64,000 nucleotides of DNA. Origin: an uncultured Ignavibacteriota bacterium (GTDB lineage Bacteria; Bacteroidota; Ignavibacteria; UBA10030; UBA8401). Within the stretch, counting starts at the first letter, position 1. Every line of letters starts with the position of its first letter. Shown piece by piece: positions 1 through 64,000 of the stretch. The notes under the pieces are model-generated. The model had not been told where the DNA came from and ran no database searches. It saw only the letters and a program-made list of their open reading frames with translations. The position numbers were made by a program, and so were the translations under genes. Location: contig CAISDA010000017.1 of the NCBI GenBank assembly GCA_903884005.1, forward strand, positions 1 through 64,000, given 5' to 3'.

Positions 1-255
1 ACAATTGCGGAACTCTACCGTGCGCGCTGGGGTGTTGAAACATTTTTCAAATGGATCAAACAACATTTACGGATCAAATCGTTTTTCGGAACAAGTTCGA
101 ATGCGGTTAAAACTCAAGTGTGGATTGCGATCTCAACATATTACTGCAACAGCAGCATTGCGGAAAAAAATTGCACCGTGCCGGGAACATCGACGCTTCG
201 CCTGATGCGGCACATACGGTCACCGTTTCACCATAGCCACAGGCACAAGCAGTGA
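1..255 (+). pseudogene. IS4-type transposase, C-terminal remnant
   Basis: Frame 1 is open from the window edge to a TGA ending at 255. It begins with IAELYRARWGVETFFKWIKQ, followed by a segment with HLRIKSFFGTS. This is the Y-R-E-K signature and following helix of IS4-family DDE transposases (the group with an N-terminal DUF4372). Similarity is good up to about position 130 (WIAIST). After that the reading becomes non-typical (CNSSIAEKN and on), and it runs into the 3' end of the convergent mannanase gene. No terminal inverted repeat is visible here. I read it as the 3' part of an element that lost its end. The 5' part lies outside the window, so the upstream copy could be intact or broken. 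Confidence 0.75.
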
Positions 256-1584
256 ATCGTCCGTTCCCAGTTTGCGCATGCGCAGCGCATGTTCTCTGAG
301 TACGGCGAGCGTCGAGACATCCGTATCGAAGATCGAATTCACACCCTGCGGCTCCTGCGGCGGATCGCCGACAAATGAATCCCCTTTTTTCCACATGGCG
401 TCGGCGTTCTGCGTCCGTCCTTCTCCTCCCCACGCCCAAAAATTCGAGCCTGCCAGGGGAGATCCGGTTCGGGCCGAATCGTATATCACGCCCAACAGTG
501 TTGTGAAATAGCGGTCGCGCGCCGTCGTTGGCGAACCGGGCACGAACGATCCGGTGTCGCGCCCGAGTCCGAATTCCTCCACGACGAGGGGCTTCTGGAG
601 GCGGCGTGCCAGGCGCACGTGTGTTGCGAGATAGTCGAGGGCCTTCTGCTGAGCGAACGGGAGTGTCTCTTCGAATTTTTTGGGATCAAACCACCCCCAG
701 TTGAACGGCCAGACATGCATGGTGCAATAATCGATGTTTTTAGTGGTGTGTGCGGCCAGATAATATTCTTCGCTTTGCAGGCTTCCCGCTATTCCCTCAC
801 TTCCGGTCGATACCAAATGGTTAGTATCGAGCGATTTTATGAACCCGGCCGTCTTGTCGATCCATTGAAAATAGAACGGGAGGTTGCCGGTTCCCTCGGG
901 GCTCTCGGTGCCGGGACGCGGTTCGTTTGCCAATTGCCACGACATGATCGCGGGATCGGTCGAATATGTTCTGTGATTGTATGCATTGACCCTCGTGACG
1001 ACGCTCTTTACATATGTCCGGAACATCGCGTTCGCCGCTTCATGTTTGTAAAAGCCCGCCGAATAATTCATGAACGTTCCCCAGCCGGCAACCTCCGGAT
1101 CGAGCGACGGCGTCTTCTCGGCCCATGCGACATACTGAGACATTCCGCCGGACCATTCCCAATAATTTGTCAGATAGAGCACAGCCTTCATGTGCCGCTT
1201 CGCCATCTGCGACAGCATATAATCCAATCCCAGCAGCAGCGAATCGTCGACGACGCCCGGTTCGCGGAGGATGGCCGGTTTCACTGCACGCAGGCTCTGC
1301 GAAAATTCGGAACCGGCCAATATGCGCAGATTTGTCACTCCGAGTTCGTTCAGTGAATCCAATTCTCTCTCAAGGCGGGGGCGGTCGCCGGTTTCTCCGG
1401 GTGAGCCAAGGTAGCAGCCATACCACATATTCGTCCCGACATAATAATACGGCTTGTCGTTCTGTGTAAAATGTGTGCCGCGCACTTTCACATACCCATC
1501 TTGTCGTATGAACGGCCACATTCCGGAACATCCGGCGAACACGACAGCACACAGGAGAACACAGCCGGCAGTTCGAAGCTTCAT
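220..1584 (-). CDS. secreted GH5 endo-1,4-beta-mannosidase (mannanase), lipoprotein
   Basis: Likely hydrolyses beta-1,4-mannan outside the cell or on its surface. The protein is 454 residues from the ATG at 1584. I chose this start because it gives a lipoprotein signal peptide (MKLRTAGCVLLCAVVFAGC, lipobox ending in Cys); 44 upstream in-frame residues look non-coding. The GH5 fold is indicated by the opening KVRGTHFTQNDKPYYYVGTN, the acid/base motif LANEPRPG (Glu near residue 221) and the nucleophile motif VVEEFGLG (Glu near 335). The glycine-, Trp- and Tyr-rich substrate side (NYWEWSGGMSQYV) is also typical of mannanases. Length fits the family. The gene is divergent from the membrane glycosyltransferase at 1719 and convergent with the transposase remnant. 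No sugar transporter is nearby. Exact substrate is inferred. Confidence 0.85.
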   Translation of the reverse strand: MKLRTAGCVLLCAVVFAGCSGMWPFIRQDGYVKVRGTHFTQNDKPYYYVGTNMWYGCYLGSPGETGDRPRLERELDSLNELGVTNLRILAGSEFSQSLRAVKPAILREPGVVDDSLLLGLDYMLSQMAKRHMKAVLYLTNYWEWSGGMSQYVAWAEKTPSLDPEVAGWGTFMNYSAGFYKHEAANAMFRTYVKSVVTRVNAYNHRTYSTDPAIMSWQLANEPRPGTESPEGTGNLPFYFQWIDKTAGFIKSLDTNHLVSTGSEGIAGSLQSEEYYLAAHTTKNIDYCTMHVWPFNWGWFDPKKFEETLPFAQQKALDYLATHVRLARRLQKPLVVEEFGLGRDTGSFVPGSPTTARDRYFTTLLGVIYDSARTGSPLAGSNFWAWGGEGRTQNADAMWKKGDSFVGDPPQEPQGVNSIFDTDVSTLAVLREHALRMRKLGTDDSLLVPVAMVKR

Positions 1585-1718
1585 GAATGATCCTGATGAC
1601 GTGAAAGAGAGGTGGGTAATATTATTTAAATTAATATACAGACTGAATTTTACTTTGACAAAGGCAAAGAGTATTTTTAAAGCATTATGATACCACGAAC
1701 ATTTAACGCCATTCATTC

Positions 1719-3026
1719 ATGATGCCCCTTCTCGTGTCCCTTGTGCTGTTGGCGGCCGGACTGCTCTCGCTTCACGTGCTGCCGTTTCATCCGATCGTTT
1801 CATACACGGCTGCGTTCATTGCGTCTTCCGCCTTGTTTCTTGTTGCCGCCTATCAGCTGTTCAGGAAGGAACTGCCGGACTCGTACGTGTTCGGTGCCAT
1901 CGGCATTGCGATGATCATCCGCTTCTCGTTCATTGCGACAGCGCCGATAGGGTCAGATGATCTGTGGCGATACGTGTGGGATGGAAAAGTGCAGAGCAGC
2001 GGCGTGAATCCGTATGCCTATGCGCCGGACAGCGACGCGCTAAAGCACTTGTCGACATCGGCGATACCGTCTCTCGTCAATCATCCCGAAATGAAGACGA
2101 TCTACTTTCCATTGAGCGAATGGATTTTTTATCTCTCTTACACCATCAGCGGCGAACATGCATGGGGGATCAAAGTGCTGCTGCTCTTTTCCGAGATGCT
2201 GGCGATGTACGGACTGTTTCTTCTCACACGAGTGTTGGAGATACCCCGTCGGTTCATGCTCCTGTACGCTTTCTGTCCCATGCTCGTGTATGAATATGCG
2301 ATCGACGCACACGTCGACGGATTCGGGCTGCCGCTGCTGATCTTCTCGCTCTATTGTTATTTCGACAAGAAGAAGATTGTGTCCATGCTGCTGCTCGGCT
2401 TGTCGCTGTCCATCAAGCCCACGGCCCTCGTGCTGCTGCCAATACTGTTCTTTGCGGAGAAGGAGTGGAGGTCGCGCCTGCAGATCGCCGTGATCCCGCT
2501 GTTCGCGCTGGCGGTGCAGTTCGCGCCGTATTTTTTTTCTGCGAATCCTTTTGAATCGTTGTCGACATTCACGAAGAATTGGACTTTCAACGGATTCGTA
2601 TTCAATGTGTTGAATGCATACGTTCACAACAACCAGCAGACCCGCCTCATTTGTTCGGTCGCACTGGGTGTCCTGGTGCTCATGCTTTCTTTCTCAAAGA
2701 AGCCGCTCGTCGATAGGCTCTACTATGCCGTGCTGCTGCTGCTCCTCTTCTCTCCCGTTGTGCATCCGTGGTATGTCGGATGGCTTGCGGCACTGCTGCC
2801 TCTGGCGCGGCGATGGAGCGGAGTTGTGTATGTGAGCACGCTCAGCCTGACATGCTTCACCTATATCGCCTATCAATTGCATGGAGTGTGGAGCGAACAA
2901 CCGGTGATGTGGCTCCTTGAATACATCCCCGTTGTCATCCTGTTGATCATGGAACTGGCGGATGTCGGCTTTCTGCGGCCTGATTCACACCGCGAAGCGG
3001 TGCGAGGTTCTGCCAGTTACTTATGA
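1719..3026 (+). CDS. polytopic GT-C type membrane glycosyltransferase (GT87/mannosyltransferase-like)
   Basis: 435 residues with roughly ten or more hydrophobic segments over the whole length. The conserved stretch APIGSDDLWRYVWDGKV, followed by GVNPYAYAP, lies in the first extracytoplasmic loop. It is characteristic of GT-C enzymes of the GT87/DUF2029 and alpha-mannosyltransferase type, in which the acidic pair (DD) is catalytic and a polyprenyl-phosphate sugar is the donor. A second extracytoplasmic motif, VVHPWYVGWL, is also typical. Likely role: adding mannose or another hexose to a lipid or surface glycan at the membrane. Starts with two consecutive ATGs (1719 and 1722). Divergent from the mannanase with about 134 bp between starts. 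The acceptor is unknown. Confidence 0.7.
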   Translation: MMPLLVSLVLLAAGLLSLHVLPFHPIVSYTAAFIASSALFLVAAYQLFRKELPDSYVFGAIGIAMIIRFSFIATAPIGSDDLWRYVWDGKVQSSGVNPYAYAPDSDALKHLSTSAIPSLVNHPEMKTIYFPLSEWIFYLSYTISGEHAWGIKVLLLFSEMLAMYGLFLLTRVLEIPRRFMLLYAFCPMLVYEYAIDAHVDGFGLPLLIFSLYCYFDKKKIVSMLLLGLSLSIKPTALVLLPILFFAEKEWRSRLQIAVIPLFALAVQFAPYFFSANPFESLSTFTKNWTFNGFVFNVLNAYVHNNQQTRLICSVALGVLVLMLSFSKKPLVDRLYYAVLLLLLFSPVVHPWYVGWLAALLPLARRWSGVVYVSTLSLTCFTYIAYQLHGVWSEQPVMWLLEYIPVVILLIMELADVGFLRPDSHREAVRGSASYL

Positions 3027-3095
3027 GCATGGTCAGTGCACCTGCAGCGCATTTATTTTTACGAAGTAATTCGGTGCTGCAGCATCGGTGCGCAT

Positions 3096-3203
3096 GTAGG
3101 GCAAGATACCATCTCGCCCGGCTATGAAAATAATCGTCGGCATATGTGGTGCGTGTAGGACGAGCTGTTAGCTCGTCCTCTCGCGAGATACCATCTCGCC
3201 CTA
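3096..3203 (+). repeat. dispersed hairpin repeat, family A, copy 1
   Basis: Contains two imperfect hairpins of the type GGGCGAGAT-loop-ATCTCGCCC plus the internal segment GGCATATGTGGTGCGTGTAG followed by GACGAGC. The same internal segment recurs at 39348 onward, where this copy's partner also carries a second module that is missing here. It fills most of the 246-bp gap between the membrane glycosyltransferase and hrpB. No gene is visible in the gap. Confidence 0.8.
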
Positions 3204-3272
3204 CGGGGCAACAAAATTTTTCGGTGGTGTGAAGGCATTTTGGAAATTGAAGGAATGGCCATATATTAATGA

Positions 3273-5924
3273 ATGGAACAAACATTTCCGATCGACAGAG
3301 AACTGCCCTCTGTGCTTGCTGCGATGGCATCGGCGCAGCGTGTGATCTTGAGCGCCCCTCCCGGGGCAGGCAAGACAACACGCGTGCCCCCGGCACTGCT
3401 GAAGGCTGAATGGCTCCGGGGACGGAAGATCATCATGCTCGAACCGAGAAGGCTCGCGGCGCGGCGCGCGGCTGAATTCATGGCCGGGCAGATGGGCGAG
3501 CGTATCGGTGAGACAGTAGGATTCCGCGTGCGGGGCGAGGCGAAGATCGGCAGACAGACACGCATCGAAGTCGTGACCGAGGGAATCCTGACGCGCATGC
3601 TTCATGCAGATCCCGCGCTGGACGAAGCGGCGCTCATCATATTCGATGAATTCCACGAGCGGAGCATCTACGCAGACCTTGGACTTGCCCTCACGCTCGA
3701 TGTGCAGCAGAATCTCCGCAGCGATATAAAAATTCTTGTCATGTCTGCAACGCTGGACGCTGCGTCTCTGTCGTCGATCCTCGATGGCGCAGCGATCGTG
3801 AAGAGCGAAGGAAAAAGTTACAGCGTCGACACGCGTTATCTTCGGTTCACGCCCAAAAAATCGAAGGAAGCCGTGACTGTCGACGCCATCTGCGCGGCGG
3901 TGAAGGAAGAAGAAGGAGACATCCTTGCATTCCTTCCCGGCAGGCGTGAGATCCGTTATGTTGAAAATATTTTGTACGAACGCCGACTGCCGGACGACGT
4001 CCGCGTGCACACGCTGTATGGCGACGCGCCATACGAACAGCAGGAGGCCGCTTTGACGCCGGCCAGGCCGGGCGTGCGCAAAGTGATCCTGTCGACGAGT
4101 GTGGCCGAGACAAGTCTGACCATCGACGGCGTTCGCATCGTGATCGATTCCGGACAGGTTCGCATGGCGGAGTTCGATCCGCGCCGGGGAATGTCCGGGT
4201 TGATCACGGTGCCCGTGTCCAAGGCAACGGCAGATCAGCGCCGCGGCCGCGCAGGCAGGCAGCAGCCGGGCATCTGTTATCGCATGTGGACGGAGGCAGA
4301 GCACACGCAACTGCCGGACTATCCCCTGCCCGAAATAAAAAACGCGGACCTCGCGTCGCTCGCCCTCGATCTTGCCGCCTGGGGCGAACCCACAGGGGAG
4401 CGCCTGAAATTCATCGATCCGCCTCCAGCACATCATCTTGCGCAAGCCCGCGCGCTGCTCGAGTTCCTCGGCGCGCTCAATCACGAGGGTGGCATCACCG
4501 CGCACGGCAAGGCAATGGCTGAACTGCCGATCCATCCGCGATTGGCGCACATGATCATTCGCGGCAGCGAGATCGGCTGCACGCGGACCGCCTGCACGAC
4601 TGCGGCACTGCTCGAGGAACGAGACCTTTTCTCCGGCCGTGCAGACGCCGATGTGGATCTTGGCGTCCGCCTGCATGCGGTGACGCAGCAACGCTCCGCT
4701 AACCGGCAGGCTATCGAACGTGTTGCAGCACAGGCCGACCGGCTGCAGTCGGCGATCGAACGAATTGGTACAAATGAAAAGACACGGCACTATGGCGTGA
4801 ATGGCGGACAACGCGCAGACACGGTGGGACACGCGGAGGACCCTGGCAACGCTCTCATCGGAGGTCGGCCGGATACACAATATTCATCGCAATCGAATAT
4901 GAAGCCGGAGGCAACACAAAGGAAGGCCGGCGCCGAAGTGAACGACGAGCATGCGGGGCTCCTTCTCGCATTCGCATATCCCGACCGGATCGCCCGGCGC
5001 CGCGGTGAGGAAGGATCGAAGTATCTCACTGCAAACGGAACAACAGCCGTGCTGCCGTCAGGCAGCCTTCTGGCCCGCGAAGAATTCCTGGCCATCGGAG
5101 AAACGGACACCACTGGTTCCGTGCCGCGCATTCTGCTCGCGGCCCCGATCGCGCAAAGCGACATCGAACGGTACATGAAGGATGCTCTGACGTTTGAAGA
5201 ACAGATCGAATGGAACAGCAAAGAGGAAGCCGTCGTGGCCAGAAGCATCTCACGGCTCGGGGCAGTGATCCTTACCGAACAATCCATCACGACAGCACCC
5301 GATGCGGTTGTGCAGGCAATGATCGCAGGCATCCGATCGCTGGGAATCGACTCGCTGCCGTGGACAAAAGAATCGCGCGCCCTGTGCCTGCGCGCCGAAT
5401 GGGCACGCACACACTGTGCGGAGGCCGCAGAATTTCCAATGATGAGCGAAAGCGGACTGCTTGCGGCAATCGAAGACTGGCTCGCACCGTTTTTACAGGG
5501 GATCAGGCGGCGCACACAGCTTGTGTCGCTCGGCCTTCATACGATCCTGACCACACGCCTCGGCTATGCCACTACACGCGCGCTTGAAAAACTTGCGCCC
5601 TCCCATCTCGCTCTTCCGAGCGGGTCGCATATCGCCATCGATTATTCCGCACACCCGCCCGTGCTCGCCGTAAAACTGCAGGAGCTCTTCGGGCAGACAC
5701 AGACGCCGAGCATCGGAAACGGGCGCACGCCGCTGCTGCTCCATATCCTCTCGCCCGCACAGCGTCCGCTTGCCGTCACACAGGACCTCCACAGTTTTTG
5801 GGCAACGTTGTATCCCGAACTCAGGACACAAATGAGGGCGCGCTACCCGCGCCATGTCTGGCCCGAGAATCCGCTCACCGCCCAGCCGACCAACAGAACG
5901 AAGCGGCGGCAGACGAATTCCTGA
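3273..5924 (+). CDS. hrpB: ATP-dependent helicase HrpB
   Basis: DEAH-family nucleic-acid helicase of 883 residues (family usually a little over 800). Visible motifs in order: Walker A SAPPGAGKTTRVP near residue 30; DEFHERS near 125, the HrpB version of the DEAH box; MSATLD (motif III) near 155; STSVAETSLTIDGV (motif V); and QRRGRAGRQQPG (motif VI). The C-terminal HrpB domain begins near LLEERDLF and includes AFAYPDRIARRR, which is typical of the family. Between residues about 498 and 556 there is a hydrophilic, poorly ordered insert (TNEKTRHYGVNGG onward) that I do not expect in relatives. The biological role of HrpB is poorly defined. Stands alone, no operon partner. Confidence 0.93.
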   Translation: MEQTFPIDRELPSVLAAMASAQRVILSAPPGAGKTTRVPPALLKAEWLRGRKIIMLEPRRLAARRAAEFMAGQMGERIGETVGFRVRGEAKIGRQTRIEVVTEGILTRMLHADPALDEAALIIFDEFHERSIYADLGLALTLDVQQNLRSDIKILVMSATLDAASLSSILDGAAIVKSEGKSYSVDTRYLRFTPKKSKEAVTVDAICAAVKEEEGDILAFLPGRREIRYVENILYERRLPDDVRVHTLYGDAPYEQQEAALTPARPGVRKVILSTSVAETSLTIDGVRIVIDSGQVRMAEFDPRRGMSGLITVPVSKATADQRRGRAGRQQPGICYRMWTEAEHTQLPDYPLPEIKNADLASLALDLAAWGEPTGERLKFIDPPPAHHLAQARALLEFLGALNHEGGITAHGKAMAELPIHPRLAHMIIRGSEIGCTRTACTTAALLEERDLFSGRADADVDLGVRLHAVTQQRSANRQAIERVAAQADRLQSAIERIGTNEKTRHYGVNGGQRADTVGHAEDPGNALIGGRPDTQYSSQSNMKPEATQRKAGAEVNDEHAGLLLAFAYPDRIARRRGEEGSKYLTANGTTAVLPSGSLLAREEFLAIGETDTTGSVPRILLAAPIAQSDIERYMKDALTFEEQIEWNSKEEAVVARSISRLGAVILTEQSITTAPDAVVQAMIAGIRSLGIDSLPWTKESRALCLRAEWARTHCAEAAEFPMMSESGLLAAIEDWLAPFLQGIRRRTQLVSLGLHTILTTRLGYATTRALEKLAPSHLALPSGSHIAIDYSAHPPVLAVKLQELFGQTQTPSIGNGRTPLLLHILSPAQRPLAVTQDLHSFWATLYPELRTQMRARYPRHVWPENPLTAQPTNRTKRRQTNS

Positions 5925-6076
5925 CAGCAATGTCGGATACCGCTCTCTTTTGTCTTGTCCTATCGGGCCTCCCCTTGTCACTTCTTGGTGTAAGTATTTG
6001 TCGAAATATTTTTGATGTTGAGGAAATTTTGATTACTTTGCACCGGTGATAATTTATTCATCGGGGGGGGACAATT

Positions 6077-7150
6077 ATGAAGAAAATTATCTATCCCAAA
6101 ACACCGCAATTTCTCGACCGCAACGAATCACAAACAGGTCCCGCTCCTGCCGTCTACACGTTCCTCAAAACCGTATCGCTCGACCACCTCTCATGGTACT
6201 CGCGCGACTTCCAATCGGGCATCAAATCCAGACTCTCGAAAAAGATCGCCGATGATTTCGGGTTCGATGAAAAACAAGTCATCCTGAGTTATGGAAGCGA
6301 AGATCTCCTGAAGCAGATCATCCACTGTTACATCGGTCCGGGTGAAAAGATCCTCATCCCGCGCGAGGCGTGGTGGTATTACAAGCGTGTCGCATCGGAA
6401 CGCGGGGGCCTGAATGTGGAATACCCGATGGTGAAAGGCGTTACAGACGGCATCGCGTCGTATCTATATGACGTCGATCACATGATCACGATCTACAAAC
6501 GCGAAAAGCCGAAAGTTGTCGTCATTGCCTCGCCGAACAATCCTACGGGAAACCGCATCGATTCACAGGATCTGAAACGATTTTTGGATGTCTGCCGCGA
6601 TACCATCGTGATGATCGACGAAGCATATTGGGGTTTCGGGTCCACCGAGAATGCATATGTCAAACCGTACATCGACGAGTATCCCAATCTCATCATCTGC
6701 CGGACATTTTCAAAATTTTTCGGCCTGGCCGGCAGCCGTATCGGTTTTGCCTTTGCGGGAAAAAATTTGGGCGAGCTGATTGAATTCGCCACGCGCTATC
6801 TGGGCTACAACCGGATCTCTGAACGCCTGGGCGAGATCGCTCTGGACAACGTGAAGTATTATACGAAGGTCGGGAAGCAATACGCCCGAGACAAAGAGAT
6901 GATGTACCGCGAATTTTCAAAGCTCAAGGGATTCACGCCGTACAAATCGTACGCCAACTTCATTCTCGTGGATATGCCGAAGGAGATACGCCCGGAGCTG
7001 AAAAAATATTTGACCGAACGGAATCTCTTCATCAAATTTCTGGACGAAGAGGCGTTCCGCACCGAGGCCCGTATTTCGCTCGGCACAAAGGAACAGAACA
7101 CTATGCTCGTCCGTGCGATCAAGGACTTCTGCCGCACGCATCCGTATTAA
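6077..7150 (+). CDS. PLP-dependent class I/II aminotransferase (HisC-like)
   Basis: 357 residues of the fold-type I aminotransferase family, closest in look to histidinol-phosphate aminotransferase and related enzymes. The motifs are SPNNPTGN, IDEAYWGF (Asp/Tyr that hold the cofactor) and TFSKFFGLAGSRIGF, whose Lys near residue 212 should form the Schiff base. A C-terminal Arg in EARISLGT binds the carboxylate. The start is preceded by a G-rich run (CGGGGGGGACAATT), which can act as a ribosome binding site. There are no other histidine biosynthesis genes nearby. The next gene, 185 bp downstream on the same strand, is a CDP-alcohol phosphatidyltransferase, so a role in making an amino-alcohol or amino-acid headgroup is possible but only inferred. 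Confidence 0.8.
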   Translation: MKKIIYPKTPQFLDRNESQTGPAPAVYTFLKTVSLDHLSWYSRDFQSGIKSRLSKKIADDFGFDEKQVILSYGSEDLLKQIIHCYIGPGEKILIPREAWWYYKRVASERGGLNVEYPMVKGVTDGIASYLYDVDHMITIYKREKPKVVVIASPNNPTGNRIDSQDLKRFLDVCRDTIVMIDEAYWGFGSTENAYVKPYIDEYPNLIICRTFSKFFGLAGSRIGFAFAGKNLGELIEFATRYLGYNRISERLGEIALDNVKYYTKVGKQYARDKEMMYREFSKLKGFTPYKSYANFILVDMPKEIRPELKKYLTERNLFIKFLDEEAFRTEARISLGTKEQNTMLVRAIKDFCRTHPY

Positions 7151-7335
7151 CCGTTCGCGGCGGCTGCCCGGCATATATGTGCACTGCGGGGCGTGCACAA
7201 TGGCATTTCGCAGAGCACTGTCGCTCAACGTACTGTTGTCTCCATAACTACATTGGCCGCGGAGGATTGGCACCCGTCTTACTTCCGGCAGGCCCAGGGA
7301 GCAGGCTGGCACGCCCCCGGATTTAAATCGCACAC

Positions 7336-8307
7336 ATGCATCTATTTCGCCGTTATATAGAATCGCTCAAGGCGATCGAGGCCGAAGAAAGCTTTGATCT
7401 CATCGTCTATCGTCCGCTCGCGTTTCTCTTCGTCACCGCAACGTACCGTATCGACCTCACGCCGAATCAGGTATCGGTAATGGCGATGATCGTCGGCATG
7501 ATCGGGGGCGTACTGTTCGGATGCGGATCATACCCATGCCTTGCCGCTGGAGCCGCATGCTATTTCCTCTCGAACGTACTCGACTGCGCCGATGGACAGA
7601 TCGCACGGCTGAAGAAGAACGGATCGCGCATTGGCCGCATCGTTGACGGATTCATCGATTACGTGGTGAGCATTGCCGTCTTCCTCGGCATCGGCATCAG
7701 CCTCACAAAAGGAGTGCTCGCCGGCATCATTCGCCCATACGGCGCCGACATGCTCGGCATAGAGGGAGCAGGCCCCGGCATTATCTATGTGTGGCTCTTG
7801 ACAGCTGCAGCCGGTGCATCGACCGCAATGCAGGCATTTCATTTTGATCTGCAACGAAACAACTACCTCAAATTTGTGTACGGCAAGGCGGCGACGCTTG
7901 AGGAGGAGATCAGAGATTACGAGGCGGAGAAAGAAGCGGCGCTGAAGAAGCACGGACCTGGAAAGTACATCGAACTGCTCCTGATCAATATTTATCTGGG
8001 TTACTGCCGGCTTCAGATCATATCGCAATCACGGCAGCCCGTCGCCACGCCTTCGACAGTCTCTCCCGAAGCCTACGCGCTCCGGAACAGGGCACTGCTT
8101 CGGGGGTGGAGTTATATCGGCTCGACCACGCACATTACCGTGTGCGTGGCATGCGCACTTGCCGGGAATCTTGAATTGTTTTTGCTCATCACCGTGCTGC
8201 CATTGAATGCGCTCCTGTTGGTGATGCTTGTGCTGCAGGCAAGAGCCGACGGTACAACGTCATTACTTGAGTCGCCGGCCAGCCGATCGGCTCCTTCCGC
8301 GAATTGA
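7336..8307 (+). CDS. CDP-alcohol phosphatidyltransferase family membrane protein
   Basis: 323 residues, membrane protein. It carries the complete family motif D-x2-D-G-x2-A-R-x8-G-x3-D-x3-D, starting at DCADGQIAR near residue 82 and ending at IVDGFIDYV. The metal-binding Asp residues are all present. Such enzymes transfer a phosphoalcohol from a CDP-activated donor to a second alcohol to make phospholipids or soluble phosphodiesters. A hydrophilic, charged segment (EEEIRDYEAEKEAALKKHG) interrupts the membrane helices after residue 190, which is longer than in a minimal PgsA. Preceded by an aminotransferase gene on the same strand. The acceptor and product cannot be named from sequence. Confidence 0.85.
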   Translation: MHLFRRYIESLKAIEAEESFDLIVYRPLAFLFVTATYRIDLTPNQVSVMAMIVGMIGGVLFGCGSYPCLAAGAACYFLSNVLDCADGQIARLKKNGSRIGRIVDGFIDYVVSIAVFLGIGISLTKGVLAGIIRPYGADMLGIEGAGPGIIYVWLLTAAAGASTAMQAFHFDLQRNNYLKFVYGKAATLEEEIRDYEAEKEAALKKHGPGKYIELLLINIYLGYCRLQIISQSRQPVATPSTVSPEAYALRNRALLRGWSYIGSTTHITVCVACALAGNLELFLLITVLPLNALLLVMLVLQARADGTTSLLESPASRSAPSAN

Positions 8308-8407
8308 ATCGGACAACCCCGCCCCGTCATTTGCCGCTGTCCATGGCCTGTGGCATGAGAGGACGCCAACGATCTGCCGGATGACCGATCGCCTTGGTAT
8401 GCAACGT

Positions 8408-11400
8408 TCATTTCACGAACGTGAACATTTTTTGATCGGTAAAATTATCTGCGCGCAATGTATAGACATATACACCGCTTGACAAACCACCCCCTTCGAA
8501 TACGACGCTGTAGACGCCCGGCGGCCGCTCTTCATTGACAAGATCCGCAACTTTTCTTCCAAGCATATCGAACACGCTGAGAGTGACAACGCTTCGCCGG
8601 GGAACAGCATATCGGATGGTTGTTGCCGGGTTAAACGGATTGGGATAGTTTTGAGAGAGGGAGTATTCCGTGGGCAGCGCATCCATTCCCACGCCGGTAG
8701 TCGTGCTTTTAATCGAAAATGGCACAGTATTCCAATCGGCAGTCGCCATATTAGCCGCGTCAACGATCTTGATCCTGCACTCATCCGATGCCGTATTCGG
8801 TATCAACCATCCATAGGTGTTAAAGGAGGCGGGAATATTTTCTGCGATTTTCTTCCAGGAACTTCCCTTGTCGGTCGATACATAGAGATTGACCGCAGTC
8901 ATATTATTTTTTTGCCATTGAATATTCTGCACCGTGCCGGCTCTCCATAGTTCGCTGCCTTTGGGTGATTTTAGGACAACGCTTTTTGAACCGGGGTCCA
9001 TTGTTTTAAGGATGACGCCCCAATCGCCGACAATAATGGCGCTGGATGGACCTATGAATTTCACACACCGCAATACCGATCTCACTCCGCTTTCCTGCCT
9101 GACCCAGGTTGTTCCTCCGTCGATGGTTTTAGCAATGGCGCCATCGATACCCACGCCGAGGCCGTTGTGTTCATCCAGGTAATCCACACTGTACAGATAT
9201 TCTCCCGTCGGATTATTCTGATTGACCCACGATGTTCCGCCGTTATTTGTTCGAAGGATGTTGCCGGCACCGCCGCATGGGCCATCACCCAAGACTGTTG
9301 CTGTGAGAGGATTTAAAAAACGGACTCCGTTGAGCGATGCCGTCGTACCGCTCGGAATTTTTGTCCAGACGGTTCCTCCATCCGTCGTTTTTACTATTAA
9401 TCCGCCGGTGCCAACAGCGATCCCATTGGTTCGATCGCAAAATTCAACGGCCATCAGACTTTCCCACATTCCACTCAGGCTCCCGGGGTCCTGCACTTTC
9501 CACGTGATCCCACCGTCGGCAGTATGGATGATGACACCCTGTGCCCCTACGGCCCAGCCGTTGGCGTTGTCGACAAAGCACACACTTGTCAATTGCCTGT
9601 TCGTCGGATCATTGAGTTTTGTGAAGCTCACACCGCCGTCGACTGTTTTGTAAATTGTATTGCCGACGATCCATCCTGTATTCATGGTAATGAATGACGC
9701 TCCGCTTACCACAGCATCGTCCGGGAAGTCCAATTTATCGCTCCATGTTCGCCCTCCGTCAGTCGTTTTAAAAAGACCGCCCCCCGAATTATCGCCTTGC
9801 GTGAGAGCCACTCCATTGGTTTCGCTGAACGGTAAATATTTAAAAAATCCCCCATCCCAGTTTGCCATCTGCCTTTCCCAACTGTCCGATTCCTGTGCAG
9901 TGGTGAACACATCATCCTTGCTGTAAAAAATGCCGAGCGTGTTTACCGCCTTAATTCTAAAATGGTACGTCGTGTTGGGCAGCAGTCCGGCTGTTTTTGG
10001 AGATTGAATGAATTTTTCACTATATGTTGGAAGAGAATTAGTGCCGAGTTGATCTATTTCACTTCCATAATAATTCGATGTTCCGTATTCAAACGTGTAT
10101 TTCGACCAACTTCCGTTCTCCTGGACATTCCAATACATCGATGCGCTGTTTTGTGTCAAGCTCCAGGCGCCTCCGTCCCCGCTGAAATCGGGCGGTGACG
10201 CTTTGAATTTTCGCAGCGACAGCTGATACTTACCGTAGGCGTTATAGGCAGCGGCGACCTTACTTCGCAAGGGGTTTGCCTGAAAGGGCACCGTTGTTTT
10301 CGTGCTTAACGCCGATCCCCAATTTTCCCTGTATGCATAGCGTATGTAATACACCCCGGAAACTGGTATCAGCACCGATAATCTGTCGTTAGTCATAAGA
10401 CCGTTATAGATGCCATCCCCGTAGGTAATGAAACCTGCATCGCCAAGAACCTGGATCCTTCCCCAAATGCCGGAATTCATGGCATTGGCAAAAACGTCGA
10501 TCGTGTCGCCGGCGAGCGCAGTGAATTGATAATAATCCGCATCGCCCTCCGGACTAATTTCGCCCTCATATGTTTCTCCCATTGCTATCTGTGTTGCATG
10601 GGCATTATCGTTATTGGGTTCTTGTTCGTATAACTGTCCGGCAGCACTAATGCTGAAATAATTTCTGGACATTGAAAACGCGTGTGCATTTCCCGCATCA
10701 CTGATTCGTATCCTGGCGGTTGTCGTACTTGTCGAAGGGACACTCCATAAATATTGTCCGTTGTAAATATCCGTTTGTCCGGATACCGTTGCGATCTTCT
10801 GCCACGACGCACCATCGAGCATCAGTTCAATGTTGATATCGGAACCAGATGTATTGATCCACGTGATCAGCGTCTGTGAATTCATTTTAAATCGTTCGTT
10901 CCCCACCGGCGAGGTAAGAGCCACAACAAAAGGACCGGATTTCCTGATCGAAAAATAAATGCTGTCCGACACAGGGCCGACATTCGACACATCCAGGCCG
11001 CCAGGCACACCGTCGGATAAGAGCGGCGCAGGGTCGGAATAATCGCTCATTGCTATTCTGCCCGAAGCAGCGCTGAGACTTGCTTTATCCGGTTCGCCGT
11101 TGCCGCTCTGCGTGCCGCCCGGCCGATAGGCATACAATTCATCATCAATGACTCTCGCATTGCCCAGGCCGTCTGAATTTTCATTGACCCTGTAGACAAC
11201 GACGCCTTCCGACGGCAGCGACCGTTCAAAGACACCTTGTTTCTTCCGATACTCCAGAACAAAATATTGCTTACTGGAATTCGGCGACGTGATCTTGAAA
11301 CAATTGTTCGCCGGCGACGTCAGCGGATTCAACGAGTAGGTTCCCGTGCTTTCGATCTCCGGGATCGAGGTAATCCAATGGCCATACCGATACTTCATGT

Positions 11401-12484
11401 ATGCGCTCATATGCTGGGGCGGGTTGCTCGTCGTTTCCATCAGATCCCATCCGCCGACAGGTGTCAGTCCATCGAGTGAATAATGATATAGATCCGGAGC
11501 CCCGATGGAATGAAACATTTCGTGGCACAACACGCCCACACCCAATTCCAACAGATTGAATTCAAGCTGGAAATTATAGGTCGTCACCTTTTTTCCGTTG
11601 ACAACAACATTCTTAGAATCCAACGACCACATATGGGGCCACAAGACACTCCCCCATATATCCGGCGCCCCTTTCACGATGAAGCAGACATTATCGACGT
11701 TGCCATCATGGTCGCCGTCGAGATCCACGGAATTCGGTATCTCGGTTTTTATGGCAGTAATAGCGTTGGCTAACAGGGTATGCTCCCTCTCTGTTTTTTC
11801 TATTCCTGTCGTATAGCCTATGGGATTGGTAATGCTGTACGCATTGTAATAATTCCGCGGGTTACCATCCTTGAACGATGTGATGGAATTATTTTGGGAA
11901 ACAGGGAAAAATGTACTCTTGATGTGCAATTGACCGAACGATGCTTCGTTGTAATAGTTATAGAGAGAATTTGCCGCAGCATCCGTGTTGTTGAACATCG
12001 CATTAAAAATTTCGGCCTTCTCAGTGAATTCATCCTCGTCCGAGAAACGAATATAAATCACGACATTGTTCATCGTCCCTTTTCCCGGAGCGGAAAAAAC
12101 CTGTGTCGTCCCTCCACGTTTTTGCAATTGCGATGTGCTGCCGGACGCCGACTCTATTTTTTTCAGTATCTCCTTCGCATCATCGATCGTCCACTGCTTG
12201 ATGCCCAGCCTATAGGGATCGCTTTTTCCAACGATGCCGCTTGTGGGGACTAGCATTCCATGTATCTGTTCAGCATACACGTAGTACCCGCGTTGGTCCT
12301 GAACGATCGTGAATCCGTCCTTGTCGTGCAGCCAATGATAGTACTCATCTCCGCTTGCGAAACACGCTATTGCCTCTCCGGATGGCTGCTGTATTTTTTG
12401 TGGGACGAATTTGAGCGGAGCAGACTGTGCGATCACGCAAAGCAGCAGCACACATATACTTATTAACATGGGGGAATATTTCAT
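8408..12484 (-). CDS. large secreted M6-family metalloprotease with YCF48/BNR-like repeats and T9SS tail
   Basis: 1358 residues from the ATG at 12484, which has a good ribosome binding site (GGAGG, 4 bases upstream) and opens a signal peptide (MKYSPMLISICVLLLCVIAQS). Domains by eye: M6 (immune inhibitor A-like) protease with zinc motif HEMFHSIGAPDLYHY near residue 320; pre-peptidase C-terminal type domain (EQEPNNDNAHATQI) around 620-740; a fibronectin III-like segment around 760-850; six or seven repeats of the form KTxDGGxTW around 860-1180, as in YCF48/BNR propellers; an Ig-like segment near 1190-1270; and a C-terminal type IX secretion sorting domain with SLSQNYPNPFNPATTIRY. It should be exported by T9SS and act outside the cell. 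A decayed relative lies at 26901-27873. Confidence 0.9.
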   Translation of the reverse strand: MKYSPMLISICVLLLCVIAQSAPLKFVPQKIQQPSGEAIACFASGDEYYHWLHDKDGFTIVQDQRGYYVYAEQIHGMLVPTSGIVGKSDPYRLGIKQWTIDDAKEILKKIESASGSTSQLQKRGGTTQVFSAPGKGTMNNVVIYIRFSDEDEFTEKAEIFNAMFNNTDAAANSLYNYYNEASFGQLHIKSTFFPVSQNNSITSFKDGNPRNYYNAYSITNPIGYTTGIEKTEREHTLLANAITAIKTEIPNSVDLDGDHDGNVDNVCFIVKGAPDIWGSVLWPHMWSLDSKNVVVNGKKVTTYNFQLEFNLLELGVGVLCHEMFHSIGAPDLYHYSLDGLTPVGGWDLMETTSNPPQHMSAYMKYRYGHWITSIPEIESTGTYSLNPLTSPANNCFKITSPNSSKQYFVLEYRKKQGVFERSLPSEGVVVYRVNENSDGLGNARVIDDELYAYRPGGTQSGNGEPDKASLSAASGRIAMSDYSDPAPLLSDGVPGGLDVSNVGPVSDSIYFSIRKSGPFVVALTSPVGNERFKMNSQTLITWINTSGSDINIELMLDGASWQKIATVSGQTDIYNGQYLWSVPSTSTTTARIRISDAGNAHAFSMSRNYFSISAAGQLYEQEPNNDNAHATQIAMGETYEGEISPEGDADYYQFTALAGDTIDVFANAMNSGIWGRIQVLGDAGFITYGDGIYNGLMTNDRLSVLIPVSGVYYIRYAYRENWGSALSTKTTVPFQANPLRSKVAAAYNAYGKYQLSLRKFKASPPDFSGDGGAWSLTQNSASMYWNVQENGSWSKYTFEYGTSNYYGSEIDQLGTNSLPTYSEKFIQSPKTAGLLPNTTYHFRIKAVNTLGIFYSKDDVFTTAQESDSWERQMANWDGGFFKYLPFSETNGVALTQGDNSGGGLFKTTDGGRTWSDKLDFPDDAVVSGASFITMNTGWIVGNTIYKTVDGGVSFTKLNDPTNRQLTSVCFVDNANGWAVGAQGVIIHTADGGITWKVQDPGSLSGMWESLMAVEFCDRTNGIAVGTGGLIVKTTDGGTVWTKIPSGTTASLNGVRFLNPLTATVLGDGPCGGAGNILRTNNGGTSWVNQNNPTGEYLYSVDYLDEHNGLGVGIDGAIAKTIDGGTTWVRQESGVRSVLRCVKFIGPSSAIIVGDWGVILKTMDPGSKSVVLKSPKGSELWRAGTVQNIQWQKNNMTAVNLYVSTDKGSSWKKIAENIPASFNTYGWLIPNTASDECRIKIVDAANMATADWNTVPFSIKSTTTGVGMDALPTEYSLSQNYPNPFNPATTIRYAVPRRSVVTLSVFDMLGRKVADLVNEERPPGVYSVVFEGGGLSSGVYVYTLRADNFTDQKMFTFVK

Positions 12485-12763
12485 GGAGCCTCCGATACAA
12501 TGTTCCGGATCATCACGCCGGAAATCGAATGCACGATACGGCGAGATCATGAACCGACGTCCGATACGATAACAGTCACAGGTATGAATGCTGAGACTGC
12601 TCCAGAGAGGGTAAAACATGGGCATAGTAGACCCGCATGGGAATACATCCGGCAATCCCGGACACGAACATCTTATGCACAAATAATGCCATTTTTGAAA
12701 AATATAGCATGCATTTTTACTAATGATTTTACCGTTCCAAAGGCAAGGGAACAAAATCGGCAA

Positions 12764-13090
12764 TCACAAGGACACAATTGGGTAATATTGACCACAAATA
12801 GGCGGGTGGGTTATGCAGGAAAAAAGAATGGATTGTGTGAATTTTATATGATCGAGAAGACCTTGTGCGATGACCGCGCTGCAGTTCGACTGCATTTAAC
12901 GATGTGATGATATTACCGGAGTGGAAGTTCGACTGCGTCTAACGATGTGACGATATCAACAGAGCCGGGGTTCGACTGCATTTAATGATGTGATGATACT
13001 AGCAACTCCGAGCGCGATGCACGCATCATCGCACAGGGCCGATGAGCCGATGGCAGACGGAGACGGAATGACACGCCGCGAGCACCGTGC
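12764..13090. repeat. gene-free stretch with three 43-bp tandem repeat units
   Basis: No supported gene here. Three units begin at 12884, 12927 and 12970, a period of exactly 43 bases. In each unit a conserved 30-base part (GTTCGACTGCATTTAACGAT then GTGATGATAT, few changes) is followed by 13 variable bases. It is not a CRISPR: the variable parts are only 13 bases, the repeats are imperfect, and there are only three units. Confidence 0.75.
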
Positions 13091-13096
13091 GTTCGA

Positions 13097-13420
13097 TCAA
13101 TCGATATGAAATACTTCTTCCATTGCCGCCCACCATTCGCCGGGCGCCCGCGTGGCAATGGGATCCTGTATCGGCTCCATCACCGCCCACCACTGCTGCG
13201 TCTTCGGATCGGCGGCCATCTTTGCCATGTCGCCGGCGAAATCCGTGCCGATGTATTCAAAATACGCGAAGAGCGTTCCATCCTTCCGGAAGATGGAATA
13301 GTTCCGGATATTGCAGCGCGTGATCATCTCCAGCACTTCGGGCCAGACGGCCGCGTGATAGTGTGTATACTGCTCAATGTGTTCCGGCTTAACGCCAATG
13401 ACCTGACCGAATCGTTTCAT
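13097..13420 (-). CDS. L-rhamnose mutarotase family protein
   Basis: 107 residues, the usual length of RhaM/DUF718 proteins, which interconvert the alpha and beta anomers of L-rhamnose (or a related sugar) in the cytoplasm. The motif YTHYHAAVWPEV holds the expected catalytic His (residue 22). The aromatic pairs QWWAVMEP and EWWAAMEE are also typical of the family. It lies 6 bases downstream of the URO-D-like gene and must be co-transcribed with it. No rhamnose kinase, isomerase or aldolase is present in the window, so the true sugar substrate is uncertain. Confidence 0.88.
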   Translation of the reverse strand: MKRFGQVIGVKPEHIEQYTHYHAAVWPEVLEMITRCNIRNYSIFRKDGTLFAYFEYIGTDFAGDMAKMAADPKTQQWWAVMEPIQDPIATRAPGEWWAAMEEVFHID

Positions 13421-13426
13421 TGTAAT

Positions 13427-14689
13427 TCATGTTCCTTGAGTGTGAGTAGTGTTGAATCCCTTCACTGCATCGTACATGGCGATGATATTTTGTGGAGGGA
13501 CATCCGGAAGAATATTGTGCACGGTATTAAAGACGAACCCGCCGCCTTTCGAAAATATTTCCATGCGTTCAAGAACCTGCGCTCGTATACGTTCAGGTGA
13601 GCCGACATTCAGCATGCCGGCAGTCTCGATACCGCCGCCCCAGAACGTGCATGCCGCCCCAAATTCCCGTTTCAAGAACGCGGGATCCATGGCATAGGCA
13701 TTGGTCTGCACAGGATTGAAAATTTCTATTCCCGCATCGATCATATCCGGCATCAGAAGCGAGATCGAACCGCAGGAATGAATGAACGTATGCATTGCGC
13801 TGTGCGATCTCACATAGTCGCATAGGATTTTGTGTCTCGGTTGAAAGAGCTGCCTGTAGATGTCGGGCGACATGAGCGGGCCCGTGGTCATTCCAAGGTC
13901 GTCGCCGAAACGGATGATGTCCACAATGTCGCCGACGGCGGCGCACACTTTTTCGAGTGTCGCCAGGTGTCGTATCATCAGTTGGTCGAGGAGCTTTTCC
14001 ACATTATACTGATCGCACAGAAGATCGGTGAGAAAATTATCCATTCGCCTGAGGAACGTTCCCCATTCGAACAGGTTGCAGCCGCACACCACCAGAAGCG
14101 CCTTGTCCGTCGTCGCGCGCAAGTGCAGCGCCCTCGTGCGAAGCTGTTCCCAGAAATCCGGCTCACCCGCATGGTCCCACGGACTGTGCGCATGGCGTGC
14201 CCACATGACGCGGTTCATTTCAGCATCCAGCTCCGCGTACTCGGAAGGATACCCGTCCGAGTACGGAAAGTACATCTGATCGAAAAATGTCGCCCGAAGC
14301 GGCATCTTCGAAAGGACTCTGGTTCCGTTATTGTCGAATGTCAGGAACGATCCGTCCGGTTGTTGGACAGGACGATACCAGACAGGATACCGTGCCGGCG
14401 CGCCATTGGCAAGCGTTATTGCATACCAGTCCGCGGCAGTCTCGTTGAAACTTTGGCCGATATCCAGCACGTCCGCTCCGACCATGTCGAGCACAGACAT
14501 GTCCGGCTGCGCCAGCTGCTGCACCACATCATAGATGCGGACGGGCAGGTCTGTTCGTCCGATATGATTGAGAAGATTGCTGTAGGCGATCGCCGATATT
14601 CCAGAACTGGGGGTGGCGCTCAGATCCAGAGGCACCCGATCGGGTTCTCTGTGGTTGATTGCCGCCAACACTCTTTCGCGTGAAGTCAT
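13427..14689 (-). CDS. uroporphyrinogen decarboxylase-like (URO-D superfamily) protein
   Basis: 420 residues. The start MTSRERVLAAINHREPDRVPLD (shown here only in part: TSRERVLAAINHREPDRVP) is the hallmark of the URO-D/MtaA/CmuA superfamily. Later family features are HTFIHSCGSISLLMPDMIDA and the C-terminal GGGFVFNTVHNILPDVPP. It is longer than true HemE and lacks heme genes around it. It belongs to the sub-family found beside sugar-catabolic genes, and here it is directly joined to an L-rhamnose mutarotase gene. True HemE is therefore unlikely. Members of the superfamily are methyltransferases or decarboxylases, but the function of this branch is not established. Confidence 0.85.
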   Translation of the reverse strand: MTSRERVLAAINHREPDRVPLDLSATPSSGISAIAYSNLLNHIGRTDLPVRIYDVVQQLAQPDMSVLDMVGADVLDIGQSFNETAADWYAITLANGAPARYPVWYRPVQQPDGSFLTFDNNGTRVLSKMPLRATFFDQMYFPYSDGYPSEYAELDAEMNRVMWARHAHSPWDHAGEPDFWEQLRTRALHLRATTDKALLVVCGCNLFEWGTFLRRMDNFLTDLLCDQYNVEKLLDQLMIRHLATLEKVCAAVGDIVDIIRFGDDLGMTTGPLMSPDIYRQLFQPRHKILCDYVRSHSAMHTFIHSCGSISLLMPDMIDAGIEIFNPVQTNAYAMDPAFLKREFGAACTFWGGGIETAGMLNVGSPERIRAQVLERMEIFSKGGGFVFNTVHNILPDVPPQNIIAMYDAVKGFNTTHTQGT

Positions 14690-14920
14690 ACAGTGGGTGA
14701 TTGCATGGATCTAGAGTTGAGTATGAATTGCTGCGCCGGTCGGTCATTAGCCCGTCGGCGTCCGGCGGAAAATTAGCCATTCAAAAGACTAAAAGCAAAC
14801 AAAATTCACAACCCGATGCATGCAAAGCAGCACTGCCAAAGGCACGAGCGGGATAGACTGGGATAGACCGATGAACCTCGCGCTCTTCACGCACCCGGCG
14901 GCTCCGGTTTTTTCCGCAGA

Positions 14921-14980
14921 CCGCTTATTATACCAGCGAACCACTTATGGTACCGGTGAACCGCTTATGGCATTTCCCAT
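14921..14980. repeat. three 20-bp tandem repeat units in a gene-free stretch (14690-15149)
   Basis: Units of 20 bases start at 14921, 14941 and 14961 (CCGCTTATTATACCAGCGAA, CCACTTATGGTACCGGTGAA and a half-degenerate third). The surrounding 460 bases between the URO-D-like gene and the zinc-ribbon gene hold no ORF that I would support. Confidence 0.6.
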
Positions 14981-15149
14981 GCCAATGATGCGCGGGTTTT
15001 CTACATTTAGCCGTGTATCGCCTCTATTACAGAGATGGTATGAAGCGAAATAGTGTGAATTGAAGAACGTCATTGCCATTTTCCCTCCTCAGGGGAGAAG
15101 GGGGAACGGCACGTTTTGCGATCATGTGTTTCATTTCAAGGAGAGTGGG

Positions 15150-15512
15150 ATGGCAGGAAATCAGTGTAAAGAGTATCGTCTGCTGCTGGAAAACGAGGCC
15201 CGCAGTATTCTGGCTGAAGAATTTCACCACGAAGTGCCTGTTGAGGTCCCGATACGGTATTTCCTCTCGTTCAAGACCGAAGGACGGCTGGGTGCTCTGC
15301 GCGATGCATTGTACCGGCTGGATACGAATGCGTTCGGATGCTGCACGCTGTGCCGGTGCGAGATCGACGAAGCATTCCTCCTGCAGGATCTCACGACGCG
15401 TCTGTGTCTTCGTTGCGCTGTGGGCCGCGAATGGGGGATGGAAAACGATACCGATATTCTCTCGAATAACCTCAACTCAAACACGAGTTTCGAATCATAT
15501 ACATGGTCATGA
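15150..15512 (+). CDS. small zinc-ribbon protein, TraR/DksA-type C4 finger
   Basis: 120 residues from the ATG at 15150, which has a clear ribosome binding site (AAGGAG, about 6 bases upstream). An earlier in-frame start at 15060 lacks one. The helical N-terminus (KEYRLLLENEARSILAEEF) is followed by CCTLCRCEIDEAF and TTRLCLRCAVG: Cys65-x2-Cys68 and Cys86-x2-Cys89 form the four-cysteine finger seen in the DksA/TraR family (RLCxxC is typical). DksA-like proteins bind RNA polymerase. This one lacks the full coiled-coil with acidic tip, so the role is open. No close neighbour on the same strand. Confidence 0.6.
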   Translation: MAGNQCKEYRLLLENEARSILAEEFHHEVPVEVPIRYFLSFKTEGRLGALRDALYRLDTNAFGCCTLCRCEIDEAFLLQDLTTRLCLRCAVGREWGMENDTDILSNNLNSNTSFESYTWS

Positions 15513-15545
15513 ACGCGTGGAGACGTGAGCCGCGCGTTGACAGTG

Positions 15546-16427
15546 TTATTCAGAATCGTCGATAAACCGCCGCGACATGTCCTGGTACGCGTCTATTCGG
15601 CGGTCGCGCAGGAAGGGCCAATGCATGCGCGTCGCGGCCGAGCGCGACAGATCGAGCGCGACCACACGCACTTCTTCCGCTTCGTGCGACGCCTGAAAAC
15701 GGATCTCTCCGAAACTGTCGGCCACGAATGAACCGCCCCAGAACTGCAGATTCGATTCGGTCCCCACGCGGTTCACGGAGACAACGGGGATGCCGTTCGC
15801 GATGGCATGCGCCCGCTGAATTGTCTGCCATGCGCCGTATTGATCGTCGCAGATTTTTTTATCCTCGCCCGATGCCCAGCCGATCGCCGTCGGATAGAAC
15901 AGGATTTCGGCGCCGGCAAGCGCGGTCAAGCGTGCGGCTTCCGGATACCATTGATCCCAGCATATGAGGACGCCGAGCACGCCAAACTTGGTTTTCCACA
16001 CCTTGAATCCGAGGTCCCCCGGAGTAAAATAAAATTTCTCGTAAAAGGATGGATCGTCGGGGATGTGCATCTTGCGGTACTTGCCGAGGTATGTGCCGTC
16101 GGCATCGATCACCGCCGTTGTATTGTGATAGAGCCCTTCGGCGCGTTTTTCGAAAAGCGACGCGATGATGACAACATTCAATTCTTTGGCGATCGGCTGA
16201 AGCCTGTCGGTGGAAGGGCCGGGCACGGGTTCGGCAAGAACGAAGGGGGCATAGTCTTCCGTCGTGCAGAAGTATTGAGAACGGAACAGTTCCTGCAGGC
16301 AGACGATATTGGCTCCCTGTGCGGCAGCCTTGCGTATGCCGCGGATCGCCTTCGCCATGTTATCGTCGGGATCGGGTGTGCAGCTCATCTGCACAAGGCC
16401 CACAGAGACGGTGCGTGTGTTTGCCAT
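15546..16427 (-). CDS. aguB: N-carbamoylputrescine amidase (carbon-nitrogen hydrolase)
   Basis: 293 residues from the ATG at 16427; a GTG 13 codons upstream is possible but less likely. Nitrilase-superfamily amidase with the full catalytic triad: Glu46 (CLQELFRSQYFC), Lys119 (GKYRKMHIPDDP) and Cys156 (LICWDQWYPEAAR). These three motifs, with the ending GEIRFQASHEAEEV and WPFLRDRRIDAY, are those of AguB, which converts N-carbamoylputrescine to putrescine, CO2 and ammonia, the last step of agmatine-based putrescine synthesis. Agmatine deiminase (AguA) is not in this window and is often a neighbour elsewhere. Cytoplasmic. Confidence 0.92.
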   Translation of the reverse strand: MANTRTVSVGLVQMSCTPDPDDNMAKAIRGIRKAAAQGANIVCLQELFRSQYFCTTEDYAPFVLAEPVPGPSTDRLQPIAKELNVVIIASLFEKRAEGLYHNTTAVIDADGTYLGKYRKMHIPDDPSFYEKFYFTPGDLGFKVWKTKFGVLGVLICWDQWYPEAARLTALAGAEILFYPTAIGWASGEDKKICDDQYGAWQTIQRAHAIANGIPVVSVNRVGTESNLQFWGGSFVADSFGEIRFQASHEAEEVRVVALDLSRSAATRMHWPFLRDRRIDAYQDMSRRFIDDSE

Positions 16428-16490
16428 GGTCGTCGTTGAAAATTGTTTGCGTTCATCCCCGGCCACTATTCACCGGAGTAAAAAAATAAT

Positions 16491-16580
16491 GTCCTTCTGA
16501 AGGAGCTAGAGCGACTGAAGCATCTCGCCGGCTGCACACACGATGCAAGATTCTTCGCTTGCGCTCAGAATGACAGAGTA
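16491..16580. repeat. dispersed inverted repeat, family B, copy 1
   Basis: The left end GTCCTTCTGAAGGAGCTAGA..GACTGAAGCATCT and the right end (AGATTCTTCGCTTGCGCTCA then GAATGAC) are imperfect inverted copies of each other. The same element, better preserved, is at 24761-24882. It lies in the 310-bp gene-free gap between aguB and the GT4 gene; nothing else is visible in the gap. Confidence 0.65.
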
Positions 16581-16737
16581 CATCTGTCATTGTAATGAAG
16601 ATTTCCGGCGCAGCAAAGATGAAAACCTATTCATGACAGTACCTGTATGTCGTTTGAATGAAAATTCTTGACTCCGTAAATATGCCAATCTCAGACAGCG
16701 ATTTGGGTGCGAGCTGAACAGCTTCCCACCTGTATTC

Positions 16738-17853
16738 TTATCGGGCGTATTCGAAAAGCACTTTATCGATCACTTCCATGGTTTTATCCGCTGCGGTGTC
16801 CCAGTCGAATTCTGCGGCCCGCTCGATCGCCGCTGCCGTCAAACGGCTGCGAAGGTGCTCGTCCCGAAGAACGAGGGAAATCTTTTCGGCCAGCTGCAGA
16901 CGATCGCCGTACGGATAGAGCAAGCCGGTTTCGCCGTCCACGACCGCGTCGCGGAGCCCTTCAACATCGCTCGAGATCGTCGGTGTCCCGCACGCGTTTG
17001 CTTCGATAACCGTGAGCCCCCACCCTTCTTTGGCTGAGGTATTCACGGCGCAGTGCATCCGGTTCAACAGCGTGACTTTTTCTTCCTCGCTCACAAATCC
17101 CGTGAACGTCACTGCGTCGTTGAGCGAAAGCGACGACGCGATCTGCATGAGGCGCGGTTTGTCGTCGCCGTCACCGACAATCACCAATTTCGCGTCCGGA
17201 ATGTCGGCGCGCACATCAACAAACGCTTCAAGCAGATGGTCGAATGACTTGTATTTTTTCAGCCTGCCGACGGCTCCAACGAGCGGTGTGCGGCTTTTCG
17301 CAATGCCGAGGCGGCGGAATGCGTTGTGCGCAACACCGTAGTGGATAAGATGTGTCCTGTCCGCGGAGAACCCCTTGTGCAGCAGTTCCCTGTGAGTGCT
17401 TGGAGAACCGACAATGAACCGGATCTTTTTATACATGGGCAGGGCCGCCTGTTCGGCAAGGTACACGTACGACGCGGCTGCGGCGTTCACTTCCTTGAAG
17501 ATGCTCGTGCCGAACAAATGGTGCGTGACGCCCAGCAGCGGTTCTTTCACATAAGCGGGCGTATAGAACGGGATCTTGTTCATGTCGTCCACGATGAGGT
17601 CGTAGCGCTGCCTGTTGAACGTCGTAAAATATTTCCGGATCACCAGATAATTGAACAGCGAGCGGCCGCCCTCGCGGATCACATGGATGCCGTTCATCTC
17701 TTCGCGCGGCGCTGCGCCCTCGAACGATGAACAGAACAGCGACACGTCGTGCCCCATGCGCGCGATGCGTGAAAAGACTTCATGCAGGTGGACCTCGGCG
17801 CCCCCGGCGAGCGGGTTGGTGATGTCCTGCCAATTGAGAATGAGTATCTTCAT
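16738..17853 (-). CDS. GT4-family (GT-B) glycosyltransferase
   Basis: 371 residues from the ATG at 17853 (MKILILNWQDITNPLAGGAE). An in-frame extension to 17985 exists, but its first residues (MWGSPPRMNIRVSQTQHC) are encoded by dispersed repeat A and recur in unrelated places, so I reject it. The N-terminal half has the glycine-rich acceptor loop GGAEVHLHEVFSRIARMGH. The C-terminal half has the donor motif with paired Glu (SAKEGWGLTVIEANACGTP). It probably transfers a sugar from a nucleotide-sugar in synthesis of a surface polysaccharide or glycolipid. The methyltransferase at 18018 and the DUF2723 protein upstream on the same strand support a glycan context. Confidence 0.88.
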   Translation of the reverse strand: MKILILNWQDITNPLAGGAEVHLHEVFSRIARMGHDVSLFCSSFEGAAPREEMNGIHVIREGGRSLFNYLVIRKYFTTFNRQRYDLIVDDMNKIPFYTPAYVKEPLLGVTHHLFGTSIFKEVNAAAASYVYLAEQAALPMYKKIRFIVGSPSTHRELLHKGFSADRTHLIHYGVAHNAFRRLGIAKSRTPLVGAVGRLKKYKSFDHLLEAFVDVRADIPDAKLVIVGDGDDKPRLMQIASSLSLNDAVTFTGFVSEEEKVTLLNRMHCAVNTSAKEGWGLTVIEANACGTPTISSDVEGLRDAVVDGETGLLYPYGDRLQLAEKISLVLRDEHLRSRLTAAAIERAAEFDWDTAADKTMEVIDKVLFEYAR

Positions 17854-17885
17854 AAAAGTTACAATCGTCCTGCATTGCTCATATA

Positions 17886-18003
17886 TAACTTGCACCGCTT
17901 CGCTCGAGCGGGCGAGATGACATCTCGCCCTACAATGCTGCGTCTGCGAAACTCGTATGTTCATGCGGGGTGGTGAACCCCACATTCATGAACGCCACAC
18001 ACG
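17886..18003 (+). repeat. dispersed hairpin repeat, family A, copy 2
   Basis: Full copy: AACTTGCACC start, hairpin GGGCGAGATGACATCTCGCC(C) at 17910-17930, then the second module TACAATGCTGCGTCTGCGAA onward with the hairpin GGGGTGGTGAACCCC, ending in CATTCATGAACGCCACAC. Separates the methyltransferase (upstream) from the GT4 gene. Confidence 0.85.
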
Positions 18004-18017
18004 CTTGATAGCAGGTG

Positions 18018-18788
18018 TTATTTTTTGCCGATGATACCGAATGAGAGCGACGTGTTGAGCGCGAATGCCGTATCGCGCAGCGACTCCCGAACGGACTTCC
18101 GCAGCGTGCTCAGCGGCCCGAGGAATGTCGGATACAGCGGCAGCTTAATACCGACTGCAAGCAGGGCCTCGCGCGCGGCGCGGTAGAACAGACTGGGGTA
18201 CATCCATTCGCCGTACGTGTGGATCGGTTCGAGTCCCAGGCGCATCATGATGGTCCGCAATTCCGTCACCGCGAACTCGCGTTCCCATCCCGCAAACCAC
18301 TTGTTCATCGCGATCAGTACATGCTTAATGAGCGTATACACATGGTACCTCTGGGGAACATCGACAAGGAGGAGGCCGCCTTTTTTCAGCACACGGATGT
18401 TTTCCTTCAGCAGCGCCTCGGCCTGCACGGGCCGAAAATGTTCGAGCAGTCCCTGATGAAACACCACATCGAACGTTTCATCCTTAAAGGGAAGGCAGAA
18501 CGTATCGCCGCCGAGGATCTTCACGTCCAGCTTATTCTCATCCGCAATGCGCTTCATGATGTGAAGTGCCGGTTCCGAATAATCGAGCTGATAAATTTCC
18601 GCGCCCCGTTCGATGAGCGGCAGACTGTCGCGCCCGGTGCCCGCGCCGACTTCGAGGATCCGTTTCCCCTGCACGTCCATCACCTTCATCAGGTTGCGCA
18701 CAACCCGATCGGAATTGGAGTAGACTTCCTTGAACTCCTTCTTCTCGACCCAAAACTTGTCCCAGTTGGAACGATGCGATTCTTTCAT
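18018..18788 (-). CDS. class I SAM-dependent methyltransferase
   Basis: 256 residues. The SAM-binding site is ILEVGAGTGRDSLP near residues 43-56, followed by the acidic YQLDYSEPAL, then LPFKDETFDVVFHQGLLEHF and GGLLLVDVPQRYH, which is the usual order of a UbiE/COQ5-like Rossmann methyltransferase. The C-terminal third has hydrophobic patches that may contact membrane or lipid. The substrate is unknown. It stands between the DUF2723 gene and a GT4 glycosyltransferase, all on the minus strand, so a glycan or lipid-linked substrate is plausible. Confidence 0.82.
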   Translation of the reverse strand: MKESHRSNWDKFWVEKKEFKEVYSNSDRVVRNLMKVMDVQGKRILEVGAGTGRDSLPLIERGAEIYQLDYSEPALHIMKRIADENKLDVKILGGDTFCLPFKDETFDVVFHQGLLEHFRPVQAEALLKENIRVLKKGGLLLVDVPQRYHVYTLIKHVLIAMNKWFAGWEREFAVTELRTIMMRLGLEPIHTYGEWMYPSLFYRAAREALLAVGIKLPLYPTFLGPLSTLRKSVRESLRDTAFALNTSLSFGIIGKK

Positions 18789-18838
18789 GTGCCAGGAGTG
18801 TTTGTACGTCGTGCGACATAAAAAGGATGATACAGAAA

Positions 18839-18874
18839 GAACGAAGGACTATCTCGAGCGATAATCCTTCGTTC
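18839..18874 (-). terminator. intrinsic terminator of the DUF2723 gene
   Basis: Perfect 10-base arms GAACGAAGGA (18839-18848) and TCCTTCGTTC (18865-18874) with an inner TATC/GATA stem, followed on the minus strand by CTTTCTGT. It lies 22 bases past the stop of the DUF2723 gene and upstream of the methyltransferase start. Confidence 0.75.
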
Positions 18875-18896
18875 TCATGATGTCATCCCCGTTGAA

Positions 18897-21656
18897 TTAT
18901 TTTACAGCCGTCTTCGGCTGTGTCGTATCTTTTGGCGCCGCGCCCTTCAACGCTTTCTGCGCCATCACCTGCTGTTTCTGCGATTCGACCCATTGGTCGA
19001 TGCCCTGCAGGGACGAGTACGCGCCCTTGATCTGGGTCAGCACTTCGGCCGCCTTATCGAACTCACCCCGAGTCTGGTAGAGCGAGAACAAGATATAGTA
19101 CGGGTTGTATTGCGAGAACGGTTCGGTGACACCTTTTTTGATCATGTCCTGTATGACAATTTCGATCTTCGCCGAATACGCTGCGTATTTATCCTGCGCG
19201 CCGGCGAAGTGATAGAAGTTTGCCACATCGGACATGATGCGGTAGTCCATCGGGATCACATTCGACGGGATCTTCACTTCCATCGAATCGAGCGCGGCGA
19301 TCGCCTTGGGGAAATTTTTGGTCTCGTTCAGATGAAACAGCGCAAGGCGCAGGAACGAATTCCGATAGTTCATAATGAGGCGCGTCACGTTCTCGTCGTA
19401 ATACACCTTGGGATTGCTCAGGCCCCTGAACATGTAGCCGCGCTGGAACGTCTTGCTCGGTATTTTCGGCACGTTATACAAATTAGCCGAAAGGATCGAA
19501 TCCACGATGAGCCCCTCGTCGCTCGCGTTCTGGAACGGTATCATCTTCATCGCCAGGCCGTCCATGCGGAAATATTTTTCGAGGCCGAGCTTGCTGTCTG
19601 GCGTGGAGGTGACGGCAAAATAGATCGGCCGCTGCCATTTGTTCGTCATGAAGATATCGAATGTCACGATATCCTGAACGCGCAGGGCCTTCACCTTGCC
19701 GAAGGTCATCGTATTCTGCATCATGAATTTAATGACACCGCCGTTGCCCTTCCCGCTGTCGGGGAATACGGCCGCCGCATTCACATCGGTGGATGCGCGA
19801 TACTGATTGATGACGCTCTGCGGTACCGGCAGTTCCATCTGGCGCGGCTCCCACTGCATCGGCTGCATGCGCTCGATCTCGTCGTCGGATGCGCTGATCG
19901 GCACCTTCTTCGCGCCGTGCGGCGTTTCGTTTTTCAACTGATTGATGTACCACGGAGTGTTGACGAGGCTCAGGTTCACGATGCGGATGTCCTGACGCAC
20001 GCCTTCCACATCCTGCAGGTACCAGAGCGGGAACGTATCGTTGTCGCCGTTGGTGAAGAGGATGGCGTCGGGTTCGCACGATTGCAGCAGGTTATAGGAA
20101 TAATCCCACGCGACATAATCGCCGGTGCGGTCCGCCGACTTATAGTTGACCCGGAACATATTCACCGGCACAAACGCAAAGCTTAAGACAAGCACGCCGC
20201 CGACCGCGATCTTCTGCGCCTGTTCGTTCTGCAGCGCTTCTTTGAGCATGTCGATGAGTCCGAGCACGCCGATGCCGATCCATATGGAAAAGACGAAGAA
20301 GGCCCCGACGAAGAAATAATCGCGCTCGCGCGGCTGGGGTTCCTGCATGTTAAAATACAGCGCAAGCACAAGGCTCATCAACAGGAAGAAGTTGAAGAAC
20401 ACCCACCACATTTTCCTGTCTTTTTTAAAGTGATACCACATGCCGAACAAGCCGATGAAGAGCGGAATGCCGTACAGTATTTTCCAATTCACACCCGCAT
20501 CCTGCTCGTCGCCCGCGGCGCCCACATACTGCCACAGGAAATACCGCGTCAGCATGTGATCCATCTGATAGCGCATGAAAAAATCGCCGTCCGATGTATA
20601 TTTCGTATAGATGCCCTGATGCTGCGGTTCCTGGCTGTAGCGGCGCTTCATGATGGGGGCATCGCCGTATTGTTCGCGGTTCAAATAACTCACCAGGCGG
20701 CCCATGGTATCGGGATTGTTTTCGTTCATCGGAGGCCGGGCATTCGAACGGATGATCACCATCGTGTATGTGGAATAGCCGAGCACAATGAGCACGAAGG
20801 AAGTGCACGCCAAATTCAGGACCGCACGCTTATGCACGTATGAGTAATAGATGCCGTAGATCGCGGCGATGATGACGGCGATCGGGATGAGCGTCCAGAT
20901 GAAATTCTTGTTCGCTTCGTTTCCGATCGTAATCTCGCCATCGAGAAAATTAGGGATCATTTTGACGATACCAGGATAGATCACGGCGAAGATCGCCACG
21001 GCGATCGCGCCGAAGATCAAATACCCCTTGACCGAAAATTCATAGCGTTTGAAATAATAAATAATGGCGAAGGGAAAGAACACCAGCAGCGCAAGCAGAT
21101 GGACGCCGAGCGACAAACCGATGAGATAGGCTATGAGCAGGATATATTTGTCGGAGCCGGGCTTGTCGGCGCGCTCGTTCCAGCGCAGCGAGAGATACGT
21201 GATCAATCCGATGAACAGCATGCTCGCGCCATAGACTTCCGCTTCAACGGCGTTGAACCAAAACGTGGGGCTGAATGTGAGGCTCAATGCGCCGATCGCG
21301 GCCGATCCGTAAAACGCCAATTTATCGAATGTCGTCTCGGGAGCGTCCTTCCAGAGGATAAACAATTTCGAGATCGACAGGTAGAGGAACATGGCGGTGA
21401 GCGCGCTCGCCAGTGCGGAGGTAAAGTGCAGACGCACGGCAAGATCCGACGCAAACGGTATCATCCCGAAGATTTTTCCGACCAGCAGAAACAACGGCGA
21501 TCCCGGAGGATGAGGCACCTGAAGATAATATGCCGCGGAGATAAATTCGCCAACGTCCCAAAACACGACGGTGTCGGAAAGCGTTTTTACATATGTTATC
21601 AGCGACGTAAGAAAAACAGAACCGGCAATGATCCTGTTTAGTTTCGAGTGTCCCAT
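18897..21656 (-). CDS. DUF2723 polytopic membrane protein (protein O-mannosyltransferase-like)
   Basis: 919 residues from the ATG at 21656, chosen for its GAGGGATC ribosome binding site; a TTG 7 codons upstream is the alternative. The start of the domain reads TVVFWDVGEFISAAYYLQVP then HPPGSPLFLLVGKIFG, the DUF2723 signature with the conserved Asp/Glu and His-Pro-Pro. Many membrane helices fill roughly residues 10-530. A soluble C-terminal part follows (from about 560), with a conserved segment LFTNGDNDTFPLWYLQ and TPR-like helices near the end. DUF2723 proteins are common in Bacteroidetes and look like GT-C transferases. The natural substrate is unknown. Confidence 0.9.
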   Translation of the reverse strand: MGHSKLNRIIAGSVFLTSLITYVKTLSDTVVFWDVGEFISAAYYLQVPHPPGSPLFLLVGKIFGMIPFASDLAVRLHFTSALASALTAMFLYLSISKLFILWKDAPETTFDKLAFYGSAAIGALSLTFSPTFWFNAVEAEVYGASMLFIGLITYLSLRWNERADKPGSDKYILLIAYLIGLSLGVHLLALLVFFPFAIIYYFKRYEFSVKGYLIFGAIAVAIFAVIYPGIVKMIPNFLDGEITIGNEANKNFIWTLIPIAVIIAAIYGIYYSYVHKRAVLNLACTSFVLIVLGYSTYTMVIIRSNARPPMNENNPDTMGRLVSYLNREQYGDAPIMKRRYSQEPQHQGIYTKYTSDGDFFMRYQMDHMLTRYFLWQYVGAAGDEQDAGVNWKILYGIPLFIGLFGMWYHFKKDRKMWWVFFNFFLLMSLVLALYFNMQEPQPRERDYFFVGAFFVFSIWIGIGVLGLIDMLKEALQNEQAQKIAVGGVLVLSFAFVPVNMFRVNYKSADRTGDYVAWDYSYNLLQSCEPDAILFTNGDNDTFPLWYLQDVEGVRQDIRIVNLSLVNTPWYINQLKNETPHGAKKVPISASDDEIERMQPMQWEPRQMELPVPQSVINQYRASTDVNAAAVFPDSGKGNGGVIKFMMQNTMTFGKVKALRVQDIVTFDIFMTNKWQRPIYFAVTSTPDSKLGLEKYFRMDGLAMKMIPFQNASDEGLIVDSILSANLYNVPKIPSKTFQRGYMFRGLSNPKVYYDENVTRLIMNYRNSFLRLALFHLNETKNFPKAIAALDSMEVKIPSNVIPMDYRIMSDVANFYHFAGAQDKYAAYSAKIEIVIQDMIKKGVTEPFSQYNPYYILFSLYQTRGEFDKAAEVLTQIKGAYSSLQGIDQWVESQKQQVMAQKALKGAAPKDTTQPKTAVK

Positions 21657-21790
21657 TGATCCCTCAAAAATGGCCAAAAATGAAATAACGAAATATCAGA
21701 ATAACAATGAATATACTTCGATTGTTTTATAATTGCAAAGGAATTTGCTCTGAAGTGGCGATTCGCCGGGGCCGTCGGTCGTGCCGAGCG

Positions 21791-22936
21791 CTAGAAATGC
21801 ACCAGGTTTTCTATCAGCGCATCGCATACCATAAACCCCCTCGGCGTCAACCCGATGATGTCCCCGTCGCGTGTCATGTATCCTTCGCGGATGTATGAAT
21901 CCAGGAGTTCGTTTTGCACTCTGGGGAACTCAAACCCGTACACGATCTTGAGTCGGGGGAGATTGAGCACGCCGCAGCGCATTCCTAAAAAAATTTCCTC
22001 GTCGATCATTTGGTCGCGATCGATCGTTTCTTCGCCGCCGGGGAGGTCCGGGCCGGATTCAATGCCGGCGCAATACCGATCGATGCTCCTGTCGTTCCAC
22101 CAGCGCCGGGCGGTGGTAGCCGTTATTCTCCAAAACGAATGAGCGGACGGGCCGAAACTCAGATAGTTCGAATGATTCCAATAATTTAGGTTATGTCTGC
22201 ATTCGAACCCGGGAAGCGCATAATTTGAGATCTCATAATGACGATACCCATGCCGCGCGAGAATATCCATGGTGCTCTCGTACATTGCAGCGTCGATGAT
22301 CTCCGTAACCGGCGTAACAATGTGTCTCTTCACCATTGAATACAAGGGTGTGTTCTCTTCCACGATCAGGCTGTAGGCGGAAATATGGACCGGGTGAAGA
22401 TCGAGGGCTCGCTTGAGCGTGTCCTCCCACCGCGTACGCGTTTGGCCGGGAAGAGAAAAGATCAGATCCACGTTCACATTGGTGAATCCTGCACCGTAGG
22501 CATCCTTCACGGCGGTCTCGGCTTGCTGTGCCGAATGAATGCGGCCTAAAAACTCGAGATCACTCTGTTGGAACGATTGGATGCCGATGCTCATGCGGTT
22601 GACCCCCGCGGACAAATATCCGCTGAGCGATTCGCGTGTGATGGTACCCGGATTCGCCTCCATGGTGATCTCGGCATCGGGCGCGACATGGTAGCGGCCG
22701 CGGAGCTGATCGAGTATCGCTGCAATCGTGGACGGATGAAGCAGCGACGGCGTACCGCCTCCGAAGAAAATAGTGTCAATGGGTTCGGCGTCGGCATAGC
22801 GAATCGCATACAAATCTATCTCGTCCCTCAGGGCGGAGAGAAACCGATCCTTCGACGGCAGGCCCTCGACGGAATAAAAATCGCAGTAGATGCATTTCCG
22901 TTCGCAGTACGGGATGTGAATATAGATGGATGCCAT
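21791..22936 (-). CDS. hemW: radical SAM heme chaperone HemW
   Basis: 381 residues, typical length. The radical SAM cluster motif is at the N-terminus: IYIHIPYCERKCIYCDFYS (Cys11, Cys15, Cys18). It is followed by DTIFFGGGTPSLL and ITMEANPGTITRESL, which mark the HemN/HemW group. It lacks the extra features of true oxygen-independent coproporphyrinogen oxidase (HemN), so the heme chaperone HemW is the better name. The start is 12 bases after the stop of the upstream lepB copy, hence the lepA-lepB-lepB-hemW order, a common arrangement. Confidence 0.9.
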   Translation of the reverse strand: MASIYIHIPYCERKCIYCDFYSVEGLPSKDRFLSALRDEIDLYAIRYADAEPIDTIFFGGGTPSLLHPSTIAAILDQLRGRYHVAPDAEITMEANPGTITRESLSGYLSAGVNRMSIGIQSFQQSDLEFLGRIHSAQQAETAVKDAYGAGFTNVNVDLIFSLPGQTRTRWEDTLKRALDLHPVHISAYSLIVEENTPLYSMVKRHIVTPVTEIIDAAMYESTMDILARHGYRHYEISNYALPGFECRHNLNYWNHSNYLSFGPSAHSFWRITATTARRWWNDRSIDRYCAGIESGPDLPGGEETIDRDQMIDEEIFLGMRCGVLNLPRLKIVYGFEFPRVQNELLDSYIREGYMTRDGDIIGLTPRGFMVCDALIENLVHF

Positions 22937-22948
22937 GCGCCCCGCTCC

Positions 22949-23773
22949 TTATTTCACAATGGTGCCGATACGCGGCCAGCGGATCTTGCGCGTCGAATCG
23001 GACGACCAGTAAATGATCACAGCCTGGCCGACCACATTCTCGACCGGAACGAATCCCCAGAAGCGGCTGTCTGCGCTGTTGTCGCGGTTATCGCCCAGCA
23101 CAAAGAGATAATCTCGCCGCACTGCATACTCCGAGGCGCGCACGCCGTCCACGGTGATGACGGCGCCCGAGGTATCGATAACATGGCCTTCGCGCGCGAT
23201 GAATGTGTACCATTGACGAATGGAGAGTGCATTCAATGGAAGCACCATGCTGCGGCGCGGGACGATGATCGGCCCGTAATAATCCGGATTGAACGCGGCA
23301 CCCCGGGGGAAAATATCGGGATAGGGCTGATGAACCGTAAATCGGGTTGCGGCGAAGACGCGTCCGGCCGATGTATCGCCATTGACGATCACGGACCTAT
23401 TCTCGATCGTGATCGTGTCGCCCGGAAGACCGATGCAGCGTTTGACAAAATAGATACCGCGCACCGAGAACACTTCGTCGCGCTCACCGGGAAATTCGAA
23501 CACGATCACATCGCGGCGGCGAATTTTTTTGAAGCCCATCAGCCGTGTGCGTGGGAGGCCGATCCCCGTGAACGGAAACACTTCGGGAAATCGGAGGCCG
23601 TAGATCGCCTTATTCACAAAAATGCAATCGCCGGCCGTGAGGGTCTCCTCCATCGAGGCGCTGGGAATTTTATAGGCGTCGAGAATGCACGATTTCAGTG
23701 TGAACGCAAGTATCGCCGTCAGCGCAAGAAATCTGAGCCTGCTTCTCATTGATATGCCTGCGTCTGCGTTCAT
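22949..23773 (-). CDS. lepB: signal peptidase I (second copy)
   Basis: 274 residues. One N-terminal membrane anchor (FLALTAILAFTLKSCIL), then the catalytic Ser40 in IPSASMEETL and the catalytic Lys111 in YFVKRCIGLPGDTI. The box VLGDNRDNSADSRFWGFVP is the conserved C-terminal family motif. Cleaves signal peptides from Sec-exported proteins on the outer side of the inner membrane. It starts 9 bases after the stop of the other lepB at 23783-24679. The two proteins are paralogues of similar layout but clearly diverged. Confidence 0.92.
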   Translation of the reverse strand: MNADAGISMRSRLRFLALTAILAFTLKSCILDAYKIPSASMEETLTAGDCIFVNKAIYGLRFPEVFPFTGIGLPRTRLMGFKKIRRRDVIVFEFPGERDEVFSVRGIYFVKRCIGLPGDTITIENRSVIVNGDTSAGRVFAATRFTVHQPYPDIFPRGAAFNPDYYGPIIVPRRSMVLPLNALSIRQWYTFIAREGHVIDTSGAVITVDGVRASEYAVRRDYLFVLGDNRDNSADSRFWGFVPVENVVGQAVIIYWSSDSTRKIRWPRIGTIVK

Positions 23774-23782
23774 CAGTGCGTG

Positions 23783-24679
23783 TCAATTAATGAGCGTGCC
23801 GATCCGGCCCAGGCGAATGGAGGAAATTTTTTCGACAATATTGGCAATGGGCGTATCCGAATTCCACGACCAGTACACGAACATCGGCGTCCCCACAACA
23901 TTCTCTTCCGGAATAAATCCCCAATACCGGCTGTCCAGGCTGTTGTCCCGGTTGTCACCCATGCCGAAGAGATAATCGCGTTCCGCTGTGTACGTCGCAG
24001 CAGGCTTGTCGTCGATCGTGATTTGACCGTCGGCTCGCAGCGCCGGTTTGTGGCCTTCGCGCGCAATGAACACTTCCCACGCGGAATAGGTATCGGGCGT
24101 CAGATGGATAACCATGCCTTTTTTCGGGACCACGATGGGGCCGTAATTATCCTCATTGAAACGGGCTGTCGGAGGAAAAATCCGTTCGTCGCTGATGCCG
24201 GGAGGAGTGAGGCGGTACGAATTAAATTTCATGTTCTTCGGCACGGGCGCCCGCTGGCCGTTGATGAACACGACACGGTCCTTCACTTGAAGAGTGTCGC
24301 CTGCAATCGCCATGCAGCGTTTCAAATAATACGTGAACGCTTCGGGACGCACTTCTTCGCGATAACCGGGAAATTCGAAGACGATCACATCGCCGCGGTG
24401 CACGCTCTTGAACGCGGGCAGCCTGAGCCACGGCAGGCGTACGTCGGTGAACGGAATGTTCCGCGGAGAACACCCGCCGTAAATAAATTTATTCACCATC
24501 AAAAAATCGCCCGTCATGACTTCGTTCTCCATGGAACCCGTGGGCACCATGAACGATGCGATCACAAAATTATTGAGGAGAAGGAAACCGACCAGCACAA
24601 TTCCCATTTCACGAAAAAAGTCTTTCACCTTCGCCATGAATGATGCTGCGTCCGGAGTATGTTGCTCTGTGTTTGCCAT
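23783..24679 (-). CDS. lepB: signal peptidase I (first copy)
   Basis: 298 residues. Membrane anchor near residues 25-43 (MGIVLVGFLLLNNFVIASF), catalytic Ser49 in VPTGSMENEVMTGD, catalytic Lys120 in YYLKRCMAIAGDTL, and the family box GMGDNRDNSLDSRYWGFIPE. It differs from the second copy mainly in the loops. It lies downstream of lepA on the same strand, with 256 bases between that hold a family B repeat, and directly precedes the second copy. Two functional-looking signal peptidases may split the substrate pool. Confidence 0.92.
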   Translation of the reverse strand: MANTEQHTPDAASFMAKVKDFFREMGIVLVGFLLLNNFVIASFMVPTGSMENEVMTGDFLMVNKFIYGGCSPRNIPFTDVRLPWLRLPAFKSVHRGDVIVFEFPGYREEVRPEAFTYYLKRCMAIAGDTLQVKDRVVFINGQRAPVPKNMKFNSYRLTPPGISDERIFPPTARFNEDNYGPIVVPKKGMVIHLTPDTYSAWEVFIAREGHKPALRADGQITIDDKPAATYTAERDYLFGMGDNRDNSLDSRYWGFIPEENVVGTPMFVYWSWNSDTPIANIVEKISSIRLGRIGTLIN

Positions 24680-24760
24680 TATCTTTTTTTTATGTTGTAT
24701 GTGGAAGAGTCAGAACTTCCCGACCATATTATTTTGTATCTACTCACCGTACTGAGTCCC

Positions 24761-24882
24761 TGTCATTCTGGAGGAGCGCAGCGACTGAAGAATCTACAAT
24801 GCACATGACAAGAGGCAGCATTAATTATTAGCTGCCACCATCGATTATTATTTTAGATCCTTCGCTCCGCTCAGGATGACAG
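24761..24882. repeat. dispersed inverted repeat, family B, copy 2
   Basis: Left end TGTCATTCTGGAGGAGCGCA..GACTGAAGAATCT and right end AGATCCTTCGCTCCGCTCAG then GATGACAG are inverted copies of each other around an AT-rich centre, as in a MITE-like or palindromic element. The motif (TCATTCTGAG..GAAGAATCT) is one I know as widespread in many bacterial genomes. It sits in the 256-bp gap between lepA and lepB. Confidence 0.75.
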
Positions 24883-24935
24883 CACTCTAAGTGTACGTTG
24901 AGCAAAAACGTTTTTTTATATTCGCACATCCGGGT

Positions 24936-26738
24936 TTAATCGTCCATCGACAGCACGGCAAGGAATGCCTCTTGCGGCAATTCCACCTTGCCTACCGATT
25001 TCATACGTTTCTTGCCTTCTTTTTGTTTCTCGAGGAGCTTCCGCTTGCGCGAGATATCGCCGCCGTAGCATTTCGCGAGCACGTTCTTGCGCATGGCCGC
25101 CACGGTGGTCCTGGCGATCACCTTGCTGCCGATGGCCGCCTGAATGGCAACTTCGAACATCTGCCGCGGAATGAGCTCCTTCAGCTTGCTGCAGAGCCGT
25201 TTTCCCATGTCGAACGACTTGTCGCGATGGACGATGGTCGAGAGCGCATCCACCGGTTCGCCGTTCAAAAGAATATCGAGCTTGGTCAGGTCCGATTCGC
25301 GGTAATCGAGGACCTCGTAATCGAGCGACGCATAGCCGCGCGTCAGCGATTTCAGCTTGTCGTAAAAATCGAATATGATTTCGGACAGCGGAAATTCGTA
25401 TGAAATATCGGCGCGCGTCGGATCGAGATACGTCGTGGTCTTATAGATGCCGCGGCGGTCCATGCAGAGTTTCATGATGTTGCCGATATACTCCGTGGGC
25501 GTGATGATCTGCGCCTTGATGTACGGCTCTTCGACGTGATCGATATGGCTGGGATTCGGCATCTCGGCCGGATTATCCACGGTCACAACGTCTCCGTTCG
25601 TCAGGAACGCCCGATATTCCACGTTCGGCACCGTCGTGATGAGATTCTGATTATACTCGCGTTCCAGCCGCTCCTGTATGATCTCCATATGAAGGAGCCC
25701 GAGGAAGCCCGCGCGAAAGCCGAAGCCGAGCGCCGTGGATGTTTCAGGCTCCCACATGAGCGACGAATCGTTGAGGCTCAATTTTTCGAGCGAGTCGCGC
25801 AGTTCTTCAAAATCGTCGGCGTTGCTCGGATACAGGCCGCTGAACACCATCGGTTTCACGATCTTATATCCCGGGAGCGGCTCGAGGGATCCGTGATGAA
25901 CGGACGTGATCGTGTCGCCGACCTTCGTGTCTTTCACATTTTTCAATCCCGCGGTGAGGTATCCGACATCGCCTGCCGAGAGTATGCCCGTGCGCTTGCG
26001 CTTCATTCCCAGGATGCCGACTTCCTCGGCCTCCACATTGTTGCCGTTATGGATGAAGTGGAGCTTGTCCTTTTCTTTGAGCGTTCCGTCCACCACGCGG
26101 ATGTAGGCGATCGATCCGCGGTACGAATCGAACAGCGAATCGAAGATCAACGCCTTCAACGGTTTCTCCGGATCTCCCGTAGGAGGTGGAATGCGTTTGA
26201 CAACGGCTTCTAAAATGTCTTCGATGCCAATTTTTGATTTCGCGCTTGCCATGATGATCTCTTCTTCCTTGCATCCGAGAAGATTCATCACTTCATGCTT
26301 CACCGTGTCGATCATTGTCGACGCCGAGGGCAGATCGATCTTGTTCAACACGGGAATGATCTCGAGGCCTGCATCGATGGCAAGATAGAGGTTGGAGATT
26401 GTCTGCGCCTCTACTCCTTGAGACGCATCGACGACCAGAATGGCTCCCTCACAGGCTGCGAGAGAGCGCGAGACTTCATAGGTAAAATCAACATGTCCCG
26501 GCGTATCGATCAAATTCAGCGTATAGTCGGTTCCGTCTTTGGCCGTATACGGCATCTGTATCGCGTGCAGCTTAATGGTGATGCCGCGCTCCTGTTCGAG
26601 CGCCATATCATCCAGCACCTGATTGTTCACAAGATCGCGTTCGGTGATCACACCCGTGAATTCCAAAAACCGATCGGCGAGCGTCGATTTGCCGTGGTCG
26701 ATATGCGCGATAATGCAAAAATTTCTGAGACTCTTCAT
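24936..26738 (-). CDS. lepA: translation elongation factor 4 (LepA)
   Basis: 600 residues, exact family length. G1 motif [16 protein letters not shown] at the start, then [10 protein letters not shown], the G3 [12 protein letters not shown] and G4 LNKIDLPSA. The C-terminal LepA-specific domain ends in [16 protein letters not shown]. It is a ribosome-bound GTPase that helps stalled or slowed elongation. It is the first gene of the leftward lepA-lepB-lepB-hemW group. Confidence 0.97.
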
Positions 26739-26900
26739 TACTCGTATTTTCCATTCATACAGTGCATCAATCCTTCATTGGTACTCTGAAACGAAAATGC
26801 CCGCCGTACAAGTGGTGGGCAGTCTCCGGTTTATAAAGATACGAGAATCCTGACTGAAGTGCAATAATGCAAACAAGAGCGTGCCAATATGGCAATCCTT

Positions 26901-27873
26901 TCAGAAAATGCCGATCCACTCGATCCCCCGCGTGATATCTTTTTCCATCCCCACCTTGACGATCTGCCGGATGGATTCCATGCCGAAATACTCCTCCCCC
27001 GCCGTATCCGTCCTTGCGGTTCAGATCGTAATCCTGATATGCAATGGCGATGGAATTCGGAAAGACAACGTTCCCCGGCCACGTTGTGTGGCGATTAAAA
27101 GAACCTATCTCCGTCAGCGAAGGAGCACCGTAAGCGGCGAGACACAGTGCTTTTTGTGTGAAGCTCACAAGGCCATTGATTCCCACATAGAGAGAGTCAT
27201 ATTTTTGTCCGTAGAATGTAAATCCAAATCCCAACGGGATCGGTGTGTTGGCATAGCCGTCGTCGAGGGTTGCTTCAGGAGAGGCCGTTGCGTTTACCCA
27301 GTTTTTGATCTCCGTGCCTGTCTTCGCAATATCGATCCAGTCGAATGGCACTTTCGATGCGGTATATTCATTTTTTATTGCTTCAGTCGACGTCAAGATA
27401 GTGACATCAAATTTTATCGAGTCGCCGGCTGCCGATCCGATATTGCTGATACTCAGTCCTCCAGCCGTGCCGTCCGTCCGAAAACTCGAAGGATTCGTCA
27501 CATCGCTGATCGCTGTTCTCTTCGCTTCACTACTGTAGAAAGCGGAATAGTAATCACCATTGTCTGTCACTGTCCCGCCGGGACGGTAGACATATTCTTC
27601 ATCAGGCGGACCGTACGCATTCCCCGGCACCTTTTCATTGATGCGGTACACAAGCAGCCCGCTTCCGGGAAGACTCGATTCATACAATCCGGTTTTTTTT
27701 CGGAATTCAACCAGAAACCATTCCCTTCCTCCTTTGGGAGAGGCGATCTTATACATTGTATTTCTTGACGACGTTGAAACATCCCGAGGAATACCCGTTG
27801 AAGTTTGAATAGCTTCCGTTGTCATGCCGCCAAGGCCGCCGCACGGCGCGGCGAAAGGAAGTCCGCTCTCATG
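26901..27873 (-). pseudogene. decayed M6-family metalloprotease, N-terminus missing and frameshifted
   Basis: The segment MYKIASPKGGREWFLVEFRK onward aligns with the post-catalytic part of the M6 protease at 8408-12484 (CFKITSPNSSKQYFVLEYRK), including VYRINEK and EEYVYRPGG. The protease core with its HExxH motif is absent upstream, where the frame closes at a stop near 27874. Downstream, a GGGGG run (complement of 26996-27000) shifts the frame: as written the reading passes into nonsense, but removing one G restores GYGGEEYFGMESIRQIVKVG and then GIEWIGIF with a stop at 26901. So there are at least two lesions. The single base could be a sequencing error or a phase-variable tract; the missing N-terminus argues for decay. 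Confidence 0.8.
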
Positions 27874-27965
27874 CTATCGCGGGGGAGGACGTTAATTTGA
27901 ATGTGGTCTGGAACGACACAATCAAATAGCTGGAAAAGATGAAACGACATACGTTGTTCATGGCC

Positions 27966-28013
27966 TTGACATTAATGAAAAAAATCATTAGTTAGTCCTA
28001 TCACTTAGCTAAG
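27966..28013 (+). promoter_or_regulatory. possible promoter/operator of the toxin-antitoxin pair
   Basis: TTGACA at 27966-27971 resembles a -35 box, with no strong -10. Two inverted repeats follow: TAATGA-6A-TCATTA (27973-27990) and the 10-base palindrome CTTAGCTAAG (28004-28013), directly before the antitoxin start. Phd/YefM antitoxins bind such palindromes to repress their own operon. Assignment is by position and symmetry only. Confidence 0.35.
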
Positions 28014-28022
28014 CGAAGGACA

Positions 28023-28253
28023 ATGATGCAGCCTGTTAATATCCATAATGCAAAGACAAACCTGTCGAAACTGATCGAGGCGGCCCTGAATGGCGAGAAC
28101 GTGATCATTTCAAAGAATAATGTTCCCGTTGTGCAAATTATTGCCTTGAAAAAAAAACGGGCTGGACGCACCTATGGTTCTGCAAAAGGCCTCGTGACGA
28201 TACGAGAGGATTTTAATGCGCCGCTGGAAGATTTCCAAGAATATATGCCATGA
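28023..28253 (+). CDS. Phd/YefM-family antitoxin
   Basis: 76 residues (start ATG at 28023, or 28026). N-terminus QPVNIHNAKTNLSKLIEAAL then NGENVIISKNNVPVVQIIAL: this is the DNA-binding beta-strand and helix of Phd/YefM antitoxins (pattern NAKTxLSxLIexa..Ge.viIsk...PVa.l). The C-terminal half (YGSAKGLVTIREDFNAPLED) should wrap the toxin. The stop overlaps the toxin start by 4 bases (ATGA), so the two are translationally coupled. AAGGA lies just upstream as ribosome binding site. Confidence 0.9.
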   Translation: MMQPVNIHNAKTNLSKLIEAALNGENVIISKNNVPVVQIIALKKKRAGRTYGSAKGLVTIREDFNAPLEDFQEYMP

Positions 28254-28636
28254 CATATCTTCTCGATACACATATACTCCTCTGGTTTTCTTCCGGAGAT
28301 CCCAGGTTGAGCCGCAAGGTAAAATCCATCCTGCTTAACGAATCAAATTCCATCCTTCTAAGCGCAGCATCCATATGGGAAATGGCAATAAAGATCAGTC
28401 TCGATAAATTAGTCATCTGTATGCCCCTAAAAGATTTTCTTCGGGAACACGTTCAGGGCAATAACATCAACATTCTGGACATTGCAATAAATCAGGTCCT
28501 GCAGTTAGAATCGCTGCCCTACTACCATCGTGACCCGTTCGATCGGCTCATCATTGCGCAGGCGATCGTTGAAGATCTTCCCGTCATTACCGCAGACCCG
28601 CACTTCAAAAAATATCCTATTGCGTGTATTCATTAG
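28250..28636 (+). CDS. vapC: VapC-family PIN-domain toxin
   Basis: 128 residues of the PIN fold, a metal-dependent RNase that cleaves tRNA or other RNA when free of antitoxin. The acidic residues are Asp6 (LLDTHILLWF), Glu44 (SIWEMAIKIS), Asp95/Asp98 (HRDPFDRLIIAQA) and Asp116 (ITADPHF), so the active site looks complete. It starts inside the stop of the Phd-like antitoxin. It belongs to the VapC subgroup that pairs with Phd-type antitoxins. The surrounding patch is rich in broken and duplicated genes, which fits a mobile accessory region. Confidence 0.9.
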   Translation: MTYLLDTHILLWFSSGDPRLSRKVKSILLNESNSILLSAASIWEMAIKISLDKLVICMPLKDFLREHVQGNNINILDIAINQVLQLESLPYYHRDPFDRLIIAQAIVEDLPVITADPHFKKYPIACIH

Positions 28637-28809
28637 AAATCGGGTCACTTTTATTTCTCCACAAGCATCTTTCCGATATCCCAATCCACGGAAATCATTT
28701 CGGCATTGGCGGAAAGAATCGCTTTTGTTTGCGCTTGCCGTATTCGCTGCTTAATGGCGGTCAGCAACGTAGTGTAAAAGTCAGTTCCCTCATGTCCCAA
28801 CTCCTTCAA

Positions 28810-29174
28810 TTATCGTAATAGCAGCATGTTTTGTGTTTTAGTGAAGGACCGCGCGGGGCTTTCGAATGACTGCGCGTGAATATGCAGAAAATACAATGCC
28901 GAGGCAACGTGCGCATCCCAGACCGTTGAATGGCGTCCGGCTTCTTGGACCTCATCGTGAATCACCGCAACCCGCTGTCCCAGTGTGTTGAAGACTTCAA
29001 GTCTGACATTCGAGCGAACCGGCAGCGTGTATTGAATGGTCGTTGACGGATTAAAGGGATTCGGATAATTCTGCTCCATCGCAAAATCCGACGGAAGAGC
29101 CGAACCGTCCCGGATGCGGACGTCCGTCTCGGCGCTCAGTGTGAATCGGATCGCATCGGCGCGGAGCACAAGAT
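28810..29174 (-). pseudogene. orphan T9SS C-terminal sorting domain (duplicated gene tail)
   Basis: Encodes about 120 residues nearly the same as the end of the protein at 30747-33482 (shared SAETDV-IRDGSALPSDFAM and EQNYPNPFNPSTTIQY). I count about 19 differences over about 118 residues. Upstream the similarity breaks off abruptly at about 29174, with an in-frame TAA just before, and there is no signal peptide. So this is a fragment left by duplication, not a gene. Similarity continues a few bases past the stop (CTCCTTCAATTATCGTAATA in both copies). Confidence 0.85.
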
Positions 29175-29300
29175 TCTGTTAGTCGGAACAGTTTCGCAAC
29201 GATTTGACCGAAGATGCTTGATTCCGTTGTCGCCGAAATGTATATTTGCTGATCTGTGTAAAAAAAAATTTGGCCTGGGAAATCCATTCAAAAAACGAAG

Positions 29301-30560
29301 ATGATGGTTTGTGTTTCTGCATATGAAATAGTGCCGGATGGGGAAATATTTCCTCCGGTAGACTGTTCGTCACGGACTATTTCGAACGACCCTCAGGGAC
29401 GGGGTGTTCGGCCTTCTGTTGCCCCCACGCAGCGGCCGGAGAACCGGCGCAGGCGCGCCGGGAAACACGTTTTTTTTCTCAGAGGTGCGATCTTTTTTCT
29501 GATGCTGCTCTCTGCAGTCCGGGTCGACGCCGGGAACGATGCTTATTATTTTTATCGTGACTATTCGTACGGGTCCGAAAGCCTGTACAATCCGATATCG
29601 CTGCTGGTCAACGGGGGATTCGATACGTTCCAGATGTTCGATCGGCAGCCGACATGGCAGAACATGTATTGGGATCGTGCGGCGAGCAACGTGTGGAGGT
29701 GCATTGCGTCTCCGATGCCGATCATCAACAGTTTCGGATGGAATCGGTTTGTCAACCAGGAATTGTTCCCGACCCATCTTGATGTCAACGAAAGCCAGTA
29801 TGTCCCGAATTATATGCTGCACCTTGTCGGCGGGGGAATGGAATACAGAAAGATTACGGAATGGTATAGTGCGCATAGCTTTCCCGCTCCGGCTTTCTGC
29901 GGCATGGTGACGGCGATGTCGTTCGAATATTTGAACGAGGTTGCGGAGAATGGGCCGGATTATTATCCCAACGAAGACTGTATTCCGGATCTTCTCATTT
30001 TTCAACCGCTCGGTATTCTCCTGTTCAGCATCAACGATGTCGCGGATTTTTTTTCCACAACACTCAGCTTGAATGATTGGTCCAATCCGGTGGCAGTTTC
30101 CTTTGCGCCGTTTGCCGTCCGCAATGCAGGTCAGTGTTTCGTATTGAAGCTTCCCCTGAACAAATCGCATTCGGTGAGTGCGTTTTCCGTGTTCGGTTCG
30201 TTCGGGATGGTGGGGTTGTCCTTGAAGATGAATGAAGAGGATGCCGTTTCTTTCGGCGGCGGATTGACGTCCACGGGACGTGTCGACTTGCCGCCCGAAC
30301 ACGGCGTTCACTCGAACACGATTGTCATGGGTCCGATGGCGGGAATTTATTATGATCGAAACAATTCGCTGCTTGCGTCTGTTACATACTCTGCCGCTGC
30401 AAATAACATGCTGCGTATCCACGTTTTTCCAGGCCTGCTGTCGAGCGGTGTGTTTTCTCCGGGCATGTTTCTCTCATTTTCGAACGTCGGAGCCGCCACC
30501 ATGGGAATTGTTATGAATGTTCTTCCGGTCGGATTCAGCGGCTTTTCCCCGCATTTGTGA
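29301..30560 (+). CDS. hypothetical secreted protein
   Basis: 419 residues as read. I do not recognise the family. A hydrophobic stretch FFLRGAIFFLMLLSAVRVDA at residues 58-77 looks like a signal peptide, so the true start may be inside; no alternative ATG or GTG with a ribosome binding site is obvious. The mature part is rich in Tyr, Phe, Gly, Asn and Ser, with alternating patterns near the end (VSFGGGLTST, MGPMAGIYYDRNNSLLASVT), suggesting an outer membrane or surface beta-protein. The part around SFEYLNEVAENG..DLLIFQPLGILLF faintly recalls DUF3943-type outer membrane proteins. The gene is bracketed by two direct copies of a T9SS tail sequence. Confidence 0.55.
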   Translation: MMVCVSAYEIVPDGEIFPPVDCSSRTISNDPQGRGVRPSVAPTQRPENRRRRAGKHVFFLRGAIFFLMLLSAVRVDAGNDAYYFYRDYSYGSESLYNPISLLVNGGFDTFQMFDRQPTWQNMYWDRAASNVWRCIASPMPIINSFGWNRFVNQELFPTHLDVNESQYVPNYMLHLVGGGMEYRKITEWYSAHSFPAPAFCGMVTAMSFEYLNEVAENGPDYYPNEDCIPDLLIFQPLGILLFSINDVADFFSTTLSLNDWSNPVAVSFAPFAVRNAGQCFVLKLPLNKSHSVSAFSVFGSFGMVGLSLKMNEEDAVSFGGGLTSTGRVDLPPEHGVHSNTIVMGPMAGIYYDRNNSLLASVTYSAAANNMLRIHVFPGLLSSGVFSPGMFLSFSNVGAATMGIVMNVLPVGFSGFSPHL

Positions 30561-30746
30561 TGGGTAATTTGATCATCATGGCACCGAAATACGGCCTTTG
30601 TCGGAGTGGATTATCGGCTGGTGTCGCGCAATCTTTTTAGGCAGAAAAATACACATACCTTTCTGCGGCACCAAAACCAAGCATTTATCCGAATATCCGT
30701 CAGTAACCAATATGGTTCTTCGTTGACCAAGCGCCAACTCCTTCAA

Positions 30747-33482
30747 TTATCGTAATAGCAGCATTTTTTGTGTTTTGGTAAAGGTCCGCGCGGGGCTTTC
30801 GAATGACTGTGCGTGTATCTGCAGGAAATACAGTCCAGAGGGGACCCTGGCATTCCACACGGCCGCGTAGCGGCCCGCCTCGGCAATTCCCTCATGGAGC
30901 AGCGCAACGCGCTGTCCCAGTGTGTTGAACACCTCAAGCCTCACTGTTGAGCGAACCGGCAGCGCGTATTGAATGGTCGTGGACGGATTAAAGGGATTCG
31001 GATAATTTTGCTCCATCGCAAAATCGGACGGAAGAGCCGAGCCGTCCCGGATGTGGACGTCCGTCTCAGCGCTCAGCGTGAATCGGATCGCATCGGCGCG
31101 GAGCACAAGATTTGCAGTCGTCACAACGCTTGCATCGTTGATGGCGATCTCCACCGGCACGCGTGCAGGAACTGTCCGCCTGAACAACACGGCCCACGCG
31201 CCGCTGCCCGCATTCTGATCGACAAAAAGGGAGTCCGTTATTGTTCCGTTGACCTTGAGCACATAGCGCGCCCGCGTCGATGCATTCACCGTCTTCGGAA
31301 TATATCCCAGTATATCGTACGTGCCGCTTTTGGCGAGCTGCTTCGTGAAGCGTGCAAGAGCGGACGTGCCGATCGGGGCAAACCGGCTCATTGTTCCGAA
31401 GCAGTCCGTTGCGACGCTCTTCGACCATGCGCCCGTTTCCACATACACCGAAGGGTCGTCGTTGTCGGCCACGGTGAAATACGAAATGACATTTGCGGTG
31501 AACGGAATCTTCAGCGCGGACAGGAGCGGATCGTTATTCGTCACGCGGATCGTATCGGCGAACGCGCCTTTGACCGGCGAAAAAAATCTCAGGGGAACAG
31601 TCACCGTCGACATCGGCTGTATCTCTATCCCGGATGCTCTCGGGAAGGAGAGCGACGCAGAGGACGCGCTGATGCCGAAGATCGTCAGCGGAGCAATGCC
31701 GTTGTTCATGAGCGTGATCTCGGCTTTCGCAGTATCCATTTCGGACACACTTCCAATGTCAGCGTACGGCAGCTTTGCGGCAATGGCGCGCTCGCGCACG
31801 AGCGCCGATATTTTCAGGACGTCGGATGCGGCAATGCGCCCGGCCTGGCCCGTGCCGTTGACGATGCGGTCCACGGTGACGACCGTGCCGGCAGCGAGGC
31901 ACTGGGTTCCGATGAGCACCCATGCATTCGATGCGATCACGCCCGGAAACCGCTGCTCGCTCAGTACCGCGTCTCCCGATCTGATTCTGAAGACCGAGTT
32001 GAGGGCCGCATTCGTGTATGATGGAATCTGTATGAAGAAATTATAATATCCCGTGCGGGTGATGGAATGCGACCATGTGCTCCAGACCGAATCGTTGTCC
32101 GCGAGCACCGCCTGGCGCGCATCGATGCCCCATGCGGCATTCGACGTCGTCGTCCATGCGCCGCGCAACTCCTTGTACGTGCCGTCCCGGTTGTCGATGA
32201 ACGCGTCATCCGGCAGATACTTCAGGCTCGCGGTGGACAGGTTGCCCATCGTATCGGTCACGGCCGCGGCAACTTTCACGATGCCGGAGGCGGGCATGGT
32301 GCTCAGCGCCTTCCAGGTGTTCGTGCCCGTTTTCGTGCATTGCAGCACGCTCGCACGCTCATACACGTCTTTCATGGCCACGAAGGGTTGCTGCTGAAAA
32401 ATAGGTTCGCTCGATTGGATGGTGTAACTGACATTCTCCCCCTGGCGCTCCTCGGTGAGCGAGAGCACCGGCGCAACAGAATCGACGCCGTGTCTCCAGC
32501 GCTGCATCGCTTCAACCGCCGAGCAGTAGCGGAATGTCACGCCTGTAAATTTTTTTTCCGTACTATGCGCAAGCGAATCGATCTTTCTGAGGTTGTCCAG
32601 AAAATCGACTTCGGGCAGATGTCCCCAGAGGCATGCAACCTGGTCCGTGCCCTTGGCCGCTTCCGAAAAAATGTCGTTCATCGAAGCGGCAGTGACGTTG
32701 CCGATGTGCGTCGATCGGAGATTCCATCCCCCTGTGCCTCCCGGAAGCTGATAGTTCGCGGCGGACGGGCGGAACGGGGCCCAGAGTTTTGATGAGAGGG
32801 ACCAGTCGAAATTGTTGTCGATCGGCTCGTTGGTGACGAAGCGCTTGGCCGGATAATCGTCGTCCATGGAATAGGGCAGCAGCGCGTCGAGATACTGCTG
32901 CCAGCCGTTGTCCATATAATGCCATCCGCTGCGAAACGAGACGGGATAACAATTTTCTTCGAGGAGGTACTGCGCCATCGTCACATCGAAGTCGTCGCGG
33001 CATTCGGAAAAACTGTGCGATTGATTCCAGAAGTATTTTCCATCCTGATTGTAGTCGGTCCATGCGAAGGTATGGTAATGCAGCGAAAGCTCGTCGCCGT
33101 ATTGCGCGATCCGGTCGCCGTGATATTTTTTCATCAGATAGAGCGTCATGGTGTTCGCGACGGGCACATTCGTATTGTCTGCATAGCGGAAGATATTTCC
33201 CGCCATCATCCACCACGTCAGCTTCATGGGCGTGCCGTACGAGTCGACGAGCCGCGTGCGGAATGCTGGGTCCATGACTGCGTATGCGTTGAGCGCGGGA
33301 TCGATATACAGAGCGAGCGTGTAATGGGGATCGTGCCTGGCCACATCCATCCCGTCCCATAGCGCCGTATCCGACCCGAGCACAAGATATATTTTGCCTG
33401 CGGCACATAGAGGAAGCGACAAGAGCAGGAGACACGCGGAAACAGTCACAGCAACTACAAGAGGTTTGACGATTGCATTCAT
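30747..33482 (-). CDS. T9SS-exported multidomain protein, putative polysaccharide deacetylase-like or carbohydrate-active enzyme
   Basis: 911 residues from the ATG at 33482 (NAIVKPLVVAVTVSACLLLL signal peptide); upstream in-frame codons lack signal features. N-terminal catalytic-looking domain of about 400 residues with GDELSLHYHTFAWTDYNQDG and GWHYMDNGWQQYLDALLPYS, resembling beta/alpha-barrel deacetylase or glycoside hydrolase folds; the HYHT pair could hold a metal. Then a golvesin/xanthan-lyase-like beta-domain (about 425-560), a choice-of-anchor-D-like domain (about 580-690, GIEIQPMSTVTVPLRF), a second golvesin-like domain (about 700-815, VADNDDPSVYVETGAWSK) and a T9SS sorting domain (FAMEQNYPNPFNPSTTIQY). 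Exported across the outer membrane. The substrate is unknown. Confidence 0.75.
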   Translation of the reverse strand: MNAIVKPLVVAVTVSACLLLLSLPLCAAGKIYLVLGSDTALWDGMDVARHDPHYTLALYIDPALNAYAVMDPAFRTRLVDSYGTPMKLTWWMMAGNIFRYADNTNVPVANTMTLYLMKKYHGDRIAQYGDELSLHYHTFAWTDYNQDGKYFWNQSHSFSECRDDFDVTMAQYLLEENCYPVSFRSGWHYMDNGWQQYLDALLPYSMDDDYPAKRFVTNEPIDNNFDWSLSSKLWAPFRPSAANYQLPGGTGGWNLRSTHIGNVTAASMNDIFSEAAKGTDQVACLWGHLPEVDFLDNLRKIDSLAHSTEKKFTGVTFRYCSAVEAMQRWRHGVDSVAPVLSLTEERQGENVSYTIQSSEPIFQQQPFVAMKDVYERASVLQCTKTGTNTWKALSTMPASGIVKVAAAVTDTMGNLSTASLKYLPDDAFIDNRDGTYKELRGAWTTTSNAAWGIDARQAVLADNDSVWSTWSHSITRTGYYNFFIQIPSYTNAALNSVFRIRSGDAVLSEQRFPGVIASNAWVLIGTQCLAAGTVVTVDRIVNGTGQAGRIAASDVLKISALVRERAIAAKLPYADIGSVSEMDTAKAEITLMNNGIAPLTIFGISASSASLSFPRASGIEIQPMSTVTVPLRFFSPVKGAFADTIRVTNNDPLLSALKIPFTANVISYFTVADNDDPSVYVETGAWSKSVATDCFGTMSRFAPIGTSALARFTKQLAKSGTYDILGYIPKTVNASTRARYVLKVNGTITDSLFVDQNAGSGAWAVLFRRTVPARVPVEIAINDASVVTTANLVLRADAIRFTLSAETDVHIRDGSALPSDFAMEQNYPNPFNPSTTIQYALPVRSTVRLEVFNTLGQRVALLHEGIAEAGRYAAVWNARVPSGLYFLQIHAQSFESPARTFTKTQKMLLLR

Positions 33483-33580
33483 GATTATCGGTGAGCTTTC
33501 TGCAGAACATGAACTTGCACGTTCTTGATCGCACACGCGCCGGCGCACAGCCCGGACGGCGCACATCGTGTGTTCCCTTC

Positions 33581-34216
33581 TTACGCGGCCGGCTGCAGTG
33601 CTGCCCCGACACCGGCGAGGATTTCCCCGGCGATGCGCGTGGTTGTTTCGTCGTACTGCATCATGGCCGATGAGACCTCGGCGGAAAATTCCGCATCGGT
33701 GATGGCGCCGAGATTGACCTTAACATTCAGCGCGGCGCCTTTGCACGCGGCCTGGATCATGAGCGCGGCAACCCCGGCATCGGTGATGGAATTTGCATTT
33801 CCTTTCGCCGCGGCGACACGTGCGAGCCCGATCGAGTCGGCGCACAGGTTCATGACTTCCAGAGGCACGCGGACAGCCTCTTTCATGGCGTGCTGTATCG
33901 AAGCGGCGCGCGCCGCTTTATCGTCGTCCGATTCTTTCGGAAGACCGAACGCGGCCATGACTCCCGTGAACGCGTCGGTGTCCTCGTCGACGAGGGCTGT
34001 GAGCTGCGAGCGAAGCTCTTCCGATTGTGCGAGCACCGATTGCATGTCATCCTGCACGCCGGCATATTTTTTTTTGCCGATCGTGAGACGGCACACCATG
34101 GACGTGAGTCCGGCTCCGAGCATCCCCGCAAGGGCCGCAATGCTTCCGCCGCCCGGCGCGGGCGAATTCGATGCAAGTTCGTCCGCAAAGGCCGCAATGG
34201 TTTGATCTATTAACAT
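33581..34216 (-). CDS. fchA: formimidoyltetrahydrofolate cyclodeaminase
   Basis: 211 residues, cyclodeaminase (FTCD_C/FchA) family. Starts with TIAAFADELASNSPAPGGGS then IAALAGMLGAGLTSMVCRLT, the family's most conserved stretch. All-helical. Converts 5-formimidoyl-THF to 5,10-methenyl-THF with release of ammonia, so it handles the product of the formimidoyltransferase encoded just upstream (31 bases between the genes). In animals the two activities are fused in one protein; here they are separate. Third gene of the hutI-ftcD-fchA run. Confidence 0.92.
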   Translation of the reverse strand: MLIDQTIAAFADELASNSPAPGGGSIAALAGMLGAGLTSMVCRLTIGKKKYAGVQDDMQSVLAQSEELRSQLTALVDEDTDAFTGVMAAFGLPKESDDDKAARAASIQHAMKEAVRVPLEVMNLCADSIGLARVAAAKGNANSITDAGVAALMIQAACKGAALNVKVNLGAITDAEFSAEVSSAMMQYDETTTRIAGEILAGVGAALQPAA

Positions 34217-34247
34217 GGCTGTGTTCGCTTTCTTGAAATGATGTAAC

Positions 34248-35282
34248 TCATAATTGATATTCGATTATTTTATTTTCGGCAATGAACGGCTCGAGCTGGC
34301 TGAGTCCGAGTTCCTTCACCGCGATTTCGCACAGATCGCGGTCGGACAGTGCAGCGGCACCACCGTTGCGCGCGGCGTAATGCCGGCCGGCCATCAGCAG
34401 CGCGTCCAGGGGCATGAGCCCGACAAGTTCGCTGCCTGTCACGTCGATGCCGAGCGTCCGCGCCTGTCGTGCGACTTCTTCGAACACAACATGCGGAGGC
34501 GTCACCGGATAGTCGACAAGGTTGATGGAAACCTGCGCGATGTTGCATCGCTCGAGAAGCACGCCCATCGCCTTCACGGCTTTCAGCGTACCCGGGATTC
34601 TGCGCGCGGCGCCGTGTTCGTCCTTCATGACGGTTCCGGCTTCGTCTTTCATGGGTCTGCCGATCTCGCGTATACGAAGGGCGATCTCCTGCGCTGCGGC
34701 GGCATCGGCGATATTCAAATTGACATTATAGGCGATCAAAATTTTCCGGGCGCCGGCAATGGTGCCGCCCGAGCGCTCGTTAAACACGGCAGGCCCGAAA
34801 TCGGGCAGCCATGTCGGATCGCCGAGTTTTGCTGCGAGTCCTTCATATTCCCCCTTGCGGACGTCGGCAAGATTTCTTCGCGCCGGTGTTGCAGCGGCAT
34901 ATTCATACAAATACACGGGGATGTGCAGTTCATCGCCGACACGCCGCGCGTATTGTTTGGCCAGCTCGACGCAGTCGTCCATCGATGCACCTCGCACCGG
35001 AATGAACGGCACAACATCGGTTGCGCCCAGACGCGGGTGCGCACCATGATGCGCGCGCATGTCTATCAGTTCCGCCGCTGTTCTCGTCGCTTCAAATGCG
35101 GCCGTCACGACAGCCTCCGGCGATCCGACAAACGTCACCACCGTGCGGTTGTAGTCTTTGTCGGGTTCAACACCCAGCAGCTTCACGCCGGCAATATTCC
35201 GGACGGCGTCGCCGATCGCGCCGATGATGCGCGCATCGCGGCCCTCGCTGAAGTTCGGGACACATTCGACTATTTGTTCCAT
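34248..35282 (-). CDS. ftcD: glutamate formimidoyltransferase
   Basis: 344 residues from the ATG at 35282 (EQIVECVPNFSEGRDARII). The longer frame to 35324 runs into non-conserved sequence. Family motifs: VECVPNFSEGRD, KLLGVEPDKDYNRTVVTFVG, MRAHHGAHPRLGATDVVPFI and VSINLVDYPVTPPHVVFEEV. It transfers the formimidoyl group from N-formimidoyl-L-glutamate to tetrahydrofolate, the last step of the folate-linked histidine degradation route. It lies between hutI and fchA on the same strand, but repeat A copy 3 fills most of the 144-bp hutI-ftcD gap. Confidence 0.93.
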   Translation of the reverse strand: MEQIVECVPNFSEGRDARIIGAIGDAVRNIAGVKLLGVEPDKDYNRTVVTFVGSPEAVVTAAFEATRTAAELIDMRAHHGAHPRLGATDVVPFIPVRGASMDDCVELAKQYARRVGDELHIPVYLYEYAAATPARRNLADVRKGEYEGLAAKLGDPTWLPDFGPAVFNERSGGTIAGARKILIAYNVNLNIADAAAAQEIALRIREIGRPMKDEAGTVMKDEHGAARRIPGTLKAVKAMGVLLERCNIAQVSINLVDYPVTPPHVVFEEVARQARTLGIDVTGSELVGLMPLDALLMAGRHYAARNGGAAALSDRDLCEIAVKELGLSQLEPFIAENKIIEYQL

Positions 35283-35310
35283 GCGAAAACTTCCTTTGTT
35301 CGTGACACAT

Positions 35311-35421
35311 GGGCGAGCTAACATCTCGCCCTGCTATGAAAATAGAATTACACGTGCCCAAATTAGCGTAAAATCGCAATTTTCATCCGGGGTGGTGATC
35401 GCCGGTTCATGCACGCTACAC
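35311..35421 (+). repeat. dispersed hairpin repeat, family A, copy 3
   Basis: Hairpin GGGCGAGCTAACATCTCGCC(C) at 35311, then GCTATGAAAATAGAATTACA, then TTTTCATCCGGGGTGGTGAT..CGGTTCATGCACGCTACAC, an altered second module. It splits hutI from ftcD; transcription from hutI must pass through its hairpins. Confidence 0.75.
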
Positions 35422-35426
35422 GATTA

Positions 35427-36671
35427 TTAAAACTCGAGCACGGTCCCGTTCTTCACCACTTTCCAGACATGGTTCATGCCGAAATGGTAGGGAATATATC
35501 TGTAATTCGGCACATCGTACAGCACGATATCGGCGCGCTTCCCGACTTCGATGCTGCCGTATTCGGCTGAGAGTCCAATGGCGGCCGCCCCGTTGAGCGT
35601 CGCGGCCGTGATCGCCTCTTCGGGCGTCATGCGCATGTGCGTGCAGGCGATCGTCATCATCGTCGGCATCGAAAACGACATACAGGAGCCCGGGTTAAAA
35701 TCGGTCGCGATGGCCACGGCGCATCCGGCGTCAATCATTGTGCGCGCAGGCGCATACGCGTGGTTGAGGAAAAACGACGAGCCGGGAAGCAGCGTGGCGA
35801 CAGCGGAGGATCCGGCAAGCGCGGCAATGCCTTCCGGCGAGATCATTTCGCAATGGTCGACGGAGACCGCGTTCAACCGCACCGCAAGTTCGGCGCCTCC
35901 ACTCGATGTCAACTGATCTGCGTGAAGCTTTGCGCGCATGCCGTTGTGCTGTGCCGCCTGCAGTATCGTTTCGGTCTCTTCACGCGTAAAATATTTTTCT
36001 TCGCAGAACACGTCGCAGAATTCCGCCAGCTTCCTTTCGGCGATATGGGGTATCATGTGCTCGCAGATGAGCGACACGTACTGTTCGCTGCGTCCTGAAA
36101 ATTCGGGAGGCACGGCATGCGCCCCCAGGAATGTGGGAACAACCGTCATAAAATGATCGCGGCGAAGTTCGCAGATGACATCGAGCATTTTTACTTCCGC
36201 TTCGGGAGTGAGGCCGTATCCGCTTTTAATTTCCGCGGTGGTCGTGCCGTGCTTCATCATATCGTTGAGCCGGCGATTTCCCGAACGCAGCAGTTCCTTC
36301 TTCGTCGCCGCGCGCGTCGCGGCCATTGTTGAAAGGATGCCGCCGCCCGCAGCCGCGATCTCCTGGTACGAGCGGCCTTCGGAGCGGAGCGCGAATTCGT
36401 TCTCACGGCTTCCCGCAAAGACGGCGTGCGTGTGCGAGTCGACGAAACCCGGAAGCGCGACGCGGCCGCGGGCATCCAGCACGTCGATATCGTCGGTGGC
36501 TGCGGGTTGGATCTCGCCGGCACCGGCAATGCGCACAATGATGCCGTCGCGGATCTCGACGCTTGCATTGTCCATCACTTCGATGGTGTTCATCTCCCGG
36601 CCGGCCTTCAAGCGGCGGCCGCCCGAGGCGACGGTGACAAGTTGAGAAATATTGGTGATGATCAAATTCAT
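35427..36671 (-). CDS. hutI: imidazolonepropionase
   Basis: 414 residues, amidohydrolase superfamily. Metal site PGFVDSHTHAVFAGSRENEF (His-x-His) near residue 80. Further family features are KSGYGLTPEAEVKML, VPTFLGAHAVPPEFSG, ADQLTSSGGAELAVRLNAVS and VDHCEMISPEGI. Hydrolyses 4-imidazolone-5-propanoate to N-formimidoyl-L-glutamate, step three of histidine breakdown. First gene of the leftward hutI-ftcD-fchA run; hutU (step two) is on the opposite strand at 41619. Histidine ammonia-lyase (hutH) is not in the window. Confidence 0.95.
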   Translation of the reverse strand: MNLIITNISQLVTVASGGRRLKAGREMNTIEVMDNASVEIRDGIIVRIAGAGEIQPAATDDIDVLDARGRVALPGFVDSHTHAVFAGSRENEFALRSEGRSYQEIAAAGGGILSTMAATRAATKKELLRSGNRRLNDMMKHGTTTAEIKSGYGLTPEAEVKMLDVICELRRDHFMTVVPTFLGAHAVPPEFSGRSEQYVSLICEHMIPHIAERKLAEFCDVFCEEKYFTREETETILQAAQHNGMRAKLHADQLTSSGGAELAVRLNAVSVDHCEMISPEGIAALAGSSAVATLLPGSSFFLNHAYAPARTMIDAGCAVAIATDFNPGSCMSFSMPTMMTIACTHMRMTPEEAITAATLNGAAAIGLSAEYGSIEVGKRADIVLYDVPNYRYIPYHFGMNHVWKVVKNGTVLEF

Positions 36672-37095
36672 GTGAGTCCTGTATCATTTCAAAAATATAC
36701 ATGCTCCGTAACGACTTACCACGCGTAACTCCCCGGTAGCTCACAAAAACTTGCACCTCGCACGCGGTGCGGGCGAGATACCATCTCGCCCTACAATGCT
36801 GCGTTTGCGAAACTGGTATTTTCATGCGGGGTGGTGAACCCCACATTCACGCACGCTACACGCGCACCAATGCAACGACAGAGAGTCACTTCGAGAATAA
36901 CGTGCGTTGCATGCACAAACAACGCGTGGCAACGGCGTGTAAAAAATACGAAACTTTCATCCATGGTTCAAATGATTTGACATTTCGAAAAAATTCTCCT
37001 ACTGTCAATGTGGGCCGCCGCCCGCGCAGAACGCCGATCGGCACACTCAGACCGGCCGCACATCACACGCCACACCATTTGGAGACCGACACAGT
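36672..37095. other. gene-free stretch between hutI and the DUF2461 gene
   Basis: 424 bases between two divergently read genes. It contains repeat A copy 4 (36748-36862). The remainder shows no ORF I support, and no tRNA or riboswitch that I can recognise. Promoters for both flanking genes must lie here. Confidence 0.6.
36748..36862 (+). repeat. dispersed hairpin repeat, family A, copy 4
   Basis: Full copy: AACTTGCACCTCGCACGCGG start, perfect hairpin GGGCGAGATACCATCTCGCC(C) with 9-base arms at 36771-36791, then TACAATGCTGCGTTTGCGAA, the GGGGTGGTGAACCCC hairpin and the end CATTCACGCACGCTACAC. Near identical to copy 2. Confidence 0.85.
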
Positions 37096-37794
37096 ATGAT
37101 GATCGATGAAGACATATTCCCGCCATTCAACGGATTTCCCAAAGAAACCGTTGCGTTTTTTAAAAAATTGAAGCGGAACAATACACGTGAATGGTTTGCC
37201 GCCCACAAGGACGAATTTGAAGAGGATGTAAAGTTTCCGATGCAGTGCTTCATCGCATCGCTGACGCCGCTCTTCGGCGAATTTGCGCCGGAGATCGACA
37301 TCGACCCGAAACGGTCCCTCTTCCGTATTTATCGGGACACGCGCTTCAGCAAGGACAAGACACCGTACAAGACGCATGCGGCCGCTCACTTCGTGCTGCG
37401 CGGAATGCCGAAGGGGCTTGTGGGCTCGGGATATTATTTCCATGTCGAGCCAGGCGAAGTGTTTCTCGGCGCCGGCATCTATATACCCGACGGCGGGCAG
37501 ATCAAAAAAATACGCGCCGCGATCACCGCGCGGCCGGAGGAGTTCCTCTCGATCGTCAAGGAGAAAAAATTCGCGAAACGATTCGGCGCGCTCGACGGCA
37601 CGCGATTGCAGCGAGTGCCGATAGGCTATGCACCCGATCATCCGATGGCCGACTATCTGAAGCTGAAACAATTTTTTGTCGGCGTTACATTGGACGACGA
37701 CGCCATACTCAAACCGACGTTCGTCCGCGACGCCGCAAAAATATATTCCGAGGCGGCGACGTTCGTCCGCTTCTTCAATGAGGCAATCGTGTAG
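37096..37794 (+). CDS. DUF2461 family protein
   Basis: 232 residues. FNGFPKETVAFFKKLKRNNT then REWFAAHKDEFEE at the start and the central FRIYRDTRFSKDKTPYKTHA are the hallmarks of DUF2461 (TIGR02453). So is GSGYYFHVEPGEVFLGAGIY, and the C-terminal KLKQFFVGVTLDD fits the family too. Function is not known for the family; it is a soluble cytoplasmic protein. Likely co-transcribed with rluE, which starts 75 bases downstream. Confidence 0.92.
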   Translation: MMIDEDIFPPFNGFPKETVAFFKKLKRNNTREWFAAHKDEFEEDVKFPMQCFIASLTPLFGEFAPEIDIDPKRSLFRIYRDTRFSKDKTPYKTHAAAHFVLRGMPKGLVGSGYYFHVEPGEVFLGAGIYIPDGGQIKKIRAAITARPEEFLSIVKEKKFAKRFGALDGTRLQRVPIGYAPDHPMADYLKLKQFFVGVTLDDDAILKPTFVRDAAKIYSEAATFVRFFNEAIV

Positions 37795-37869
37795 GGAAAT
37801 GTTTGTTCGGCTCTTTGGTTTCCTGCCGGCAACGAGCGGAATGCACCTCCGGCGCACACATTCTTACTC

Positions 37870-38454
37870 ATGGCACCTGTGAACCACACATACATTCTTT
37901 TTTATAAACCCTTCAACGTCCTTTCACAATTTACCGGGGAAGCCGGGAAATTGACGCTGGCTGATTTCGGGCCGTTTCCGAAATCGGTGTATGCTGCCGG
38001 CAGACTGGATTACGACAGCGAAGGACTGCTCATATTGACGGATGACAATCAATTGAAGCACGCCCTGCTCGAACCGAAATTCGAGCATCCGCGGACATAT
38101 CTCGTGCAGGTCGAGCGCATACCGAATGACGACGCTATGGAGCGGCTTCGCACCGGAGTGATCGTTAACGGGAAGGCGACAAAACCCACAGCAGCCTCGG
38201 TGTGTGCGGAAGAACCGCCGCTGCCGCCTCGCGATCCGCCCATCCGTTTCCGGAAGAACGTTCCGACAGCGTGGATCGAACTGACGCTCCGCGAAGGAAG
38301 GAACAGGCAAGTGAGGAAAATGACCGCAGCAGTCGGACATCCCACGCTGCGTTTGGTGAGGACGAAGATCGGCGCGTTGGGCATCGGTACGCTGCGCCCC
38401 GGTGACATGCGCAGATTGTCGCAGGAAGAGATCCGGCAATTGCAGCACGAATGA
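37870..38454 (+). CDS. rluE: rRNA large-subunit pseudouridine synthase E-like
   Basis: 194 residues, RsuA/RluE family without the S4 RNA-binding domain. It has YILFYKPFNVLSQFT at the start, the catalytic Asp in VYAAGRLDYDSEGLLILTDD (motif AGRLDxxSEGL), and the end motif LREGRNRQVRKMTAAVGHPT. RluE makes pseudouridine 2457 of E. coli 23S rRNA. The short length and lack of S4 favour RluE over RluB, though the site in this organism is inferred. Follows DUF2461 on the same strand and converges with the outer membrane protein gene at a shared hairpin. Confidence 0.88.
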   Translation: MAPVNHTYILFYKPFNVLSQFTGEAGKLTLADFGPFPKSVYAAGRLDYDSEGLLILTDDNQLKHALLEPKFEHPRTYLVQVERIPNDDAMERLRTGVIVNGKATKPTAASVCAEEPPLPPRDPPIRFRKNVPTAWIELTLREGRNRQVRKMTAAVGHPTLRLVRTKIGALGIGTLRPGDMRRLSQEEIRQLQHE

Positions 38455-38522
38455 TTGTCGCGGCCACACGGTCACCGTCACATCGCGCAGAGGCTGATCG
38501 CAACGAACCGCGACTCAAAAAA

Positions 38523-38553
38523 AAAGGCGCCCTCTATAGAAGAGAACGCCTTT
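38523..38553 (-). terminator. intrinsic terminator of the outer membrane protein gene
   Basis: Arms AAAGGCG (38523-38529) and CGCCTTT (38547-38553) with an inner CTCT/AGAG stem. On the minus strand the hairpin is followed by a run of T, 20 bases past the stop at 38573. It may also end rluE transcripts from the other side. Confidence 0.85.
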
Positions 38554-38572
38554 ATATAACGATACCAAATGT

Positions 38573-39154
38573 TTATTTGCCCATTGGAACCGTCACGCCG
38601 ACCTTAAACATCCAATGGTTGAAATCCGACGCAAGGACGTAGCGAAACTCCGGGGAGATCGTGAAATTGCCCATAGCATAATTCGCACCGCCGATGAGAT
38701 TAATACCGACACGCGTTGCAGATTCGGACGCGAGGCTTGAACCTCCATAGGAGACACCGAACAGTGTATATGACGGCACCGAATATCCCCACGTGAACGA
38801 AAGAAAATTCATGCCGAGTCCGGCGCCCACGTATGGTTTCACCGAGCCGTCCATTGCAATATTATAATGCACATTGGCATTGATCGCGAAATCACTCGTC
38901 TTCCATGTTCCCCCGCTGATGTCCTTCGATGCGGACCAATAGAGCAGTTCTGGGATCAATTGAATTCCCGGGCTAATCTCGCCCATATCGACATGGCCGC
39001 CGATTGCGAAGCCGCCAAATGTTTCAGATCCCAGTCCGAACGACACCGAAGTATACCCAACACTGCCACCGACACCTTTCAATCCCAACCCTTGCGCATA
39101 ACTCAATGTTGAACATACAGCAATCGCAGCGACGAGTGCAAATAGTTTTTTCAT
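38573..39154 (-). CDS. small outer membrane beta-barrel protein
   Basis: 193 residues with the signal peptide MKKLFALVAAIAVCSTLSYA, cleaved at Ala-Gln. The mature part consists of alternating polar/hydrophobic strands (VGGSVGYTSVSFGLGSETFG, AINANVHYNIAMDGSVKPYV, YVGAGLGMNFLS) and ends in an amphipathic strand with aromatic residues (FNHWMFKVGVTVPMGK). This is the layout of an eight-stranded OmpA/OmpW-like barrel (PF13505 type). Good AGAGGGG ribosome binding site. Single-gene unit with its own terminator. No specific ligand can be named. Confidence 0.82.
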   Translation of the reverse strand: MKKLFALVAAIAVCSTLSYAQGLGLKGVGGSVGYTSVSFGLGSETFGGFAIGGHVDMGEISPGIQLIPELLYWSASKDISGGTWKTSDFAINANVHYNIAMDGSVKPYVGAGLGMNFLSFTWGYSVPSYTLFGVSYGGSSLASESATRVGINLIGGANYAMGNFTISPEFRYVLASDFNHWMFKVGVTVPMGK

Positions 39155-39216
39155 TGTGTACCCCTCTAGGTTAATGACATGGAATATGATTTATACAGTG
39201 GTGCTGGAGTAATGAC

Positions 39217-39247
39217 GAAAGATAAACTGTAAAAAACAAAAAATCAA
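39217..39247 (-). promoter_or_regulatory. possible Bacteroidetes-type promoter of the outer membrane protein gene
   Basis: Read on the minus strand: TTG (39247-39245), 20-base spacer, then TATCTTTC (39224-39217), one base off the Bacteroidetes -7 consensus TAnnTTTG. It lies about 62 bases before the ATG. Based on pattern only. Confidence 0.35.
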
Positions 39248-39295
39248 GATTTACACAAGAATTTTCCGGAGAGGTGTGCGAGCCATTATCGACGC

Positions 39296-39547
39296 ACGTG
39301 CAGGGCAAAATGTCGTTTCGCCCTGCTATAAAAATACTCGGCGGCATATGTGGTGCGTGTAGGACGAACTGTTACCTCGTCCTCTCGCGAGATACCATCC
39401 CGCCCTACAATGCTGCGTCTGTGAAACGGGTATGTTCATACGGGGTAGTGAACCCACATTCATGAACGCTGCTATGAAAAAATGGCAAATATGGCGCAAA
39501 TATGCCGTTTTCATGCGGGCGTTGGCCCCATATTCGTGAACGCTGCA
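39296..39547 (+). repeat. dispersed hairpin repeat, family A, copy 5 (longest)
   Basis: Holds every module seen elsewhere: AGGGCAAAATGTCGTTTCGC(CCT), CGGCGGCATATGTGGTGCGT segment, GACGAACTGTTACCTCGTC hairpin, GGGATGGTATCTC-type hairpin, TACAATGCTGCGTCTGTGAA module with GGGGTAGTGAACCC, and an extra half module to GAACGCTGCAG. It fills most of the 400-bp gene-free gap between the barrel gene and the Nudix gene. Confidence 0.8.
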
Positions 39548-39557
39548 GTATGGCGAG

Positions 39558-40112
39558 TTACGAGGCAACCGGCGGCGCCAAGGCAAAAAGCGCGAGCGCA
39601 ATTGCGGTAGACCAGGAGAGGACCTTAAAGTCGCCGCGCATGAGCGCTTCGCGTGCTTCTTCTTGCGTCAATGTGATCAATTCCTGCTCTTCCAGATCGT
39701 CCTGTGTCATGTCGTATAATTTCCTGACCCCTTTCGCCAGATAGAAATGACCCGTGCCGCAGCCGTGATTGCCGTCAACGGGAAAATTTCCCAACGCGAC
39801 CCACTCCGCAGCTTCGCATCCCATTTCTTCCTTCAGTTCGCGCTTCGCGCAGACCAGGGGAGACTCGTCGTCGTCGATGTATCCGCCCACCGGTGCGAAC
39901 GAGACCCCCTCCACCGCATACTTGACTTGGCGGAAGCAGAGGATATTGTCGTTTTCATCGACCGCAACGACATTGACAAAATCCGGCGAAATGACCCATG
40001 GCCACTTCTCTATTTTTTTTCCATCGGGAAGCTGTATGGTATGATCTTCAACCGTCAGCCATTTGCTGTGTTCGAGCACGGTAGACCGTTTGAGCGTTTT
40101 CCACGATTGCAT
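39558..40112 (-). CDS. Nudix hydrolase (ADP-ribose pyrophosphatase-like)
   Basis: 184 residues from the ATG at 40112, which has GGAGATGT just upstream; the 36-residue in-frame extension looks non-coding. The Nudix box is intact: GYIDDDESPLVCAKRELKEE then MGCEA (G-x5-E-x7-REL-x-EE-x-G). The N-terminus (VLEHSKWLTVEDHTIQLPDG, then VVAVDENDNILCFRQVKYAV) matches the NUDT5/ADP-sugar pyrophosphatase branch. Probably hydrolyses ADP-ribose or another nucleoside diphosphate sugar. Divergent from truA; the shared 208-bp gap must hold both promoters. Confidence 0.88.
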   Translation of the reverse strand: MQSWKTLKRSTVLEHSKWLTVEDHTIQLPDGKKIEKWPWVISPDFVNVVAVDENDNILCFRQVKYAVEGVSFAPVGGYIDDDESPLVCAKRELKEEMGCEAAEWVALGNFPVDGNHGCGTGHFYLAKGVRKLYDMTQDDLEEQELITLTQEEAREALMRGDFKVLSWSTAIALALFALAPPVAS

Positions 40113-40320
40113 ACATCTCCTTGTGTCAAATGAAGTACCTGGTGCTGTGTCAGTGCCGGAGTGCATTGTACGAATATTTCCCGATGAAATGCAATATTGC
40201 CCGTACGCGGCGTTGTGCATTCACCGAATGAATCGTACATTAGAACATCTTTCGCGGTGCGCCCCTCGGCGCCGGCGCAGGACAACATTTTTTTTCATCA
40301 TGCTGACAACGACGAATGTT

Positions 40321-41601
40321 ATGGCGCGATATAAACTCTATCTTGAATACGAAGGCACACGCTTCAGCGGGTGGCAGATTCAAAAAAATGCCCGTACGGT
40401 GCAGGGCGAAATTCACAACGCACTGGTGACGATGCTCAAGAGCGCGGATTTTGAATTGTACGGATCGGGGCGGACCGATGCGGGTGTTCACGCTCTCTAT
40501 CAGGTGGCGCATCTGGAAGCCGAGACGATGCTCGGCCCGGAGATCATTCGCATGAAGCTCAACGACGCCCTGCCGGCGGATATCAATATCATCGAAGTAG
40601 AGAAAGCGCACGCGAATTTTCATGCGCGCCACGACGCCGTCGCCCGCAGTTACATGTACCAGATCTCGCGCCGCCGCACGGCCTTCGGCAAACGCTTTGT
40701 GTGGTGGATCAAGGATGAGCTGAATTTTTCGCAAATGGCGCGCGCGGCCGCCCTCTTCGAAGGGATGAAGAACTTTCAGTCGTTCACCGCCGATGACGAA
40801 GAGGAAAAGTCGATGAAGGTGCTCGTTGAGGGCATCGAAATAAAAGAAGCGGGCGACCTGATCCTCATACGCATCGTCGGCTCTCATTTTTTATGGAAGA
40901 TGGTCCGCCAGATCGTGGGCGTGATGGCCGAAGTGGGCAGGGGAAAAATGGCGCTGAAGGAGATCGAACGCATGCTTCAGGAAAAATCGAACGCCGCCGC
41001 TCCGTTGACCGCCCCGCCCTCGGGACTGTTCCTCGAGCGTGTCTATTACAAAGGCGACGCAAGGCTTGCACTGTTTGAGCCGATGATGACCGTCGACCAG
41101 CCTCGCACATTTCACACACCGGAGCGCAGCAGCACGCACTCCCACTCGCACACGGCAGTGTCGGCGACCGGAGAGACGGCAACCGGCGCACATGCCGGTA
41201 CTCATACGCACGCAGCACCGCCGTCGCACAAGTACAAGACGACCGGCGGACATGCGGACAAACATGTGCACGGCGGTTCGGTGCACGGCGGTTCGGTGCC
41301 CGGCACGCGTCCGGGAACGTTCGGCGGCAAACACAAAAAAAGCGGCGCCCCTACTGATGCCGCCGGGCACCACAGCAAGAATGAGGACAAGCGTCTGGCG
41401 GCGCTCGAACGCCGAAAGGTGAAAAGCGCCGCGCCACTGGATACATACGCGGACAGCACCAAGAGCGCCGGCACACCGGCAGGCATGTTCGAGCACGGGG
41501 CAAAAAAAATTGGGACACAGACGGATTCAGCGAAGCATCACGGGAAGAATAAGGACAGGCGCCGCTCACCGGCTCCCGGTCACAAACGGCGCCCCTTATA
41601 A
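40321..41601 (+). CDS. truA: tRNA pseudouridine synthase A with a long His-rich C-terminal tail
   Basis: TruA makes pseudouridine at positions 38-40 of tRNA anticodon arms. 426 residues from the ATG at 40321 ([20 protein letters not shown]); an ATG at 40300 is also possible. The core is normal: [20 protein letters not shown] with catalytic Asp53, [24 protein letters not shown] and the end [19 protein letters not shown] near residue 250. Family proteins stop about here (245-270). This one continues for about 175 residues that are hydrophilic, rich in His (about 19), Gly, Thr and Lys, with a duplicated segment ([18 protein letters not shown] and [18 protein letters not shown]). It is 17 bases upstream of hutU. 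Confidence 0.95.
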
Positions 41602-41618
41602 CCAACCATACGACTATC

Positions 41619-43265
41619 ATGAAACCCATACGCGCATATCGCGGAAACACGCTGCACTGCAAAGGCTGGCTCCAGGAAGCGGCCCTGCGCATGCTGATGA
41701 ACAATCTCGATCCGGATGTGGCAGAGCGGCCGGACGAGTTGATCGTCTACGGCGGCACAGGAAAAGCGGCTCGCAACTGGGAATGTTACAGCGCGATCGT
41801 GAAGAGCCTGACGAGGCTTGAGAACGACGAAACGCTCCTCGTTCAATCGGGCAAACCTGTGGGCATATTCCGCACGCACGAAAATGCGCCGCGGGTGCTC
41901 ATCAGCAATTCGATGCTGGTGCCGAAGTGGGCGACATGGGACGAATTTCGGAGGCTCGAAGGACTCGGGTTGACAATGTACGGGCAGATGACCGCGGGCT
42001 CCTGGATCTATATCGGCTCGCAAGGAATACTGCAGGGCACGTTCGAAACATTTGCCGAATGCGCACGGAAACATTTCGGCGGATCGCTTGCTGGACGCTT
42101 TCTGCTCACCGCCGGTCTCGGGGGCATGGGAGGCGCTCAGCCCCTTGCTGCAACAATGAACGGGGCGGCATGTCTCGTCGTCGAAGTCGACCGCACGCGG
42201 ATCGAGAAACGCATTGCCACGCGCTATCTGGATGTGATGACCGACGATTTCACTGAAGCCATGACCTTGATCCGTTCGGCGCAGGAGAAGCGCCAGATGT
42301 TGTCTGTGGGCCTCTGCGCGAACGCTGCCGAGATCATTCCACGCATCGCCGCCGGCAACTATCTGCCGGACATCGCAACAGACCAGACGTCCGCGCACGA
42401 CACGCTCAACGGCTATGTGCCGGCGGGGATGACATTCGAACAGGCGCTTGCGCTCAGGAAAAAAAACCCGAAAAAATATATCACCGCCTCCCAGCTCTCC
42501 ATTGCCGCTCACGTGAAGGGATTGCTCAAGCTGCAGAAACGCGGCTCCGTGGTGTTCGATTACGGCAATAATATTCGCGGCGAGGCCGCCGCCAACGGCG
42601 TGAAGCACGCGTTCGATGTTCCGGGCTTCGTGCCCGAATATATACGGCCGCTCTTCTGCGACGGCAAAGGCCCGTTCCGGTGGGTCGCACTCTCGGGCGA
42701 TCCACAGGACATTCTGCGCACCGACCGCGCCGTGCTCGAAACATTCCCGGACAACGACTTGTTGTGCCGGTGGATAGAGAAGGCGCAGAAGCAAGTGGCG
42801 TTCCAGGGATTGCCTGCGCGTATCTGCTGGCTCGGATACGGCGAGCGGGCGCTGATGGGAAAAATTTTCAACGATCTTGTTGCGCGCGGCGAGGTCAGCG
42901 CGCCGATCGTCATCGGCCGCGATCATCTCGATTGCGGAAGCGTCGCATCTCCGAACCGCGAGACCGAAGCGATGAAAGACGGCAGCGATGCCATCGCCGA
43001 CTGGCCCATTCTCAATGCACTGCTCAACACCGCGGGCGGGGCCACATGGGTGAGCGTGCATCATGGCGGCGGAGTGGGCATCGGCAATTCCCTGCATGCG
43101 GGCATGGTGGTCGTTGCCGATGGAACAACCGACGCCGCCGTTCGGCTCGAACGCGTGCTGACGTACGATCCGGGCATGGGAATCGTGCGCCATGCGGATG
43201 CCGGATACGAACGTGCGAAGAAGAATGCAAAAAAATTCTCCGTGAACATTCCGATGTTGAAGTAA
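41619..43265 (+). CDS. hutU: urocanate hydratase
   Basis: 548 residues, exact family length. Clear family sequence: [40 protein letters not shown], the NAD-binding loop [20 protein letters not shown], the conserved [26 protein letters not shown] and [20 protein letters not shown]. Converts urocanate to imidazolonepropionate with tightly bound NAD, step two of histidine degradation. Lies in a rightward run truA-hutU-panE-S9 peptidase-GNAT with small gaps, while the other hut genes face the other way about 5 kb to the left. Confidence 0.97.
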
Positions 43266-43318
43266 CCACAGAGCGGCATCACGGCCGCCCTGCATTGCCG
43301 AATGAACTATATTTTTGA

Positions 43319-44302
43319 ATGCATCGTATGAAATTTCTTATAGCAGGCACCGGAGGCGTCGGCGGGTATTTCGGCGCGAAACTCTCAGCGGCAGGAAATG
43401 ACGTGTGGTTTCTGGCGCGCGGAAAACATCTCGATGCCATGCGGAAAAACGGATTGCATGTCCGCTCCACACACGGCACATTCGATGTCGCGCCGGAGCG
43501 CATCATTGCGCATCCTCGCGAAGCGGACCGGCCCGACGTCGTGTTGTTTTGCGTGAAGTCGTACGACAACGAAGCTGCAGCGGCGCGGTTGCTCGACAGC
43601 CCGGCGCGTTCGAGCATGATCCTGTCGCTTCAAAACGGCATCGACAATGAAGACACGCTCGGCCGGCTGCTGCCGGAGTCGGTCATCGTCGGCGGCGTGG
43701 CGTACATTTCGGCGCGCATCGACGCGCCCGGCTCCATCGTCGAAACGGGAGGATTCCAGCGCATTGTCTTCGGAACATTCGATCCCGCGCAGGCTTCGCT
43801 GCTTGAGCCGCTGAGCGCGTGTTTCGCCCATGCTCAGATCCGCGCCGATTGCACGGACACCATACGCACGGAACTGTGGAAAAAATTCATTTTCATTTCG
43901 GCCATGAGCGCCGTCAGTTCACTGACACGCCTGACACAGGGTGAAATTTTGGACGTCGAGGAATCGCGGATGCTCGTGTTCAACGCCATGAAGGAAGCGG
44001 AGGCGGTGGGCGTCGGTGCCGGCATTGCACTCGAGCCGCTCGAAAAAGAAAAAGTGTTCGAATCCATGGCGCGGTTCAGCCGCGGCACGCGCGCGTCTAT
44101 GGCGTTCGATCTCGTCAATAAAAAACCGATGGAGCTCGACGCACTGAGCGGCGCCGTTGTCAGGCTCGGCGCCCGGCTCGGCGTGCCCACACCGATCCAT
44201 GCGACCATGTATGCGGCGCTGCTCCCCCATCACCTGCTCGCACTCCAGTCTGCAGCCTCACAGGACAGTGCGGCGGCATCAACAACCATTCACACACTAT
44301 AA
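43319..44302 (+). CDS. panE: 2-dehydropantoate 2-reductase (PanE/ApbA family)
   Basis: 327 residues (an ATG at 43328 also fits, MKFLIAGTGGVGGYFGAKL). The NADPH-binding Rossmann motif GTGGVGGYFGAKL is at the N-terminus. Then come CVKSYDNEAAA, LQNGIDNEDTL, the C-terminal ELWKKFIFISAMSAVSSLTR with the family Lys, and MAFDLVNKKPMELDALSG. Makes pantoate for pantothenate and CoA synthesis. Other family members act on related 2-keto acids, so the substrate is likely but not certain. Sits between hutU and the S9 peptidase, 53 and 9 bases away. Confidence 0.9.
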   Translation: MHRMKFLIAGTGGVGGYFGAKLSAAGNDVWFLARGKHLDAMRKNGLHVRSTHGTFDVAPERIIAHPREADRPDVVLFCVKSYDNEAAAARLLDSPARSSMILSLQNGIDNEDTLGRLLPESVIVGGVAYISARIDAPGSIVETGGFQRIVFGTFDPAQASLLEPLSACFAHAQIRADCTDTIRTELWKKFIFISAMSAVSSLTRLTQGEILDVEESRMLVFNAMKEAEAVGVGAGIALEPLEKEKVFESMARFSRGTRASMAFDLVNKKPMELDALSGAVVRLGARLGVPTPIHATMYAALLPHHLLALQSAASQDSAAASTTIHTL

Positions 44303-44311
44303 CACGACACC

Positions 44312-46315
44312 ATGAAGAGATCATTACTGTTTTTGGCCATTGCATCGATGCTGTGCGCCGCATCGGCAGCAGCACAGCACCGCACGTATACCGCCGCCGA
44401 TCATGCAAAACTGCTCATGCCATCATCTCCCGTGATATCGCCCGATGCGCAGCGCGTTGTCTTTACGCTGCGATCCGCCGATCTGCAGAACAGCAAATGG
44501 CTCACACAGGTCTACCTGTTGACTGCCGCGGACAAGCGCGTCCACGCGCTGACCACAGCGACCGCCGGATCGTTCTCGCCTGCATGGTCCCCGAGCGGCA
44601 GCGCGGTCTCGTTTCTCTCAACGCGCGAATTCCTTGACGATTCGCTGAAGCGCCATTCGGGCACGTCGCAGCTGTTCCTGCTGCCAATGGACGGCGGCGA
44701 AGCGCAGGCACTGACGACACTCGACAACAGCATCGATGAATACGCCTGGTCGCCGGACGGCCGGTCGATCGCGATCGTCTCCGATGCGGAAGTTGCTCCA
44801 GAGAAACAGGCCGAAGCCGAAGCGAAGGCAAAGCAAAAAATGGATTGGACATCGTCGCGCGATCCGAAACAGGGAAAGGCCCTCTGCGTGCTCGACGTCG
44901 CGGCGAAAAAAATACGCACCATTGCCGTGCTCGACCGGGGTGTGTCCAATATTTCCTGGTCTCCCGATGGAACGCACATCGTGTATCAAACCAACTACAC
45001 GGGCGAATATAACGACGATCAAAAATACGACGTGTGGGCGATCGGCATGAACGGCGCCGCTGCGAAACTGACCGCAACCGCCGGGCCCGAAACTCATCCC
45101 CGGTATTCTCCCGACGGAAAATCCATCGCCTTCATCACGCAGACGGTGCCTGATATTGAATTTGCAAAAACAGAATTGTCCATCATGAATGCCGACGGCA
45201 CGCAGCGGCGCTCGCTGACAGCATCGTTTCCATACAGCGTGACCGGTTTTGTGTGGGATCCGAAGGGAACATCGATCGTCGCCATGGTGAATGAAAAGAC
45301 GAGTTCCTATTGCTACAGGATCTCGCCGTCCTCTGGATCAATAGAGAAGATCGTGACCGGCACTTTCGTGCTGAGCGACTGCTCTATTGCGACCGACGGC
45401 ACCATCGCCTGCGGCATCGAAACGCCGACAACCACAAAGGAACTTGCGTTCATTACGGACAATACGGTCACGACACTGTCGCAATTCTCCGATCAGCTCG
45501 CTCCGTTCGCATTCGGCAAACAGGAGATCATCACGGTGAAAAGCCGCGACGGCAAATTCGATATCGATGCGATCCTGGTGAAACCTGTCAATTATGTGGA
45601 AGGCAAACGCTATCCCCTCCTCCTGGCATATCATGGAGGACCGTATGGCGAATACGACAACAAGTTATACCAATACTATCCCGTGCAGCTGCTGGCACAG
45701 GAAGGGGTGATGACGGTGATGCCTAACGTGCGCGGCGGATCCGGATACACCGACGAGTTCAGCCAGTCCAACCGATACGACCTCGGCGGTGCCGATTTCC
45801 GCGACGCGATGGACGTGGTGGATCATCTGATCGCGCACGGCATGGCAGACAGCACGAAGATGGGCGTGACCGGAGGCAGTTACGGCGGCTACATGACAAA
45901 CTGGACCATAACGCAGACCCCGCGCTTCAAAGCGGCCGTCTCGATGTACGGCATCTTCAGCTGGTTCACCGACTGGAGCAATTCATTCCAGCCGTCGTTC
46001 GAGCAGATGTACTTCGGATATAATTACTGGGAACGGCCGATCGACATGAATAACCTCTGGATACGTACGGCGCCGCAGACATTCGTTCGCAATATCGTGA
46101 CTCCGACGCTCATTCTCCAAGGCACCGAAGACCAGTATACCAACATTTCGAATTCGAGGGAGATGTATGCCGCGCTCAATGAACTGGGACGAACGGTTGA
46201 ATTCGTCGTCTACCCCAGGGCCGAACACGGGCTGCGAACGGAACCGAATCAATACATCAACGTGCTAGAGCGGTCCGTGCAGTGGTTCAAACAATACGCG
46301 CTTGGAGAAAAGTAA
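44312..46315 (+). CDS. S9-family serine peptidase (dipeptidyl/acylaminoacyl peptidase type), secreted
   Basis: 667 residues with a signal peptide (KRSLLFLAIASMLCAASAAA). The first about 400 residues form a WD40/TolB-like beta-propeller, with repeats such as WSPDGRSIAI, SWSPDGTHIVYQ and YSPDGKSIAFI. The C-terminal alpha/beta hydrolase has YHGGPYGEYDN, the nucleophile motif GVTGGSYGGYMTNW (Ser near 523), Asp in LILQGTEDQYTNI (near 607) and His in YPRAEHGLR (near 640): the triad is complete. Likely cleaves peptides in the periplasm. Follows panE with a 9-base gap. Confidence 0.94.
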   Translation: MKRSLLFLAIASMLCAASAAAQHRTYTAADHAKLLMPSSPVISPDAQRVVFTLRSADLQNSKWLTQVYLLTAADKRVHALTTATAGSFSPAWSPSGSAVSFLSTREFLDDSLKRHSGTSQLFLLPMDGGEAQALTTLDNSIDEYAWSPDGRSIAIVSDAEVAPEKQAEAEAKAKQKMDWTSSRDPKQGKALCVLDVAAKKIRTIAVLDRGVSNISWSPDGTHIVYQTNYTGEYNDDQKYDVWAIGMNGAAAKLTATAGPETHPRYSPDGKSIAFITQTVPDIEFAKTELSIMNADGTQRRSLTASFPYSVTGFVWDPKGTSIVAMVNEKTSSYCYRISPSSGSIEKIVTGTFVLSDCSIATDGTIACGIETPTTTKELAFITDNTVTTLSQFSDQLAPFAFGKQEIITVKSRDGKFDIDAILVKPVNYVEGKRYPLLLAYHGGPYGEYDNKLYQYYPVQLLAQEGVMTVMPNVRGGSGYTDEFSQSNRYDLGGADFRDAMDVVDHLIAHGMADSTKMGVTGGSYGGYMTNWTITQTPRFKAAVSMYGIFSWFTDWSNSFQPSFEQMYFGYNYWERPIDMNNLWIRTAPQTFVRNIVTPTLILQGTEDQYTNISNSREMYAALNELGRTVEFVVYPRAEHGLRTEPNQYINVLERSVQWFKQYALGEK

Positions 46316-46320
46316 ACCGC

Positions 46321-46338
46321 CCCGGAGCGCGCTCCGGG
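46321..46338. other. perfect 18-base palindrome between the S9 peptidase and GNAT genes
   Basis: CCCGGAGCGCGCTCCGGG is its own reverse complement and starts 6 bases after the S9 stop. It could be a terminator stem, an mRNA-stabilising hairpin, or a REP-like unit. No T run follows. Confidence 0.6.
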
Positions 46339-46377
46339 ACACGAGACGCGATAGGGAATAACCACAATGGAGCATGA

Positions 46378-46836
46378 ATGATCATACGTCCCGCGGCACT
46401 CGACGACCTGACAACGATCGTCGAATTCAATATACTGATGGCATTTGAAACGGAGCACCTTGTGTTGGAACGCGGCCGCGTCATTGAGGGCGTCAGAGCA
46501 GTACTTGCCGACCCTTCGAAAGGCCGCTACATCGTCGCCGAAATCGATGGCACCGTTGTGGGCCAGCTTATGGTGACCTACGAATGGAGCGATTGGCGCA
46601 ACGGAATGTTTTGGTGGATACAAAGCGTGTATGTGGACCATGCCTATCGCGGAAGAAAAATATTCACACGCCTTTATGAGCAGATCAAGCAGGAAGCGCT
46701 CTCGGGCGGTTCATGCGGCATACGGCTGTATGTGGAGGAAGAAAATCGGACCGCTCAGCAGACCTATTCAAAACTGGGAATGGTCCCGACGCTGTATGAA
46801 ATGATGGAAGACGATTTTGTGCTGAATCGGACCTGA
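46378..46836 (+). CDS. GNAT-family N-acetyltransferase
   Basis: 152 residues of the GNAT fold. It starts with IIRPAALDDLTTIVEFNILM. The acetyl-CoA motif region is FWWIQSVYVDHAYRGRKIFT (the R/Q-x-x-G-x-G/A loop appears as YRGRKIF), then the family ending LYVEEENRTAQQTYSKLGM. An overlapping upstream ATG in another frame (46374) is not used; GGAG at 46369 serves the ATG at 46378. The substrate is unknown. Last gene of the rightward truA run and convergent with the coiled-coil gene. Confidence 0.88.
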   Translation: MIIRPAALDDLTTIVEFNILMAFETEHLVLERGRVIEGVRAVLADPSKGRYIVAEIDGTVVGQLMVTYEWSDWRNGMFWWIQSVYVDHAYRGRKIFTRLYEQIKQEALSGGSCGIRLYVEEENRTAQQTYSKLGMVPTLYEMMEDDFVLNRT

Positions 46837-46842
46837 AAAAAA

Positions 46843-46868
46843 GCAGGGCGGGAGGCATCCCGCCCTGC
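46843..46868 (-). terminator. intrinsic terminator of the coiled-coil protein gene
   Basis: Arms GCAGGGCGGGA (46843-46853) and TCCCGCCCTGC (46858-46868) with a 4-base loop. On the minus strand seven T follow directly. It lies between the convergent ends of the GNAT and coiled-coil genes and may serve both. Confidence 0.9.
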
Positions 46869-46875
46869 ACTACCG

Positions 46876-48120
46876 TTACGCCTCAGGTACCTTCACTTTG
46901 TTCATGCGCGCAAAGACGACGAGCGTGATGATGACGATAACGCCCACCAGCAGAATATAGATGATGTAATTCGAGGCTTTCACCTTTCCCTTCCAGATAT
47001 CCATTCTGGCCTTGATGTCGCTCACCCGGTTCTCGGTGATGACTCCGTCTTTCTTCAGCAGCGGCAGCCAGATCGGAGCGATCCTCGCGCCCCACACGGT
47101 ATCGGCAAATGAGGAATAGATCGCGTATCGGAGATCGTCGCGGATATTGTCCACATTGTTCGTCTGATTGTCGATGAACCGCGTCACATTCTGGTAGAAC
47201 GTCTCGCCGTCGGTGAACGGCTGCACAGCCAGGTTGTGGTGCGTGAACTCCTCGTTCAATGTTTTCCAGAATGCCTTTTCGGCATGGCGGCTCCAGTCGG
47301 CGATCATGCTGTCGATCAACGGAACCTGTTGAGCCTTTTCTTTCGACGTCAGATACATCGCGGCCAGTTTCGACCCGACGCCCTTCCAGTGTCCGTCAAA
47401 TTTTTTCTGTTCGTCCTTCAGTTTGATGACATCCTCACCGGAAAGCGTCGTGGATTTGAGGAACGTCACATTATCGTCGATGGCCCGCTTGACGCTCGAG
47501 AGGATGTTGTTTTTCTCGAACGCGATCATCTTCTGTTTTTCGTCCGCCGGCGTCATCGTCGGCTTGTCGAATTGCAGGAAGAGGCTGTCGGCAATATTGA
47601 AGATCATGTTGTCGCGGTCGGCAATGTTTTTTTGCAGCTTCGATACGAGCCCCTGAAGCTGCTCGATTTTTTTTCTGTCCTTCACGCGTTCGGATTCCAA
47701 GAAATGGATCTGGACCAGTATTGCGGCGTTTTCATTGGAGAGCTTGTCTACCTGCTCGGTCAGTGATTTGACCTCGGTTTCCAGTTCGCCGACCTTCTTT
47801 GTTTGTGCTTCGACGGCCGCAGTTTTTTCTTCGGAATAGGTTACGCGTCCCCGCAATGTCTCGAAACTTTTCGCAAAATCGTCGGGATACAGCGCCTTGT
47901 CGAGAAATGCTTTATGCTGAGCGAATTCCTTTTCCAACGCATCGATATCCGCTTTCACTTTTTTGATCTCGTCGAGCGTCGAGGCCGCTTCCACCGATTT
48001 CATCAGCACACTGTAGCGTGTCTCGAAGTCTTTCTTGATCTCTGAATCGGACTGGGGTACGGCAGCGGCGACCCGCACGAAGAGAAATCCGGCAGCGATG
48101 ATCATCAGCACGTGTTTCAT
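46876..48120 (-). CDS. hypothetical coiled-coil protein with C-terminal membrane anchor
   Basis: 414 residues from the ATG at 48120, in a GGAGAAAAAAAATG context; the longer ORF start is unlikely. I do not recognise the family. N-terminal signal peptide (MKHVLMIIAAGFLFVRVAAA). Residues about 25-200 are strongly charged heptad-type helix (EKTAAVEAQTKKVGELETEV, then SLTEQVDKLSNENAAILVQI). Then comes a mixed helical domain and, near residues 382-403, a membrane helix (NYIIYILLVGVIVIITLVVFA) with a short basic tail. So most of the protein is periplasmic. It overlaps the upstream lipoprotein gene by 4 bases, so the two are made together. The layout recalls envelope-spanning or cell-wall linked proteins, but no function can be given. 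Confidence 0.75.
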   Translation of the reverse strand: MKHVLMIIAAGFLFVRVAAAVPQSDSEIKKDFETRYSVLMKSVEAASTLDEIKKVKADIDALEKEFAQHKAFLDKALYPDDFAKSFETLRGRVTYSEEKTAAVEAQTKKVGELETEVKSLTEQVDKLSNENAAILVQIHFLESERVKDRKKIEQLQGLVSKLQKNIADRDNMIFNIADSLFLQFDKPTMTPADEKQKMIAFEKNNILSSVKRAIDDNVTFLKSTTLSGEDVIKLKDEQKKFDGHWKGVGSKLAAMYLTSKEKAQQVPLIDSMIADWSRHAEKAFWKTLNEEFTHHNLAVQPFTDGETFYQNVTRFIDNQTNNVDNIRDDLRYAIYSSFADTVWGARIAPIWLPLLKKDGVITENRVSDIKARMDIWKGKVKASNYIIYILLVGVIVIITLVVFARMNKVKVPEA

Positions 48121-48566
48121 TTTTTTTCTCCTTCCATGATTCCCTCTTTTGTCAGCGCGCACTTGTCCGATCCGTTGAGCAGTTCGATAAAGGAGTCACG
48201 CTGGTTCAATTTCGGATCGGCCATAGCCGTTTTGCCGATTTCAATTTTTCGATATTGTTTCAAACCGCCGTCGCATACGGTAAAGACATAGACATGCGTG
48301 AATGCCGGAGCGGTGATGTAGTAAAAGCCTTCACGGTCCCTGATCAGTCGCACTGTCGCCCCCGCAGGGTTCTGGGCGGGGCCGCGTTCGGCTGTCATTA
48401 GTGGAGCGATGGAAAACGACACGGCAAACCTCGTATCGCTGACCATTCCCTTCGAATCAGCCTTTAAGACGCTTTCGACCGGCCACGAAAAATCCGCCGG
48501 TTGCAGCATCAGAGACGAGCAGCCGAAAAGGGACAGGGCTGCCGCAGCAATGAGTATCCGTTTCAT
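48117..48566 (-). CDS. hypothetical lipoprotein
   Basis: 149 residues from the ATG at 48566, with a near-ideal AAGGAGG ribosome binding site. Lipobox ALSLFGC with Cys16 marks a lipoprotein. The mature part holds an apparent beta-domain (DFSWPVESVLKADSKGMVSD, FAVSFSIAPLM, VRLIRDREGFYYITAPAFTH, VYVFTVCDGGLKQYRKIEIG). I do not recognise the family. It is translationally coupled to the coiled-coil membrane protein (stop/start overlap ATGA). The gyrA terminator at 48658-48696 lies between gyrA and this gene, so the pair probably has its own promoter just downstream of gyrA. Confidence 0.75.
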   Translation of the reverse strand: MKRILIAAAALSLFGCSSLMLQPADFSWPVESVLKADSKGMVSDTRFAVSFSIAPLMTAERGPAQNPAGATVRLIRDREGFYYITAPAFTHVYVFTVCDGGLKQYRKIEIGKTAMADPKLNQRDSFIELLNGSDKCALTKEGIMEGEKK

Positions 48567-48657
48567 ATTCCTCCTTGTTCGATGAATGATGGTAACACAG
48601 ACACGTCCGAAAGCACCTGTTGAAATGCAAGATGCGAAGAATTTCTTTAAAATAAAA

Positions 48658-48696
48658 AACGCCCTCACTCTCTCCGGATGGGAGAGTGAAGGCGTT
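48658..48696 (-). terminator. intrinsic terminator of gyrA
   Basis: Arms AACGCC-C-TCACTCTC and GAGAGTGA-A-GGCGTT pair across an 8-9 base loop, with only one unpaired base on each side. On the minus strand it is followed by TTTTTTATTTT. It starts 5 bases after the gyrA stop. Confidence 0.92.
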
Positions 48697-48700
48697 CGTG

Positions 48701-51556
48701 TCATTTTTTCTTCCCCTTGCTTTTTTTCGCTTTTTTCGGGGGAATCTTGCCGTGCTTCGGCGCCGTCCCGGAAGATTTCGGTGCAGCCGTTTTTTTCGCG
48801 GCGGACTTCTTTTTCACCGGAGCCGTTGTGGACTTTGGCGTTGTATTCTTCCGTGTCGTTGCCTTGGACGAAGATGTTTTTTTCTTATGAATGGTGATCG
48901 AGGCCGGTTCCTGTTTCTTCTTCCCGGCCTTGACCGCCGCTGGTGCGGCGGCGGCGCTCTTGGTTGTCACAGGTTCATGCCCTGCATCACCCGAAAAACG
49001 GCTCATCGGTCTCGTCTTCAATTTTTTTTTTACGTCTTCGTCCGCTTCAAACAGAGAGTTCTTATCGGGATCCGTTTTGGGCTGAGATGGGACCGGAGAT
49101 CCGTTTTCATTCAGTTCTTTTTCTTCATCCTCCTCTGATTTGACGATCGCGATGGCGGCAATATGGTCCGCTTCGTGGAGCCTGATCAAGCGCACGCCCG
49201 AGGTATTGCGTCCGCTGACGCGGATCTCGCTTGCGTGCTGGCGGATCACCATGCCCTGCGTCGTCACCACGACGATGTCGTCGCTGTCCTGCACTTCCTT
49301 GATCGCGATCATTTTTCCCGTCTTGTCCGTTGCGCGCAGCGTGCCGATGCCCTTGCCGCCGCGATGGCTCACCCTGTACGCGCCGAGATCGGACCGTTTG
49401 CCGAATCCATTCTCGGTGGCAACAAGGATTGTGGTTTTCGGACGGCGCACCGCAACGGCGCCGATCACCTTGTCGCCGTTTTCCAGTCTGATGGCGCGCA
49501 CGCCGGCGGCGCCGCGGCCCATGCTCCGGACCTCGCCTTCGGGGAAGCGGATGGCGACGCCCTCGTGCGTTCCGATGAGGATCTCGTTCGTTCCGTCGGT
49601 CAGTTTCACATCCACCAGAAGGTCTGTGCCGTCGAGCGAAATGGCGCCGATGCCCGCCTTGCGGGGGTTCGAAAATTCCGAGAGCGCCGTCTTTTTCATC
49701 TGCCCCTGTTGGGTGACCATAAACACGTAGTGCGTATCATCGAATTCTTTCACGCTGAGGAATGCCGAAATATTTTCCGACGCGTCCTTCTGGATGAGAT
49801 TGACGATGGCACGGCCTTTCGATGCGCGTCCGCCTTCGGGCAATTCGAACACCTTCACCCAGTAGCATTTGCCTTTGTCGGTGAAGAAGAGAATGTAGTT
49901 ATGCGTGCTCGCGATGAACATGTGCTCCACGAAGTCGTCTTCGCGCGACGCGGCACCCGTGATGCCCCTGCCGCCGCGGGTCTGCCGGCGGTAGCCGCTC
50001 ACCGGGAACCGTTTGATGTAGCCGCTGTGGCTGATCGTGATGACGACATCCTCTTCGGCGATCATGTCTTCGATCTTGAATTCTTCGAAGTCGTAGACGA
50101 TCTCGGTGCGGCGTTCATCGCCGTATTTGTCCCTGATGGCCAGCAGTTCGTCCTTGATGATCTCCATCTGCAGCTGTTTGCTTGCGAGGATCGCCTTGAG
50201 TTTGGTGATGAGCTTAATGAGGTCGCGGTATTCTTCTTCGATCTTCTTGCGTTCCAGGCCGGTGAGGCGCTGGAGGCGCATATCGAGGATCGCCTTCGCC
50301 TGGATCTCGGACAGCTTGAATCGTTTCATCAAGCCATACTTCGCCGTTTCGGTATCGCGCGATGCCTTGATGAGCTTGATGATCTCGTCGATGTTGTCCA
50401 GCGCAATGATATAGCCTTCGAGAATGTGCGCGCGCGCTTCGGCCGCGTCGAGCTCGAATTTCGTCCGGCGGACGACGACCTCGTTGCGGTGCGCAAGATA
50501 ATGCTCCAGTATGTCGCGGAGCGTCAGCACCTTCGGGCGGCCGTCCACGAGCGCCAGGAGGATCACGCCGAAGGTGGTCTGCATCTGCGTGTACTTGTAC
50601 AGATTGTTGAGCACCACGCCGGCGTTGGCGTCGCGTTTCAGGTCGATCACAATGCGCATGCCGTCGCGATCGGATTCGTCCCGAAGATCGGCAATGTCCT
50701 CGATCTTCTTCTCGCGCATCAGTTCGGCGATCTTTTCGATCAGGCTTGCCTTGTTGACCTGGTACGGAATTTCGTTGACAATAATGCTTTGTCGGTCGTT
50801 CTTCGACGTTTCAATGTTCGCCTTGGCGCGGAGCGTGATCTTGCCGCGCCCGGTCGTGTATGCCTCTTTCACGCCTTCGTAGCCGTAGATGATGGCTCCG
50901 GTCGGGAAATCCGGCGCCTTGATGTGCTTCATCAATTTCACATTATCGATCTCGGGCGTTTTGATCATCGCGATGCATCCGTCGATCACTTCCACCATGT
51001 TGTGGGGCGGAATGTTCGTCGTCATGCCGACGGCGATGCCGCTCGAGCCATTGACCAACAGATTCGGATACGCCGACGGCAGCACCGAAGGCTCGGTGAG
51101 CGTATCGTCGAAGTTCGGCGTAAAGTCCACGGTGTTCTTATCCAGGTCGCGCAGCATTTCTTCGGCCAGGCGCGTCATGCGGATTTCCGTGTAACGCATA
51201 GCGGCGGCGGAGTCGCCGTCGACCGATCCGAAGTTGCCCTGTCCGTCGACCAGCGGATAACGCAGCGAGAACTCCTGCGCCATGCGAACCGCCGTGTCGT
51301 AGACCGATTGATCGCCGTGGGGATGATACTTGCCAAGCACTTCGCCGACAAGGCGGGCGCTTTTTTTATACGAGCGGTTCGGCAAAAGGCCCAGTCCCTG
51401 CATGCCAAAGAGCACCCGGCGATGAACGGGTTTGAGGCCGTCGCGCACATCGGGAAGCGCGCGCGACACGATCACTGACATCGAATAATCGATGTACGAT
51501 CCCTTCATTTCATCTTCGATGTCGACCGGTATAATTTTTTCGTTCAATGTTGCCAT
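48701..51556 (-). CDS. gyrA: DNA gyrase subunit A with a basic low-complexity tail
   Basis: 951 residues. The breakage-reunion domain is normal: [40 protein letters not shown], and the active Tyr in [14 protein letters not shown]. The C-terminal beta-pinwheel carries the GyrA box as [13 protein letters not shown], which supports gyrase rather than topoisomerase IV. After about residue 820 comes a tail of about 130 residues made of Lys, Ala, Ser, Thr and Pro ([20 protein letters not shown] near the end), similar in composition to histone H1 or bacterial AlgP/Hc1 tails. Acidic tails are usual in E. coli GyrA, so this basic tail is unlike that. Makes negative supercoils together with GyrB, encoded just upstream. 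Confidence 0.97.
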
Positions 51557-51613
51557 TCCGTCTGTGTCTTTCTCTCTGTGTATGCTTGGTCAAAAATGTC
51601 ATGACGCGGAACG

Positions 51614-53947
<2,334 letters not shown>

Positions 53948-53951
<4 letters not shown>

Positions 53952-55084
53952 GCGGCATCCTCCTGCAGCACGACCGTCCCGCTGCGAATGTAAAACTTCC
54001 TATGCTCGTCGTCCCATTGCCGCACACCCTGAAAGATGCGTTCCGAGGTGGTCGTGATAAAAGTCTGTCCCATCGGGGCCAGCATTTCGAGCAGCTGGTG
54101 CGATCTCGTCTCGTCCAATTCGCTGAACACGTCGTCGAACAGGATGATCGGCAGTTCCGCGCAGCGCTCCTTCAGATACCAAAATTCGGCGATCTTGAGC
54201 GCGATGAGATACGTCTTATGCTGGCCTTGGGAAGCATATTCGCGCAGCGGCAGTCCGTCGATTGAAAAAGCGATATCGTCCCGCTGAGGCCCGAACAGCG
54301 TGGATCCCGTGCGCCGCTCATCGGCTTGTTTCCGGTCGGCGAGCAGGTGCAGGGCGGCGGCGATCGCATCGCGATCCATCGCGCCGGACACGTCTATCTG
54401 CGGCACATAACGCAGCGACGGCCGTTCTTCGTTGTGTGCCACTGCGTCGTATGCTTTTTCCACATACGTGACGAATTCGTTCAGGAATGTATTCCGCCTG
54501 TGGATGATGGCTGAACCGTGACGGATTAGCATCTCTGTCCACGGTGCAAGCACCGCACTGCAGTCGTTTCCCCGGGCATCGGACAATATTTTGTTGCGCT
54601 GTCGAAGCACACGTTTGTATTCCATCATGTCTTCGACGTATGCTTTGCTTGACTGGGCCATGACCAGATCGGCAAATTTTCGCCGTTCTGACGGCGAGCC
54701 GAATGTAATGGAGTTATTTTCGGGCGACAACACGACAATGGGAAAGAGGCCGATGACTTCGGAAAGTTTCGTTATTTCCGATGCGTTGATGAAAAAGTGC
54801 TTCTGCCGCATCTGCTCATCGTAGACAATGCGCACGCGGTGGCGGACATTCACGTCGGATACAAAGTCCCCCTCCACCTCGAACATCGATGTGCCGCAGT
54901 GAACGGCAGTTGCATCGGCGCCGGCATAAAAACTTTTCGTCAAACAGAGGTAGGAAACCGCCTCAAGCACATTCGTTTTCCCCTGCCCGTTTTTTCCCAA
55001 CAGCACGTTCGATGCGGCACCGAATGCAAACCCGGACGAAACGTGATTTCTGAATTGCCGGAGCGTGAGTGATAACAATTTCAT
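53948..55084 (-). CDS. recF: DNA replication and repair protein RecF
   Basis: 378 residues. Walker A SNVLLGKNGQGKTNVLEAVS near residue 30, LSLTLRQFRNHVS at the start, the signature TGSTLFGPQRDDIAFSIDGL, SQGQHKTYLIALKIAEF, and Walker B LPIILFDDVFSELDETRSHQ. SMC-like ATPase that helps load RecA at gaps through RecFOR. Lies between dnaN and DUF721 as in many bacteria. Confidence 0.97.
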
Positions 55085-55123
55085 ATGCCCGACCGATGCT
55101 CCTGCAGAAGTGATGCGCGTGTG

Positions 55124-56239
55124 TTAGTTGTTCAACCGGACCGGCATCACCAGCATTAAGACCGTTTCGTGCTCCCGCTGCACGTGGGGCTCTACAATCG
55201 CCGCGCGCGTGGCGGAACTGAAACGGAATACGGCCTCATCATTGTCTATGTGCGAGAGAACATCCATCACATAGGTCGAATTAAAACCGATGTCCAGATC
55301 TTCAGCGCCGTAGTCGCACGTGATCACCTCTTTGGCCTCCGTGCCGAAGTCAATATCTTCAGCCGTGATGGTCAACTCATTGCTGCGCAGGGAGAAGCGC
55401 ACCTGGTGTGTGGCGGAATTGGAATACAATGACACGCGGCGGACCGATCGGAGCAACTCGTCCTTGTTGACGATCAGCCGCTTATCGTTTTCCAGCGGAA
55501 TGACGGATTCGTAGTTGGGATAATTTTCTTCGATCAGCCGGGAGGTCAGCGACGTAGAACCGAACGTGAAGAGAATGTGCGATGCATTGATGGAAATGGC
55601 ATTGCTGCCTTCAGCGACAAGTTTTTCAACCAATGTGAGCGCCTTCGCGGGCACGACTATATCGCGCGTCAATTCAGGAGATGTGAAGGCGGTGCTCGTA
55701 ATTTTTACCAGACGATGTCCGTCTGTGGATACCGCGCGAAATTCGTTGGGTTGTATCTGGAGCAGCACGCCCATCATGGCCGGACGAAGTTCGTCGGCAC
55801 TGACGGCAAAGAGGGCTCTGCCTATCATGTGCTGCAGCGCCGCCGCATCGACCTCAAGGTTTTTCTCCCCCTTAAACTGGGGTATCGTCGGAAATTCGTC
55901 GCTCGATTCGCCGGTGAGCGCATACTCGCCGTTTTCTGTTTTCATTGTAATGCGGTTATTTTCCGCATCGGCATGAAGCGTTACTGTTGTATCGGGCAGA
56001 GCGCGCACCGTGTCTGTGAGCCGTTTTGCCGGAATAGCGATTGTACCGTCTTCGCTTCCCTTCACCTCAATCGACACCGTCATCGACACTTCAAGATCGG
56101 TTGCTGTTATTTTCAGTGTATTTTTGTTCACATCGAAAAGCAGATTTTCCAAAATAGGGAGCGTCGAGCGCGTGGGAACGACGCCGATAATTTTTGCAAG
56201 GGCTTTCTGAAGATCACTGCTTTTCACCGATAATTTCAT
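55124..56239 (-). CDS. dnaN: DNA polymerase III sliding clamp (beta subunit)
   Basis: 371 residues. Starts MKLSVKSSDLQKALAKIIGV and continues VVPTRSTLPILENLLFDV, the usual clamp N-terminus. Three domains of about 120 residues each follow, with DGHRLVKI at the end of the second domain. The end HVQREHETVLMLVMPVRLNN contains the clamp's typical C-terminal MPVR. The ring holds polymerase III on DNA. 40 bases separate its stop from the recF start; the origin region lies between it and dnaA. Confidence 0.98.
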   Translation of the reverse strand: MKLSVKSSDLQKALAKIIGVVPTRSTLPILENLLFDVNKNTLKITATDLEVSMTVSIEVKGSEDGTIAIPAKRLTDTVRALPDTTVTLHADAENNRITMKTENGEYALTGESSDEFPTIPQFKGEKNLEVDAAALQHMIGRALFAVSADELRPAMMGVLLQIQPNEFRAVSTDGHRLVKITSTAFTSPELTRDIVVPAKALTLVEKLVAEGSNAISINASHILFTFGSTSLTSRLIEENYPNYESVIPLENDKRLIVNKDELLRSVRRVSLYSNSATHQVRFSLRSNELTITAEDIDFGTEAKEVITCDYGAEDLDIGFNSTYVMDVLSHIDNDEAVFRFSSATRAAIVEPHVQREHETVLMLVMPVRLNN

Positions 56240-56651
56240 GGCGGCTTCTCCGATAGAAGGTGTGCGGAAACAGTATGTCTGTAAAATAAAATATACTAAA
56301 ATATACTCACTTATTCAACGGCAGCGCACCGTTATTGCTCCCGTCGTCCTCATGATGCAGAAGCATCTGGGAGGCACAGACGTTATCCACAGTGTGCACG
56401 CGCTTAATATATAATATATTTTAAGGAAAAGAACAGTACTACTAATAATAATGCTGTGGATATGTGGATAAACTCATCAATGATATGACTTGTTCAGGAA
56501 AATATAGTATTGTCGTGTGTATAGGCTGTGGATAATAATACTGTTATACACGACAGCATCAATTTTTCAGCTTCGGCTGAACGGAAGCTACTATTGTCCA
56601 CACGCCATACACATCTATCAACGCGTTATGCACATGCACATGTGGACGCAA
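56240..56651. other. oriC: part of the replication origin (dnaN-dnaA intergenic DnaA box cluster)
   Basis: 412 bases without a gene. DnaA boxes matching TTATNCACA on either strand: 56392-56400, 56464-56472 (minus strand), 56527-56535 (minus strand), 56626-56634. Near matches: 56455-56463, 56544-56552, 56594-56602, 56641-56649. An AT-rich run at 56405-56450 (TTAATATATAATATATTTTA and on) is a candidate unwinding element. Together with the cluster upstream of dnaA this suggests a two-part origin. Confidence 0.85.
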
Positions 56652-58097
56652 TCACCGCGACGCAATCTCTATTTTTTTGCGTATCTGTTCTATCTCTGTT
56701 CTGTATTTCGTATCGGTTTTCATTTGATCTTCGACAGTTTGATACGCGTGGATGACGGTGCTGTGATCGCGTCCGCCGAAGTGGAGTCCGATCGTTTTTA
56801 ACGAACAATTCGTCAATTCTTTCGCAACATACATGGCTATCTGCCGGGCGTTCACAATCTCCTGCTTCCGCGTTTTTGCGCGCAGCATGTCAACGGGAAT
56901 ATCGAAGTAATCGGCCACCTGTTTCTGAATTTCTTCGACGCTCAGCGGCGAACGAACGTCGCTGACGACGGTGCGCAGCACCTCGCGGGCAAGTTCGATG
57001 TTCATTTCTTTACCCTCGAGCGACGCCTTGAACAGGATACTTGTATAGCATCCCTCAAGTTCGCGGACGTTCGATGTGACATTGGCGGCGATGTAATCGA
57101 TGACGTCGTCGGGGATGTTTGTGTCTTCATCTTCGCACTTTTTTCTCAGGATGGCTGTGCGCGTCTCAAGATCAGGCGGCTGAATATCTGCGGTGAGCCC
57201 CCATTGAAATCGCGACAGGAGCCGGTCGTCGAGCCCCTGCAGTTCCTTCACCGGGCGGTCTAGCGAAAGGATGATCTGCTTGCCTTGCTGATGGAGCGTA
57301 TTGAACGTATGGAAAAAACTGTCCTGTGTTTTTTCTTTTCCCGAAAAGAACTGGATATCATCGACGATGAGGATATCCATATTACGGTAAAAATTGTGAA
57401 AATCATTCGTCTTGTCGAACTTGATGGAGTCGATGAATTCGATCGTAAATTTTTCGCTGGAAACGTAGATGACGCGCTTCGCCTTGTTGTTCGTCAAGGC
57501 ATAATTGCCTATTGCCTGGATCAGGTGTGTTTTTCCAAGACCGGTGCCACCATACAGGACAAGCGGATTAAACGATGTTCCACCGGGATTGTTGGCGACA
57601 GCCAGCGCAGCGGCTCGGGCGAGTTGATTGCTTTCGCCCTTGATATAATTTTCGAATGTGAAGCGCTGGTTCAAAAAAGTTTTTTGATACGGCAAAGGGG
57701 TGTTGTCTTCGTCGTTGTGTGCGGCCGGATGCATGAGCGTTGCCGGCGGTTCCTGTTTTTCAACGGGAAGCGGATATTGGGTAATGATCTTGGTTGGTGC
57801 AGAATCTTCCTCCGGAACAACGTTGTAGACGAGGCGCGCGCTCTTCCCCAGCACTTTTTCCAGCGCGTTGGTGATCCTCATATTGTAATGAGCTTCAAGC
57901 CAATCATAGAAGAAATGACTCTTCACCCGAATAGTCAATTCGCTCGCTTCCAATTTCACCGGCTTGATCGGTTCGAACCAGGTCTTGAAACTCTGTGCGT
58001 TAATTTCTGATTTAATAATAGTCAAAAATTCAATCCACGCTTGTTCTACCGAAAGCGCTGTTGAATCCGTTCTTTGTGGAATTTCTGGAGCATTCAT
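56652..58097 (-). CDS. dnaA: chromosomal replication initiator DnaA
   Basis: 481 residues from the ATG at 58097; a GTG at 58121 gives 8 extra residues. Domain I: VEQAWIEFLTIIKSEINAQS FKTW-type start. Domain III AAA+: NPLVLYGGTGLGKTHLIQAI (Walker A), ILIVDDIQFFSGKEKTQ (Walker B), LSRFQWGLTADIQPPD. Domain IV: ARQIAMYVAKELTNCSLKTI and FGGRDHSTVIHAYQTV, the DnaA signature that binds DnaA boxes. DnaA box clusters flank the gene on both sides, so its own transcription is probably under DnaA control. Confidence 0.98.
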   Translation of the reverse strand: MNAPEIPQRTDSTALSVEQAWIEFLTIIKSEINAQSFKTWFEPIKPVKLEASELTIRVKSHFFYDWLEAHYNMRITNALEKVLGKSARLVYNVVPEEDSAPTKIITQYPLPVEKQEPPATLMHPAAHNDEDNTPLPYQKTFLNQRFTFENYIKGESNQLARAAALAVANNPGGTSFNPLVLYGGTGLGKTHLIQAIGNYALTNNKAKRVIYVSSEKFTIEFIDSIKFDKTNDFHNFYRNMDILIVDDIQFFSGKEKTQDSFFHTFNTLHQQGKQIILSLDRPVKELQGLDDRLLSRFQWGLTADIQPPDLETRTAILRKKCEDEDTNIPDDVIDYIAANVTSNVRELEGCYTSILFKASLEGKEMNIELAREVLRTVVSDVRSPLSVEEIQKQVADYFDIPVDMLRAKTRKQEIVNARQIAMYVAKELTNCSLKTIGLHFGGRDHSTVIHAYQTVEDQMKTDTKYRTEIEQIRKKIEIASR

Positions 58098-58400
58098 CGA
58101 GTTTTTAAAAGTTATACACACTATGAAGTAAAGTTGTGCACAAAGTTATACACCGTGTGCAAAACACAAAAAAAATAATTTAGATAAAACACTGGATTAT
58201 ACACATTAATAATCGCTTGTAAGGCATTGAAAAACAACGGTTGTAAAAACTTGTGAACGAGTTATCCACACATAAATAAGACCAAAAAAAATGTTTTGTT
58301 TTTGGGAGAATTACCCTTGTCTGGATAGAAAATAAGTTATCAACAATTTGTCCACTCACAGCAGAAGTGTGGTACCCTATAAAAACATACAACATTGTTG
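58098..58400. other. oriC: second part of the replication origin (DnaA boxes upstream of dnaA)
   Basis: Perfect boxes TTATNCACA at 58112-58120, 58197-58205 and 58262-58270 (TTATCCACA), near matches at 58146-58154 and 58337-58345, with AT-rich stretches between (58155-58190). The whole stretch from 58098 to 58659 has no supported gene. The rest of it (58400-58659) is A/G-rich on the plus strand, and the promoters of dnaA should lie in the first 300 bases. Confidence 0.85.
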
Positions 58401-58659
58401 TTCATTCTGTCAAGGGAAAAGATTCGCAGATGGGTGCGGCGTTTTCAGAGAGTTGAAAAATAGGGACTTAAGCGGGGAATGAATGAAAAAAAAATCGGAG
58501 AGGGTGGCAAAAGAAAAAAAATAAAGTGAAGAGGTACATTTTATTCAATTTTTCGTTATGTTTCAACCGATTGTCGATATCGCATTTCCCGTTCCCGCGA
58601 TGAGTTCATCCTCTCTCTCTATCACCGGACTGAGATCTGCCAAGCATCACCTCGCGTGA

Positions 58660-59274
58660 TTATTTCAATGCGTCGGCGACCAGGGTTTCGATCCGTGAAA
58701 AATCGGATGTGTTTCCCACAAAGTCCATGTGATCGCTTTCTATGACCAGCAGTTTCCCGAGCGAATATTGTCCGATCCATTGTTCGTAATGGTCATTGAG
58801 CTGTTCCAGGTAGCTCCGCTGAATGCTTTGTTCGTATGACCGTCCGCGTTTCGTGATCTGGGACACCAGCGTGTCGACGTTCGCGCGCAGATATATCATG
58901 AGATCGGGCGGCTGCAGATAATCCGTCATGACCTTGTAGAGCGCCACATAGTTTTCATAGTCTCTCGTGTCCATGTTCCCGATCTCGTGCAGATTGCGCG
59001 CGAAAATTTCGGCGTCTTCATAAATGGACCTGTCCTGGATCACTGATTCGGGCGCTTCGACAATTTTTTTATGGGTCTGAAACCGATGCGAAAGAAAGTA
59101 AACCTGAAGGTGGAATGACCAGCGCTTCATATCTCCGTAAAAATCGACAAGGTATGGATTGTCTTCGACCGATTCGTAATACGGCATCCATCCGAACTTT
59201 TGGCTGAGCATGGTTGTCAGCGACGATTTTCCCGAACCGATGTTTCCTGCGATGGCAATAAATTTTTTATTCAT
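58660..59274 (-). CDS. deoxynucleoside kinase (deoxyadenosine/deoxyguanosine/deoxycytidine kinase type)
   Basis: 204 residues from the ATG at 59274 (NKKFIAIAGNIGSGKSSLTT, P-loop at residues 10-18). Further dNK motifs: PYYESVEDNPYLVDFYGDMK, then QVYFLSHRFQTHK, VIQDRSIYEDAEIFARNLH (DRS motif) and LMIYLRANVDTLVSQITKRG with the lid arginines. Salvages deoxynucleosides by 5' phosphorylation. The sequence cannot fix the base preference. Single gene next to the origin region. Confidence 0.93.
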   Translation of the reverse strand: MNKKFIAIAGNIGSGKSSLTTMLSQKFGWMPYYESVEDNPYLVDFYGDMKRWSFHLQVYFLSHRFQTHKKIVEAPESVIQDRSIYEDAEIFARNLHEIGNMDTRDYENYVALYKVMTDYLQPPDLMIYLRANVDTLVSQITKRGRSYEQSIQRSYLEQLNDHYEQWIGQYSLGKLLVIESDHMDFVGNTSDFSRIETLVADALK

Positions 59275-59382
59275 GAGTCTGTTGTGTCTAGGATGATGAA
59301 AATTGATGTAGCAAAGGTAAGAACAAATGACCGAGCTTTCCAAACATAATTTTTTTATTAACGCATATTTTTTGGAGACGCC

Positions 59383-60285
59383 ATGAAAATTTTTGTTGTT
59401 GCAGTGCTTCTACTCGCAGCCGCGGCCGTGCACGCCCAGCCAATGACGCAGCGGTACGCCTCGTACGGGGACGTTATTGTCACACATTTGTCCACCTCAA
59501 TGTTTCCCCACCCGCTGCGGGCGAACGGCCACGTGTATTCCGGTCAAACCTACTCCGCTGCCGAGCATTACAGCGACAGCACCGTTGCGATGTTTGTGCC
59601 CAAAGGGTATCGGCCGTCGCGCACAGTCGATCTGGTCGTGTATGTCCACGGCTGGGGAAACAATATCGACAGCGCGCTTCGGCGCTTTAACGTGATAGAG
59701 CAGTTCTGTGCGAGCCGCAGGAACGCGATCGTCGTCATGGCTGAAGGGCCGCACGACGCGCCGGATTCGTTCGGCGGCAAGCTGGAGGAGAAGGATGGCT
59801 TCAAGAGGCTTATCGCCGATGTCCTGGCCGTACTTAAAAAAGAAAAGAAGATCACCGCTCAGGCCTCTGTCGGAAACATCATCATCGCCGGGCACAGCGG
59901 CGCGTACCACGTGATGTCGTTCATTCTTCTGCGGGGAGGATTGACCGATCACATGAAGGAAGTCTATCTCTTCGACGCGCTCTACGGAGAGACGGAAAAA
60001 TTCGCGTACTGGATAGACCATTACCGGGGCCGTATGGTGAATATCTACACGGATTCGGGCGGAACGAAGGGTGAGAGCGAAAACCTGATGGCGTGCCTGG
60101 AGAGCTGGAAAATTCCCTTCATAGCCAGGGAGGAGAGCCGAACGACACCCGATGAGCTGCGCCGCAACAGACTCATCTTCCTGCATTCGGACCTGAAGCA
60201 CAACGATGTGTTCGCCAAGCGCGGCCAGTTTGCGGAATATCTAAGGACGAGTTCGCTCGCGGAGATAAAAAAAAGGGCGGGATAA
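59383..60285 (+). CDS. secreted alpha/beta-hydrolase-like protein
   Basis: 300 residues with a signal peptide (MKIFVVAVLLLAAAAVHAQ) and a good GGAGA ribosome binding site. The alpha/beta hydrolase fold is indicated by DLVVYVHGWGNNIDSALRRF (oxyanion-loop His-Gly) and the nucleophile elbow IIIAGHSGAYHVMSF (GHSGA, Ser near residue 172). Then come VYLFDALYGETEKFAYWIDH and a late His in FLHSDLKHNDVF. Probably an esterase or peptidase of the cell envelope; substrate unknown. Odd point: the last three codons and the stop TAA (60283-60285) lie inside dispersed repeat A copy 6, so the original C-terminus has been replaced or trimmed. Confidence 0.75.
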   Translation: MKIFVVAVLLLAAAAVHAQPMTQRYASYGDVIVTHLSTSMFPHPLRANGHVYSGQTYSAAEHYSDSTVAMFVPKGYRPSRTVDLVVYVHGWGNNIDSALRRFNVIEQFCASRRNAIVVMAEGPHDAPDSFGGKLEEKDGFKRLIADVLAVLKKEKKITAQASVGNIIIAGHSGAYHVMSFILLRGGLTDHMKEVYLFDALYGETEKFAYWIDHYRGRMVNIYTDSGGTKGESENLMACLESWKIPFIAREESRTTPDELRRNRLIFLHSDLKHNDVFAKRGQFAEYLRTSSLAEIKKRAG

Positions 60286-60366
60286 CATCTCGCCCTACAA
60301 TGATGCGTCTGCGAAACTGGTATTTTCATGCGGGCTAGTGAACCCCACATTCATGCACTCTACAAG
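60275..60366 (+). repeat. dispersed hairpin repeat, family A, copy 6
   Basis: Hairpin GGGCGGGATAACATCTCGCC(C) (60275-60295), then TACAATGATGCGTCTGCGAA, CTGGTATTTTCATGCGGG and CTAGTGAACCCCACATTCAT, ending near GCACTCTACAAG. It overlaps the end of the hydrolase gene and supplies its stop codon. Confidence 0.85.
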
Positions 60367-60419
60367 GCACCGATGCGACACCAGGAGCATGAGTTACTCG
60401 GAAGTTACGGGTGAAACAC

Positions 60420-60450
60420 GAATGCCGCAGTCGAAACGACTGCGGCATTC
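60420..60450 (-). terminator. strong hairpin between the hydrolase and pta genes
   Basis: Perfect 14-base arms GAATGCCGCAGTCG (60420-60433) and CGACTGCGGCATTC (60437-60450) with a 3-base AAA loop, 18 bases past the pta stop. The T run on the minus strand is weak (GTGTTTCA), so it may stop or merely protect the pta transcript. Confidence 0.7.
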
Positions 60451-60468
60451 GCTTTCTCGGTCCGCTTG

Positions 60469-61455
60469 TCAGGATGCGCCGATGACGGCGTTCATTGCAA
60501 CAACATTCACGATGTCCTCAACGCTGCATCCGCGAGACAGATCGAACGCGGGTTGTGCCAGTCCCTGCACGATCGGTCCCGCCGCTTCCGCTCCGCCGAG
60601 ACGCTGAGCGATCTTGTATGCGATATTGCCGGCGTTCAAGTCCGGAAAGATGAACACATTAGCATATCCCGCTACCTCACTGCCCGGTGCCTTCGATCTG
60701 CCGACTGCGGGCAGAAGCGCCGCGTCGAACTGCAATTCGCCGTCCAGCTTCAATGAGGGATTTTTCGCCTTCGCGAGCGCTGTCGCCTGCCTCACCTTGT
60801 CAACCTTTTCGTGAGATGCGCTTCCCTTCGTGGAGAACGACAGCATCGCCACACGGGGTTCTTCGCCTGTCAGCTTGCGATGGTTCTCGGCGGTCTCGAG
60901 GGCGATGTCGGCAAGCTGCTCAACGGTCGGGTCCGGAACAACGGCGCAGTCGGCGAACGAGTAGAGCTTGTCCGGAAAGACCATCACAAAAAAACTCGAC
61001 ACGGTGCTGTTGCCCGCTTTCATGCCGATGATCTGCAATCCCGCCTTCAGCACGTCTCCTGTAGTGGATAGGGAGCCCGCCACGCTTCCGTGTGCCAGTC
61101 CCTGTCTCACCATCATGGCGGCGAAGAACAACGGCTTCTGCATCGTTGCCGAGGCTTCTTCCGCACTCATGCCTTTCTTTTTACGGAGTTCCTGATAGGC
61201 TGCGGCGAACTCAGGGAATTTATCATGACGCACAGGGTCCACGATCTGAATGTTTGCCATTGATACGTTCTCGTCGGCAGCGAGTTTCCGTAGTGCTTCT
61301 TCGGCACCGACGAGAATAGGGATCGCTATGCCTTCTTCAGCGATGATACGGGCGGCCTTGATCGTTCTGATATCGTGTGCATCGGGGAGAACGATGGTGC
61401 TGTGCAATTTTTTTGCGAGTGTTCGAATTTCCAGGAGAAAATTTTTCGGATCCAT
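60469..61455 (-). CDS. pta: phosphate acetyltransferase
   Basis: 328 residues, the short single-domain Pta. Family stretches: [40 protein letters not shown], then [40 protein letters not shown], and the end [20 protein letters not shown] then [19 protein letters not shown]. Exchanges acetyl-CoA and phosphate for acetyl phosphate and CoA. Acetate kinase (ackA) is not a neighbour. The phosphate butyryltransferase alternative is less likely from these motifs. Confidence 0.95.
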
Positions 61456-61647
61456 AGTGGTATGCTAATATGAAAGTGAAGACAAGAAATGGCCGTTTGT
61501 GAGCGTGATAAGCAGGTTAGAGAGAGCCGGCCGGGGTTTTTGCTGTATAATGGTAAGCGGTTCCTGACGAAATGTCAAATTAATAACATTTAAATATTTA
61601 TCGGGAACTCGTTTCCTATTAAATAATCTTAATGAAGGAATATTAAA

Positions 61648-61676
61648 TTGACTATCTGTCCGTTATGGGATAACTT
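61648..61676 (+). promoter_or_regulatory. likely promoter of miaB
   Basis: TTGACT (61648-61653), 17-base spacer, TAACTT (61671-61676), with the wider TAACTTTA close to the Bacteroidetes -7 box TAnnTTTG. The miaB ATG is 15 bases further on, so the mRNA leader would be very short. The 236-bp gap around it is AT-rich and holds no gene. Confidence 0.5.
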
Positions 61677-61691
61677 TATTGCGAAAATATT

Positions 61692-62996
61692 ATGGATCAA
61701 AAACAAGTTTATATCGAGACGTATGGCTGTCAAATGAACGTTGCGGATACCGAAGTTGTGTTGAGCATTATGGGCAGCAACTCTTTCGGAATCACAGACG
61801 ATGCATCAAAAGCGGATGTCATTTTCATCAATACCTGCAGTGTTCGGGATAATGCCGAAGCACGGGTATTTCAACGGTTGGCCACGTTAAAACAGTATAA
61901 AAAGCTGAATCCCGGTGTTGTCATTGGCGTGCTGGGGTGTATGGCGGAGCGTCTCCGGACGGAATTGATCGATAAGCGCAATCTGGTGGATGTTGTGGTC
62001 GGGCCCGATGAATACCGAAAACTCCCCGAGCTTGTGGACGAGGCGTTTGCCGGGCATAAAGGCATCGCCGTCAAATTGTCGCGCGTTGAAAATTACGACG
62101 ACATCCTGCCGCTGCGCACCGATGGGATCGGCGCGTGGATCTCTGTGATGCGCGGATGCGACAAATTTTGCACATTCTGCGTCGTGCCGTTCACACGGGG
62201 ACGCGAGCGAAGCAGAAGTCTTGGAAGCGTCATCGGCGAGGTCGAACGGTTGAGCGCCGAGGGATATAAGGAGATCACGCTCCTTGGCCAAAACGTGAAC
62301 TCTTATCACGACGGCACGAACGATTTTCCGGACCTGATGGCCGCTGCGGCCGCCGTGGACAGGTCGATACGGGTCCGATTCATGACTCCGCACCCGCAGG
62401 ATGTATCAGACAAGCTTATCGGGGCCATCGCATCGACGCCGAATATCTGCGCGTCCATTCATCTTCCGATCCAATCCGGCTCGAACCGCGTGCTGAAGCA
62501 GATGAACCGGACATATACGATCGAACAATATCTCGCGCTAGTGGCAACAATCCGCGCCGCGATCCCCGGTGTTGCATTGTCGACCGACATCATCGCAGGC
62601 TTTCCGGGCGAGACGGACGACGATCATCGCGCCACGATCGACACGTTGATGCGTGTGCGGTACGACGGCGCGTTCATGTTCAAGTATTCGCCGCGCGAAA
62701 ATACGAAGGCATGGGACATGGGCGACGATGTGAGCGAAGAAGTGAAGGTGAGGCGCCTGACGGATATTATTGAAGTGCAAAACACGATTGCGACGGAGAT
62801 CAACGCGTTGCTCGTGGGAAGCACGGTTGAAGTGCTGGTGGAGAAAGTGAGCGCAAAATCTTCGGATGAATGGATGGGACGCACGGACAACAACAAGTTC
62901 GTCGTGTTTCCCAAGGCCGGCGCTGCAATCGGCGACATGGTCAATGTAAAAATTCACAAGGCGAATTCGGCGACGCTGATGGGAACGATCGTATGA
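61692..62996 (+). CDS. miaB: tRNA-2-methylthio-N6-dimethylallyladenosine synthase MiaB
   Basis: 434 residues. N-terminal UPF0004 domain with three cluster Cys: ETYGCQMNVADTE (Cys13), INTCSVRDNAE, and GVLGCMAERL. Radical SAM cluster GCDKFCTFCVVPFTRGRERS, then LGQNVNSYHDG, RVRFMTPHPQDVS and IHLPIQSGSNRVLKQMNRTY, which identify MiaB. Ends in a TRAM domain (VEVLVEKVSAKSSDEWMGRT). Adds the 2-methylthio group to A37 of tRNAs that read U-starting codons. The stop overlaps the start of the SPOR protein by 4 bases. Confidence 0.97.
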   Translation: MDQKQVYIETYGCQMNVADTEVVLSIMGSNSFGITDDASKADVIFINTCSVRDNAEARVFQRLATLKQYKKLNPGVVIGVLGCMAERLRTELIDKRNLVDVVVGPDEYRKLPELVDEAFAGHKGIAVKLSRVENYDDILPLRTDGIGAWISVMRGCDKFCTFCVVPFTRGRERSRSLGSVIGEVERLSAEGYKEITLLGQNVNSYHDGTNDFPDLMAAAAAVDRSIRVRFMTPHPQDVSDKLIGAIASTPNICASIHLPIQSGSNRVLKQMNRTYTIEQYLALVATIRAAIPGVALSTDIIAGFPGETDDDHRATIDTLMRVRYDGAFMFKYSPRENTKAWDMGDDVSEEVKVRRLTDIIEVQNTIATEINALLVGSTVEVLVEKVSAKSSDEWMGRTDNNKFVVFPKAGAAIGDMVNVKIHKANSATLMGTIV

Positions 62997-63793
62997 CGGC
63001 GAACGCACGACATATGATCGGTGCGCTGTTGTTGTGCGCCGCATTTCCGGTGTTCGCTCAAATGACGGAACACGATGTCCGCACCCGGTTGGACGCCGTC
63101 TATGCCGGAAAAGGCGACGAGGCAGCACGGGAATTGCCGGCGCTGCTTCGGCAGCATCCGAATGATCCAGGCGTCTTATACATTCAAGCCGTGCTCACGT
63201 CCGACGGCGCGCTCGCGGTGAAACGGTATCAGGACATTGCCGATCGGTTTCCGCAGAGCGTATGGGCCGACGATGCGCTCTATAAGGTGTATCAGTATCA
63301 TTTTTCGATCGGCTTGTACAAAAAGGCAGATATGGTGATGGAGCAACTCCGCAGCCGGTATCCGCAGTCGATCTACGCGACGGGCGGAGAGATGAAAGGG
63401 CCGGCGCCGGATGTACGCACAGCGGCAGCCGTGCCTGCGCCTGCGGTTAAAAAAATTGACAAGAACATCGAACCCATGAAACCGTCGGCCGGAGGAGACC
63501 GGTCGACGCCTGCAGAGCAGACAACGGTCCGTGGAAAATATTACGTTCAGGCCGGTGTGTTTTCCGCCGAGGCCAATGCCCGCATGGCGGCCGAAAAATA
63601 CGGCACGGCTGCAGGCCGTCAAGCCGTTGTGATGCCGAGGACAACCGGCGACAAAAAGCAGTATCTCGTGCTCTTCGACGGGTTCGATTCGGCCGAGGGC
63701 GCACGCAGTTTCAGTACGGCGCTTAAGAGCGAGCATCATATTGATTCGTTCGTCTTTCCAAGCCTGCCTAACCCGAATCCGAATGGACGCTGA
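62993..63793 (+). CDS. SPOR-domain protein with signal peptide and TPR-like repeats
   Basis: 266 residues from the ATG at 62993, which overlaps the miaB stop (ATGA); the longer ORF start lies inside miaB and is not credible. Signal peptide TANARHMIGALLLCAAFPVF followed by AQ. Residues about 30-125 form TPR/YbgF-like helices (ARELPALLRQHPNDPGVLYI, QDIADRFPQSVWADDALYKV, VMEQLRSRYPQSIYATGGEM). After a Pro/Ala linker the C-terminal SPOR domain (GKYYVQAGVFSAEANARMAA to HIDSFVFPSL) should bind denuded septal peptidoglycan. Envelope protein, likely linked to division or cell wall. Sigma-54 activator follows after 3 bases. Confidence 0.85.
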   Translation: MTANARHMIGALLLCAAFPVFAQMTEHDVRTRLDAVYAGKGDEAARELPALLRQHPNDPGVLYIQAVLTSDGALAVKRYQDIADRFPQSVWADDALYKVYQYHFSIGLYKKADMVMEQLRSRYPQSIYATGGEMKGPAPDVRTAAAVPAPAVKKIDKNIEPMKPSAGGDRSTPAEQTTVRGKYYVQAGVFSAEANARMAAEKYGTAAGRQAVVMPRTTGDKKQYLVLFDGFDSAEGARSFSTALKSEHHIDSFVFPSLPNPNPNGR

Positions 63794-63796
63794 TCA

Positions 63797-64000
63797 ATGG
63801 TCATGAATGGTCAATCGGCAGAGTATCAAAACGGGCTCGGCATCATCGGCACATCGCTCGAGATGCAGGAGATCATCCAGGTGATCCAGAATGTCGGTCC
63901 GACCGACATTACGGTGCTTGTGACCGGTGAAAGCGGAGTGGGAAAAGAAGTCGTCGCGCACGCGATCCATCGCGCAAGCAAGCGCGCCGCGAAACCGATG
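63797..64000 (+). CDS. sigma-54-dependent transcriptional activator, N-terminal part (cut by window end)
   Basis: 68 codons are visible from the ATG at 63797 (a second ATG at 63803 fits as well). After about 12 variable residues comes GLGIIGTSLEMQEIIQVIQN, then ITVLVTGESGVGKEVVAHAI with the Walker A GESGVGKE, then HRASKRAAKPM. This is the start of the AAA+ domain of NtrC-type activators. There is no receiver or GAF domain in front, so this protein lacks a classical N-terminal sensor. Directly follows the SPOR gene, 3 bases after its stop, and is probably in the same operon as miaB. The rest lies outside the window. Confidence 0.9.
   Translation, partial: MVMNGQSAEYQNGLGIIGTSLEMQEIIQVIQNVGPTDITVLVTGESGVGKEVVAHAIHRASKRAAKPM

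Follow-up and report, generated by a model that had tools for sequence, protein, structure and literature searches.

The analysis of the window, that is, the whole stretch of 64,000 nucleotides under study, revealed a truA gene in which the reading frame continues for about 180 residues beyond the end of the enzyme core. This tail is very probably translated and partly constrained, as judged from its sequence: one block within it is identical in a sister species at high silent divergence, and its proximal part shows an excess of synonymous differences. By analogy with other RNA enzymes, a function as an arm for RNA binding or docking is plausible.

The second TruA paralogue

Enzymes of the TruA family form pseudouridine at positions U38–U40 of tRNA and act as homodimers. 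Two TruA genes are present in the genome, and their products are 37% identical to each other. The window gene encodes the second of them, a point that goes beyond the earlier note; the name TruA2 is given here to this second paralogue group. Its features are listed in Table 1. The MARYK start agrees with the starts of the orthologues. Pfam analysis placed PF01416 (PseudoU_synth_1) in two stretches of the core (E 2.4e-34, 118.5 bits against a cut-off of 23.3), and phmmer matched residues 2–244 to the TruA structures 1vs3, 1dj0 and 2nqp. Residues R51, T52, D53, R109, Y111 and Y113, which belong to the RTDAGVH and RxYxY motifs, are invariant across 44 TruA2 orthologues. The motif that ends the core was found at about residue 245, and translation showed the frame to be open from there on to position 41601. 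The core had earlier been described as complete and ending near residue 250, which these data confirm.

TruA2 thus resembles the tRNA pseudouridine(38-40) synthase TruA (PF01416; 1dj0, 2nqp, 2nr0, 1vs3) in its complete core and its RTDAG catalytic motif, and the similarity runs the whole length of residues 2–244. It differs from an ordinary TruA in being a second paralogue beside TruA1, in its SHFLWKMVR subfamily signature and in its long tail, which is predicted to be disordered. The TruA1 of the same genome (contig C83) has NRFLHGMVR in place of this signature and stops right after its own core. The identity of the window protein to TruA2 orthologues is 65–91%, as against 37% to TruA1.

TruA2 was detected at E≤1e-50 in 207 of 391 genomes of the class, and 21 of the 22 genomes checked had both TruA1 and TruA2. 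In the window's own family TruA2 was present in just three genomes out of 22. Relatives are recorded under Ignavibacteria, other Bacteroidota, Acidobacteria and delta-proteobacteria. On sequence comparison, the window gene is orthologous to the second TruA, the one found beside TruA1 in Ignavibacteria and Bacteroidota. Our literature search found no study on what this second paralogue modifies; a widespread second TruA of Ignavibacteria and other Bacteroidota, with an apparently unstudied substrate, is hereby brought to attention.

One long frame of a relative (G218, contig C20, L203) was considered as a tailed TruA2 and rejected. It consists of a TruA2 core, truncated at residue 200, whose frame runs on into a lipoprotein signal-peptidase-like protein, with no tail. 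Either a deletion has fused the two, or the join arose in assembly.

Table 1. Positions of truA2, of the parts of its product and of the adjoining gene in the window
Feature	Residues	Position	Strand	Remarks
truA2 CDS	1–426	40321..41601	+	426 aa plus stop codon; the genome's second TruA paralogue
TruA catalytic core	1–245	40321..41055	+	Two PF01416 units, catalytic Asp53, SHFLWKMVR signature
Proximal tail	246–269	41056..41127	+	Where the subfamily normally ends; C-termini of most orthologues lie close by
His-rich linker (ends ...HKY)	270–305	41128..41235	+	Sequence not conserved; sister species has NAAAAEPVSQPLRQPAAQ... here
Conserved microdomain	306–315	41236..41265	+	Identical in sister species
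15-bp tandem repeat (VHGGS)		41266..41304	+	2.6 copies; absent in sister species
Duplication, copy 1	328–358	41302..41394	+	Sister species has no second copy
Sole predicted tail helix	354–365	41380..41415	+	AF2, low confidence, pLDDT ~55
Duplication, copy 2	384–414	41470..41562	+	Counterpart of the single PFEHTKKKKDRR segment of the sister species
Conserved basic C-terminal end	408–426	41542..41598	+	Sister species ends KKKDRRKNTGTGFKRRP
hutU (urocanate hydratase)		41619..43265	+	17 nt downstream of truA2; also follows truA2 in the sister species, not in G002

Composition and repeats of the tail

The 176 residues 251–426 include 19 His (10.8%), 28 Lys or Arg, 14 Asp or Glu and 21 Gly, whereas hydrophobic and aromatic residues together number 21; the net charge is +14. 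These counts agree with the earlier description of a hydrophilic tail of about 175 residues with about 19 His. Measured from the GL(F/Y)LE core motif, the tail has 183 residues. Histidines occur in clusters (HSHSH, HTHAA, GGHADKH, HHSK and HHGK), Cys is absent, and the hydrophobic fraction of the C-terminus is 0.10. A Pfam search with the tail alone gave no match to a known domain. AlphaFold2, run with 44 aligned orthologues, gave pLDDT values mostly above 90 for the core and mostly below 50 for residues 281–421, and the tail is predicted on this model to be intrinsically disordered.

Two segments of the tail had been noticed as duplicates. The duplication was confirmed and exceeds the earlier description: it covers 31 residues with a BLOSUM score of 79, which was reached in none of 1000 shuffles (maximum 71).

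Codon usage, a weakly informative test, was weakly coding-like for the whole tail (z 3.3, as compared with 3.5–8.6 for the middle 90% of gene windows and an antisense median of 2.1). For the second half alone (residues 331–426) z is 1.7, no more than a weak coding signal.

Tail length and charge in TruA2 orthologues

More than 100 TruA2 orthologues, a count in which some species stand under two identifiers, were read to the stop. They end 0–56 residues after GL(F/Y)LExxxY, typically 15–25, so the 183-residue tail is exceptional; the earlier statement that such a tail is not normal for TruA proteins is true of the TruA2 subfamily. Ending soon after GL(F/Y)LE is a usual property of TruA and not a defining one, and the window protein departs from it. 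Orthologues with at least 25 residues after the motif have hydrophilic ends. All 18 extended tails that were tabulated, those of the window and of the sister species included, are net positive (+1 to +16). The tail of one orthologue (L069/G389) is rich in His and Arg and contains KDRR: HRHRPPHKPERQKPHGRTTEKDRRPPHK.

A search for tail homologues elsewhere in the class yielded, beyond the window itself, weak matches only (E 0.001–0.008), and the match in the sister genome G001 covered just the proximal 21 residues. A literature search on TruA tails found nothing relevant.

Comparison with the sister species

G001 is the one other genome of the genus that was compared. Its truA2 is still in frame where contig C15 (public as JAVBYH010000409.1) ends. 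A search with hutU located contig C279. The start of this contig overlaps exactly over 35 bp, and from there the truA2 frame stays open up to a stop about 38 nt upstream of hutU. Given this overlap and the continuous frame, the joined sister protein has 348 residues, 105 of them in a tail that lies in the same frame as that of the window. The conservation described below refers to this one pairwise comparison, with the sister gene joined across two abutting contigs of a draft genome.

The cores of the two genes are diverged near saturation at silent sites (dS 1.38, dN 0.053), with 51% of fourfold sites different. The proximal tail aligns without gaps, and its 24 codons show 10 synonymous and 6 nonsynonymous differences. 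Unguided alignment of the two tail DNAs was unreliable in the middle, and for this reason a protein-guided comparison was used. Block 306–315 has four synonymous and no nonsynonymous differences. An identical run of at least 10 residues anywhere in the tail occurred in none of 5000 neutral simulations; the block tested had been seen beforehand to be identical, although the simulation counted any such run in the tail. The basic KDRR...KRRP end is common to both tails. The shared frame, block and basic end date the tail back beyond a single species and show it to be partly constrained. In these two species, residues 306–315 and KDRR...KRRP stand out as conserved microdomains from otherwise variable sequence.

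Conservation does not extend to most of the tail. The sister tail (net charge +9) contains 6 His as compared with 19, and Ala, Gln and Pro stand where the window has the HSHSH/HTH region. The duplication, the VHGGS repeat and most of the His residues are absent from it, and are therefore either additions in the window lineage or losses in the other.

Basic C-termini in the genome

The C-termini were ranked in a sample of 1.52 Mb, a third of the 4.5-Mb genome, in which 1069 genes were called with a simple codon-based caller. TruA2 had the highest His density of these 1069 genes (12 in a 60-residue window). When the last 100 residues of 798 proteins were ranked by hydrophobic content, TruA2 was the second most hydrophilic. 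The first three were GyrA (net charge +26), TruA2 (+14) and a DEAD-box helicase (+11); sixth came another DEAD-box helicase, with a Pro/Arg/Gly-rich end and a net charge of +3. Over the same 798 proteins the median net charge of the last 100 residues was 0 and the 95th percentile +6. Enzyme names in this ranking were judged by reading the sequences, that of GyrA being confirmed by Pfam. By its rank beside GyrA and DEAD-box helicases, the TruA2 tail keeps company with extensions of nucleic-acid enzymes. The basic or RGG-type tails of the helicases and the Lys-rich tail of GyrA are, like that of TruA2, hydrophilic, mostly positive, of low complexity and attached to an enzyme acting on nucleic acid. 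As compared with the GyrA tail, that of TruA2 is less charged and is rich in His and Gly.

Possible function of the tail

The reading that we regard as rather probable is that TruA2 carries a genuine disordered basic arm of about 180 residues, acting like the tails of RNase E and DEAD-box helicases in RNA binding or docking. Such an arm would hold RNA through weak, multivalent electrostatic contacts made by Lys, Arg and, at lower pH, His, and would in this way raise the local concentration of the enzyme at tRNA or ribosomes. The two conserved microdomains may serve as short sites at which RNA or a protein docks, and the His/Gly-rich parts may be a spacer grown by slippage and duplication. In the two species compared, the arm evolves fast through indels and duplication and retains the two short motifs. 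A role related to nucleic acids is favoured by the net positive charge of all 18 extended tails and by the finding that gyrase and a DEAD-box helicase bear the other C-termini of this genome sample that are hydrophilic and strongly basic. It should be kept in mind that the net charge per residue, with +14 to +16 spread over about 170 residues, is modest beside that of the GyrA tail.

A close likeness is to the noncatalytic region of RNase E in gamma-Proteobacteria (PMC4435900), which also forms the disordered C-terminus of an RNA enzyme and has biased composition, repeats, variable length and short conserved microdomains. Tandem repeats in the disordered region of RNase E have been proposed as the raw material of microdomains, and the length of the region varies by expansion and deletion (PMC4435900). 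The TruA2 tail is far shorter and unrelated in sequence, and the enzyme is unrelated too. The human TruA-family enzyme hPus1 likewise has extra sequence beyond its TruA core, on the C-terminal side as in TruA2. This is an extension of about 35 residues whose packed helices block dimerisation (PMC3983220), whereas the TruA2 tail is basic, His-rich and predicted to be disordered.

It is also possible, although we think it unlikely, that the tail is a near-neutral extension. The ancestral stop near residue 270 would have been lost, the spacer would have become coding and been lengthened by slippage and duplication, and the product would be tolerated as soluble and disordered while having no job. 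The erratic length across the order (0–56 residues, then 105 and 183) is consistent with this, as are the tandem and dispersed duplications, the poor alignment of the tails beyond the two motifs and the weak codon bias of the second half. Against it, about 79 codons of the tail have stayed in frame through large indels, at a dS of about 1.4, and the ten-residue block with synonymous changes only is accompanied by a common basic end. The suggestion of a recent low-complexity expansion is right for about half of the length, since the duplication, the VHGGS repeat and most His are not shared with the sister species; for the rest, where frame and motifs are kept, it does not hold.

Less probable still is a tail that serves protein docking, in which the motifs would recruit TruA2 to the ribosome, a helicase or a degradosome-like assembly without direct RNA binding. 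The microdomains of RNase E show this pattern of short conserved motifs within disordered sequence that varies (PMC4435900), but the two motifs were not found in other TruA2 orthologues. Improbable to a slightly higher degree is a redirection of TruA2 by the tail motifs from tRNA U38-40 towards a different RNA or location (rRNA, mRNA, the ribosome or an RNA-rich condensate). If this were true, the long-standing second TruA paralogue would have a distinct job conferred by its tail.

Metal binding or storage by the His-rich tail is very unlikely. The 19 clustered His and the top His density in the sample would suit it, but the clusters are not conserved; the absence of HSHSH and HTH from the sister tail weakens this explanation. 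The tail moreover has no Cys, and the adjoining genes, hutU and that of a NUDIX hydrolase, include no obvious metal gene. Of the earlier proposals, binding of metal, RNA or ribosomes or a recent expansion, metal binding has thus lost ground, and a nucleic-acid role is favoured by charge and company.

Hardly credible is a stretch rich in His codons that senses His-tRNA or histidine supply and controls hutU in the manner of a leader peptide: His-rich coding sequence does lie directly 5′ of hutU in the window, and a shorter tail precedes hutU in the sister species, but the sister's His codons are few and scattered, relatives' hutU has no His-rich frame before it where this could be read, and between tail and hutU there was no terminator-like site and no RNA family above threshold (Rfam). 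Promoter, terminator and Rfam scans around the tail gave nothing beyond chance. An assembly error or frameshift carrying the gene into noncoding DNA, with which the different GC content by codon position in tail and core would agree, is refuted by the genome of a different species, G001, in which the same frame runs to the same end before the same downstream gene; the check proposed earlier for a frameshift or for absence of the tail in relatives has therefore come out in favour of a real tail.

The preferred reading, a disordered basic arm, would make TruA2 a natural case of the growth of such an arm on an RNA-modifying enzyme, with a short ancestral end, a tail of 105 residues in one species and, in its relative, one of 183 with duplication and repeats, two motifs being retained. 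Disordered basic tails on RNA enzymes are already known as a kind, and no new kind of system is revealed.

Other features of the window and genome

The product of gyrA in the window (48701–51556, − strand) ends in a low-complexity, Lys-rich stretch of about 110 residues; no other hydrophilic C-terminus in the 1.52-Mb sample is as basic. In relatives the open frame of GyrA varies between 839 and 1037 aa. Elsewhere in the same genome (L268:14577-19832) a protein of 1751 aa has tandem HDAANTQ heptapeptide repeats in its C-terminal part.

Several repeats were observed. An interspersed intergenic repeat of about 90–135 bp is present in four copies in the window, at 36739–36873, 17877–18004, 39387–39470 and 60275–60376 on the + strand, and in about 40 copies, mostly of 82–96% identity, genome-wide; it may be a family of the REP or MITE kind. 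Another short repeat, dispersed and 110 bp long (3095–3204 and 39299–39408), has 88% identity. A direct repeat of 382 bp with 86% identity (28797–29175 and 30734–31112) lies on either side of the gene at 29301–30560. Finally, the fragment-like frame at 26767–27825 (− strand) is, as judged by eye, related to the M6-peptidase-like protein encoded at 8408–12763 and is possibly a decayed or truncated copy of it.
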